A DNA stretch of 64,000 nucleotides, taken from Hyaloscypha bicolor E (lineage: Eukaryota; Ascomycota; Leotiomycetes; Helotiales; Hyaloscyphaceae). Below, in pieces: positions 1 through 64,000 of this stretch. Numbering within the stretch: position 1 is the stretch's first letter; each line of letters opens with the position of its first letter. The stretch lies in assembly GCF_002865645.1 (NCBI RefSeq), contig NW_020194627.1, positions 1,178,001 through 1,242,000 on the forward strand. Direction: 5' to 3'. The notes beneath the pieces are model-generated. The model ran no database searches and was not told the DNA's origin. It was given only the letters and a program-made list of their open reading frames with translations. The translations under genes were made by a program, and so were the position numbers.

Positions 1-263
1 AAAGAATTTTTATAAATTTCAATTAATATTTTATATAATTTATATTAAATATAAAAAATAAAAATAAAATAAAAATAATATATTAAATATAAGTTTATAA
101 ATATAAGACTTTAATATTTATATAATTAATAACTTAAATAATTTAAAGAAATTATTTAAAGTTTAAAGTTTAAGAATTTATAAAATTAATTATTTAAAAT
201 ATAATATAATATAAATTTTTTTTTATAAATTAAGTTAATAAAAGAAAGTTTATTATAAATTAA

Positions 264-330
264 TTAAATAATATATAATATAAGAAATATATAATATAAG
301 AAATATATAATATAAGAAATATATAACCTA
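264..330. repeat. 16-bp AT tandem repeat
   Basis: About three to four head-to-tail copies of a unit reading AAATATATAATATAAG. Simple AT satellite inside RIP-mutated DNA; no function is suggested. Confidence 0.75.
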
Positions 331-484
331 AATTATTTATTAAAATAGCTTTTAAATTAAGAAATATATTTTTAATATTTCAATTTAAAAATAATTTATA
401 TTTTTAATATATTTAATAATATAATTTTCTTTTAAAATTACTATATAAAAATTATATTTAATATTTAAATTTTTTTTAAAATAA

Positions 485-642
485 ACTTATATTAAAAAAA
501 ACTTATATAAAAGAAAACTTATATAAAAGAAAACTTATATTAAAGAAAACTTATATTAAAGAAAACTTATATTAAAGAAAACTTATATTAAAGAAAACTT
601 ATATTAAAGAAAACTTATATTAAAGAAACTTATATTAAATAA
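485..642. repeat. 16-bp tandem repeat
   Basis: About nine head-to-tail copies of a unit close to AAAACTTATATTAAAG. The copies are nearly identical, so this array probably expanded after the surrounding sequence was mutated. Confidence 0.8.
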
Positions 643-829
643 ATATTATTAACTTTTAATAATAATTTATTTTAAGAACTTATAAATAATTTAAAATATT
701 AAAAGATTTATTAAAATATACTTTTATATTTAAAGAAAAATAAAGAAAAATATTATTTAATATTAATAAAAGAATTTAGGATTAAAAATAAGAATTTATT
801 AAAATAAGTAAAAATATTATATAAATTTA

Positions 830-1112
830 ATAAACTTTTATTACTTTATAATTTATATATATTTAAATTAATTTTTTAAATTAATTTTCTTTAGTTTTTT
901 AAACTTATTTATTTTTATTTAAAATACTTATATTATTAAAATTTAATAATTTAAAAAAGACTTAATTTTAAATCTTAGTTATTAAAATATAAATTAAAAG
1001 AATAGTTTTAGCTTATTTATAAATAATTTTATATATTTATAACCTTTTTATTTATATAATTTATTAAAAGTTTCTAAAAAGTTTATTATTAAGAAGTATT
1101 ATTTAAAGCTAT
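830..1112. repeat. Dispersed repeat, copy 1
   Basis: This segment matches 29,940-30,318 in the same orientation. Shared landmarks include the run AATAGTTTTAGCTTATTTAT and the end AAGAAGTATTATTTAAAGCT. It is a mutated member of a dispersed repeat, possibly the end of a transposable element. The two copies part company directly after the shared AAAGCT, which marks a real element end or a junction. Confidence 0.6.
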
Positions 1113-4100
1113 TTATAATAATTCTATTATAATTTATAAAATAGTTTATATTTTACTATTATACTAATATAGATTTATATTATTAATACTTTTCTTATTT
1201 CTATTTAATATATTTCAATTAGAAATTAATAAAATATTCTAAAATATATTTATAGAAAATAAATAAAAAACTAAAATATTAAATATATTAATTAATTTAT
1301 ATATAAAATCAAAAGAAAATAATAGGAAATGTTTTATTATATATTTAATTATTTAAATATGAATTTGATTTTAAATTATATATTAAATCTAGTATATTTT
1401 ATATAAAAAGAAATAGCTATAGAAAATAATTACTATATTATATTAATTCTAACTTTATTTATATATTTATTATAATTATATTTAAAATTAACTATATATA
1501 TTAATCTCTAAAATATAAAATAAAACAACTTCTAACTTATATTTAAAAGACAAATATATTTCTATTTTAAAAAGTAATATTTATTTTAGTAAAAATAATA
1601 TATTTCCTATTTATTAAATATTTATTTTAATAAGAAAAGTATATTTATAAGCTATTAAATATTTATTTAAATATAAAAGTATATTCTAAATCTATATATT
1701 TATTTTTAATATTATATTATATATATTAAGGTATTTTTATTTACTATAATACTATTACTAAAAAGCTCTAATACTACTAATATAAGAGGCTATATAAAGT
1801 CGGGAATTTAATTATAATATATAAATTTTATATTTTCTAATTCTGTTTTCTTTAATTTATTCCGGATACTAAATCTAAAATAATAATTCTAATAGATATC
1901 TAATTATAAATTATAAGTAATAGTATTATTTTAGATAATAAAAAAAGGAAATATTTAAAATAAAGATATTAATATAAAACGAATTAAACTATTTATTAAT
2001 AGTATTTATTAATTTTTGAAATAAATATCTTTATATATTACTTAATATTATATTTTATATTATATTATTTTATATATTATAATAGTTCTAAAAAAACTAT
2101 AGATTTAGTTAATTATAATATTCTTATTAAGATTCTAGTTATATAATAAATTAAAGCTAGTATTATATAAAAGATTAGTAATTTATATTATTATAAAATT
2201 ACTTATTCTAATAATATTATAATAAAGAGCCCGAAATTCTTATTAAATTAAGAATATCGAATATATTATAAAGAAGCTTTATAATAATTAATTATATATT
2301 TGAGATAATATTACAAATATTAAAAAACAAATTTATAAATAGAATAGTATTAAAAACTCGAGCTTATAAATAAATAAAGATATTAATTTTATTTTATTTT
2401 TTACTATTAATAGTAATATAAAATATATAATTATAAATCTATTTATTTTTAAACTTTAAAATATATTTTATTATTCTATTAGTTTATATAACTATATTTA
2501 TTAAATAAAAGTAAAATATCTTTAATAAAGTTTCAAAACTATATATATATTTAATTTAAGCCTTTATTTATTAACTAGCTATTTTTTAAAAGTCCTATAA
2601 TTATTAAAAACCGAATTATAATTCTTTTTTATTTTATATTAATATATTTATAGTTTTTTCGCGGATTAATTACTTTCTATTACTTTTATCTAATATAATA
2701 TTATTTATAATTAAAGTTATAAATCTATTAAATAGAAATACTAGCTTTATAAAATATATAAATTTGCTATAGTTAATTATACTAGTAACCGAATCCGGTA
2801 TTTTACTAAATATAGATATAAGCCAAAAATTTTAGTAAAATAATATATTAGGAAATCTTTAATTATATTTTAAGACCTTTATATTTTCTAAACTATAATA
2901 TTTAAATATACTATCTTTAATTTTAATATCTCTAAAAAGTTCTATCTATATCTTATAACTAAATTAGTAGGCCTTTAGAACTAGCTTTACCTTATAGTTC
3001 GGTTATTAATTTAATATCTGAATTAAGTAATAATAAACTATAATTAAAAAAGAAACTTATTAATAAAAAACTTATAGTATTTAGAAGAATTCTTTTACTA
3101 AAATATAATATATCTAATTTATTTATTATATTTCCTGTTTATATTCTTTTATTATAAGATATATTCGCCTTCTTTTATTTATATTTACTAGTTATAAAAG
3201 TTAGTAAGATTTTAGTACTATTATTTAATTTAATAGATATAATTTAGTAATATAATTACTTTAAAAAAATCTTATATAGTAATTCGGATATCTTTTATAT
3301 TCTAAAATAGATTATTTAAAAGTATTTTTATATATTTCTAAAAAAAGATTTAAAGTTAATTATTTTTAGAGTAATAGTTATAACTTCTATTTAGTATATA
3401 GTAAATAATATAATGGCTTTAGATAAGAAGTCTAAAACTAGTAATAGACTAGAACTTTTAAGAAACTTTATATATTAGAATCTAGTAATTATAAATAAAA
3501 TAGAACTAATTTATATTCTAGTATTAATATCTCAAGCCTTTATTTCTATAATTCGACTATTATATTATAAATATACTTCTTATAAAGAACTTTAATCGAC
3601 TTTTTATAATAAGAAAATCGGTTTAGCTGAATAGTAAAAGCATTTAATTATAGGGCTTTTAATATTATTTATAAGTAATTATAGTTTATTTTATAGAATT
3701 TCAGGCAAATACTTATTTGCTTTATAAATTATACTAATATTTTAGTATTTCTATTTACTAGTAGATTTAATATATTTAAATAAATAGCTTTCTTTAATTA
3801 TAAAAATTATAGTTTATATTTAGCTAAATAAATATAAAGAGTTTAATAGTTATTATAATAGAAATATTCTTTTTTTTTAATAATTATAAATATAGATTTC
3901 TTTATCTAATTTACTAATCTTATTAGCTATATTTATAATTTAGTACTAATAAAATTAAAGTTTACTTTTAAAGATTCTTTATTAATACTAAAATATAATA
4001 AGGTTATAATAGAAAATAAAACGTATTTTAAATAGTAATTTAAATACGCTATAGTTTTTATAGTAAAATTAATTAAATTTATTATTTTAGTTATAGTTTC

Positions 4101-7100
4101 GAGGCAAGTTATAGAAGTAATAAAATATTAAATAAAGAATAAAGAAAGTAATAGATTAGAAGTTTTTATATTTAGCTTTATAGCTAATATTATAATAATA
4201 ATTAGATAATATTTAATATAAGAATATTTATATAATTATAAAGTATTAGAATTCAGATTTAATTTTATTAGTACTAGTAAAATTAATCTGAAATCTTTTT
4301 AAATTTTATTTTATCTATCTATATTTAGATTTCTAGCTTATTTATTTGAGGCTTATTTTATATTCTTATTAATAAAATAATTAGATTTCTTAAATTTATA
4401 AATAATAGTAAAAAATAAGAATATATCTGGTTTTTAAGTAAATTAAATTAATAATTTAGTTTAGCTTTATTCTTAGTCTTATTTTTCTAAATTACTATAA
4501 CTAGAATTAGAGAAATTAATAGAAATTTTTATAGCCTATATATTTATTAATTATAATAACTATAATTCTATAGTTATCTTACTAGTTATAATATAGCTAA
4601 TTATAATTATTTTATTATAATATAGATTATTATTGAATTTATTATTTATTAAATTATAAAATAAAACAATTATATTTTAAATATTTCTATTATTAATAAA
4701 TTTATATACTTTTAGACTAATAGTAAAATAGGCAATATTAACTAGTTTTATAGCTAGTAAAATAGATATATATCTTTAATAACTCGAGTAAAATTACTAT
4801 AAATAATAATATAAAGTAGTATATTTTATATAAAATAAATTAGTATATTTTTAATAAAAAGAAAAGTTACTAGTATTTAAAGTTTATAAATTAGACTTTA
4901 AATAAAGAAAAGAGCTAATATATTCTAGTAATAATTGAATCTATTTCTATAATACTATTTCGGCTAATTCTTCTATTTAGTAAAATAATAATATTACTAT
5001 TAATCTAGTAGTCTGAATTAATAGTAATCTTTTTATCTAAATTTAGTTTCCTAAACCCTAGTTATTTAAAATTAATAAGTAATATTATAGTATAAATATT
5101 AATATTAGATCTAATATTATATCTAATATTAATATTAATTTTATAAATATTAAAAATAATATAATTTCTTTTAATTTTAATATTTTAGCTAATACTAATA
5201 TTATAATTAAAGGAAAATTTAATAACGAGATCATTATTAATCCAATTAATTAATAAAACTAGTAATACTTATATTAGAGAGATAATATATTTATAAAATT
5301 AGAGGATATTATAAAAGAAATATATATATTTCTTAGAAAATATATTATTATTAAAATACTAGTAAGCTTTATTATAATATTTCCGCTTAAAAATAAGCTC
5401 TTTATTAAAAGAAAAATAATAGTAGCCCGAAAGTATTTCTTTTTTCTATATATATTACTAGATTATAGAAGCAAAAATAGAAAATTCTAATTATATAATA
5501 ACTTAAAAATTAATAAAAGGGCTTTTCTTATATATTTGCGGGTTTAGTATCTATAGTAAATTTAAAAATTAAACTAAGTATAGTATATTAGTATTTGAGT
5601 TCTATTTTAATTCTTATTAAATAAAATTAGAATAAGAACTAATATATTTAAATATATTTTTAAACTCATAATAGAAATTCGTATTATAAATTATATTAAC
5701 TAATATTAATATTTACTAAATATATAGAATTATAAATAGTAAATTATTTTTGAGGCTATTATTAGATTCTTTTAATAGAATTAATATATAGAAATAATAG
5801 CCTTCTATATTAAATAGTTTTCTATAATAAAAATAAATATATAAGTTCTAGCTATAATATTTAATTATAGTACTTTCTATAATTATCTAAAATATAAATT
5901 ACTATATAGTAATAAAGAAATATATTTAGGTATTTTATATTAAATTATTAATAGAAGTAATATTAGAGGCTACTTTTATTTAGTAATTAGATATAGACTT
6001 TATTATTAATAGAAATAAAATAAACTAGTATAAAGATAATTATAATTTAATTAAATAGTAAATATAATTATTCTAATAAATATTTTTCTAATACTAAATT
6101 TATATAATAAAGACTTATATTCTGGCTATATTTTATTATATTTCTTTCTATATTTTCTATAAGTTTTATATTTAGTCTTAATTTAATTATAAAATTTCTT
6201 TTATATTTTTGAACTAAATTATATTAGCTTTTCTTTATTTTATTTTTTATTTCTAATATAAAAGTTACTAGATCTATTATTATTACTAAAACTAGTATAT
6301 TTATTATAATTTTATAATAGAATATCTATATTTTGAGAAACTTTTTAAAGAATTTCTTCTAGTTACTTATTAGAATTAATATATATTTAATAGAGATATT
6401 AATAATTATACTAGAAATGATTTCTAAAAACTGTTTTATAATTATTATTAGCTAAAGTAATAAATTATAGAAATTAAAAGCCTTTTTTTAAGATCTATTT
6501 AGCTATAGTAATAGAAGTTTTATTTTTCTATTATATTTAATATATATATATATTTTATAATTACTAAAAAAGCCTTTTAAGAATTCTATTTAAATAATCT
6601 AATATCTATTACTATTAATCTTATAAGAAAACAGCCGGATTTAATAAATTAAAAGAATTTTATTTAAATAAAATAAAATATTTCCCGAAAAGATATTATA
6701 TATTAGAATAAGATAGTTAGAGCCTCTATAACTCTATATTAAAAAAAAATATAGGCTATATTATATATATTAGTTTATTAAGAAAAAGATATAAAATTAA
6801 ATATAAAATATTATAAGATAATTACTTTATTTGCTTTACTAAATACTTTAGCTAACCGGTTTATAGCTAGTTAGATTTTTAATAGATTTCTATAGATTTT
6901 AGCTTAAAATATATCGAGCCTATATATTTACTACTTTATAAACTTCTTTACTAATCTCTAAATCGAAATCTAATAATATTCTCTTTTAGGCTTCTATATT
7001 ATTTTAGTACTTCTTTATTAAGATAATTCTATTTTCTTTAAAGATTCTTATATTTCAGTAATATTTTATATCTATAAAACTTCTTATAAAATAGCTTTCT

Positions 7101-10100
7101 TTCTTTTTATAAATTTTTTTTTAAAACTAAATCTATAATATATATTAATCTTATTTTTAATCTTATTTATCTTAGAATATTTGGGTTATTAGAAACTAAT
7201 ATATATAATAATAGCTTAAATGCTTTCCGGTTTTTAATTAATTATATTTTCGAGTAATATATAAGTATTTATAAGAAATTTAGTAATATTTACTTATTCT
7301 TTTCTAATTATCTCAGAAAATAAATACTTTTAAAGCTAATATAAAATTAATAAATATATTAGTTAGACTTATAAAAAGAGAACTATAAGTAGTATATAAG
7401 AAGTAATTTATAGTTTCTATAAAATAAATGCCCTATTCGGAATTTCTAATAAATATATTTAAATTTTACTAGATTATATTAAAATTAAAATTAAAAAATA
7501 GCTATTTAAATTAATAAAATTCTTTTAGCTCTATAAACTATAGCTTGAAAAAGAAGATTAGATATATTAGACTAGTATTAAAAAATACAAGTCTAATTAT
7601 ATATTTATAATATTAATAAGCTAACTTTTTTTAAGGGTATTATTATATTTTTCTAGTTTAATTATTCTTTAATAAATTATTAATATATTTAATTTAGTCT
7701 CAATATATCTATAATATAGAAATAGGCTTTTTTATAAAAATTATAAAATCTCGGTCTATTATTTTTATATAGGCCTTAAAAAATATAATATAGTATTTAT
7801 AAACTTTAATTTAAGTTATTATTAATTCTTTTTACTAAATAAAATAGCCTATAAACTATTATTTATTAAAATTTTCTTCTTATTATATATTTATAATATT
7901 AAAAAGAAAATATATAAAAAACTTATTATTAAAACTTATTATTCTCGCTATTTTTATTTCCTTTATTTTATATACTAATTCTATAATTTTCCAAAATTTA
8001 AATTATATTCTATAGTAAATTATTAGCTTTAAAACTTATATTAAAGATTTTCTTTTTCTTTATAAATAGACTATTAGATTCAAGTCTTTTAAAAAGGCTA
8101 TTTAGGTTTCCGATTTACTTAATAGTACTTTTAATATATTTAATAATATGTTTTATATTCTAAATAAAAATAGTTATTTACTATTTTCTATTAGTAATTT
8201 TAGCTTTATAAAAATTTAAGCTTTTTAGAAATATTAAAAGAAAAGCCTAATTCTAGTTAATTAAGATAGTTTATAATATAAATTAAAATTTATTTCTATT
8301 TTTAAGATCTAAGTCTCTATAACTTATATTAGAAATATTATAAAAATCGAACTTTTTCTATTAATATTTGAAATTATCTAAAAAATTCTATTTTATATTT
8401 ATTATTACTTATTTTTTAATTTTAGATATAAGTAATATAATAATTATTCTAGAATATTATTAGAGACGAGCTATATTCTTTATTATACTATTTATATAAT
8501 TAATTATAATACTTTTATAAGCGGCTTTTTTACTAGTATAAGCCTATATAATTATAGGCTTTCTATTATATTTTTTAGAAAATATAAATTAAAAGTAAAA
8601 TACTAGCTTATCTAATATATTTCCTTTATTTTATAATTACTATATTAATTAATCTTAATAAAAATATAATAGAATAAAAGTTAAACTAGCTTTCTAACTC
8701 GAGCTAAGAAATTAAATAATAATTATTATTAATTTAATACTTGTTTTTAATATTCTATTATAGTCTAGAAATAACCGGATTAGTAAATTTATTTAATTTA
8801 CTAATAGCTTCGAAATTAAAAAAAAAAGAAGTTTCTAATTTATTATATACTAATATTTCTATATATTATTAAAAGATTATTTATTAAATAAAAATAGAAA
8901 GCCTTTAAATATATCTCGAATACCTTAGTAATTATATATACTATTTTTTTAAACTTAGCTATATTAAACTAAAAGGGCTTTCTTTTATTTTAGAAATAGA
9001 CTCGAAATAAATAAAAGTAAATTCTTTTTAAGTAATAAATAAGCTATTATAAGTATTTAAACTTAAAGTATTTCAGGTTCTAATAATAGAAATCTCATAT
9101 ATAATATCTTATAATATAGAAAAGCAAAATAATATATTTATAATAAAATAAATAAAAAGAGAAAAAAAAAAAAGATAGAAAAAAGAAAAGGCTATTTTTA
9201 TATTTAATTTTCTTTCTAAAAGCAGATCTTAGCTAGATTACTTAATTTATTTAATTATTTTTATAGATATATATATTAAGTTATTAATTTTAAATCTTTA
9301 TAACTAAAAAAATATATAAAATATAATAACTAAATATTCTAAAACTTATATAAGAACTAGCCTAATATAAATACAGCTATATTTCTCTATAAAAAGATAA
9401 TAAAACAGACTAAATTATAATAGTCTAATTAATTAAATAATATTTCTATATATATAGCTTAAATATTATAGTTTTTAGTTCTAATTATAAGAATTATAAT
9501 TTAAATCGAGATATTATATAGTAAATTCTATTTAATAATAATATTAATAATTACTAAATTAGATATTATATTAAAATATATATTATAAGCTAGAATTTAT
9601 AATAAATAATAAATTTTCAAATACTTAAAGAATTATAAATATTATTTTCTTTATAATAAAATAAAAAAAAAGAACTTAAAAATAAAAAACTATAAGATCT
9701 TAATTAAATTAGTTTATTTTAAGATATAATAATATTAAAAGAAAAGTAATTTTATTAAGCTATCTTAGAAATCTAATTTTAATTATAGCTAGACTTTATT
9801 AGTTATTTCTTATCTTTTCTAAAAGTAATAATAAAACTAAAGTATTTAATTTCCGGTATTATATATTTAAAGAAAATAATTATAAAACTTTAAATTTCTA
9901 ATAAAAATAAGTAAAAGTTCTTTTTTAGCTTTTATATATTTTTTACTAGTATTTTTAGTATTATAAAATCTAAAGTAATTTCTATTAGTTTCTAATTATT
10001 AACTAGATTTATTTTATTTACTAACTTATAATTTTTCTAATTTACCTTATTTATATATTTTAATATTATCTTTATTAATTATTAGAAAAAAACTAAAAGA

Positions 10101-13100
10101 CTTAAATAGAATTCCGGTTTTAGTATTAGTTTTTAAAATTTCTAAAAAAATATTACTAATAAGAGTTTCTTAATATTTATTAGAAATATATATTTTTATA
10201 TTAGATTTAAATCTTATAATATTAGAATTACTTATATTAAAATCTATATAAATAAATAATAAAAGAATTATATTAGATATAGAATTATAATAGTTTTTTA
10301 TTTTATTTTAATAAAATATATTAAAAAAAAATATAATAAAACTAGTTTTATTAAATAAGCTTAATTAAATAATAAAATTAATATAATTCTAGAATATAAA
10401 GTTTTATTTATTTCCGGAAATATATAAAAATTTTATAATATAGCTTTATAGGTTTTATAAAAATAAATAAGTCTATAAAATAGATTTATATAACTTTATA
10501 CTAGATTTATTTTTATTTTCCGAGATATAATAAATCTAATATAATTCTAAAATTATTTCTTAATAATTATTAGTTTAAACTTTATTTTATTTAATATATT
10601 TAGCTAGTAAATCTTATTAAACTTAAATTTAAACCCGATTTTTAATATTTTTTAAAAATTAATATATCTAATAAAATTAAATATTTAAATTAAAAATTAC
10701 TAGTTTTAAAAAAGCTTTATTATATATTAAAATAATATTAAAATAATATTAAAATAATATTAGAATAATATTAAAATAATATTAAAATAATATTAGAATA
10801 ATATTAGAATAATATTAAAATAATATTAAAATAATATTAGAATAATATTAGAATAATATTAAAAAATATAAAATAATATTAGGAATAATATTAGAATAAT
10901 ATTAAAATAAATATTAAAATAATATTAGAATAATTATTAGAATAATATTAAAAATAATATTAAAATAAATATAGAATAATATTAGAATAATATTTAAATA
11001 ATTAAAATAATATTAGAATATATTAGAATAATATTAAAATAATATTAAAATAATATTAGGAATAATATTAGAATAGACTATTAGGAATAATATTAAAATA
11101 ATATTAAAATAATATTAAAATAATATTAGAATAATATTAAAATAATATTAGAATAATAACCCGAAAAAGAATACTAATAAATAAAATATAAAATTATATT
11201 AAATTAACTAGATTAATAAAATAAAAAATATAGAATTCTATTATTTTATTAGTATTAAAAAATAAAATAAAATTAATAGAAATTAATAAGCTATATAACT
11301 TATTTAATATATATTTATATTTTATAAATATTACTTTTTATATTTATAATATAATATTAGTATTAAAGACTTTTATTAGGATCTTATATAAGAGAAATAC
11401 TAAATAATTCTTATAATAAAATCTAGACTTTTTACTAATACTTATAATATTTAAAAATAATTATTTTTTTAAAATATTAAAAAAATAAATTCTTTAATAA
11501 ACTAGAAATTAAAAAGCTATAAATTAAAAAATATTAAAAAAAAAGATTTAATTAAAATAAAAAACTTATTAAATAAATAGTAATAAAACTAAAGGCTTAC
11601 TAATTAGAATAAAAATACTATAATTAGAAAATAAAATTTGGCTTTTTTCTATTCTAGTTCTTTTATTAAAATATAAGAAGTTTAAAATATAGTAAGAATC
11701 TATAATTATAATAAGTATTATTTATTTCTTAGAATATAAGCTATATTAATATCTATTAATTATCTAATCTAGTATATTTTAATTATAATATATAATAATT
11801 AAAAAAAATAAAATCTATTTAATAATTTATTTATATTTTACTTTCTAATTATTATTTCTTTAATACTAAATTTAAGTTATTATTTATACTTTTTAAATTC
11901 CTTAAAAGAAAATATTAGCTTTAATAATAAATTATATTATTTTTATAAATTTTACTATTTTTTAAATAAAGTTTCTTTTTATAAAAAAGTAATTTAAATA
12001 AATAATGTTTCTATTTTATTATTTAATTATTATATATTATTTGAATTCGAATCTTATATTAATTTCTATTTCTAATATTTCTATATAAGCTACTAGCTAT
12101 CTTTAATAAAAGCCGAGTTAATTATTCTTATTTTTTCTTATTTTTTCTAATTTATAATAAAATATTCTTTTACTAAAAATAGCTAAGCTTTTTTAGTTTA
12201 TTATATATTTAATTTAATACTTTTACTATTTTATTTTTATAAATTATTTCTAAAAATTCAAATTACTTGGTTTTTATATTTAATATTAGAATTTAAAACT
12301 TGAAAATATTAAATAAAGAAAATAATATTATTTGTTTTAGGCCTATTTATTTTAAATTTATCTGTTTTTATAAAGATATATTAAGCTTTCTATTATAGTA
12401 TTTTTAAGATATTTTTTATTAAGAAAATTAATTAATTAATATTATTTTCTATTATTTTATAATAGTTCTTATTTTCTAGTTTTTTAAGATCTTTATTATA
12501 AGGCTTTAAATATTTATTATATTAAAATCCGTTTACTATTTAATAAATTATATTATAGAGATTACTAATTAGTATTTTAATTAAATTCAAATCTATTTAC
12601 TTTTATATTTTAGCTAGCTTTAATATATTATATAAGCTATTTATTCTTTTTTTAAAATAAATAATAATTTATTTATTAAAAATATAAGAATTAATAGTAT
12701 TATTCTTTTTTTAATTTAGTAAATTATAGTTACTATTATTTTTATCTTATATTTATTATTTTACTATTATATTATTATTTTTCTTTTCTATTTATTATCT
12801 AGCTATTATATTATTTTCTTTTTATTTATTTATTATTTATTTATTTTATAATCTTTCTAGCCTTTAATTACCTAATATTCTCTCTCTAATATTTTAGTAA
12901 TATATACTAGTTCGATTTCTAGCTCTTATATATTTTTCTAATATATTTTATAATTTTTTAGATCTATTATAACTTGATTTTTATTATCTTATATTTCTAG
13001 CTTTAATACTTTCTTTTAGAATTTAATATCCGGAATTAAAAATAAATAGTTTTTATTATATAATTAAGTTATTATAGTATAATAATAGTTTATAAATAAA

Positions 13101-15559
13101 TGCATTTTATATTTATTAATTATTCTTTTATTTTTCTAAATATATTCTTTAAATATTTATTTAATAAAAGAGTTTGAATTACTATAAGTTATATATAGCT
13201 CTTATATAAACTTATATTTATTTATTTACTACTTTATTATATTACTTCTATTAATATTTTCTTTTTTAATAAATTGAATCTATATTATAGCTTTATTTAA
13301 TTCTAGAAAATATATATTAAAAGAGAAAAGTACCTAAAAGCTAGTTAATAAATATTTCTAATTTCTATTTTATTTCGAGTTTCTAATTAGCTTTAATTAT
13401 ATATCTACTTATTTTTTACTATATAAGCTTAATAATATTTTATATTTATTTAGTTAAATCTATTTTTTACCGGATTTATATACTTTTTTACTTCTGTTTC
13501 TAGTTTTAGTTATTAGAAATTTATAGCCTTTAGTATTTTATATTTATATTTCTATAAATATTTTAGTAAAAAATTAATAGGTAAAAAAAGTTCGAACTTT
13601 TAATACTTATTTCTGGCTTGCTTTACTAAAGTAGTTTGAAAAAAGCCTTAAATTAGAACTTAAAAATAAAAAATAAAGTAATTTCTTTATTACTTTTATT
13701 TCTGTTTTTATATAAATTATATAGAAATAAATACTTTATATTATCTTTAAAGCTATCTATATATAAAATTCTATATTTTTACTTAATAATTACTTCCGAA
13801 CTAGTTATAATAAAAAGAGATATAAATTCCTAAATATTTTAAATAATAAAAGAAATTAGGAGCTATTTTAGAACTCTAATCTTAAAAGAATTAAAGCCTA
13901 ATTATTTAGCCAGAAAAGCAAACTATTAAAATATATTTTAATTAGTTTTAGCTTTTAGTATTATTTTCAGATTCTTTTTAATAGAAGATTTAAAGAGATT
14001 TAAATACTTATATATATTAAAAGCAAGTAATTATAAATCTCTAAGCTTTTATTTTTAGACTAGAAAATTATTTTAATAATTTAAATCTATTAGTTTTCTT
14101 TTTGGCTTAAAAATAAATTATTTAATATAATAAAAACTATTTAATCTAAGAAGACTATAATTAATTACTTTATATTATTAATATAAGCTTTTAAGAATTT
14201 AATATCCTTAAAGAATATAAATAGAAAAGAAATAATACCTTTAAATACTCGAATATTATTTTATATAATCTTATATTTTTAAAAGCTAAAATTTCTTAAA
14301 ATAATCTTTTCTAGAATCTGGCTATAAAAAAATATAGTATTTAAAATTAATACTTCTAAAACCCTAAATTCTATAACTTTTATAATAATCTTATTAATTT
14401 TTTATTATCTCTTTATAATTCTATTAAGAAATCTGTTTTAGACTTTTTTAATATTCTTAAAATAGTTTATTATTTATTAAAAAATAAATAAAGCAAATAG
14501 CTATTTCTAGTAATATATTAATATTATAATATTTTATTACTTTTATTTTATAGAAAGTAATAATTTTTATACTACTATTATAAAATCTAGTAATTTTTAA
14601 TAGAGTATCTAATATAGATCTTAATTAGAAGATCTTAATTATATTTTTAAGATAATTCTTTCTTTATTCTTTTAAATAAGCCCAGTCTTATATTTATAAG
14701 CTTATTTCTCTAATATTAGTTATAAGAAGTTATTTTCTAATTCTTGAACTAATATATAAAAACTATTAATAATCTTTATATTATTTATATTATTTCTAGT
14801 TTTAGAAAATATTATTTTAATAATATATATTCTTTTTTACTAAAGCTTTTTAATCTTTATTACTAAAATATTTCTTGCTTTATATATTTTGTTTCTATAT
14901 TCTAAATTTATTTAAAGTCTATAGTTTTTTAATAATAGTATATTTAGAATAAACCTTTTCTATTTTTATATATAATTAAATTAGTATTATTGAAATATCT
15001 TTTCCGGATTTTAAATATATTATTATAGCTCTTTAAAATAGAATGAAATATATAAGAATATTTGAATATAACTAATTAGACTTATAAGCTTCTTCTTTTA
15101 TAATAAGTTATTTAAAAAAGCATTTTAGAATAATTAAAATATATAGAAAGTAAGAATTCGAATAACTTATTAATAAAAGTTCTTTAGCCAAATTTAATAC
15201 TATTAATATTATAGTAAGAATTATTAAATTAGGGCTAGTATAATTGCTTTACTTAATTAGGATCTATATACTTATTTCCTAAAGCTTTATATTTTATTTA
15301 AACTCTTTTCTAGTTAGTTTAATTAATTCTTTTATTATTTAATATAACTCTCTATTCTATAATCTTTATATATATTAGTTATAAGCCCGGTTTTATACTA
15401 ATAAGCTTTCTAATTAGTATATTATAGAAAGTATTTAAGAGCTTATTTAATTTATTTCTTCGAAAATCATATTTTAATTTATATTTTTGTCTTTAACTAC
15501 TTAATAGAAATCATTTCTATAGCTTTTACTATTTCTATAAGCTTAATTATAATTATATT
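1113..15559. other. RIP-destroyed retroelement graveyard
   Basis: About 14 kb at roughly one-fifth G+C or less, with stop codons in all six frames. Base composition and scattered protein-like runs suggest decayed retroelements, but I could not place a specific reverse transcriptase, integrase or LTR pair here, so no family is assigned. The one clear feature is a 12-bp tandem array near 10.7-11.2 kb. Confidence 0.6.
10725..11158. repeat. 12-bp AT satellite array
   Basis: About 430 bp made almost entirely of a 12-bp unit, AATAATATTAAA, alternating with AATAATATTAGA. There are roughly 35 copies, some with one-base slips. It ends sharply at the run AATAACCCGAAA. The A/G alternation looks like partial point mutation of one ancestral unit. 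Confidence 0.85.
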
Positions 15560-16820
15560 AGAAGCTATAGTTAAGATTATTATTCTAAAAGACCGCAATT
15601 CCTGAATAGACTAGTTTAATACTTTATATAAAATAGCTAGTAATAAGGATATCCGAAATAAGATTAATCTATTTAATAATAAAGTAATTAAAACGAATAT
15701 AATAGCTCTTTCTAGGCCTTTCCCTATAATTAACGAGCTTATACTAAAGGAAATAGAGAATTATTATATTAGATATTAAGTCGAAATAGAAAACTGGAAT
15801 AAGAATACTTAATCTATAATTAAAAAAGAATTAAAACTAGTATCTCTATAGCTTATAATATTCGGGGATATTAGAAATTACTATTTGGTACTTTTATAAG
15901 ACTATAAGATTAAGAAACTAGACTAGATAAATAAGCTAGTATATTATTATATAATTAGGTAATAGCTCTATTAAATAATTAATATAAAAATCCTTATAAA
16001 TTCTATTTTGGGATTTAAAAAAAGTAAATAAAGCTTTATTTATAAGATTCTTAAGGCTTTATTAATGAAATATAGTTCTATAAATATAATATAAATTACT
16101 ATTATTTAAAAAGTATATAGCTCGGTTCTATTATAAGTAAATAAAAAAGAAATAAGTTTAAAGTACTAGTTTACTAATTAAGAAAAGATATTTAATAGAA
16201 CTAGAGCTTTTAAAATTACTAAAATTAAAAGTATTTTAATAATAATCGTATTTTTAATAGCTTTTTAGTAGAAACTCGTATTAATCTAAATAATAAAATA
16301 GCTTAGTAATTTATATAGTAAAAACGAACTAGGGCTTCTAATTCTTATACTTAAATAATATAGCTAGATATTTAATTAAATTATTTTAGAAAATTAGAAT
16401 ATTAAGTATTTAAAAGCTTTTATAATCTTTATTATATTCGAGAATTAAACTAGTAAAAAATCGAATAGTAAACCTAATTCGGATAAGTATAAATATTATA
16501 AATATCTTTATAAGAGTTCTAAGACTTTTAAATATAAGTAGGATCTATTTAGCTATATTATTATAGAAATTGCAATTATTAAATTAAATAAAACTTAAAT
16601 AAAATTCAAGCCTAATAAGAAATAGATTAGAAAAATCCGGGAAAGGCTTTTAACTAAGTATTAGAAGAATCTAAAACCTTAGCTAGAAGAGAAATATAAT
16701 ATGAAAATTACTAGTAAATAAGCTATAAAGAAACTAATATCCGGTATTAATTCTAAAAAGAAGTCTAAAGTATCCGGAATTCAATTTTCTGGGAATTTTA
16801 ATATTATAAATAGAACTATT
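15560..16820 (+). pseudogene. Copia-type gag relic
   Basis: Plus-strand translation, reading through stops, gives a gag-like polypeptide. It has an N-terminal run resembling LKDRNSWIDQFNTLY, a VEIENWNKNT segment and, near 16,480-16,530, a Cys/His-knuckle-like stretch in which cysteines appear to have become tyrosines. These resemble the capsid region of fungal Ty1/Copia elements; the match is from memory of the family. The frame is full of TAG/TAA codons of the kind made by C-to-T change. No downstream integrase or RT is seen before the Gypsy copy begins near 17.49 kb, so this is a fragment. Confidence 0.45.
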
Positions 16821-17489
16821 TTTTTTAGATATTTTTTATAATATTACTAATATAAGAAAAAAGGAAATTATATTATTCTTTATTTAAAAATTAATATATT
16901 TTATATTCTTTAGTAAATACCTACCTAATACTATAGCTAAGACTCTATAAAAGTAATTATCTCAAAATCCGGAAAATTAATATAATTATAAAAAATAATA
17001 AAATATCTTTCTATAATACTAAATTCAGACTAATATTACCTTAATCCCTAGTAATTAAGCCTTTAGTATAAAAACAAGTATAAAGAGATTATCTAATACC
17101 TCTATTTTTATTAAGCCAGAAATAGATAATATTAGTTCTTGCTTTATAAACTAATAAGAATTTATTAAGCCAGAAATAAATAATACTAGTATCTATTTTA
17201 TAAGCTAGTAAAAATATATATATTTATTTCTGTTCTCTAAATTATACTTTTCGGAAAACTAAAGAATAATATAAATTATTATATATTTTAATAAAAAAGA
17301 TATAGATTTCTCTAGATATATTAGAAAAAAGGCTTCTAAAACTAAAAGCATTTTATATTATATAATAATTCTTCTGAAATAAAGCAAGTAGCTACTAAAT
17401 ATATTTAATAATAATAAAAGATTATAGCCTTATTTTAAAGAAATATTATAATATAATAATTAGTAATAATATATATATTATAATACTAA
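16821..17489. other. AT-rich sequence between retroelements
   Basis: RIP-degraded sequence between the Copia-type gag relic and the truncated 3' end of the minus-strand Gypsy copy. It includes two copies of the run TTATTAAGCCAGAAAT at about 17,110 and 17,160, about 50 bp apart. No gene is seen. Confidence 0.5.
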
Positions 17490-18599
17490 TATAATTATAA
17501 GTATAAAAATAATCTTATAGCTTTTTTTCCTATTACTAGTAGATATTTAAAATATTTTAAGTATTTATTTATTAATTCCTTTATTTTATATATTATAGTA
17601 TTTAGTAAAAAGAATTATAACTATTATAATAAGGGCTTTAAATCTTATATATTAGTAAGTTCTTTAATTTTAATATCTATTAAAGCTAATATGGTTTCAG
17701 ATTCCTTATTATTTATTAGAGGCTTACTAGTTCTAGGAAAATACTATTATAACCTTTAAGAAATTTCTTAAAAAATATTCTAAATAGTATTATACTAATA
17801 TAAATAATACTATTAATTAGATTTTCGAAAACTAGAAAAAGACTAATAATTTTCGGAATTCTTTTTCCCGTTTTAATAAAGTAAATAATAATACTATTTA
17901 GGTTAGTATCTTAAAAATAAGTTTTTTTTTAATATATTTAGATATTTACTAATTTTTTAAAAGAATACTATAAAGTCTACTTTTAAGATATTAATTTTAT
18001 TACTAAGCTTATTATTGAAATTTCTAAGTAAATTACTAGTAATACTTTAAATACTAATAATATAATACTTATAATTATTCGGGATTTAATTTCAGAAATT
18101 CGGGCCTTTTATAAGATATATATAACTATTATAGGTTTCTTATTTACTTCTTTTAATATTATTAATACTAATATTATTATAATATAACTATATCTTATTA
18201 AAAGATAAGCAGATTCCGGAAAGTATTACTCGATTTTTTATTAAGTCCTAAATAGGGCCGGTATTTAGTATTCTTATTTTAGGAATTAGGAATTTATAGG
18301 AATTAGAATTTATTTATTTGAAATATCTATAGCTAATCTACTTATAATAAATCTTTCTTAATTTAATTATATTCTCTAATAATTTGAATATAATTCTTAT
18401 AAGTTTTAATAAAACCCTAGAAACCCTTTATAAATAAAAAAACTCTAGAAAAAGAGTATTTCTATTATTATTTCAGACCCTTTTTTTAGCTATTTAGATT
18501 CTCTTTTTCTTTTAAATAGCCTTTTTTTTAATAATCTAGAATTCTTTTTAATTTTAAAAAATTATTAGAAGATAATTTCGAATTCTAAACTATAGTTTT

Positions 18600-21500
18600 A
18601 ATTATATAATTTTAGAAGTTTCTTGGAATTTTCAAGATTAAGAAAAGTAAATAATTAGATATTATAATCTTTAGACTAAGTTTTCTATTTAATTAAATAC
18701 TATTATTTCTTATTTCTATTATCTTATTAGTAATTAATAATAGCTTCTATTTTTAATTATTATTATTTATTATTATTTATTAATTCCGGAAATTCTTTAA
18801 AAAAAGTATAAATATGGCTTTTAATTCTTTTTTATTATATATTTCTTAAAAAGAGAAATATTAAAAGTTAAATATAAATAATTATATATATTTAGTAGTT
18901 CTAATTTATATATTAAATTATTAATATATTTAAGAATCCTAAATAAACCTATAAATTTTGGCTTAAGCTTTCCTGCCTTAAATTTAATATTTTTTATTAA
19001 TAATAGTATTTAGGCTCTTTTAGAATAGTATTTAGCTAATTAGTATTTATTATAATAGATTTACTAGTTATTTTATATATAATATTATAAATCTTTAAGC
19101 TTTCTCTATTTTACTTTAAGAGTTTTTAGCCTCTTATATATAGCTAGTATTTTTTTTATAATTCTATTCTCAGGATTTTATAAAAGTTAAGAATAGTATT
19201 TATAATATATATTAAAAGATATATTTTATAAAATCTAATATTTTAAGTTATTATATATAAATTTTATAAAAGATAATTTCTTAAACTAGTTATTTTTTAG
19301 GGTATTATAATAATATTTCAAATAATATTCTAGAACTTAGTTCTATTTTTTTATTTAATTATTTATCTAAGAATAATAAGCTATATTTAAATATTATTTA
19401 TATATTAAATAGAAATAGAAAATAGACTAAAACTAGCTAATAAATACTATTTCTTAATCGGAAATAATTTTATTAAAAAAGTTAAAAATCGAGAAAATAT
19501 ATTTCTATATAATCTTAGTAAGTTCCGGAGAATTAATTATCTTATAATATATAATATATCTTACTATTTTAGAATATTAGTTAATAATTATAAGAATTAT
19601 ATTAAAATCGGAATCTCTTACTAAGTTCTTATATAATAATAGACCTATAATAAAATCTATAGAGATCTTATTTCAGGATCTTTCAAGCTATAATAAACTA
19701 TTAAATAAACTATATAGCAAATGCCTTTTAGCTTTAACTTTCTGGCAAATATTATATTTTTAATAATACTTGTAAATATTTCCTTTTATATTCTTCTAAT
19801 ACTAGAATTTTCTCAGGAACTCAAAAGTCTTCTTTATTATATAATATCCGGCTATTAGATTATTATAATAAAGCTTTATAACTTCTTAATATAAAGCGGG
19901 ATTATTAGATATAATAATTCTTAAATAATATCTAAATAGGCTCGAATTATTTCTCTAGATTTCTTTTTCTTTAATATCTCTTTTACTAAATCTTTATTTC
20001 AAGATATTCTAATATTAAGAATTGTTTTTCTAAGTTACCTAGATAATATCTAAAAGGAATTCAGATAAAGAGGCTAGTACTATAGCTCTTTTAATAGCCG
20101 TATATATCTATATATAGGGAATTAGATATTTATAATTATCTAATTTAAAAACTCGAGAAACTAAGAAGTTTTTAATTCTATTAAGTAATATAATTATAAA
20201 TATCTCTATTATCTTAGCTATAATAGTAAAGCCTTTAAGGCATTTCCCTATATTTTGCTTTTTAACTAATTCTATAATTAAGGGATTTATAAAATTATTT
20301 ATTTATTTGTCTTATAATAAATATTTCTTTTTAGCTATTATAAATATAGTAAGTATTAAATAATATTTATTTTAAAGAAAGAACTCTTAGATATTTATAA
20401 GAACCTCTAAATCGCAATTATAAAAGCTTTCTTTAGCTTATTTTAAAAAGTCAAAAGCCAAGTTATATTAATAGAATCTTTTTTATAATTGGGTTTTTAC
20501 TAGATTCATTTACTAAATTTAAGATATCTCTATAATAAATAATATTAAAATTATATATTATAAAATATATTATCTAATATATTTAATAGCTTTCTAGATA
20601 TTTTATTTCTATAAAGAATTAGAGGTTATTATAGTCTATAATAACCTCGATTATAAACCTGAACTTTTTAAGATAATAGTACTAATATTTAAAGGCTTTA
20701 ATAATTATAAATAGCTTCTTATTATAGATACTATAATTATATTTGGCTCCGAAAAGTTTCCGGAACTAGAATATTATTAAATACTAGTATTTTTTCGGGC
20801 TATTACTAGAATTAACTTATTATAAAATAGTATTAGTAATTATGAATTTCGATATATTAGTTTTAATATAAATCTTTTTAAAAGAATTAAAATAAACTAG
20901 AATAGATATTATAGTAAAAGATTTTTTTAAAGTTTTAAAGCTTTTAACTACTTTATTTATTTATATAAAAGAACGGGATTTCCGGCCCTTTTCTATTTTT
21001 TTTAAAAGATTTATTAAGCCTATAATTACTTGAAAGTAATAGTAAATAAATATATAATAGAAATTAATAAATCTAAGAAATACTTAAATATTATAAAATA
21101 ATTCTAGTTCTAGCTATTTAATAATATTATAAACCTATTTAGAATTTATATAAATACTTTCTATTTTAATAAGGAAGCCCAAAAATTCGATTTCCTTAAT
21201 ATTAAACTCGTATTTACTAAGTTTATAAAATAGGTTATTTTTATATAGCCTAGTAAATATCTAGTAAATATTTATTTTTATTTCAGAAATAAATAAGAAT
21301 ATTATCTAAATAAATAATTATAAAATAATTTAGGAGTCCTATAAATATAGTATTAATATATACTTAAAATATAACTAGTATATTAGCTAGCCTAAAAGGT
21401 ATTATAAGATATTTAAAATAGCTATAATAGATCCTAAAAGCTATTTTCTATTTATATTATTTATAAATTCTTATTTAATAATATATATCTTTAAGATTTA

Positions 21501-22265
21501 ATTTTATAAAGATCTTAGCTTTATAAAACTAATTAAGTATTTTATTAATAAGAGAAAATAGATACTAGTTCTTAATTATAACTTAATTAAGTCTATAGTA
21601 ATTAATATAAAGATATAGCCCTCTATTCTTCTTAGAAATAAAAAGAATAAATACCTTTATTAGGCTTTTATTAGACCTTATCTAATATTTATAAAACATA
21701 TTCTATTAATACAAATATAATACTTCTAGTTAGGTTTTTAATAGATTATATAAAGGTCTATACGAGACTATACTATTTATATTAATAGAATATTTCATAT
21801 TACTAAAATTAGAAAATTCTAAAGCTTTATTAGAATTAAAAACCTCTAAGAAATTTTTGCATTTATTATTCCGGAAATAAATAGGTATTTCTAAAGTCTC
21901 TTTCTAGAAAATATTAATTTAATATTAATTTACTATATTAAAAACTCTTATTTAGCATTACTAGAATTATATAATAAAATAGAGATTTAGTAATTATTAT
22001 AAATATATAAAGTTTATTATTTAAAATAGTTATATTTGCTTTTAGTTAAAAATAAAACTTGAAATACTAGCTTAGAATACTAGTTAAGCTTTTTACCGAA
22101 CTCTTTTAGTATTAAGATCTTAATATTATTAGGCTATATAAGTATATATATTTATTATTTCTTAATATAGTCTATATATTATATAAGAATTACTTTATAA
22201 AATTCTATACTAAAAATAAAGCTATAAGAGCTAATATTTTTATATTTATAGAATTAGAATTTAAA
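18600..22265 (-). pseudogene. Gypsy pol relic (copy A)
   Basis: Minus-strand relic of a Ty3/Gypsy polyprotein: reverse transcriptase, RNase H, integrase and a chromodomain-like end. The RT catalytic box near 21,285-21,320 reads YLDN rather than the YLDD/YVDD of active enzymes, so one catalytic aspartate has become asparagine, a GAT-to-AAT change typical of RIP. Dozens of in-frame stops exclude function. The matching domains in copy B are easier to read and are described there. Confidence 0.75.
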
Positions 22266-24054
22266 AAAATATATCTTATTATAATTATTTATAATAAATA
22301 CCTTAAAATTATAGTCTTAATAAACCTTAAATCTATTTTTATAAAAGGTTATAAATTCTTAATTATATTTAGTTAAAGTAATAAAGTTCTGGCTTTAAAT
22401 CTAATTATTATTAAAGAAGTTATAATCTAATCTAGTATTACTAAATCTGCCATATATTTCTAAAGTATTTATTTCTGGCTATATTAATTTTATTTAAATA
22501 ATTATATAAAATAATATATCTTTTTTATTATAATTAAAATTATTAATATTTAAGATTTGGTTTTTTCTTTTCTTTATTTATTAAAAGAGTCTTTTCTAGA
22601 ATATTCTTTTATAATAATAGTATTAATTTACTTCTATAAATGCCTTAATTCTTCTATAGCTTTAGGCTTATTAGAGTTCTATTATATCTATTTAATATAT
22701 TTAGAATATTTTATATTTTCTAAAAAGTATTCTTTCTATTTATAAGTCTAATAAACTATACCTGAAATAGAACTAATACTTTATTAAGGCCTTAAAAGAG
22801 CTAAAGTATTACCTGAGGATTTCTTATATAATTTTTGGAATTTTCTCTTTCTTTTTTAATAGCCTTATAAATTAGAATTCACTAAATTAAAGTTCTTAAA
22901 AATAAAGTTATCTTTACTAGACTCTTTTATTTTTACTTTCCTTAATTTAGAATAAGTAATATATTCTGCTTTCTGAGCTTTCTTAAGCTATTCGGAAATA
23001 AATACTATTTTATTTCCTAAGAAAATAGATATAAATATCTAATAAGTCTTATAATTAGATAAAGTAATATTAAGAGTCCGGATCCGGTTTTTTTTTAGAA
23101 TATGAGTTCTAGTTAATTTCGAGACTAATTATCTAAATATATAATTTAATAACTATTTTATTATTTTTCTAGTAAAGATCTCGGAGTTTCTTAAAGGCAT
23201 TTTATTAATGGGTTTAAAGTACTTGAAGTATATTAGCCAAATAGGCCTTAAATTACTTCTAATAAATCTTATATAATAGTAGATTTTACTTTATTATAGC
23301 CTTTCAAATATTATAAGATTTATTTTTAAAAATACTTATAATAGAGTCAATTTTAAAAGAATATTTATTATAAGTCTAAAATTAGATTCTAAAAACCGCT
23401 TTCTAGAAAAATATAAATATTTTCTATTTCTTAAGAAACTTTCTATAATATAATTAGATATTCGAACCTTAAAAAGCTTCTTTTAGTTTTAATATATCTT
23501 TAGGATATTATATAATAGTTTCTAATAAATAGTATTAAGATTATTTTTAAAGCTTATTATATTAGAAAAGGAAATAGGTTCTAACTTTATTTTAGGAAAT
23601 TCTTTAATAAGAATTATTAAAAAAGATAAAATAGACTTATAAATAGAGTTTCTATAAGATATAATAAACTATAAGATATTCTTGAAAATATTCTTATATT
23701 ATTCTAATTATAGAATATATTAATTAATTATATTTGCTAATTTTTGCTTTTATTAAAGTATTTTAACTTTAATATATAAGCCCTATTCTATAGCTTAAAT
23801 AATAATAATTCAGATATTAATTTTAGTATTTTAATTATTACTAGAATTATTTGTGTTATTATTACTAGCTTTTAGAGGCTTTTAAGGAGCTCTATTAAAA
23901 GTATTAAATAAGCTTTTATTATTATTTATATTAGAATTAATTTAATTAATTTCCTTTATAGAAATAGCTTTAGTAAAGAGTTATATATTTCGCAGATTTC
24001 GAAATATAATTACTTATTAAACTATTTCCTTTAAAAGTAAAGAGATTAATTTAT

Positions 24055-24360
24055 AAAGTATTTATTAGTAAGTAATAAGATAATAGAATAAATTAGTAAA
24101 TTATAAAACTATAATATTAAATTTAGTATATAACTAATTTCTATTTCTTTTATAAGATTTAGAGAAGCCTTTTCTAAATAAGAGGCTCTAATAATATATA
24201 TATATATATATAATTAGTAATTTATAAGTCTAATACTTATAATATAAATAATAATTAGTTATAATATTAAAGGGCTTTTAATTTCCTTAATTAATATCTA
24301 TAATATCCGAGATTTATTATATACTCTTAAGTTATATATAATTTTATATATATTATAATA
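24055..24360 (-). repeat. Gypsy LTR (5' LTR of copy A)
   Basis: About 300 bp, the reverse complement of the LTRs at 26,201-26,500 and 35,817-36,114. The sequence just inside it (24,000-24,054) matches the post-LTR leader of the 26.2 kb copy, which fixes it as a 5' LTR on the minus strand. Confidence 0.8.
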
Positions 24361-26200
24361 TAAGAAATATATATATTAGTATTTTAATTAATAAAGCCTA
24401 GCTTATAATATTTATAGTTCTTAAAGAAATAAGTTCTTTATATTTAAATATATTTGAAAATATTTATAAATTTAGAAAAGAAAATTAATAGTAATATATT
24501 TAAATCTAAAATTAAATATTATATTCTAAAAAGATATATTAAAATAAGAGATTTATTAAAAGTCTAATTAAAGAAATAGAAATCTTACTAAATATTAATA
24601 CTAAATTAGAAATACTAAATTAAAGCTACTAAATTAAAAATACTAATTTATATAATTTATAACTTAAATAAATATAATATTATTTAATTCTATTAATATT
24701 ATTTATATAAGTATAATATTAATTATTTCTATAACTAATACTAAAATACTAAAAGTAAAATTAATTTAATTATTTAATAAAAAGCTAATCTTATATAAAT
24801 TAAATATAATTAAGAAAAATAAAAGTATTATAAAAGAATTAATATAGAAAGTTTAATATAAGTAAAAATATAAATCTTAAAATAGTTATATATTATTTAG
24901 AATACTATTATAAAATTATTTAGCTAATTTCTACTAGCTAATATTTAGTTATTAATTATTTTTAATAATAAGATATTAGAACTAGGGCTTTATTTATATT
25001 TTCTATTTAATTTAAAATAGTATTAAAATAGATAATATAAATATTATAGCTATAATAATTAAAAAAGAACTTAAAGATTAGTAATTAAAAAAATAAATAG
25101 AAAAAAATAAAGAAAAAGAAAGTAATAGAACTTATTAGCTAATACTAATAATAAATATTTAATATAATATTATTTTTTAGTTTTAGATTAAAAAAATATT
25201 AAATAATAAAATAGATATATAATATAAACTTTATATTACTAGCCTCTTTTATTTTTACCTGAAATTTCTATTAATATAAATCCGGCTAAAAAAGTTCTAT
25301 ATTTTTTATTTTAGTTAAACTAGTAAATTATTTAATAAAGTATTTCTCTACTTTTAATATTATTAAAAATAATAGTAAAAGTACTAACTATAAATAAGAA
25401 TTTGGTTTTAGTAACTTTTATTCTTTCTAGAATATCCTTTATTTAATACTATATTCGAAAAATAGTTTTAGTAAAATAGTTTTTTTTCGAGAATTATAAG
25501 GCAAGCTTAAAAAATACTAGATTTATTTAAATAGAAATTAATTAGAATAATATTAGATCGGAATATTTATAAAAGGTTTTTATTATTTTAGCTATTTAGA
25601 GAATAATTATAAAAATATTAGCTAGAATTAAATTGCTTTTTTTAGTCTATTTTTAAAACTTATTTTAGCTAATTACTTGAATTATATTTAAATAATATTT
25701 TATTTTATATAATTTTTATTTCTTAAAAATATAAAGTAGCTTAAGAAATAATAGATCTATTATCTTAAACTTTATTTAGCCGGTTTTATTTTTCTTTTCT
25801 TTATTTTCTTTTTCTGATTTAGTTTATTTTTTTTAGATTTTTCGGGAATTATTAAAAAAAGTCTATTTCTTTTTATAGTTTCTTTTTCTATTTTCGGCTA
25901 TAATAGTATTTTAAAAACAGATATAAAGATTAGGGCTATTTTAAGATTATAATATTTTATTATACTTTTTTAAAATGTTTTTAATTAATCTTATATAAAT
26001 ATAGGATTCTTAAAAAGCTATAATAAATTTTAGTAAATAGTATAAATTCTTTTAACTTAAAACTTTATATTTATAAATAGTTATAATAGTTCTTTATTAA
26101 TTTATATATTAAAAGAATAATATATTACTAATTAATATTAGGCCTCTTTATTACTAAAAGTAGTCTTTAAAGAATTTATAAATATAAAAATAGTTTAGAA
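24361..26200. other. RIP-degraded spacer between two head-to-head LTRs
   Basis: 1.84 kb between the 5' LTRs of copies A and B, which point away from each other. The plus strand, read through stops, gives long hydrophobic runs around 25,300-26,150 that suggest a decayed coding element, but I recognise no motif. No intact frame. Confidence 0.5.
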
Positions 26201-26500
26201 ATTATAATATATATAGAATTATATATAACTTAAGAATATATAATAAACCTCGGATATTATAGGTATTAATTAGAGAGATTAATAGCCCTTTAATATCCTA
26301 ACTAATTACTATTTATATTATATATATTAGGCTTATAAATTACTAATTATATATATACTATTAAGGCTTTCTATTTAGAGAGGGCTTCCCTAAATCTTAT
26401 AGGAGAAATAGAGATTAGTTCTATACTAAATTTAATACTATAGTTTTATAACTTACTAATTTATTCTATTATCTTATTACCTACTAATAAATACCTTATA
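26201..26500 (+). repeat. Gypsy 5' LTR (copy B)
   Basis: About 300 bp. Recognisable stretches, such as TTAATATCCTAACTAATTAC and the end TAATAAATACCTTATA, recur in the 3' LTR at 35,817-36,114 and inverted at 24,055-24,360. Confidence 0.8.
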
Positions 26501-28271
26501 AGCTAATCTCCTTACCCTTAAAGGAAGTAGTTTAATAAGTAGTTATATCTTGAAATCTATAAAATATATAATTTCTTACTAGAGCTATTTCTATAGAGGA
26601 AGTCAAATAGATTAATTCTAATATAGGTAATAGTAAAAGCTTATCTAATACTTTTAATACGGCCTTTTAGAAGCCTTCGAGAGCTAGTAATAATAATAGA
26701 AATAATTCCGGTAATAATTAAGATACCGAGATTAATATTTAAATTACTATTACCTAAACTATAAAATAGAGATTATATACTAAAATCGAAGTACTCTAAT
26801 AAAAGCAAGAATTAGTAAATATAATTAACTAGTATATTCTATAATTAAAGTAATATAAGAATAGTTTTAGGGATATCTTATAGTTTATTATATTTTATAG
26901 AAACTTTATTTATAAGTCTATTTTCTCTTTTTTAGTAATTCTTATTAGGGAATTTCCTGAAATAGAATTAGAACCTATTTCCTTTCCTAATATAATAAGC
27001 TTTAAGAGTAATCTTAATATTATTTATTAGAAGCTACTATATAATATCCTAAAGATATATTTAAACCAAAAAAAGCTTTTTAAGATCCGGATATCTGACT
27101 TATATTATAGAAAGTTTTTTTAAAAAATAGAGAATATTTATATTTTCCTAAAAAATAGTCTTTAGAACCTAATCTTGAATTTATAATAAATACTTTTCTA
27201 AAATTAACTCTATTATAAGTACTTTTAGAAATAAACCTTATAATATTTAAGAAGCTATAATAAAATAAAGCCTACTATTATATAAGGTTTATTAGAAGTA
27301 ATTTAAGGCCTATTTAGCTAATATACTTTAAGTATCTCAAATCTATTAATAAGATTTTTTTAAGGAACTTTAAGATCTTTATTAGAAAAATAGTAAAATA
27401 ATTACTAAATTATATATTTGGATAATTAGTCTCGAAATTAATTAGAACCTATATCCTGAAAGAAATCAGGTCCGGATTCTTAATACTACTTTATCTAATT
27501 ATAAGACTTATTAGATACTTGTATTTATTTTCTCAGGAAATAAGGTAGTATTTATTTCTAAATAGCTTAAAAAAGCTCAGAAAGCAAAATATATTATTTA
27601 TTCTAAATTAAGGAAAATAAAGGCAAGAGAGTCTAGTAAAGGCAATTCTATTCCCAAGAACTTTAACTTAGTAAATTCTAATTTATAAGGCTATTAAAAA
27701 AGAAAAAATAAGTTCCGAAAATTATATAAGAAAACCTCAAATAGTATTTTGGTCTCTTTAAGGCCTTAATAAAGTACTAGTTCTATTTTAGATATAGTTT
27801 ATTAAACTTATAAATAGAAAAAACATTTCTTAGGAAATATAAAATATTTTAAATATACTAAATAAACTTAATAGAATTCTAATAAGGCCAAAACTATAGA
27901 GGAGTTAAGATATTTATAAAAGTAAGTTAATACTATTATTATAGAGAAATATTTAAGAAAAGACTTTTCTAAAAAACAGGAAAAAGAGAAGACTAAATCT
28001 TAAATATTAATAATTTTAGCTATAATAAAAAAGATATATTACTTTATATAATTATTTAAATAAGATTAATATAGCTAGAAATAAATATCTTAGAGATATA
28101 TAATAGACTTAATAATACTAGATTAGATTATAACTTCCTTAATAATAATTAGACTTAAAGCCAAGACTTTATTACCTTATCTAAATATAACTAAGAATTT
28201 ATAACCTTTTATAAAAACAGATTCAAGATTTATTAAGCCTATAATCTTAAGATATTTATTATAAATAATTA
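26501..28271 (+). pseudogene. Gypsy gag relic (copy B)
   Basis: Follows the 5' LTR directly and aligns, inverted, with 22,265-24,054 of copy A. It retains slightly more G+C than its surroundings and long stretches free of obvious frameshift, but many TAG/TAA codons. By position it encoded Gag and the Gag-Pol junction. The reading breaks at 28,271, where the 2.1 kb insertion starts. Confidence 0.6.
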
Positions 28272-29299
28272 TTTTTTTCTATTATATTAAGCTTAGACCT
28301 ATAAAACCCAATACTATTATATAAATAAATCTATATAGGAATATTAAAACTTCTGGATATTTATATTTCTTATATTTTTTAAATTTCTTATATTCTATTT
28401 TACTTAAGTTTATAATATATAATATTTTTATTAAATTAACTTTATTACTTTGGGTATTATTACTCTCGATTAATCTTCTAATTCCTTCTTAAGAATAGCT
28501 AGTAAACCATAATATATACTTTATATCTAAAGTAATAGGCCTTATATTATATAGTAATTTAGGAATAAAAGAGAAATAGAGAGTAAGAGAAAGAAGAGTA
28601 TATAGATAAATTAATAGACCTATTTATAGGCAGGCTAATTCTTCTAGACTTATAAACCTATTACTTTAGCTACTTATAACTTTGTAATCTTGGCTACTTT
28701 CTTATTTATAAGTCTTATTAGTACTAGAATACTAAATCGAATTATTATTAATCTTATACTTAGAATCCAAATTCTTCTCTTACTTATATTAAGCTTATAA
28801 ATTATATCTAGTACTAGTAGCAGGCTACTAGTAAGAAAAAGAGAGGATTTACTAGATATTAGGTAATTATAGTTAATAATTATATATAGGAGCTAACCTA
28901 AGAGAAGAAGTAAGAGCTCTAGAACTAGTAATAGTAATATAAGAATAGAAAGATATAAAGAAGAATTTAGGAAGCAGATCCTAAAAAGTAAATAAGGGAG
29001 CTATAAGTATAAGAGGGCCAGCTAGTTTCTAGAAGAGGAAGAGTTTAAGGTATAGTAGAAAGAGAATAAAAAAAAGAAATAAATAGAATATAAGTATTTA
29101 AAAAAGAAATAGAATATAAGAAGAAAAATAAGAAAAAAGAAAAAGAGATAGGCAAAGTAGCTAGAGAAGAAAGTATAAAAGAAAGAAGTATAAGAGAAGA
29201 GAAAAAGGCAAGAGAAAAAGCAGGCTTATAAACTAGTAAAAAGGTAAGAGAAAATATATATAAATAAATATAAATATAATAATAATTATTAGCTTTAAT

Positions 29300-29600
29300 T
29301 TTAGAGTAAGTAAGGCTTGGAAGTACCTGTAAATAGGAAGAAGCTCTATAAATAGAAGCTTTATAAGTAAGAATAAAGCTTGGAAAAGCTTATAAGAAAA
29401 GAGAAAAAGCTCTATAAGTAGAAGTGAGGCTTGGGAGAATCTATAAAAGAAAAGAGAGAGTTCTATAAATAGGAATAAGGCTTGGAAGAATCTATAGAAA
29501 AAAAGAAAGAGCTTTATAAGTAAGAATAAGGCTTAAGAGGGTTTATAGAAAGAAAAGAAAAGCTTTATAAGTGAGAATAAGACTTGAAAAGAAGTTATAA
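29300..29600 (+). repeat. 51-bp minisatellite coding 17-residue units
   Basis: About six degenerate head-to-tail units of about 51 bp, each opening with AGGCTTGG or a close variant and containing CTATAAGTAGAA-like text. Because 51 is a multiple of three, the plus frame keeps one phase and reads as repeats around KAWKNL, a break, then KKRKSSISRN. This suggests a repeat-bearing protein relic rather than a random satellite. Confidence 0.65.
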
Positions 29601-29854
29601 GTAAAAGTATAGGTAGTAAAAGGCTTATAGGAACTAGTAAGGCTTAAGAGAGCCTATAAGAGAGCTAAAAGAGCTTATAGAAGTTCCAGAAAAGCCTATA
29701 AAAGTAATACTATTTCTCTTATAATTAAAAAAAGCCTTTTATAGACTTTGGCTAGTTCTTTATATATAATATATATTAAGAATAAAATAAGAAAGCAAAC
29801 CGGGTCTAATATATAAAATAAAAGGCTAAATATTTTAATAAAAGTTTCTTTATT

Positions 29855-29935
29855 AAAATATAAATAAATAATAAATAAATAATAAATAAATAATAAATAA
29901 ATAATAAATAAATAATAAATAAATAAATAATAATT
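29855..29935. repeat. 11-bp AT microsatellite
   Basis: About six copies of AAATAAATAAT in perfect tandem, ending at an AT-rich run. Confidence 0.85.
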
Positions 29936-29939
29936 AATT

Positions 29940-30318
29940 AATTTTAAATATTATATAAAATCTAATAACTCTTTTTTTAATAATTTATATATATTTAAAT
30001 TAATATTTTTTAGTTTTTATTTAAAATATTTATATTATTAAAATTTAATAATTAAAAATATTAAGAATTTTTTATATAATTTAGTATTATATATAATTAT
30101 ATTATAAAAGTTTATATTTTAAATAATTTTATTAAATATTTTAATAATAATTAAAAAGAAATTTAATTAAACTTAAAATTTAAAAGAAATTATATATAAA
30201 ATATAAATTAAAAGAATAGTTTTAGCTTATTTATAAATAATTATATATATTTATAAGCTATTTTCTTTCTTATATAATTTATAAAAAATTTATTACTAAG
30301 AAGTATTATTTAAAGCTA
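29940..30318. repeat. Dispersed repeat, copy 2
   Basis: Same-orientation match to 830-1112, sharing AATAGTTTTAGCTTATTTAT and ending AAGAAGTATTATTTAAAGCT before the two diverge. Here it lies inside the 2.1 kb insertion and is directly followed by a hairpin. Confidence 0.6.
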
Positions 30319-30405
30319 CTCGGGATAAGTTTAGGGCAAAATTATTACTAGTTCCGGAGCTTATATAGGGCTACTAGTAATAATTTTAGTAAAATAGCCC
30401 TAAAC
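30319..30405. repeat. Imperfect palindrome at insertion end
   Basis: Left arm starts GATAAGTTTAGGGC and continues AAAATTATTACTAG. The right arm carries CTAGTAATAATTTT and ends GCCCTAAACTTAT. The arms are about 30 bp with a short centre, at the right edge of the 2.1 kb insertion. It could be a tiny foldback MITE or the terminal structure of the insertion. Confidence 0.65.
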
Positions 30406-30408
30406 TTA

Positions 30409-33400
30409 TAGTAAGATATATTTTTTTAAGCTCTTGTTCTATAGATATAAGAATATTAGCTCTTATAGCCTTATCTTTAGTATAGAATTTTATAAAGTAA
30501 CCCTTATATAATATATAAACTATATTAAGAAATAATAGATATATATATTTATATAGCCTAATAATATTAAGATTCTAATATTAAAAGAATTTAATAAAAA
30601 GCTTAACCGGTATTCTAAACTAGTATTTTAAGTCTTATTCTTAATTAAAGGCAAATATAACTATCCTAGATAATAGGCTTTATATATTTATAATAATTAC
30701 TAGGTTTCTGCTTTATTATATAATTTTAGTAATATTAAATCGAAGTTTTTAATATAATAAATTAATACTTTCTAGAAAGAAGCCTTAAAGATACCTATTT
30801 ATTTCCGGAATAATAAATATAAAGATTTCTTAAAGGTTTTTAATTCTAATAAAGCTTCGGAATTTCCTAATCTTAATAGTATTAAATATTCTATTAATAT
30901 AGATAGTATAGTCTTATATAAATCTTTATATAATTTATTAAAGACCTAACTAGAAGTATTATATTTATATTTATAGAATATGCTTTATAAATATTAGATA
31001 AGGCCTAGTAAAAGCCTAGTAGAAATATCTATTCTTTTTATTCTTAAAAAGAATAGAGGGCTATATCTTTATATTAATTATTATAGACTTATTTAAGTTA
31101 TAATTAAGAATTAGTATTTGCTTTCTCTTATTAATAAGATCCTTAATTAGCTTTAAGAAGCCAAGATCTTTATAAAGCTAGACTTTAAGAATAGATATTA
31201 TTAGATAAGAATTTATAAAAAATATAAGTAAAAAATAGCTTTTAGAACCTATTATAGCCATTTTGAATATTTTATAATATCTTTTAGGCTAGCTAATATA
31301 CTAGCTATATTTTAAATATATATTAATATTATATTTATAAGGCTTCTAAATTATTTTATAGTTATTTATTTAAATAATATCCTTATTTATTTCTGAAATA
31401 AAAGTAAATATTATAATTATATTTACTAGATACTTATTAGACTATATAAAAATAACCTGTTTTATAAACTTAGTAAATATAAATTTAATATTAAGAAAGT
31501 CGAATTTTTGGGCTTTTTTATTAAAATAGAAGGTATTTATACGGATCCTAAATAAGTCTATAATATTATTAAATAACTAGAACTAGAATTATTTTATAAT
31601 ATTTAAGTATTTCTTAGATTTACTAATTTCTATTATAGGTTTATTTACTATTACTTTTAGGTAATTATAGGCTTAATAGACCTCTTAAAAGAAATAGAAA
31701 AGGGCCGGAAATCTAGTCTTTTTATATAGATAAATAAAGTAGCTAAAAGCTTTAAGACTTTAAAAAAAGCTTTTATTATAATATCTATTCTAGTTTATTT
31801 TAATTCTTCTAAGAAAATTTATATTAAAACTAATATATTAAAATTCATAATTACTAGTACTATTTTATAATAAGTTAATTCTAGTAATAGCCTAAAAAAA
31901 TACTAGTATCTAGTAATATTCTAATTCCGGAAACTTTCCGAAGCTAAATATAACTATAATACCTATAATAGAAAGCTACTTATAATTATTAAAGCCTTTA
32001 AATATTAGTACTATTACTTTAAAAAGTTCAGGTTTATAATTAAGGTTATTATAGACTATAATAACCTCTAATATTTTATAGAAATAAAGTATCTAAAGAA
32101 TTATTAAATATATTAGGTAATATATTTTATAATATATAATTTTAATATTATTTACTATAGAAATATCTTAAATCTAGTAAATAAATCTAGTAAAAGACCT
32201 AATTATAAAGAAGATCCTATTAATATAACTTGATTTCTAATCTTTTAGAATAAGCTAAAAAGAGCTTTTATAGTTATAATTTAGAGGTTTTTATAAATAT
32301 CTAAAAAGTTTCCTTTTTGAAATAAGTATTATTTAATACTTGTTATATTTATAATAACTAAAAAGAAATATTTACTATAAGACAAATAAATAGATTATTT
32401 TATAGATCTCTTAATTATAGAATTAGTTAAGAAGCAAGATATAAGAAAATACCTTAAAAGCTCTACTACTATAGCTAAAGTAATAGAGGTATCTATAACT
32501 ATATTACTTAATAAAACCAAAAACTTTCTGGTTTTCTGAGTTTTTAAATTAGATAGTTATAAATATCTAATTTCTTATATATAGATATATATAGCTACTA
32601 AAAAAGCTATAGAATTAGCTTCTTTATCTGAATTTCTTCTAGATATTATCTAGATAGCTTAGAGAAATAATTCTTAATATTAAAATATTATAAAATAGAG
32701 GCTTAATAAGAAAAATACTAAAAGAAAAGAAATCTAGAAAAATAATTTGGGCCTATTTAGGTACTATTTAAGAATTATTATACCTAATAATTTTACTTTA
32801 TATTAAGAAGTTATAAAGCTTTATTATAATAACCTAATAGCCAGATATTAGGAGAATATAAAAGGAAATATTTATAATTATTATTAAGAATATAATATTT
32901 GCTAGAGAGTTAAAGTAAAGAGACATTTATTATATAGTTTACTTAATAGTTTATTATAGCCTAAAAGACCCTGGAATAAGATCTTTATAGATTTTATTAT
33001 AGGTCTATTACTATATAAGAATCTGGTAGAAAGTCCCGATTTTAATATAATTCTTATAATTATTAACTAGTACTCTAAAATAGTAAGATATATTATATAT
33101 TATAAAACTATTAACTCTTTAGAGCTTACTAAAATTATATAGAAATATGTTTTCTTAATTTTTAGTTCCTTTAATAGAATTATTTCTAATTAAGAAATAG
33201 TATTTACTAACTAGTTCTAGTTTACTTTCTATTTCTATTTAATATATAAATAGTATTTGAATATAGTTTATTATTCTTAAATAGATAATTAGATAGAAAA
33301 ATAGAATTAGGTCCTGAAATATTACTTGAGATATTATTATAATACTTAAAAAAATAACTAATTTAAGAAGTTGTTTTTTATAGAATTTATATATAATAAT

Positions 33401-34070
33401 TCAAAATATTAGGTTTTATAAAATATATCTTTTTATATATATTATAGATATTACTTTTAACTTCTATAGAATTCTGAAAATAGAATTATAGGAAAGATAT
33501 TAGCTATATATAGAAAGCTAGAAATCCTTAAAATAGAATAGAAAAAGCTTAAGAATTTATAGTATTATATATAAAATAACCGGGAAATCTATTATAATAA
33601 ATATAAGTTAGCTAAATACTATTCTAAAAAAGCCTAGATAATATTATTAATAAGAAATATTAAACTTAAAATAGGGAAGCTTAAGCTAAAATTTATAAGT
33701 CTATTTAGGATCCTTAAATATATTAGTAATTTAGTATATAAGTTAGAATTATTAAATATATATAATTATTTATATCTAACTTTCTATATTTTCCTTCTTA
33801 AAAAATATATAATAAAAAAGAATTAGAAGCTATATTTATATTTCTTTAAAAAACTTCCGGAATTAGTAAATAATAATAAAGAATAAGAATAGAAAATAGA
33901 GGCTATTATTAATTACTAATAAGATAATAGAAGTAAGAAGTAATAGTATTTAATTAAATAAAAAGCCTGGCCTAAAAATTATAATATCTAGTTATTTGCT
34001 TTTTCTAATCTTGAAAATTTCAAGAAACTTCTAAAATTATATAATTAAAACTATAGCTTAAAATCCGAAA
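30409..34070 (+). pseudogene. Gypsy pol relic (copy B)
   Basis: Domains in order. Reverse transcriptase at about 31,030-31,400 contains LKKNRGL, LDFKNRYY and AFRTYYSHFEYF, the usual Ty3/Gypsy landmarks. RNase H follows. Integrase at about 32,880-33,420 has a core near PWNKIFIDFI and a QNQ-type motif. A chromodomain-like end at about 33,950-34,060 contains WPKNYN and LENFKKLLKLYN. The catalytic box (31,361-31,390) reads YLNN, so both aspartates have become asparagine. Many TAG/TAA codons replace Gln/Trp codons. Chromodomain chromoviruses use this end to target heterochromatin, which fits their accumulation here. Confidence 0.8.
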
Positions 34071-34872
34071 TTATTTTTTAATAATCTCTTAAAATTAAAA
34101 AGAATTTTAGATTATTAAGAAAAAAGCTATTTAAAAGAAAAAGAAGATCTAGATAATTAAAAAAAGGCCCAGAATAATAATAGAAATATTTTTTCTCTAG
34201 GTTTTTTTATTTATAAAGATTTTCCAGGATTTTATTAAGGCTTATAAGAATTATATTTAAATTATTAGAAAAAAGATTCAGGATTAAGAAAGATTTATTA
34301 TAAGTAAACTAGCTATAGGTATCTCAAATAAATAAACTCTAATTCCTATAAATTTCTAATTCTTAAAACAAGAATATTAAATACTAGCCCTATTTAGGAC
34401 TTAGTAAAGAATTAGCTAATATTTTCCGGAATCTACTTATCTCTTAGTAGAATATAGTTATACTATAATAATATTAGTATTAAGAATATTAAGAGAAATA
34501 GATAAGAAACTTATAATAGCTATATATATCTTATAGAAAGCCTGAACTTCTAAAGTCAGGTTCTAAATAGCTATAAGTATTATATTATTAGTATTTAAAA
34601 TACTAGTAATAGACTACTTAGTAATCTCGGTAATAATTTTAGTAATAAGATTAATATTTTAAAAATAGACTTTATAATATTTCTTTAAAAAATTAGTAAA
34701 TACCTAAATATATTAGAAAGAACTTATTTTTAAGATACTAACCTAAATAGTATTATTCTTTATCTTATTAAAACAGGAAAAAGAATTCCGAAGCTTATTA
34801 ATATCTTTCTAGTCTTTAAAAACCTAATTAATAGTATTATTTATATTAATATAATATTTTTTAAGAAATTTC

Positions 34873-35085
34873 TTAAAGGTTATAATAATATCTTTCTAGG
34901 ACTAGTAAGCCTCTAATAAGTAATAAGGAATCTGAAATTGTATTAGCTTTAATAGATATTAAAACTAAAGAACTTACTAATATATAAGATTTAGAACTCT
35001 TATTATAATAGTTATAATTCTTCTTACTAGATACTATAGTATATAAGGTAAAGGAATTAATAAATAAATACTTGAAATATTTCAA
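34873..35085 (-). other. Open frame antisense to Gypsy, conserved in both copies
   Basis: A 70-codon minus-strand frame in the 3' region of copy B, reading around SSLVLISIKANT and LLLIRGLLVLERYYYNL. The inverted copy A (plus strand, about 17,610-17,760) reads almost the same residues in the same frame. It is one of very few frames above 60 codons left in this block. I do not recognise the protein. It may be a relic of an extra ORF on the strand opposite pol, or chance retention. Confidence 0.3.
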
Positions 35086-35816
35086 GTATTTACTAGTAAT
35101 AGAAAAGGAAGCTATAAGATTACTTTTATACTTGTAATTATATTAGTAAATAATAAAGCTAGAAGAAGATATTATGAAATTAATTAAAAATAATTAAAAA
35201 AAACTTAGAGAAAGATAAAAGAAAAGACTAGAAAGCAATAATAGAAGAAGTTATTATATATATAGTTATTAGAAAAGAAAAGAATATATAGTAATATAAA
35301 GAGGCCCTTTTATAGAAATAGAGAACTATCTGAATTAATTACTAGTTTTTATACTAGTTCTAATTAGAATTTAGTATAACTAATTAATATATACTTCCAG
35401 AAGTCTATAAATAATTTCTAGGACTTTAGAAATATTTATATAAGTTTCTTATACGAATATTTATTAAATTCTTTCTATATAGCTATTTAGATTATTCTAA
35501 TATAAGATCTAATAGGTAATATTAATTTTATAGAATAATACTTTAGTATTTTAGATTAAGCTAATTAGAATACTCAGATCCCAAATAAAATTATAATTAC
35601 TAGCTAGTTCCTATATCTAGAATATAATTACTCTTTCTTCTTACTTACTTAGCTCTAATCTAATTAGACGATTTTTATATTTATTATTTAGATTATATTA
35701 GTAAAACCATTTCCCAAGATACTAGAAGTTTATATTAATTAAATAATTAATTAATTAAATATTTACTAGGATAAATTAATAGATCTTGAGAACAAGATTC
35801 TAGAAAGAGGATATAG

Positions 35817-36114
35817 TTATAATATATATAGGATTATATATAACTTAAGGGTATATAATAAACCTCGAATATTATAGGTATTAATTAGAGAGATTAGTAG
35901 CCCTTTAATATTCTAACTAATTACTATTTATATTATATATATTAGGTTTATAAATTACTAATTATATATATACTATCGGGGCCTCCTATTTAGAGGGGGC
36001 TTTCCTGAACCTTATAGAAGAAATAAAGATTAGTTCTATACTAAATTTAATACTATAGTTTTATAACTTACTAATTTATTTTATTATCTTATTACCTATT
36101 AATAAATACCTTAT
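35817..36114 (+). repeat. Gypsy 3' LTR (copy B)
   Basis: About 300 bp, aligning with the LTR at 26,201-26,500 with scattered transition differences. It is less AT-mutated in places, for example CGGGGCCTCC near 35,980. Confidence 0.8.
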
Positions 36115-36474
36115 AGAAATCCTAAACTATAATAATAATTATATAGCTATAAAGTTTTTTATTTATTATATTAGTATTATAGAAAATAAATAATAAAGCT
36201 AGCTTATTAATTAATATATTATTACTAGATTCTGAACTAAATTAAAAGATCTTAATAATATTATTTTTATTAAAGAAGCTCTAATTAAAGTTCGGGCTAA
36301 TATATAAAGGCAAGATTAATTTATAATTTAATAGTTTATTATTATTATAAAGAATTAAATCTGCTTTTATTAAAATATATAAAATAGCAGAATTAGAAAA
36401 TAGAATACTATATTATATAACTAGTTTATAGTCTAATATTTTAATATTATTAGAAGTTTCTTCTAGCTATTAGA

Positions 36475-37075
36475 TATTATAAATTACTTAAATATATAAT
36501 TATATATATAAGGAAATAGTTTTATAGTATAAGTAAGCAGGCTAAAAAACATAATAATAAGGTTAAAAGCCTTATTAGCTATTCTATTATATAAGGGTAT
36601 ATATAATTATATAATTCGTATATAACTTGTAATATTACCTTTTCCTTTTAGGAAAGCTTATTTCCGAGCTTTAACTCGGATATTTTATTAAAGAAAGGAA
36701 CTTATATAATTAACTATAACCTTATATAAACTATAAAAGTTCTTATTACTAGCTAGCCTAGGCTCTTGCCCTATTTTATTATAGTAGTAGCTTATTAGGC
36801 TATATATAAAATGTAATCTCAGAGTAAACTTAGTCGGTTTCAGCTTTATAGCCTTGCTTAAGTAATTACTTGCTTAAATTTCAGATATATAAAAACTGGA
36901 AACCTTATTATTCTATTATAAATTAATTAAATATATAATTATATATATAGGGAAATAGCTTTATAATATAAGTAAGCAGGCCAAAAGGCATAATAATAAG
37001 ATTAGAAGCCTTATTAGCTATTCTACTATATAAGGATATATATAATTACGTGGTTTATATATAACTTGTAATACT
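36475..37075 (+). mobile_element. TRIM-like element with about 160-bp direct repeats
   Basis: Two direct repeats of about 160 bp (36,475-36,636 and 36,914-37,075) share AGTAAGCAGGC, AAGCCTTATTAGCTATTCTA and the end TATATAACTTGTAATA. They enclose only about 280 bp with no coding capacity. The layout of short LTR, short unique core and short LTR matches terminal-repeat retrotransposons in miniature. Strand is assumed, since no primer-binding site could be confirmed. It lies about 360 bp right of the Gypsy 3' LTR. Confidence 0.55.
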
Positions 37076-38246
37076 AGAAAATATAAGAAGAAAAAATAAT
37101 AAGCTAAAATATCTCAAGAAAGCTTAAGGTATTTATAAATATTATAAAGTTATAAAATATAAATAGCTTATTAATTCTGGTACTTTTATAAATATTTTAT
37201 AATATATTTAACTAGCTATAATATAAGAATATAATATTTTTAATAAAAATTGCTTTATTATTTAATTAATAGACTTTATTCTTTTATTTTATTAAAAATA
37301 AAGTAATATTAATAAAATATTTAATATTTAATTCTTTATATCTAATATTTATTATAAATTATTTATATATAATATATAAAAGTTTATTTTAAATTCTAAT
37401 ATTTAGAATTACCTAAAATTCCCTTTATTTAATAAGATTTATTATTTCTTTCTTAATATTTTTATTATTTTTATTATTTTTATAAAGCCTTATTATATAT
37501 TAGAATAAAATAAAAATTGGCTTCTTATTAATATTATATAATAAAGTATTATTTTCTATTTCTAAATCTATAAAATCTATAATTTAATAGAAATTAGATT
37601 AGATAGTTTTATTTTAAATAAAAGAAATAATTTTATTCTAATTTTATTTAAAATATATATCTTAAAATATTTTTTATAAAAATTTATATTACTTTATTTT
37701 TATTTTTATATTTTAATATTATTAAGATAATAAATTATAATATTATTTTATATTATATAAATTAATAGTACTATTATAATTTATTTATTATAAAATATTA
37801 TATTTAATAATTTAATTATATATTCTTTTATAAATTAGGCTATAACCGGATATAAATTACTATTTTAAGAATTTCAAATAGAAATTGAAATAATTTATTA
37901 GGGCCCAGATTTAAAGATTTTCTTAAAAAATAAAGATATAAAATAAAGGCTAATTATTAGAGGTCTATTAAAAGTAGCTCTCTTATAGTATTATATAATA
38001 TATTATATAAAATAGTTTTAAAAATAATACTTAAATTAAGGAATTAATTATATAATATAATAGTATTTCTAAAATCTTACTTAATATATAGTTCTAATAT
38101 TTATTTTATTATATATAACTACTTATAAAACTTTATATCTTTTAATATCTTGAAAATATTATATAAGTACTCGAGTTATAGTTTTAATAAAGCAACTTTT
38201 CTATAATTTATTAATTAATATAAGCCTATATATTAGAAAGTTTTAT
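37076..38246. other. AT-rich sequence, no feature
   Basis: RIP-degraded DNA without open frames, repeats or recognisable protein relics that I can support. Confidence 0.6.
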
Positions 38247-38490
38247 TAACTAATATATATTTCTAGATAATAAAAAACGTAATATATTAAAAATAACTAA
38301 TAAAATTATAAGAATTACGAATTTTTCTTTATAATTTTTCTTTTAAATTAATTATAATTAAAAAAAATTATATTTAAAATTAGTAATAGATTTATTATAT
38401 TATTTCTATTAATATAATAATTTTGAAATTTTGAAATTTTGAAATTTTTTTAATATACTAAATTTTTTATTATATAGAAATAAATATTAT
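38247..38490. mobile_element. MITE, RIP-mutated copy
   Basis: About 244 bp matching 62,807-63,050 base for base in layout. Both carry the inner run TATTTCTATTAATATA, the GAAATTT-rich stretch and a terminal half ending near TATATAGAAATA. This copy has lost the C/G positions kept by the other, as expected from RIP inside the AT-rich block. Confidence 0.65.
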
Positions 38491-40300
38491 TCTAACTTTC
38501 TAGCTTTTCTTTTTTATTTCTAAATACTAACTCTAAATAAAACTCAAGCTTAAAAAGATAAACTTTTATTTTTAAGAGATTATATTATAATTTTCGAGCC
38601 TTTTTATTTATTTTTTAGCTAATATATATTATATTATAATTAGTATAGTAAATTAATAAATTCTTTAAAATTTATTTAAAACTATAATACTATCTAGTAC
38701 TATTTTAATAATTAAATAGATTTTCTTTTCTATATTAAGTCTTATATTAATTAGTTAAACCGAGAATTTAAATTAAATTAAAATATAAATGAAATTAGAG
38801 ATATTTCTATTTATATTATATAATAATAATTTATAAAAATATAAGTTTATTATATTTTTATAGGCTATATTATTATTAATCTTCTAGAAGAAATATATAT
38901 AGTAGTAGCTAATTCTTTATATATAATTTTTTTAAAGCCTAATAAATATATAATAATATTTTAATAATTCCGATTTTACTAATAAAAAATAAAACTATAT
39001 TATAAGTTCTAAATTGAATTTCTTTATTATAAGAACTATTAATTAAGGCAAGTATTTCTAGAGTTTCTTTACTTATAAGTAATATTATAAATCCTTTTCT
39101 CTTTCTAATTATTAGACAAATAACTATATTACTATTAATAAGCTTATATAATAAGAAGTAAAAAGAATACTATTATAAATAAAAACTTTAATTCAGATAT
39201 AGTATATAGATTTTAATATACTAGCCGGCCTTAAAATTTCAAGGCCTTAAAAGTATAATAGATATAATTATAATCTTATATTTTTTTCTATTATTACTTA
39301 TATAAGCTTGTTTCTAATTCTTAAATTTCGATATATAATTCTAAAAAGCCAAAAATATTATATAATTATTAAAATACTAAAGGCATCTAGTAAATATATT
39401 ATAGGAATTATATTTTATTTTCTTATTCTTATATAGATTCAAACTATTATTATAATTACTACTATTAAGAACTAATAAATAATTATAAAGACCTTATAAT
39501 AATAATTAATAGAAATAGTAAATATTAATAAAAGTATAATAATAATTATTAAGAATACCTATAATACTAATTGGATTATAGTTATAATAAAAGAGATAAA
39601 ATAGACTATTTAAATTATTATTTAAAAAATAGTATCTGCCTTTTTTATCTTTAAAATAATAGTAATAACTAAATATATTAGAGCCTTAATAATTGAGATA
39701 TTAGCTATCTAATAATAAATACAATTATAATCCGATAATAAAAGGCTACTGCTTTTATATAAAAGCCTTATATAATATCTAAATAGTAGAAATACAAAGT
39801 TTATAATTAATATTAGCCCAGATTAATATATAAGTATTTATATATTATAAATATTAATAATAATACAAATTGTATTTACTATTAAAATAGTAAGAATTAA
39901 AAATACTTTTAGAAATATTATCTTTTTAGAAATAGATATATATTTATAAAGGCTATATTAATATTTCTATATTAGGCTAGAGATATATCTTATAGCCTAT
40001 AGAATTATTGAGAGCCTAATAAGAATGCCCGAGAAAACTATATATTATTAAATAAAGTTTATTTTTCTTTAATCTCTCAGAAATTCTTTGAAAATAAAAA
40101 TAAAAATAATTATAAATATTAATTAAATATTAATAATAAAAGTAGATTACTTCTATCTCTATTCCGAATTATATTAGTTCTAGAGTAAATATAGATATAG
40201 AAGCAGTTAATGGCTTAAATTTATAAAATTAGAAATATAATTATAGTAGCTACTTAAGATTACTATATAGTATATATAAATAGTTATTTACCTTTCGCAA
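38491..40300. other. AT-rich tail of the RIP block
   Basis: Degraded DNA grading into normal composition after about 40,300. Some frames between 39,200 and 40,000 read as hydrophobic runs interrupted by stops, but no family could be named. Confidence 0.5.
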
Positions 40301-41223
40301 TTCTCGGATTTCTTCTTTCTTGAAGTAGAAGGGCTACAGAGTTTACTAGTAATAGATATAATATATATATTACTATTTTAGTTAATAAGGACCGGTTCTT
40401 GGAAATAAAAAAGGCAGGAAGAGAGAGAAGAAAGAGATTTATATATATATTCCTGCCATATCTGTAACCTGCAGTTACTATAGATAGGGGAGCACTATAA
40501 TAAGAGGATATTATACTACTATAATACGCATCTAAGACCTCTCTGCTACTTAATAAGGAAGTGGTGGGATAAATAGTTGAGTGTAAAGGAAGGCGGTTCG
40601 AGTAAAGTAGAGGAATTGACTTAAGAGGGTATCTGCAAGAGATTCTCGATCCTTTATTATCTTGATTAATATATTGAAGTGCTTTGTCTTTAAGATAAGA
40701 AATGCATTCTAAAGTTTCAGATCTAACTCGAATATAAGATTACATCCTGTAACTAACTTGTATTATAATTATAAAATTGATTTTTTTTTTTTGAAAAACT
40801 GATAATTCAGTTCCAGAGGAAGAGTTAATGCCATAAAAGTAACTTAGTAAAGAACTTCCACAAATAACACCTAATAATATAATAATACTGAAAAAGGATC
40901 TCAGGGTAAGGGGTGTAATGCTAGTGTTCCTCGCTTAAGATGATTTCTGTTGTGCTTGAATCGAAGGCAAACACGTGACTTTCCATTGCCGAATATTAGA
41001 CAGGGAACCGGATTTGGCCCTTCCTAAGGGGGCCAAATAAAGACATATACTAAAAATAACTGCTGAACCTTAATTCTAATAATATTACTAGGTAGCCAAT
41101 TTGAGCCCCCTGGAGTTATGACGCCGGCCTTATAATAGCATATAATTAACCCTAATAGTTTAAACATCATCAATCACCTTATCTCAATATCGTTGCTCTT
41201 CCCTTTCGAGTAACCTATTCAAA
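40301..41223. other. Transition zone and promoter of the secreted-protein gene
   Basis: Normal base composition returns within about 200 bp. The segment has no convincing gene. It contains an inverted pair GGCAGGAA / TTCCTGCC at about 40,412-40,458. The last 60 bp before the ATG at 41,224 are pyrimidine-rich (CTCTTCCCTTTCG), a common feature of fungal promoters, and an AT-rich TATA-like run lies near 41,139-41,150. Confidence 0.45.
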
Positions 41224-41625
41224 ATGCAGTTCTCAATCACTATTCTTTCCGGTTTCGCTCTCGCGATTTTTGCTTCTTCTGCTCCTACTCTCACTATTTC
41301 TCAGCGACAAGACGAAGAGATGCAGTATGTGGCTGATTTAGCAAACCAATTAAACGAAGATATCGTTCACACAATGCAAGTTCTTGCACAGCAAGGTCGA
41401 GTGCAAATTCAACCCTTGCCTAAGGCAAATTGCATTTTCAAGTACGTCGATGGTCAGAAGCGAGGAAAGTTCGAGGACAAAGTCTGGACAGCGGACAGTG
41501 CAAAGGAGCATGTTAGTGAGAGGAAATTTGTAGATGAGAACGCACTGGAGGAGTTTATTGTGCCGGCGACTTCTGATGTGGGGATGAGCCAAGCTTCAAG
41601 TGCTACGGCTGAGCTCGTGACATAG
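41224..41625 (+). CDS. Small predicted secreted protein, 133 aa
   Basis: Function unknown. The ATG in CAAAATGC context opens a single 133-codon frame without introns. Residues 1-19 (MQFSITILSGFALAIFASS) form a typical signal peptide with likely cleavage after the SSA around residue 20. The mature part is hydrophilic and acidic/basic mixed, with only one cysteine (in NCIFKYVDG, about residue 69), so it is not a disulphide-rich effector. The C-terminal half carries KRGKFEDKVWTADSAKEHV and a Ser/Ala/Thr-rich tail. No known domain is recognised. Codon use and G+C are normal, unlike the flanking RIP block. It is the first gene after a 40 kb AT-rich block, a position often taken by lineage-specific secreted proteins in fungal pathogens and symbionts; an effector role is inference only. 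Confidence 0.7.
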   Translation: MQFSITILSGFALAIFASSAPTLTISQRQDEEMQYVADLANQLNEDIVHTMQVLAQQGRVQIQPLPKANCIFKYVDGQKRGKFEDKVWTADSAKEHVSERKFVDENALEEFIVPATSDVGMSQASSATAELVT

Positions 41626-42747
41626 AGCAGGGAGTAGGATGGGTTTCTGGAATCGTATAGGGAGTATCAAAACTGTATAACACTTCATTATTCGGTGGCT
41701 GGGGGTGGAACTGGCGTTCAGGTTGTGTTATGTTGGACTTAGGGTGGTTATGGGTGACTTCAAATTGGGGATGCACATTACGTAGAATGGATTTCCGTCT
41801 CATGGTACCTCAGAGACAAGATCTCTGAGGGAACCCTCCAATATTATAGTCTCCTATGAATGTGATATGAAAGTAAATAACAGCTTCTCAAACTAGAGCA
41901 GAGAACTTCAAGGAGTTAGAAGTTCTAATTTTAAGTTAATTTCTAACTATATTATATCTTAAAATATCTAGTCTTATATTAATTACTTACTATTATAAGT
42001 ATTTACTAAAATTCTAAGATCTTTATTTAACTCTAATACTTATTTTATTTATAATAGTAAGTTGCTCCCCCTAAATCGGTTTCTATTCCTCTAAAATCTT
42101 TATGAGAGTATTTTTATTATATATTAGGTTATTCTCTAGTTAAGAAGAGTAATAAACTTAGTAGTTGACTTTCAGGTCTTTGACCTCAACAAATTACACC
42201 TCTGCCGTAAGAAGATCTTTAAATTAAAGTTTCCCCGAATAGATCGTCTTATAGTCACCAGCTTTATAGTTCGGCTCAAGTTAAAGTCATCTTACAAACG
42301 CTGTACTCTCCTTCTCTGGTCTTCTTGATTTTTACCAGTATCGAATCCAAGGTCCTGGCCTCGATAGTGGCCAATTTTTGAAGGAAATTAGAGAGGAGTT
42401 GCAGAGAAACACTGCTCGTATTTAGGGTGAAATTCAATATCGGGTTTCTTAATGTCACATCAGTGAACGTGATTGGCAACTGTTTGCCTGTTCGGCCAGT
42501 TTTACTCCCAAATTTGTACAGTGAAGCTTTGCAAGATGCAATGTACAAGTAAATATCCGTTTTCATCATCTAGTCTCCTTGCGTCAGCGTCGTATGTTGT
42601 ATTCTTACATAGGGCGAGCTTGCTTCGGTGCAAAGACCCTCTCCTCGGTGGCGTGTACTTGATGGTTTTCAGTCTATTTGTCCCACTACCTCGTTCCTTT
42701 CAAGTTCTCCCTTCTTAGAGTCCCATTTCCAAACTCGTATTACAGCC
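41626..42747. other. Intergenic, with an AT-rich insert
   Basis: 41,930-42,130 is an AT-rich, RIP-like patch. It includes a short inverted repeat, ACTTACTATTATAA at 41,985 and its complement ending at 42,062, that could be a tiny degraded MITE. 42,180-42,747 has normal composition and holds weak overlapping frames on both strands, the longest a 97-codon minus-strand frame at 42,276-42,569 starting ATGATG. None shows a recognisable domain. The segment probably includes the 3' UTR of the HET gene. Confidence 0.4.
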
Positions 42748-45200
42748 TCAAGCAAGGAAAACCCCCTCAAGCGTGCACTCGCCTCTTTCGGCCATTTCTA
42801 GAACCTCTCCATCCATAATTCCATGAACATAACTAATATGCATGGTTAGTCTTGTTCGAAGTCAGCGAAGCTTTCTTACCTCTCCCCTACAAGCCTATAC
42901 ATATAACCGTACTTCCTCAATATAAATGGTGTTACGCCTCCCTCCAAAACCGCAACTGTGTCTCCTATTCTCACTCCGGTTGGGCCCATCCCGATGTACC
43001 CCTTCTTGGTGACGATTAGTCTCCTCCATCTGAGCCAACTTCCAATTTTCATCCTTGCCCACACCATAAGAACTTTCTCCTCTTCCGGAGTCTCTGGAGG
43101 AAATGAATCAATGTCCGATAGTTTGTCCCCGATCCGCTGGAGCTTCCTCTCTCTACTTGGCCAGATATCACACAAAACTGTTCTCCAGAAAGCTTCAACT
43201 AAGGAGCCCCCAGATATGTATTCCTTGAACTCCTTGCCGACAAGATATCCTCGCCATGAATTCATTGCTCCCGGAACCGGCAACATTTCTTGGGACTCCG
43301 AAGCTAATGCACCCACGTCGACGATCTCGTCGAAACAGTACCCTCCCATACCTATGGTCCTCAAATCAGAGGAGAAGGTGTATGGTGTAGGTGATACTGT
43401 TCCTCCAGCTTTATAAAGTGGTTCAGGGGCGTGCTCTTTGTGCACCTCCGGCCCTGCATAGTTTCCATTTGCCAAGGGAAACAGCTCATCTTGAACCGTC
43501 CAATCGACTACCCAACTTGGAAGAATAAAATTGGTGTCGAATGGAGAGAGATCAGGAGCCAGCGCTTTCGCGGAGAAAAGATCGAGGTTTTGGTATTTGA
43601 GTAGTAGGTAGCAAGACGTATGGATGAAAACCCTTGCCATGGATAATCCATAGTCCGGTTGCAATGCTGGATGCTCCCTCTCGGACGCTGGTCCTATGCC
43701 AAGCGCGGCATAAACCTTATCTCTTGGGTTACTTGCATTCTGCCTCCTCATTTTCCTAAGAATTGTAGCCAGTGGCGGCGGACCAGAATCCGCCAACTCA
43801 TTCTTCAACGCTTGTAAAACGTCGCAGGATCGAAATGCGTGGATGAGTGGAGACATATTGAGTATGCATGAAATGGCGAACTTGGATTTCTCCAATTGAT
43901 TCGCATCTCCTAATTGTCCTGCAGCATGCATGAAGATATTGGAAAAGCGTTCGATGATCTTCCAATCAAAACAAAAGCTTCCACAATTCACGGTGACGGT
44001 CTTAGCAAGGACAACTTCTTGGACAATCCACGCTCGTTTAAACCACGGGCGGAGAAACAGATTCTTGAGCGCTTCAAATACGAATGCTTGACTCGCATCT
44101 TCGAATTTTCGTCTGATCCAATCCGCCATGGCAAATGCAGCGTCGTCGCTTTCTCCATGCTGAACCACATATGTCATGAATGCTACCGCGTCTTCAGTAG
44201 TGTTAGTCTCTGGTCCAAGCCAAATAACGACCTTCTCTGCGGCTGAGTATATCTGGGACATTTGCCCGACTTGGTGATTCATCTCTTCAATATCGGACTG
44301 ATTAATACACACGGCATCGATCCACATGACCCTGACGTTTCCTTCCTTTGTATAACGCAGGTGCCGTAAGGCACCAACTAAAGTCTTTGTAGCATGAAAG
44401 ACCTCTCCGTTCAGCAGGATAGGGAAAGTTTCTTGAGGATCTCCCCATGTGTACGATAGAGCTTCATATTTGGGCTCCTTTTGGAGGGAAGCAGCGCAGA
44501 GTATGCACTTCAAATCTGCAGACTTCTCCTGAGAAGGTAGAAGCACGAGTAAGCGGATATTTCCCGTTCCTCGCGGTAATGGCCGATAGATAGCTGAATA
44601 TCTATCTCGAATAGCAGAACTACCCTCGACGTCATCGTATAGCACACTTGACTCCATAATCTCGGCTTGGGCTTCATAGGACTCTGCGCTCCTATCTTCT
44701 CGCATACGCTCGATAACAGTGAGTACAAGATCATCCATCTGAGCTTTCTCAAATTCATCACCATTGGTGCTAAAATATATCCAGCGAGATGCATTTCTCA
44801 AAATATTTGTGCCCAGAAAGAAGGCGTAGTCAACTTCTCTTTTTATCTTCCCCGGTTTGTCTCGAAGCACCACCCTGAAGCTAGCTCCGGACTCGTCGGT
44901 ATGCTCGCCAGCCTCGTCGGGGATGGCTTCCCAGTCTGGGTCATTGGATGCTGGAAGCGGCAGGCCCAGCGCAAAGGCAGGACCATCGCGATTCGTCACG
45001 TTGGAGTAGAAGCGTTCGAGAAATTGGATAGTTGGGTCGGATCGAGAGCCTGGTTCTCGTTGTCGTGCCGAGAAGTCCATGAACCGCAGGTGAAAGGGGT
45101 CATCACCCCATACGGCATCTGGCAGGCGTCTTACTTCATTGAGATGATTGTTCTGTACTAAACGATTGAAGAGATTTTCTGCCATAGCTAATCCTACCAT
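42748..45200 (-). CDS. HET-domain (heterokaryon incompatibility) protein, 801 aa, two exons
   Basis: Predicted HET protein (PF06985 type), a family linked to non-self recognition and cell death in filamentous ascomycetes. Exon 1 is complement(42,880-45,200), a 47-bp GT-AG intron spans 42,833-42,879, and exon 2 is complement(42,748-42,832). The long open frame appears to stop at 42,876, but that TAA lies inside the intron's GTAAG donor. Splicing joins LVGE to S-YVHGIMDGEV and ends at TGA 42,748, restoring the conserved HET C-terminal signature. Exons sum to 2,406 nt, a multiple of three. The HET domain spans about residues 245-415, with YEALSYTWGD (245-254), MWIDAVCINQ (292-301) and LRPWFKRAWIVQE. 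Residues 1-200 are an unrecognised N-terminal extension. A second ATG six codons in (MAENLF) may be the true start. It is divergent from the AAA ATPase gene with 482 bp between starts. Confidence 0.9.
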
Positions 45201-45682
45201 GCAAAGCTAGCTTGGTCTTGGGGAAAGCAAAGACGAGGCTGAAGTCAAAAGTTCCGAAATCGAGATGGGTCAGCAACTCCTACAGTCTGAGAGTAGGCTG
45301 AGGATTGTGCGCAAGGCATTCCACGAGGCCCAGTCGTATTTATATTTATGTAAGCCGTATCATTCCGCCCGACTTGCGAAGGATTCGTGCATATCGGGCG
45401 TCGAATGATCGGCGAACACAAATCCCGGCGGTAAAAAGGAAATTCATTTCAAATTTCGATGCATTAATAGGCTCCACTTAACTTATCTTCCCAAAACCAG
45501 CAACGTTTTTACATTGTTCCATTGAAATCTTCTTGAGGTTGCTGCTCTTTTTCCAAAACTTATTTGATTTTACGTTAGCGCCTCTCTTGGAATCAAAGAC
45601 ACAAGGTTTAAGGTTTGACTCTGCCATCCCCGGTACAATACATCGACTCTTCGACGACTGTCCAAGGTGAACATACTTGACC
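45201..45682. promoter_or_regulatory. Shared bidirectional promoter of HET and AAA genes
   Basis: 482 bp separate the two divergent start codons. On the HET side the sequence is AT-rich near 45,335-45,355 (TATTTATATTTATG), a possible core promoter. The AAA start used is ATG at 45,683; an in-frame TTG two codons upstream is ignored. The spacing allows co-regulation, but no specific binding site was identified. Confidence 0.5.
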
Positions 45683-48296
45683 ATGCTATCACATAAGTGG
45701 AAGCGGACCAAGAATGGCAAAGAACCAGCAAAGCAATCCGCTGAAGAGTCACATGAAGACATCGAAGATGTGTTAGCAAGCCTAGACTCTTCAAGTTCAA
45801 AATCCAAGAAATGGTACGACCCTATGGTGCCTAATCGTATCAAATACGGCGTGGAGGACAACGTCAAAAAGTTGTATGAGGGCCCACAGAAGTGTTCCTG
45901 CTGCATCAATTGGGTAGAAGAATACCCAGACAATTTGAGAGAGAACTTACTAGCCACAAATGAAGTCAAACAGCACGCTATCGTGACGAAGTACATGAGA
46001 AATCACAAGGGCGACAAACCTCTAGTACTTCATTCAATCGACATTCAGAGTTCTATTCTCAAAGTCGTCCTTGAGGAGGTCTTTGAAGGTTACAGCGGCA
46101 TCACAACTGGCCTAGACAATCTCTCTTTCGCAGCTCCTTTTCAAGCATTTTTTCGGCGACTCGATCGTCTTGAAGAAGGTTCAAGGAACCGGGATGACCC
46201 TAAAGCGCTTTATCAAACAAAGCTATTGTACGAGATTATCAACAACGAGCTCAAAGAGTCAGTCGAAATATTCAAGGATCTCGTGGCTCACAAAGTAATC
46301 ACTTTCGAGTATCTTTGGGCCCTCTTCACTCCAGGAGAGATGATCAGAACTGAGAAAGACCGCATTTTTCTCCTCAACGATGCAGACTATGGCAATTCCG
46401 GCGGCTTCACTCTTTGGGTAAGGTTCATCGATTGGGATGGGACCCAATTCGGCTATGACAGAGCAACAATCTCAATCCCAAAGTTTGATGGAACCAGGCC
46501 GATTACTGATTTAGAAGGGTATCCAGCTTCGTTCGATCCGGGATTGGACGGGGTGAAGGCTACTCTGGTGATGAAAGGGAAAAAGTTCGAAGAACTGCAG
46601 GGTTTTCACTACATGGCCCATAGAGGCATGGTTGTCGAAGCCAATGCTGGCGTCTGGTCTTTTGGCAGTGAAACTCGACATGTAGGCCTCTCAGGAAATT
46701 TTTGCTCCACTAGCAACTGATATAAGGATAGGTCGAAGGTCGAATAATTGTGGATGCTGGCTCGTATTTCCGCTTCAATCCGCATGAAGTAAAATCGCTG
46801 AAGTCTTTGGACGACCAAGGAAAACTACTCGAGATACCGGGCATGTTGAAAAATACGGATATTCATAATTCGACTTTTACATCTTCCTACGATGCACATT
46901 ACGGAAGTTACAATAGAACCCCTCGCGAAGTGACTAAGCCCTACCGCTACTCAGACGAGTATGATACGGCGGGACTAAAAGTTGGAAAGAAGCTCAAGAT
47001 AGTCTCAGGTGAATGCGGCTCCATGATATTGAAATAATTGAGAACTGACTAGTTGAATAGCGAGCCGTCCACTGACAGATAATGAGTTGATCTTGTGCAC
47101 GCAGTCGGTCAGAGGATTTTCACTAAAGACGAAGCACTGGGGTGAGTAAACACTTGTGTGGTTACCTTTACAACAAAGCTCATGTCGTCTAGCATCCTTC
47201 GCAGTGGCAGATATTAGCAACATCAAGTGGGACGAGAATGCTTTTGAAAGTTTGGTCTTACCATCGAACTACAAACAACTCATCCTCTCTTTCGTGGAGG
47301 GACAACTCCACTACAAGGACGATTTTGATGACGTGATCGAAGGAAAAGGTCTGATTTCAAATATCCTATGCACACGTTTCTATGCCAAGCGCAGTGCTGA
47401 CTTTCTAAGGACGAGGAATTATAATCTTGTTAGCTGGTGTTCCAGGTGTTGGAAAGACATTGACTGCTGAATCAGGTAAGGCTCTAGAGAGCATCGATAC
47501 ATGGCAACTGATAGCTCATTGTTCTTTAGTCGCCGAGACTTTGCGAGCCCCACTCTACTCCATGACAGCCGGCGAACTAAGTCTAGACGCAACCAATCTC
47601 GAGGAATCTCTCACCAAGATTCTAGAAATAAGCACAAAATGGAATTCGGTGCTTCTGTTAGACGAGGCCGATGTTTTTCTCGAACAACGAAGCAGTTCTC
47701 ATCTAGAGAGAAATAAGCTTGTTTCAAGTAAGTACTCCTTCGGCGTGTACCCGTGATAATATCAGCTAACGAGCAAAGTCTTCCTCCGAATGTTGGAATA
47801 CTACAGAGGAATTCTTTTCCTAACCACTAACCGCCTTTCTGCTTTTGATTCTGCTTTCCAATCTCGTATCCACATCACGATCAACTATCCCCCACTCTCC
47901 TCCTCTGCACGCTCTCAGATCTGGCGCAACTTCCTGTTGTTAGCACCCAACAAGCCAAAACCCTCTGAGCCTTTGGCACCTGATATTTCAGTGTCCGAAT
48001 CTTCTGCTCCCCCCAAAGCAGCCGGCACGACGTCAGATGTGCAAACCCTGGTACCTGATTCGCACCACACTCGAGTGGAAACACATGCTCCTCTTCTGAC
48101 TTCCATCTCAGAGGCTGAGATCATGAAACTGGCAGAGATTGACCTGAACGGTCGCCAGATTAAGAACGTTGTCAAGACCAGTAGGCTTCTCGCACGAAGA
48201 TTGGGGAAAAGCCTAGGTATTGAGGAGGTGAACACTGTGTTGGAAGCTACGAGTCCTAATTTGCTTTCGGAAAGTATCAAGAATGAAATTTCTTGA
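45683..48296 (+). CDS. DUF7025-AAA+ ATPase, 758 aa, seven exons
   Basis: Exons: 45,683-46,681; 46,732-47,008; 47,079-47,141; 47,193-47,348; 47,410-47,475; 47,530-47,727; 47,779-48,296. All six introns (50-70 bp) are GT-AG and exons total 2,277 nt, so what look like fragments form one intact gene. The N-terminal two-thirds has the layout of fungal DUF7025/AAA proteins, with LILCTQSVRGFSLKTKHW just before the ATPase. ATPase landmarks: Walker A GVPGVGKT (508-515), Walker B VLLLDE (561-566), sensor-1 region LTTNR (601-605), arginine-finger candidate in FQSRIH (R616) and sensor-2-like NGRQIKN (710-716). All key residues are kept. The lid region holds a Pro/Ser-rich insert (about 640-690). It is probably a nucleotide-driven remodelling ATPase of unknown substrate. 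Divergent neighbour of the HET gene. Confidence 0.9.
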
Positions 48297-48609
48297 GTCT
48301 ACTAAAGGTATTATATTAGTCCTTCATTACTTATAGTTAAGATAAAATCTCTACAATTAACGGCCCCTTTAAGCGAAAAATTAGAGGATCTAATAAGGCG
48401 ATATAACTGTAAAGCTTAAAAGAAGAGATCTCAAGTAGTTAGTAACGTGGGTTTAGGGCACGACCTCGGAAAGCAGAGAGATTACGATTGACAGTGAGCT
48501 CACCGCTAGTAAATAGAAGGTAAAAGAACACGATTACAATATTATTGTATCGGGTCATGTAACGTTTTATTTAAAACATATAGATTATGGCAAACAGTTG
48601 CGCACATAA
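48297..48609. other. 3' flank of the AAA gene and hAT target site
   Basis: Normal to AT-rich non-coding sequence. The last eight bases (48,602-48,609, GCACATAA) are the left copy of the target duplication of the adjacent hAT-like element. Confidence 0.6.
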
Positions 48610-48721
48610 TAGGCTTGGCAACGATTGCTAAGCAATCGATTAGTAATCGATTTTGCGCACAATCGAATACTATCGAACCGCATCGATTAGTAATCGATTA
48701 CTAAACGATTACTATCCCCCC

Positions 48722-48910
48722 CCTTGAATAATTACGAGTGGGTCCTTTAGTAACGCCACACTGAAACTTCGTCAGTATCCCCGAATTAGGAAATATCAGG
48801 TGCTTTCGAGAGCCGCTATTCGCTATAGACCCTCGATTGCGTGCCTTTAGTGGTATGAATCGTGGCATGAGAGTGTGGCGAATATTGGACCCACTCGTAA
48901 TTATTCAAGG
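48722..48910. mobile_element. Foldback/MITE inside the hAT element
   Basis: 189 bp bounded by 24-bp perfect inverted repeats that start CCTTGAATAATTACGAG; the arms extend imperfectly inward through CGCCACACT. No target duplication is clear: the left side is a C-run and the right side is TGTGACGG. No coding capacity. Confidence 0.7.
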
Positions 48911-48930
48911 TGTGACGGCTGGTGTCACAT

Positions 48931-48986
48931 GGTTGGTTTCAGCTAAAGGGGTTGGTTTCAGCTAAAGGGGTTGGTTTCAGCTAAGG
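48931..48986. repeat. 19-bp tandem repeat, three copies
   Basis: Unit GGTTGGTTTCAGCTAAAGG, two exact copies and a third lacking one base. Possibly recent, since no RIP-like changes are seen. Confidence 0.9.
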
Positions 48987-49309
48987 TTCCAAGCTATGGT
49001 TCAAACCAAGCTCGCTTCCAAAGCTCGGCGTTTCAGTGGTCTTGGCCATACCTACTTATCCACTGCCACACCTCACTCCTTCTCTCCTTAGCTTTAGATT
49101 CTGTAGGACATTGGAAATCATTGATCTTTGAGCATCGTTCCATTGCTTTGTTCCTGCCGTCACACAAGGGAGGGGATAGTAATACCCCGCACCAAGCACT
49201 AAATTTTTAGTACCTATAGCCTATAATTTAGCGACCGTGGCCCTAAAATTTAGCAATAAGTAGCCTATAATTATAGGGCTTCCTTTTCCCCGCAACTTAC
49301 AAGCATTGA

Positions 49310-49960
49310 AGGAAGCCCTTTGCGCATCGCAATGAGCTGTCTCCCAGGAAGCTCCTTACGAGCCTGTCAAGATAAGTCTGTGCGCTTCAAGCCATTTGCT
49401 CACTAACGAGCCCCGTAAGAAATTTTTGACTTTTTAAAGTTTATCAGAAATGCCCAAATTATTATCAGATAATACACTTTAGCTTCTTCTTAGTTATAGT
49501 ATTAAATAATAAATAATAATGCTTTGTGGTTATTTAGGGAATTTAAAGTAAAGTGAGTGGCTTTGGTTTTCCGAAGCCTGAAAATTAGCCTGAAGCGCAC
49601 AGACTTATCTTGGCAGGCTCGTTACGTATCGCAGTGAGCTGTCTCGCAGTGAGCTGTCTCGCAGTGAGCTGTCTCGCAGTGAGCTGTCTCTCAGGAAGCT
49701 CTTTACGTATCGCAGTGAGCTGTCTCGCAGTGAGCTGTTCCCCAAGGAGCTCTCCCCTAGAGAGCTCTTTGGGAAATAGCTCCCTGGGGAAGAGTGCCCC
49801 AGAAGACAGCTCACTGCGATACGCAAAGGGCTTCCTGGGGGAGAGCTTCTTGGGGGACAGCTCACTGAGAGACAACTCACTGTAATATATAAAGAGCTCC
49901 CTGGAAAGAACTTCCTGGGGATAGCTTACTAGGGATAATTTACTAGAGATAGCTTCTATA
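49310..49960. repeat. Palindromic array of a 15-bp unit, interrupted by a MITE
   Basis: Direct copies of GCAGTGAGCTGTCTC run from 49,631 to 49,690 (four perfect) and again at 49,711-49,740. From about 49,800 the same unit appears inverted (GACAGCTCACTGC). The two halves could form a long hairpin. A related left-hand piece at about 49,325-49,356 is separated from the array by the MITE at 49,357-49,624, which therefore inserted into it. Purine/pyrimidine bias and the 15-bp period create pentapeptide-like frames on both strands; these look like artefacts of the repeat. Confidence 0.75.
49357..49624. mobile_element. Tc1/mariner-type MITE
   Basis: About 264 bp between TA dinucleotides. Its inverted ends start CGAGCCTG and continue into AAGATAAGTCTGTGCGCTTC, about 30 bp per arm. 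These ends resemble those of the Tc1-like element at 52,779-54,045, which share CGAGCCTGG and CATAAGTCTGT. It has no coding capacity, so it was probably moved in trans by that family. It splits the 15-bp array. Confidence 0.8.
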
Positions 49961-50338
49961 ATATATAAAGAGCTTCCTTTTAAGTAATAATAAAGGCTTA
50001 GGGAGAAGGGAGAGAAGCAATAATATACAAATATAGCGATTTTTATTAAGGTAAATTATGTAACTTTAGAGGGAAAGGGGGCCTTAAGTACTAAAAGAGA
50101 AGTAAAATTCTAAATATTTTCTTTAAATATATAAATAAAAGACAGCCTTACCTTTATTATATATAGTATAATGCTTTACTAAACTCCTTAACAATCCAGA
50201 ATTAGAAAAGGGGGTGCGTGGGCGGGGATTTGCTCGCTTATAATCGATTATTAATCGATTTAATCGATACCTTACGATTATAGCATCGATTGTAATCGAT
50301 TGCTAAAAACGCTAATCGTTGCCAAGCCTGGCACATAA

Positions 50339-51838
50339 GGCGCTGAGCCAGTTGGCCAGTTGGGTCAACCCAAGAAGCCGCGACGAGTACAGCACCACGA
50401 TTGCTCCAAGGTAGCGCAATGTTCAGGGGCCGTCCTTCCTCAGCGATATCGATATCGATATCGATACAATCCACCCCCTTGTCGGAAGCTCTGCCGAGGA
50501 TGCGCTAAGCAATATGCACTAATGAACTTCCATATTTCCTGCAGTTTAGTGAGACCACAATTCCGACCGTCGTTTCTTCAGGCAATGCCTTCTCAATTGC
50601 CTGAGCATGCCGTGGCGAGACACTCAGTGGGTTAGCTTTAACTACACAAGCAAGCGCAGCAGAGACAGCCCTCCTGGATGCAACAGGTGTTATACAGTTG
50701 GTCCGATCCAAAAGCGACAAAAAAAACCAAAACCACCACAACACTAATTGATATAAATCGTATTAATTAAAAGTATACTATATACTCTAGGAATTAATTT
50801 CATATTCTCAAAATTATAATATCTTTATTATTAAGGGAGATATAATGCACGTGATTAAGCGAGCAAATATTTTTGCGTTTTGTATAACGTCTATCCGTGC
50901 GTGCCGAAAAAACCGGTGTGCCGAAAAAATTTATAGTTTAGGGGTCTTAAAACTCAACTATATAAATATATAAAGCTATAATCTGTTTGCTGTTGTTCTT
51001 TAGCTATTTCTCGACAAGGGCTTGACTTGCAGTTAGAAAAATACTATAGTTTGGCTATATTATCGATCGTCCTGCTGAGAGCGTGAAAAGCTGCTGTAGC
51101 TGTTAGCCCCTGCTCTATCATAACTATTAATCTGTCCCCGGAATTCGGGGCCGTGGCATAGAGCTTCTATTAAGTTCAAATATAACTCTAAAGTTTGAAG
51201 ACACAGAGTATAAGGAAATCTGCTACTGAATTTATCCGGATAAAAGTGGGAGGCACGCCAATGCCAAGCATCTTAATAAACGAGGAAGGATTTAGCACCA
51301 TTACCCAATATTGTATTTACAGCCACGCTAGTCGTATTTTATTACATATTTTTATACGTTACGTGAAAGTGTGGCGCAGAGTGGCATTTTTCTAATTCTG
51401 AGTTGCCACTCAGTCGTTCCAATTCTTATCCCATCTCTATATAAGGTACGGAAGTAATGATTTCTCGATTACTAACAAGCTGGCAGGCTCACTTATAAGG
51501 ATACACGGATTTAAGCAACTGGTCTGCCGCGTCGACAGTTGCCTGCCAGCCCTCCAAACGGCACCCTGCCGTATGCCGAGCGTTGTCCTTTATAATACTC
51601 TCGAAATCTGATATAATTGAGCAGCCCTTACGCTTTCCAGGACTCGTTTGGTTTCGATTTATATGAGGAACAAGATCTACTCGAGCCGTTACAGATACAG
51701 GGAGAGAGGTAGGCTATGGGATAGTAACTTCAGACGTATTTGTAGTATAGAGTTCTGAGATTAACAGCTCATATTACTGTGACTAAATATCAGAAATAGT
51801 TCTATTACTAGTATAGTTGTTATTACAGACAGACATAC
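50339..51838. other. Mixed non-coding region right of the hAT element
   Basis: 50,339-50,740 has normal G+C and weak frames on both strands but no recognised domain. It contains a GATATC-type microsatellite at 50,447-50,468. 50,750-51,060 is AT-rich with the direct pair GTGCCGAAAAAA at about 50,903 and 50,923. 51,100-51,838 is mixed, with an inverted pair CTGGCAGGC / GCCTGCCAG at about 51,480 and 51,541. No gene can be supported. The tail from about 51,600 leads into the 3' flank of the HeLo relic. Confidence 0.4.
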
Positions 51839-52681
51839 TTAATTATTAAAGAAGTCTTTCCTGCCATACTTGTTCTCTAGCAGACCCTTTTTATACTCTT
51901 CCACTTTAATACCGTTATACTTATAAGACGCCCTAATTGCACCGCCCTTCTAATTACTACTATACGCATTACCGGCCAGACCCTTACTACCGAGCGTAAT
52001 ATTCGAGTACTAGTGACTTGCAACTACTTCCTTTACCGTTTTTTGAAGCAGGCCATTAATATCTATAGCTATATTCTCAATTAGCTCGAGAGACTGCTTG
52101 TCGCTAATCTCTGCTGCTTCTTATTAGACAAGCATGGCTTGGGCCTGAGGTATAGGGAATAATTTTTCAATCTTGTTAATAAATAAGACGATCTGTTCGA
52201 GAAGGTCTTTTAGAGTGGACCGGTAATAGAGAGCCCAGCTAGCAAGGTTTAAGAATCAACCCTTCTTTTAATGCTATATAGCCAAGCCTTTTATCTTATT
52301 ATCTAGTATAACTATCTTTGGATCCATATTGCCTGTCAAATATACTAAGAGATCCTTACTAGCCTTTATAGTCAACTTGTACTTCTTGGAGATGCTCTCG
52401 GTATCCGCAAAGAGTATAAGAATTTGGAGTAATATATCCTTTGCAAGTTAGATCTCGGTTATAGTAGTATCCTGCCTGCCTAGTTTAGGATCGTCGTAGA
52501 TATTGACAGACTCGCCCTATTATATAAGACGGAGGCTCGCGTAGTTGAGAGCAAGCTGGCTAGTCGTGAAATCTCGACCGAAGTGGCGGCCAAACTGGAC
52601 GTACTCGAAGCAGTCAATACAAGCAGTGAAAGCAGATGCAATGCCAATGGCACCGGAGATAATGCCGAACGGCTCTGCCAT
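51839..52681 (-). pseudogene. HET-S-like HeLo / prion-domain gene, RIP-killed
   Basis: One uninterrupted 281-codon frame on the minus strand, ATG at 52,681 to TAA at 51,839, with about ten internal stops and no frameshift. It matches the HeLo family from the first residues: MAEPFG, then CIDCFEYVQFG and HFGRD, GESVNIYDDPK, SKKYKLT. HET-S, a membrane-damaging cell-death protein, has the same layout and length (289 aa). The C-terminal 70 residues hold two sigma-type repeats with the G-N landmark: KGLAGNAYSSN, then KGLLENKYGRKDFFNN at the very end, like the HET-s prion domain that ends in an FW-type motif. Stops fall where Trp/Gln/Arg codons are expected, as made by C-to-T change. It is divergent from the NACHT-WD40 relic, with a transposon between. 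Non-functional as it stands. Confidence 0.85.
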
Positions 52682-52778
52682 TGTTAAGATTAATGGTAAT
52701 GCAAGAGATATACTAGAGGTTGAGGGAGAGAGTTAGTAGGAAGTCTTTACCAGAATTTCAGCCGCAGCCTTATTATCT

Positions 52779-54045
52779 TACGAGCCTGGTTGCATAAGTC
52801 TGTATTTTTCAGGCTGTTTTAGCGAGCGCACCTCCCAATTTTAACAACCCCACCAATATACCTACTACCCCCCCACTACTTGTATTTAACCACGCTCTAG
52901 GCTTTGAAATTGATACGAAACATAAGGAGGCGATATGCCAGCTCTATGGCTTTGGAGAGAAGTTAACTGCAGAGCTAATGGAGCGCTATAAGCTTGGCAA
53001 AACCACTATTTATTACGTTTTGGAGTATAATGCGCCGGAGCGAGCTCGTTCTGGTCGAACCGGTAGATTACAGCTTTTGACGGACGCGCGAGTCAACAAG
53101 ATTATCGAATATTGCGCTAAGAATTGGGAACAAAGAATTATGGACTATTAAGCTCTGGTTGACGAGCTAGAATTGGAATGCACGGCTTCTATATTATAGA
53201 AACGACTCCACTAAAGAGGCTATTTTCGCTGTATCGCTTGTTAAAAACCTTACCTTATTGCCGCACAAGTTCTTGGTCGATTACTTTGGGCGATTATATA
53301 TATATTTTGGTACGAGGAATGGCTAAAGGTACTTTGGTCGGACGAGGTCACATTCTTAGTAGGGGGAAGGACAGTGAAGTGTAAAGTAATAAGAAATAAG
53401 TCGGAGCGGACACATCCAACTTGTATATAATACCAGTTTTACTACGGCGGTACGGTACTAGTTAATGTATAGGGAGCGATTGGATATAGCTATAAGAGTC
53501 CTTTAATATTTATCTACGGTTCTAGTAAGAAGGGTGCCTTTACGCAAAAGAATTATCTCTCTCAAGTTCTCGAATATATCCAGCCAATTCTTGAGGCTTT
53601 TGCGGCTGTAACCCATCTCTTTTGCCCCTCTGTCAAGCCCTTATTTATGGAAGACGGCAACTCAGCTTACGGTCACAAGTCGACGAGAAACTGCTGTGCT
53701 CGATATCGTACTATATATGGTATTATTTTAATGCCTCACTTGTTAATAAGCCCTAATATGAATCTAATTGAGAAGTATTAGAGGAGAATCAAGTCGGTAT
53801 TATACAGACAAAGGCATTAACCCACTACAGTTGCGGAGATGGAAGCAATAGTACTAGAGGAATGGAACAGGATACTATAAGATTGGATAAATAAGCTGAT
53901 TCTAAAGCAGAAGTATTGGGTTCAGATGCTAATGAAGCATTATAGATAGTCAACTCCTAATTAAATATAATATAGTCGTGAATTAATTAGAGTGAAGTGT
54001 GCCTGATAGCCTGAAAAACACAGACTTATGTGACCAGGCTCGTTA
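52779..54045 (+). mobile_element. Tc1/mariner-like DNA transposon, about 1.27 kb
   Basis: Inverted ends of about 40 bp. The left starts ACGAGCCTGG, then CATAAGTCTGTATTTTTCAG; the complement of the right end reads ACGAGCCTGG, then CATAAGTCTGTGTTTTTCAG. TA dinucleotides sit at the boundaries, as expected for the superfamily, although the left one is ambiguous by a base. The interior is filled by a broken transposase gene. It sits in the intergenic region between the HET-S-like and NLR relics, leaving only about 275 bp of original DNA between them. Confidence 0.85.
52850..53963 (+). pseudogene. Tc1-like transposase relic
   Basis: Translates through stops as a Tc1/mariner transposase. It has an N-terminal helix-turn-helix region (YGFGEKLTAELMERYKLGKT), an RSGRTGR linker and a DDE core. 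The first Asp lies in VLWSDEVTFL (codon at 53,341), the second in MEDGNSAYGHKS (53,653) and the Glu in MNLIEKYW (53,770). In the frame as it stands, 38 residues separate the second Asp from the Glu, more than the 34 of classical Tc1. The three catalytic residues survive, but several TAG/TAA codons, one directly after RIMDY, break the frame. No indel is needed to read it. Confidence 0.8.
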
Positions 54046-54223
54046 GTGACCTTTCCGCTATAGGGCAAATGCATTGTGCCTCTCATTAATAACGAGATCG
54101 TGTTAGTACCGATTTGCGAGAGAAGGTAGAGCTTTTTGCACTATATAACTAATTGACTAGGGCTATAGGCTCTCGCAAGCGCTTTCTCTACTTTACGGCA
54201 GCTAGCTTATACGGTGGATTGCA
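54046..54223. promoter_or_regulatory. Remnant upstream region of the NACHT-WD40 relic
   Basis: About 178 bp between the transposon and the NLR start. Together with 52,682-52,778 it is what remains of the divergent intergenic region. It contains an inverted pair TTGCGAGAGAAGGTAGAGC and CTCTCGCAAGCGCTTTCTC. No promoter element could be verified. Confidence 0.35.
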
Positions 54224-55292
54224 ATGTCAGATCCCGAGCAGCCAGGTTGGGCTAGTAACTAGTACCGAAATATTCGGGTTAATAAAGGCATAAAAGCCCA
54301 TTTTGGAAATATATATTATACTAGTTAGCTTCTTGCAAGTATAAAGAAGACTCTTACTATAAACTGACATATAATAGGCCGAGAAGACCCCCTCAGCCTC
54401 CTTCTGTCTGCAATACAGGTGCCGTTTAATTCCCGCGACCAGTAATATAAATCTGCCTGCCTCCCTAATATATATATTGACCTTCTATAAGAGATTTATA
54501 ATTGGGCTAATAGAACAGACAGACAAGATAAGCGATATATTTTCTGGCTAAACGGCCTAGCTAGAACGGGAAAGTTAATAGTCGCCCGTACTATTACCCG
54601 CAAATATAATAAGCAGAAGCGTCTTGAAGCCAGCTTCTTCTTCTTAAAGGGTGGCGGAGATATGAGCCATGTAGTTAAGTTCTTTATGAGTCTTGCCGTA
54701 TAGCTTGCATATGCCATGCCATCTCTCTAAACCTATATCCGTAATACTATAAGAGAGCGGAGTAATATTGCGAATCTGTTCCTATTAGACTAGTGGTACT
54801 AGCTTGTTTTCGGTCCCCTATTAAGGCTAGAGAAATCCTACCAGTTCTATATTTTTGTTATTAATACGCTTAATAAGTATAAAGGTAATAATAATATCCA
54901 GATTATTCTAGAGCTTTTAGCTAAGGCTTAATTACTAAAAATAATATGACTTCGAGTTTTTCTAATGAGTAGACCCGAAATTCTAATCCGATACGGTATA
55001 TAATATATTCTATAAGCTAAATACGAAGACTTTATACTTTATAATATACCGCTTATAATTATTAACTATAATATCTCTTTATTTCTGGAATATAATCTAG
55101 GGATAATTAGGCAGGAGTAAAGTCTTAGAATATACTAGTTAGGCAAAGTAGTTCTGGGACAGCTAGTTCTATATACTTGTAGCCTCTTTATTTGGGCGGT
55201 AATGGCATGTCGGTTTATCTGTAAAGGAAAGCGATTTGTACTAAAGAGACTAGATATAATTCTTAAGGGCGGCAGTAGTAGTGCTATTGTAG

Positions 55293-55509
55293 TGGGGATT
55301 TTATCCCCTGGTCACGTGGTTCTGTCATGTGACCTCCGGACATCCGTACAGTCCGCAGTCCGCTTATATTACCCCTCTCTCCTTCTTAGTTCTTAGAAAT
55401 AAACCAACCTTCACTCTCTAATTTCACTCCTTACTCGTATACTGTGATCCCACACTGTGGAAGCCCATTCTACTCTATATATTACTTCGTATTTTATATC
55501 CCCATTATA
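55293..55509. mobile_element. 217-bp solo-LTR-like insert in the NLR relic
   Basis: Begins TGGGGATTTTATCCCC and ends near ATATCCCCATTATA, giving short inverted ends (TGGGGAT / ATCCCCA). It is flanked by CTATTGTAG (55,284-55,292) and CTATTATAG (55,510-55,518), probably a target duplication altered by one transition. It interrupts the NLR between SSSAIV and PEKYLNE. It is less RIP-mutated than its host. Solo LTR is the best guess; a small DNA element is possible. Confidence 0.6.
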
Positions 55510-55639
55510 CTATTATAGTACCAGAGAAGTACCTCAATGAGATTTACCTTACTATTCTCAAAAACTCGATTTCTTTAGAATATTCGAATAAAGAGAAACG
55601 AGAGATATGTAATATATTAAAGTATATACTTGGAAGTAT

Positions 55640-55765
55640 AGTAGTACTACTTTTGAAGGCGATTTGAGAATTATATCCTATATTGGATTCAGTTAAAACC
55701 AAGTATTTTTCGAAGGCGATTTGGGGATTATATCCTAGATTGGATTGAGTTAAAACCAAAAGTAC
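55640..55765. repeat. About 60-bp tandem duplication in the NLR relic
   Basis: Two copies of a unit containing GAAGGCGATTTG, ATTATATCCTA and GTTAAAACCAA, at about 55,655 and 55,712. They lie at the junction where the NACHT C-terminal region meets the surviving WD40 blades, so they may mark the deletion event that removed the rest of the propeller. Confidence 0.7.
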
Positions 55766-56163
55766 AAGTATATTGGAATACTGTACTACAGATACTCGAG
55801 GGCCACTCTGCCGGGGTTAGCTCCATGGCCTTTTCACGCGACGGCAAGCAGGTCGTATCGGGCTCGCTCAATAAGACGGTGCGGCTCTGGGACGCCGCTA
55901 TGGGCAAAGTACAGTGGACGCTCGAAGGCCACTCTGCCGGGGTCAGCTCCGTAGCCTTCTCACGCGACTATAAGCTACTACCTACCTTACGTGTGTCTAA
56001 TTATTGGGTAGCAGAAGGTGAAGCGAATATTCTCTGGCTACCTTCTAATTACCGATTTATATAAAATGCTATTTGGGATTAAACTATCGTTTTAGGACAT
56101 TTATTAAAGGAACTCTCATTTCTTAAATTTAAACAAGGACCAAAGCTTATAATATATAACTAA

Positions 56164-57773
56164 TATCTGGTAACCTTTATACTATAATCTTTATATTATA
56201 TCTTTTTTTCTTTTTATTTCTATTTTATAGAGGGTTTAAGGAGAGTGTAACGGCGGGACTAAGGTAATAGTCAAAGGCTTAAAGTTCCATGAATCTCATA
56301 TATTGAAAATACTAAGCTAGAGAGTAAAGAAGGGAGGAATGCCGGCCTGCGACGATTTAGCACTTCCACGCAGTGCAGGCTGGAAACCAAGGGCTTTTAT
56401 ACTCTTGGGCTAAGACTGAATTACGACCTTTAATATCGAGACCCCGATAACGCCATTGCAATCGCCTGCAAGCGATACCTACGATCGAGATCCGAGAAAA
56501 AAAAATTTCACGATATAACCCTCTATTTTTGACCTCCTCTTATATATTATAATTTGTTCAAATATATACCCATAACTGGAAGAAAGGGCCGGGCGAAAAT
56601 ATAAAAGGGAAAAAGGCAGGTTATAGTTATAGTCTATAAGAAGGACAGGAAGGATTTTGGTTAGATAAGAAAGGGAGCCGTAAATAGACTACCGGAAATT
56701 CTAGTTAATATCTGGATATATAACTATTTATATATAAAAGAGGGCCTGGGATAGAAGGACCTGAGGCGACTACTATTTGTCTAGAAAGCCTTTTATATAA
56801 AGATATATATATAAAATAGAGAGATCTGGAATATTTATTTATTTATTTCTGAGGCAAGAAGCCGAATATCTGTTTAGGGAAGACTATAGGTTATAATAGA
56901 ATATAATATAGAAATAGAAAGGAGTTTTACTAGTTTCTTTTCTTAAAAAGCTAATCTATTACTTTATATAGGCTGTCTGGTCTATATAAGCTATACTATA
57001 TAGTTATTAACTAATAAAGTATATTAAAAGAAGAAGAAGAAAAAAAAGAAAAAAGAGAGAGAAATACCTTAACCTTTAGTACTGCTTTGTCTAAACCTTT
57101 TGGCTTAATTCTGTTTTATATCTGTTTTCTGATTTCTATTTCCGGCAGATCCTATAGTTATACTAGCTATTACAGGAAATATAAGACTTTATAGTAATTA
57201 ATAATTACTATTCGGTTTCTAGAATCTTCTAGATTATTTTATATAAGATTTTATATAAGATTTTTATATCTAGACCAAATATAGTACTATTACTAGACTT
57301 TAAAGTTATTATTAAGCTAGATATAATACCTGATATATATAAGGTATTAAAGTGCCTCTAGCTATTACTAGCCTTAATATCTAAGGTATTAGAAATTAGA
57401 TTTAATATAAATAAAACATATAGGGCTATTTTATACTAAGCCAAAATTATTAGCTAAAATACTAATTTATATAATAATCTTACTTGAATTTTATTTACTA
57501 TAGTACTATTTAGCTAATAATAATTTTATATATAGTACTAAGACTTTAGATCTTGAATAAGACTCTTTTAGAAGTATTAGATATAATATAAGGTTAGTAG
57601 TAAAGCTATAATAAAGGAATACTATTATATTATAAATTAATATTTTTTATAAATCAGATATAGTAACCGCTAATAAGTTCTTGTAATTTAAGTAAATTAT
57701 ATTAAAACTCACGAGGAATACCGTTTTATTTCAAGGCAATTTTGCGTAATAACTATATAAAAGAATTAAAACA
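56164..57773. other. AT-rich degraded repeats
   Basis: Starts with about 300 bp of moderate G+C: TGTAACGGCGGGAC at 56,248 resembles the start of an LTR, and an inverted pair GCCTGC / GCAGGC lies near 56,346-56,390. The sequence then becomes RIP-degraded. A long A/G-only tract at about 57,027-57,064 resembles a polypurine tract. No gene recognised. Confidence 0.4.
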
Positions 57774-58006
57774 TAGACTAACTCGAACAATTCTAATTAA
57801 TCTGTCTCTTTAGAATTAAATTATAATGGAAGAGGTTTGGAATTTGGTAAGGGAAAGGTGCGGGGTATAAGAATTAAGCGAAAATAGGTGTGAAATCACG
57901 ATTTAACTTCCCTTCCCACGATTTACTCCTTAATTAATCTACGACCTTAGCATATAAATACTTTGTAAAGAGACAGAAATACACAAAATATTCGAGTTAG
58001 TTAGGT
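57774..58006. repeat. Inverted-repeat (MITE-like) element
   Basis: Arms of about 40 bp: the left starts GACTAACTCGAA and ends CTGTCTCTTTA (57,774-57,811). The right, from 57,968, is its imperfect complement, ending in TTCGAGTTAGTTAGG. The loop of about 150 bp has a normal composition patch. No target duplication was identified. Confidence 0.55.
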
Positions 58007-58099
58007 GCTAGTTGGGCGTTGTATTAAATTAATCCCTTTACTATAAAACTCAGAAGTGAATCAGGTGACTTTTGTAGTAAAAACACCAAATCACGAGAA

Positions 58100-59960
58100 C
58101 TTGTTGACTAGTACTATATAATTTTCTAGTAAAAGAAATTTAAGATATCTAGAAATAGCTATAGAATATAATCTATTAGAAATTATAAGAGATATTAAAA
58201 TATATATTAATTTTAAGATACTTTAAATTAAAATACCTTTTATTTTTTTAATATATTAGTTTTTTTAGTATATAGAAATAGATATTAGAAATAAACTTTC
58301 AAATAACTTAAAGTTATTATAATTATATCTATTATATATCTGTTATCTATATCTCTAAAAAGCTTTACTCTTTTCAGATCTGTTTCTAGAAAGCTATAGT
58401 CTCTAAAAAGCTATACTTGCTTTAGTATAATTACTATAAAGCCATTTACTTTTTAGTATAATTGCTTTAAAGCTATAGCCTTTATAGAACTATAATTTCT
58501 TTAATATAATCTCTATAAACCTTTTGTTTTTAGAAAGCTATATAATATAATTTCTAAGAAGCCATTTCTTGCTTAAGCCAGTTCTGGCTATTTTGCTTTT
58601 AAGAGAGCTAATTCTTGCTCTTAAAAGATAACTATCTAATAGAAGGCATTTCTGGCACTTAATTATTAAGTTAATTATAGCTATTTATTAAAAAGCCATT
58701 TCTGGTATCTTAGCTTATAGTAGCTATATTTAGTTATATATTATTTTGGTTATATATATATATTACTTAAAAGAAAATTTATAAGAAATTATAGGTTATT
58801 AGAAGAAAATTTATAGAAGTATATAATTTATAAAAGGCTATAGGCTTCTAGTAAAAAATTTATAGGAGTATATAGCTCTTGGAAATACTAGCTTAATAAG
58901 GGCCGGAGAAAAAAATAACTAAGTAGTTATTAAATATATAGCTAAAAAGAATTCTAAACTTTTAATTTATTAATTTTAATAATTCTTGAAATATTACTAG
59001 TTAATTATATTTTGTATTTTAAAAAGAATAATTGAGATTTTAATAAGTCTATTAAATACTTTATTTCTATTTTTAGGCTATATATAATTACTAGAGCTAC
59101 TATTTAGTACTATTATAATATAGAAAGAAATTCGATTATATATATAAGTAAAAATAGAATATTTCTATTAAGTTTTATAAGTAAGTTATATTTATATTAC
59201 TTCTTTAGCTTATTCTAATAATATTAACTAACTTCTTTATATTTCTTTATAGTTTCTAAATACTTTTATTATATATAAATTTAATATCTTTCTATTATTT
59301 TCTTTATATATTATACTTCCAAAAGTACTTGCTTTCTTTATAAGTATTTATTTAGCCTCTATATAACTGTTTTTATAGATATTTCGGATATATTAGATAT
59401 AGCTTAATAAAACTTAAAGTATTATAGTTTAAAATACCTATTACTATTTTAGTTACTTCTTAATTTATAGCTATTTGGTCTGAAAAAAAAATCTTTCTTC
59501 TCTTATATACTTAATACTAATTTTATAAATATAGAAAAAGCGTTTCTAGATAAACTATATAATTAATTATATATTATATATATTATATTTACTATTTAAG
59601 GTTAGTAAAGAACTCTATTAAAGGAACTTTATTATAATTCGAGAATAAAGATTACTATTAGCTTATAGATATAGCTAGTATAATTCTATAGAACATATTA
59701 TAAAAAAGTTTTTAATTTATAGATATTAGAGATTCTAGTAGAGCTATATAGACCAGTACTAATAGGAAAGGTATTCTTTAAGTAAAAAATAAAGCTTGCC
59801 TCTTTATAAAGTTACTTGTTAATAAGAAGAAGCTGCCCAAATCTTTTCCTATATCTTGGCCTTCTATTGCCCTTATAATCCCAGATATATTTGGCTAGTA
59901 AACTATATATTTTAATATTATAAGATGAAATAAGGATTATAGAATAGATAATATTATATA
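58100..59960. other. AT-rich degraded repeats
   Basis: Includes a fragment at about 58,240-58,290 that resembles one end of the MITE at 62,807-63,050 (TTTAGTATATAGAAATAGATATTA). It also holds an irregular series at 58,340-58,690 with recurring AAGCCATTTCTGGC-like phrases, probably a decayed tandem repeat, and related phrases (AAAATTTATAGAAGTATATA) at 58,780-58,880. No gene. Confidence 0.45.
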
Positions 59961-61800
59961 ACTTAATCGGGAGCGAGAAGAAAGTGGCCATACTATGCTA
60001 CGGATTAAAGAGATTATATTATTATTATACTATATAGTCGCTTGCAAAATCGGCTTTGTCCCTTTTCGCCTAAAAAAAAAGTGAGTACAGACCACCTCAT
60101 CCGTTTTTGGCGCTGGTTGGTACTACGCCGTAACTCCTTTGTTATCCCTTGTACTCTAAAGTACCTGGCCTGGGCAACCTCTATTAAAGGTTACTGTATA
60201 ACACTTAGCCACTTGCGTACTATACACTTGGAATCTGGGGAGCTGACCAGGGATGCAATACTTCTTAAACCTCTCACATCTTATATTTCTTATTCTATTA
60301 CTATAATAATACTTTAATTATATAATCTATAGTATCTATAATTATTTATAAATATCAGAGGTTTGCATGCCATCAAAGTTTAGACTCCACAAAGTGTCTC
60401 CTTTACAACTGAGGCCATACTGCAATAAGCCCCATTTGTGAATTTCATTTACTCAATTAGGCTACTCTCGGATAGCATATTCGCAGAAGAGTCTTCTCTC
60501 AATAGCCTCTTTATCATATACCCAGTCTACCTGCCTGTGCCTGCCTCATTAAGAGGAGATTAAATGATCCAGTAATGGGTTTGTATCCGGCAAATTGGAG
60601 GTGTAGTGCCGGACTGTCATCAAGTCTTTGCTTTCCGTATTACGGAATACAGTTACTACCGGTCAAACAAGGCCAGAGAGCCCGTATAATAAATCTGCTA
60701 CGTCGCAGCATCCTCAGACTCGCCGTCTCGCCTCAACTCGATTATAATACATAGGCCGTATAGTAATCCAATCGCAAACCAAGGTACTAATCATAACCTC
60801 AGCTCAGGCCAAAGGGATTCCTGTTTTATATTCCGTAACGCTTCATTTCCCACTATTCCGTGGCAATATCTTTCAAAGAGTCATCGTCATATGTGATCCA
60901 TATATTGGCCCCGCCCAGGCTTGCAATCGATCGTTTCGACGTCCGCCAATTCATATGGGAGAATGCGATTAAGTTAGTATCGGTTTTCGAAGCTACAGAG
61001 AGAGCTTAGTATTGCTTCTCGAGGTGTTAAGAAGGCTTTGAGAGACAGATACTAAGGGGCTATTACTAGAGTCAGAGCCCGTCCTGCTTGGCCATCTCTA
61101 CGGCATACGACTCGTTGACCCATAGGCTCGTTGACAAGGTTATAGCGACTAATCAATCTTCCCCTCCAAGTGGTTTCGTTGCGTGAGGATCGGTATTAGG
61201 ACGTTGAAAGACTCTATGGCTCGAAATATTCATGCGGAGGGCTCTGAGGCGGTGTATTGGTATCAGCCGCACCCGTGACGGAAGGGGTGTCTTCGAGTAT
61301 GATGAGAGGATTGGAGGGTATATCTCCCTCGTGGCGTATCTCGACTCGATGGTGACGGACAAGAGGCAAGTCAGTAGTCTGTTTATGCCGATTTTATAGG
61401 AGACTTACACGCCTGGAAGATACTGTCGATCTGCTCGTCGGACGGTCCAGAGACTTCTTCGGCAGTAGAACTGTCTAGAGAGACCTCATCTAACGACACC
61501 CAACAGCCCAAAAATACACGTTTGTAGCCTGTCATCTTGAAGCACTGCTGAACGGCTCACTAGCATTGCCCGCTGGTGTTATGGCGCGTTGAAGTGGGAA
61601 ATGCGCTCGTGGGAACGAAATTCAAATGTTTGGTGAATGACGAGTCGGCGGCAGCGAATTCCCGAACGATGGGTGATGTTTGCAACCACCAGAACCCTGG
61701 TGACCTGGTGAACCACCACGTGGAGAACAGCCATATCAAAGGTCAACAGTTTGAGAATCAATCGTGAATGCGAACTGGAAGAAAGAACCGACGATTAAAC
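59961..61800. other. GC-normal stretch without a convincing gene
   Basis: Composition returns to normal between about 60,380 and 61,790. Frames of 60-90 codons exist on both strands, for example 61,153-61,362 minus and 61,576-61,767 plus. None has a recognised domain and several lack an ATG. On the minus strand near 60,890 the run GGANIWITYDDDSLKDIATE suggests a protein relic I cannot name. The stretch may be a decayed single-copy gene or a non-coding insert that escaped RIP. Confidence 0.35.
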
Positions 61801-62806
61801 CAAGTGTTCATCTTTTAATGAAATCCCTTAAGACTAAAGAATATATATTTGATTTATAATAGTAATATATATTAATATCTATTATTAAGATAATCGAGTT
61901 TTATTAGCTTAATTAAATAGCTTGCCAAATTTTATATAAAAAATAATTTTATTAATACTTACTTATTTTTTAATATTATAATAATAATATTAAAGACTTT
62001 TGAGTTAATAAGAAATATAAAGAATATAAAGGATATAATACTTTATTATTTATAGATTAATCTATATAAAGATAATATTTTCTTATTTTTGAAGTTATTA
62101 ACTAGAAGTAGAAATTTGGTATTCTCGGTTTAGAGTAATATATTACGAATATATCCTTTAGACCTGGAAGGCAAAGGATAAGGTACTTTTATTAAAGCCA
62201 TTCTGAACTAAAGAAAGAAGAGAAGTAAGCAGAAACAAGCTCAAGCTTAAATACAAGTATTCTGCCGGGGGTTATTACCTAGTTATATACTAACTTAGCT
62301 AATTATAACTCCTGACAAATGTCCTAAATAGACATATAATATAATATATATATATATATAGGTTAAGCTTGTTTCTATATTACTAACCGGGCCAAAAGGC
62401 TATATTATTTATAACTTAATTACTAATATACTTAATATTATATATATATCACGTAATATATATCACGTGCCCTATAGCACGTACTATATATTATATATAA
62501 TATTACAAGTACTATTAAATAGAGAAATAGATATTAAAAGAATATTAAGTAAAAGTACTAGAATACTCTAAACTTACTAATCTAGTATATTTACAAATTT
62601 ATAAAAAAGCATTTTAATACTAATTTAATTACTATATATAAAGATTAGCTCTCTCGAGCTTCTCTTTACTAAAGTTAAAGAATTAAAAAAAATATGAATT
62701 AGTTAATTATCTTAATATATTAGTTTTAAAAAGTTAAGACAAGTAGTATTTATTTAATTACTACCTCGGTCCCTATTTTAAATATAGACTAAATATAATA
62801 AAAAGT
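61801..62806. other. AT-rich sequence with a palindromic cluster
   Basis: RIP-type DNA. At about 62,447-62,500 are closely spaced CACGT palindromic motifs (ATATATCACGTAATATATAT, then CACGTG and GCACGT) inside long TATA runs. The segment 62,319-62,506 starts TGTCC and ends ATTACA and could be a solo LTR, but no target duplication is visible. No gene. Confidence 0.4.
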
Positions 62807-63050
62807 ATTAATATCTGTTTCTATATAGTAAAAAACCCGGTATACCGAAAATAATTAATGAGATTACTAGAATCCGCGGATTTTTCTTTATAATATTCTC
62901 TTTAAGCTAAATATAATAAAAAGTTTTTATATTTAAAGTTGGAAATAAGTTTTTTATACTATTTCTATTAATATAGTAATTTATGAAATTTGAAATTTGA
63001 TTAATTTTTCGATATACCGGTTTTTTTACTATATAGGAACGGATATTAAT
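62807..63050. mobile_element. MITE with about 45-bp inverted ends, better-preserved copy
   Basis: 244 bp. The left arm starts ATTAATATCTGTTTCTATAT and goes on through AGTAAAAAACCCGGTATACC. The right arm is its complement (GATATACCGG ... ACTATATAGGAACGGATATTAAT in pieces). The copy at 38,247-38,490 has the same length and layout but is fully AT-converted. ATTAAT at each end may include a target duplication. Confidence 0.75.
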
Positions 63051-63052
63051 TC

Positions 63053-63880
63053 ATTAAACTTAGCTACTATTAGCCACTACTAGATAATAGCTTAATAACC
63101 TCGATATGCCTGTATTTAGCAGCCTATAATAGGGTTATTAACCCGCTTGTATTAGCCGCATTTATATTAGCCCCCTTCTCGAGTAGTAGCTTAGTAACCT
63201 TAATATACCCGTACTTAGTAGCCTATAATAGGGTCGTTTATCTGTTTAGATTAGCTGTATTTATATTAGCCCTCTTTTCGAGTAATAGCTTAATGACCTC
63301 GATATGTGCATATTTAGAGGCCTGGTATAGTGGCTTCCACCCGCTTGGACCAGCCGCATTCACATCGGCCCTCTTCTCGAGCAGCAGCTTAATAACCTCG
63401 ACATGCCCGTACTCAGTAGCCTATAATAGGGATATTAACCCGCTTTGATCAGCCGCCTTTACATCAGCCCCATTCTCGAGCAGCAGCTTGATAACCTCAA
63501 TGTATCCGTACTCAGAGGCCCGGTAGAATAGCATCTGACCAGCCGCATTTACGTCGGCCCCCTTCTCGAGCAGCAGCTTGACGACCTCGATATGCCCATA
63601 CTCAGAGGCCTGGTGCAGGGGCGTCTACCTGCCTCGACCCTGCCCATAATAGGGGTATTAAACTACTTAGATTAGCTGCATTTATATTGGCCCTCTTCTC
63701 GAGTAGTAGTTTGATAACCTTAATATACCTGTACTCAAAGGCCTGGTATAGTGGCTTCCACTCGCTTAAATCAGCCGTATTTATATCAGCCCCCTTTTTG
63801 AGCAGTAGCTTAATAACCTCGATATGCCCGTACTTAGTAGCCCATAATAGGGGCGTCCGATTATCTATATTCCTACTATC
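63053..63880 (-). pseudogene. Ankyrin-repeat protein relic, eight units
   Basis: Minus-strand translation gives eight ankyrin repeats with a mostly 99-bp (33-residue) period, built on YGHIEVIKLLLEKGADVNAA. Ankyrin repeats are protein-interaction modules, and in fungi they often form the C-terminal sensor of STAND/NLR proteins. A frameshift lies near 63,630-63,655, where two units meet out of phase, and the third unit has a short deletion. Units near 63,060-63,300 contain TAG/TAA codons and are AT-shifted, while those near 63,300-63,620 keep normal G+C and stay open. The parent gene's N-terminal part would lie to the right of 63,880, where the frame dissolves in AT-rich DNA before the window ends. 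Confidence 0.8.
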
Positions 63881-64000
63881 TAATATATATTATTCTAATT
63901 TAATTACAAAAAAAGAAGTATCTCATTACTATATTCTATAGTATATAAGAGAATACCCCTTTTTCGTAAGAAAGTAAAGTTATATCTAAGGTTAGCCTAT

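Follow-up and report, generated by a model that had tools for sequence, protein, structure and literature searches.

In Podospora anserina, HET-S and NWD2 are encoded by adjacent, divergently transcribed genes, the first specifying a HeLo domain followed by two C-terminal repeats and the second a NACHT-WD40 receptor with one N-terminal repeat, and in het-s strains the receptor is inactivated by a transposon scar (PMC3321046, PMC4344463). Position 33 of the HeLo protein is the determinant that separates HET-S from HET-s (PMC3321046), and a receptor neighbour of the divergent type adjoins 98 of 155 HeLo-related genes (PMC4518210). The Podospora genes NWDp1 and NWDp2 are NACHT-WD40 genes inactivated by RIP in which the WD40 repeats are spared, with CA/TA and TG/TA ratios that are low in the NACHT region and higher in the WD40 region; repeat exchange with active loci was proposed by the authors (PMC1805685). 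The same gene layout and repeats, a transposon scar in the receptor, and RIP damage with the same ratio pattern recur in the 64,000-nucleotide stretch of Hyaloscypha bicolor E DNA analysed here (the window), at a locus that is very probably the relic of a HET-S/NWD2 pair.

The killer gene of this pair is a HET-S-type HeLo pseudogene on the minus strand (51,839–52,681), read from an ATG at 52,681 down to 51,839 and consisting of 280 codons plus a terminal stop, with 10 internal stops and no frameshift. When stops are read as X, the frame matches the Pfam HeLo model over profile positions 1–205 of 205 (6.2e-35), and residues 1–213 of the query match the HET-s/S structures 2wvn (9.4e-43) and 2wvo (1.1e-42) in the PDB; 2wvq is a further structure matched by the HeLo domain. 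The expected similarity to HET-s of the frame read through its stops was found for the HeLo domain and for both repeats, but not for PF11558 (HET-s_218-289), which has no match in the window protein in a Pfam search. PF11558 was also unmatched anywhere in the genome by profile search, a result that is uninformative since no control matched. Because the 120 listed relatives likewise carry PF14479 alone and no PF11558, the latter model seems narrower than the HET-S family. The open relative P0039, also of 280 residues, is 79% identical to the window HeLo protein at readable positions, and opposite the 10 stops the 12 nearest relatives, when pooled (n = 120), have Gln 70 times, Arg 24, Trp 24, Lys once and His once. 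By alignment columns, residue 33 is His in the HeLo proteins of both the window and a second copy on contig C24, i.e., killer-type and not Pro; we take His at this residue to be the mark of HET-S, and Pro that of HET-s.

Both 21-residue C-terminal repeats of the HeLo gene are retained on the minus strand, r1 at 51,959–52,021 (profile score 33.0) with one internal stop, and a decayed r2 at 51,866–51,928 (37.3) in which the otherwise conserved Gly at motif position 19 is altered. The r1 and r2 profiles were built solely from the HeLo C-termini of 120 relatives and scanned across 127,876 six-frame positions of the window, where the best background outside the pair was 7.8 for the r1 profile and 6.4 for the r2 profile. 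The matching motif in the receptor, r0 (54,254–54,316, plus strand, one internal stop), lies at the N-terminus in frame from the receptor's ATG, and agrees with the published pattern of hydrophobic residues at positions 5, 8, 10, 16, and 18, K/R at 15, and G at 19. It scores 22.6 bits with the r2 profile, compared with 6.4 for the next unrelated position, and none of 5000 shuffles was as good; the r1 profile gives just 5.1 (10 of 5000 shuffles). By these scores r0 is nearer to r2 than to r1, as is also described for motif groups HRAM1 and HRAM4 (PMC4518210). Among 18 other NWD-type receptor loci, scanned ~1.5 kb to each side of the match, none contains a motif scoring 10 or above. A triad r0/r1/r2 of this kind is what characterises HET-S/NWD2 pairs. 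The decisive piece is the amyloid motif of the receptor itself, which does not figure in the original prediction.

The receptor pseudogene (r0, NACHT, WD40) occupies 54,224–56,163 on the plus strand, with its ATG at 54,224 facing away from that of the HeLo gene. A probable intron between r0 and NACHT (54,324–54,377, plus strand, GT..AG), placed by eye and similar in the C24 copy, is followed by a NACHT/P-loop NTPase region with many stops (54,500–54,973, plus strand). Pfam matches of the gene are to NPHP3_N (7.3e-12), which is a family of NACHT-type NTPases, and to WD40 (5.6e-18, two units), and they bear out the predicted pairing of a minus-strand HeLo gene carrying a C-terminal two-repeat domain with a divergent plus-strand NACHT-WD40 gene. 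The Pfam NACHT model itself has no match on the decayed window frame and matches the C24 receptor at 2.9e-11; the NACHT stretch of the window, with 12 stops, is 54% identical to that of C24. Relative to the C24 copy, the window receptor is without ~0.6 kb between NACHT and WD40, and two WD40 units are left, forming a stop-free island of GC 0.61 (55,785–55,974, plus strand) that has been relatively spared by mutation. NACHT similarity was rejected as proof of pairing, as the window NACHT gives 312 bits to a receptor on C5 that has no HeLo partner and 302 bits to the HeLo-partnered C24 receptor, a near tie that arises because the NACHT family is common to several receptors.

A decayed Tc1/mariner-type element (52,777–54,046, plus strand), with inverted ends matching at 36 of 45 positions, lies between the two start codons. 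The start codons are 1,542 bp apart, and subtraction of the 1,270 bp of the element leaves ~270 bp, compared with 284 bp in C24. Inspection of its flanks revealed no clear target-site repeat. The element is repeated in the genome, its nearest large copies now being 69–74% identical, and an open relative (L047) encodes DDE_3 and HTH_Tnp_Tc3_2. Within the receptor gene lies a solo LTR (~55,288–55,509, plus strand; best copies 93–95% identical), flanked at each end by CTAT, which is one candidate for the target-site copy among several short repeats.

RIP has struck the window pair. The step count rests on 107 conserved codons of the HeLo frame, at which 24 of 30 inferred steps are C>T/G>A, none is the reverse, and 6 are transversions; 18 of the 24 RIP-type steps are in CpA/TpG context, and C>T/G>A alone accounts for 21 of the 25 changed conserved codons. 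The HeLo copy on C24 shows 5 RIP-type, 3 reverse, and 12 transversion steps. Read with the customary cut-offs, the window pair has positive composite RIP indices and C24 has negative ones. The DNA of the two copies is 66–70% identical over the two main stretches, which falls below the 80% identity quoted with regard to the RIP trigger (PMC1805685). The original view, in which a one-time HET-S/NWD2 module fell to RIP and transposition, gains strength from r0 at the receptor N-terminus, from the direction and sequence context of the mutations, and from the two insertions, and we infer that the pair was once functional. By homology, the WD40 repeats of the live pair would have bound a ligand and NACHT would have driven oligomerisation, whereupon the clustered r0 motifs would adopt a beta-solenoid amyloid fold that templates r1 and r2 of HET-S, and the HeLo domain would be freed to kill the fungus's own cell by disrupting its membrane. 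The mariner-type element may have entered the shared promoter first, followed by RIP across element and genes, and later by the solo LTR.

One other HET-S/NWD2-type pair was found in the 82-Mb genome, on C24 (L009), with the same layout, no mariner insert, 55% protein identity to the window pair, and triad scores of 26.1 (r0), 41.5 (r1), and 40.2 (r2). This pair is broken as well, for the most part by lesions other than those of RIP. A stop interrupts its HeLo frame at a codon with the same residue in 120 of 120 relatives (the stop itself being of C>T/G>A type), and in its receptor neither the start nor r0 is in frame and r0 contains a stop. A mid-gene frame change at a run of A in this receptor, a possible assembly error, is given no weight here. 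A third HET-S gene is represented by a fragment of the last 31 residues on C70, and no intact HET-S/NWD2 pair was found in the 82-Mb genome. The paralogue envisaged elsewhere in the genome thus exists, in the same layout, but is not intact, and because the C24 pair is broken, loss of the system suits this assembly better than an intact paralogue elsewhere. A recent origin of the two copies by duplication was rejected, since they belong to separate lineages of the tree: the window copy is inside a 36-row clade (100/100) in which Bisporella, Pseudogymnoascus, Hyaloscypha, Lachnellula and similar fungi are the named rows, and C24 is outside it, grouped with P0001 (90/98), the bootstrap values being rough according to the program's own warning. 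The nearest named relatives in this analysis are presumably Leotiomycetes and lichen fungi; the nearest relatives entered the comparison as proteins.

With no fewer than 82 matches to NACHT in the genome and 15 to HeLo (at 13 places, by our own count), and a window NACHT about equally near receptors that have no HeLo partner, a dead HeLo gene and a dead NACHT-WD40 gene unrelated to it might have become neighbours by chance in a RIP-mutated region. This is largely contradicted by r0, given its frame, its score far above background and the lack of such a motif at the 18 other NWD-type loci scanned, and C24 repeats the arrangement; we regard chance as a highly improbable explanation. It is equally hard to credit that the genes are still in use, their stops being read through, edited, or sequencing errors. 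The terminal domains are recognisable and the WD40 island is stop-free, but the stops in the HeLo and NACHT regions are joined by the ~0.6 kb gap, the LTR, and the insertion between the starts, the mutations have the type and context of RIP, and another gene of the window is open, with a 776-residue frame at 42,876–45,206.

A more serious possibility, though still a doubtful one, is that the pair first became dispensable, e.g., through loss of a partner or ligand, and decayed, and that RIP and transposons reached a locus already dead. Loss of one partner has been proposed to orphan the other (PMC3321046), and RIP-type changes are few in the decayed C24 pair, so that loss of constraint alone suffices in this genome. 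However, the 280 HeLo codons of the window contain no indel and non-RIP steps are few, and the HeLo frame was therefore little altered when RIP struck.

The composite RIP index of the WD40 island is positive despite its relative sparing, with a CA/TA of 1.20. The best other WD40 DNA in the genome is 77% identical across the island, and up to 84% over 67 bases, and DNA comparison found no close donor in this genome. The sparing resembles that of the Podospora pseudogenes, but explanation by exchange meets no close donor here. A wider reading would hold that amyloid-triggered HET-S death was wholly lost by three routes (RIP together with transposons for the window pair on C50, stops and frame lesions but little RIP for the pair on C24, and truncation on C70), other HeLo and NACHT-WD40 genes persisting, and that the WD40 repeats of the dead receptor were renewed by exchange after RIP. 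We consider this combination unlikely, its probability being lowered by the island's positive index. If renewal did occur, the dead locus would still take part in repeat shuffling.

Unlike in Podospora HET-S/NWD2, the killer gene of the window is destroyed too, by RIP-type mutations; a mariner-type element has been inserted between the starts, and the receptor carries a solo LTR. From the start of one repeat to that of the next is 31 residues, compared with 36 in HET-S (repeats 226–246 and 262–282). Compared with NWDp1 and NWDp2, for which the available portions of PMC1805685 mention no HeLo partner, the sparing of WD40 is weaker in the window, as judged from the same CA/TA and index. In the accessible text of the open-licence PMC literature, no earlier RIP-killed HET-S/NWD2 pair was met. 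The interesting parts of the locus are the broken set and the relatively spared WD40 island: two broken pairs of separate lineages and a fragment, which died by different routes within the same genome, offer a natural setting for the question of whether loss of one partner orphans the other, and bear on whether fungi repeatedly shed amyloid death modules. The window pair is a new, dead member of a kind already known from Podospora, as are its modes of death.

The HeLo frame in the window (52,681–51,839, minus strand) comprises 280 codons with ten internal stops and no frameshifts, and, read with X at the stops, it covers the Pfam HeLo profile from the first to the last position (6.2e-35). The solved HeLo domains of HET-s/S, 2wvn (9.4e-43) and 2wvo (1.1e-42), match residues 1–213 of the query, which bears out the HeLo and HET-s similarity proposed originally for 51,839–52,681. 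Over readable positions, the protein is 79% identical to P0039, an open relative. A homologue search with the HeLo copy of the second pair in this genome, on contig C24, returned 250 proteins; the 120 listed are mostly of about 280 residues, and named homologues among them include Oidiodendron, Bisporella, Pseudogymnoascus, Hyaloscypha, Lachnellula, Agyrium, Xanthoria and Curvularia.

For the C-terminal amyloid repeats r1 and r2, profiles were made from the C-termini of these 120 relatives, receptor sequences not being among them, and each was run over 127,876 six-frame window positions. The HeLo frame scores 33.0 for r1 and 37.3 for r2. The second-best place for the r2 profile (22.6, the next scoring 6.4) is the receptor motif r0 at 54,254–54,316 (plus strand), which is N-terminal in the NACHT-WD40 gene, shares the frame of an ATG at 54,224 and carries a stop at motif position 4. 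None of 5000 shuffles of the receptor N-terminus reached 22.6 with this profile. The r1 profile scores only 5.1 there, fifth in the window, and 10 of 5000 shuffles scored as high. In PMC4518210, r0 is nearer r2 than r1 in groups HRAM1 and HRAM4, and residues 5, 8, 10, 15, 16, 18 and 19 of the window r0 agree with the pattern given there. Judged by the position-3 His, the resemblance of the HeLo repeat consensus to HRAM3 of that text is a lead.

In the receptor frame, Pfam recognizes NPHP3_N (7.3e-12) and WD40, the latter as two units; the Pfam NACHT model gave no match to it, and matched the C24 copy at 2.9e-11. Its NACHT part scores 312 bits against an unpartnered receptor on contig C5 and 302 bits against the C24 partner, and because these are about equal, NACHT similarity alone is no proof of pairing. 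Relative to the C24 copy, about 0.6 kb is missing between NACHT and WD40. About 7 kb from the pair, an open 776-residue frame (42,876–45,206, minus strand) carries a HET (heterokaryon incompatibility) domain (PF06985, 1.4e-32), and DUF7025 and AAA ATPase pieces at 45,671–48,296 (plus strand) probably belong to a single gene that is split by introns or frame breaks.

Inactivation had been attributed to RIP and transposition, and both attributions are supported. The window copy departs from its relatives at 25 of the 107 HeLo codons on which at least 90% of them agree; counted along cheapest paths, the steps are 24 C>T/G>A (18 of them in CpA/TpG context), no reverse transitions and six transversions. 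Identical treatment of the C24 HeLo gave five, three and 12, respectively, over 17 changed codons. Opposite the ten window stops, the 12 nearest relatives (n=120, pooled) have Gln 70 times, Arg 24, Trp 24, Lys once and His once. The RIP indices TA/AT and (CA+TG)/(AC+GT) are 1.31 and 0.95 for the window HeLo, 1.37 and 0.75 for the receptor, and 0.88 and 1.20 for the C24 HeLo. RIP indices are strong for positions 1–40,000 of the window, an extremely AT-rich part whose GC is 0.16, three of its kilobases being under 0.10.

A Tc1/mariner-type element (52,777–54,046) separates the two start codons, and a solo LTR (about 55,288–55,509; best copies 93–95% identical) breaks up the receptor gene. The LTR is flanked on both sides by CTAT, one among several possible short repeats. 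The nearest large copies of the mariner-type element are 69–74% identical to it, one being open with DDE_3 and HTH_Tnp_Tc3_2 domains; against five copies, 577 usable columns hold 39 differences of RIP type, 14 in the reverse direction and 21 transversions. A short derivative with an internal deletion (C1:2,438,584–2,439,068) has ends 87–89% identical to the window copy. Since the LTR shows only four differences from three copies in 203 columns, all RIP-type in CpA/TpG context, it arrived late. Mariner insertion would have come before RIP, and the LTR last.

Inside the RIP-mutated receptor lies a stop-free WD40 island (55,785–55,974) with a GC content of 0.61, its flanks having 0.30 and 0.31. 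In the island CA/TA is 1.20 and TG/TA 0.70; the NACHT stretch has 0.16 and 0.25, respectively. Full sparing is countered by a positive composite RIP index (+0.76, from few counts), by the higher CA/TA (2.2–3.3) of three comparable WD40 stretches elsewhere, and by the somewhat higher (CA+TG)/TA of the HeLo 5′ end (2.45 versus 1.9–2.0). The island is therefore only relatively spared, an unmutated state being unproven. PMC1805685 reports similarly spared WD40 repeats for NWDp1 and NWDp2 of Podospora, and the explanation it offers is that repeats from active loci took their place. No donor is evident here, because the best other WD40 DNA of the genome is only 77% identical over the island.

In the assembly (82.04 Mb, 76 contigs; for large families the counts are minimum values), Pfam HeLo gave 15 matches at, by our count, 13 places. 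Of these, the window and C24:2,732,815–2,733,660 are the two HET-S-like ones, the next being 38% and 26% identical; the 11 matches to P0039 at E up to 10 agree with this. Elsewhere, on contig C70, a HeLo gene (2.1e-46) is followed directly by a HET-domain frame (9e-28; L012, 4,473–7,195), the two perhaps being spliced into a single protein or forming a pair of genes. On C6, a HeLo frame precedes a NACHT frame ending in ankyrin-like repeats recognized by eye (L010, 1,907–5,816), probably a receptor with an inbuilt killer domain.

Of the suggested intact paralogue, the existence is borne out and the intactness is not: the C24 pair, divergent like that of the window (284 bp between starts) and with a complete motif triad (r0 26.1, r1 41.5, r2 40.2), is itself broken. 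Its HeLo frame has one stop, of C>T/G>A type, at a codon whose residue is shared by 120 of 120 relatives; the receptor start is out of frame and r0 contains a stop. A further frame change in the NACHT region, at an A run, may be an assembly error. In the tree, the two pairs fall in different lineages. A trace of a third HET-S gene (L061, C70:2,897,610–2,897,708) consists of a well-preserved r2 (50.3) and C-terminus, 31 residues matching P0039 250–280, with no r1 within the surrounding 3.1 kb and no Pfam HeLo match. Motif scores of 10 or more were absent from the other 11 HeLo loci and from 18 further NWD-type receptor loci (highest 9.3), 45 weaker receptor matches being set aside.

Anything new beyond known features would lie in all the HET-S modules found in this genome being lost; one assembly of one strain is too little to establish species-wide loss. 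The window locus is a new, dead example combining features already known. With Podospora HET-S/NWD2 as described in PMC3321046 and PMC4344463, including the transposon-inactivated nwd2 of het-s strains, the window pair shares the divergent layout, the N-terminal receptor motif and transposon damage, and it shares RIP-type mutation with the RIP-killed Podospora NWD genes reported in PMC1805685.
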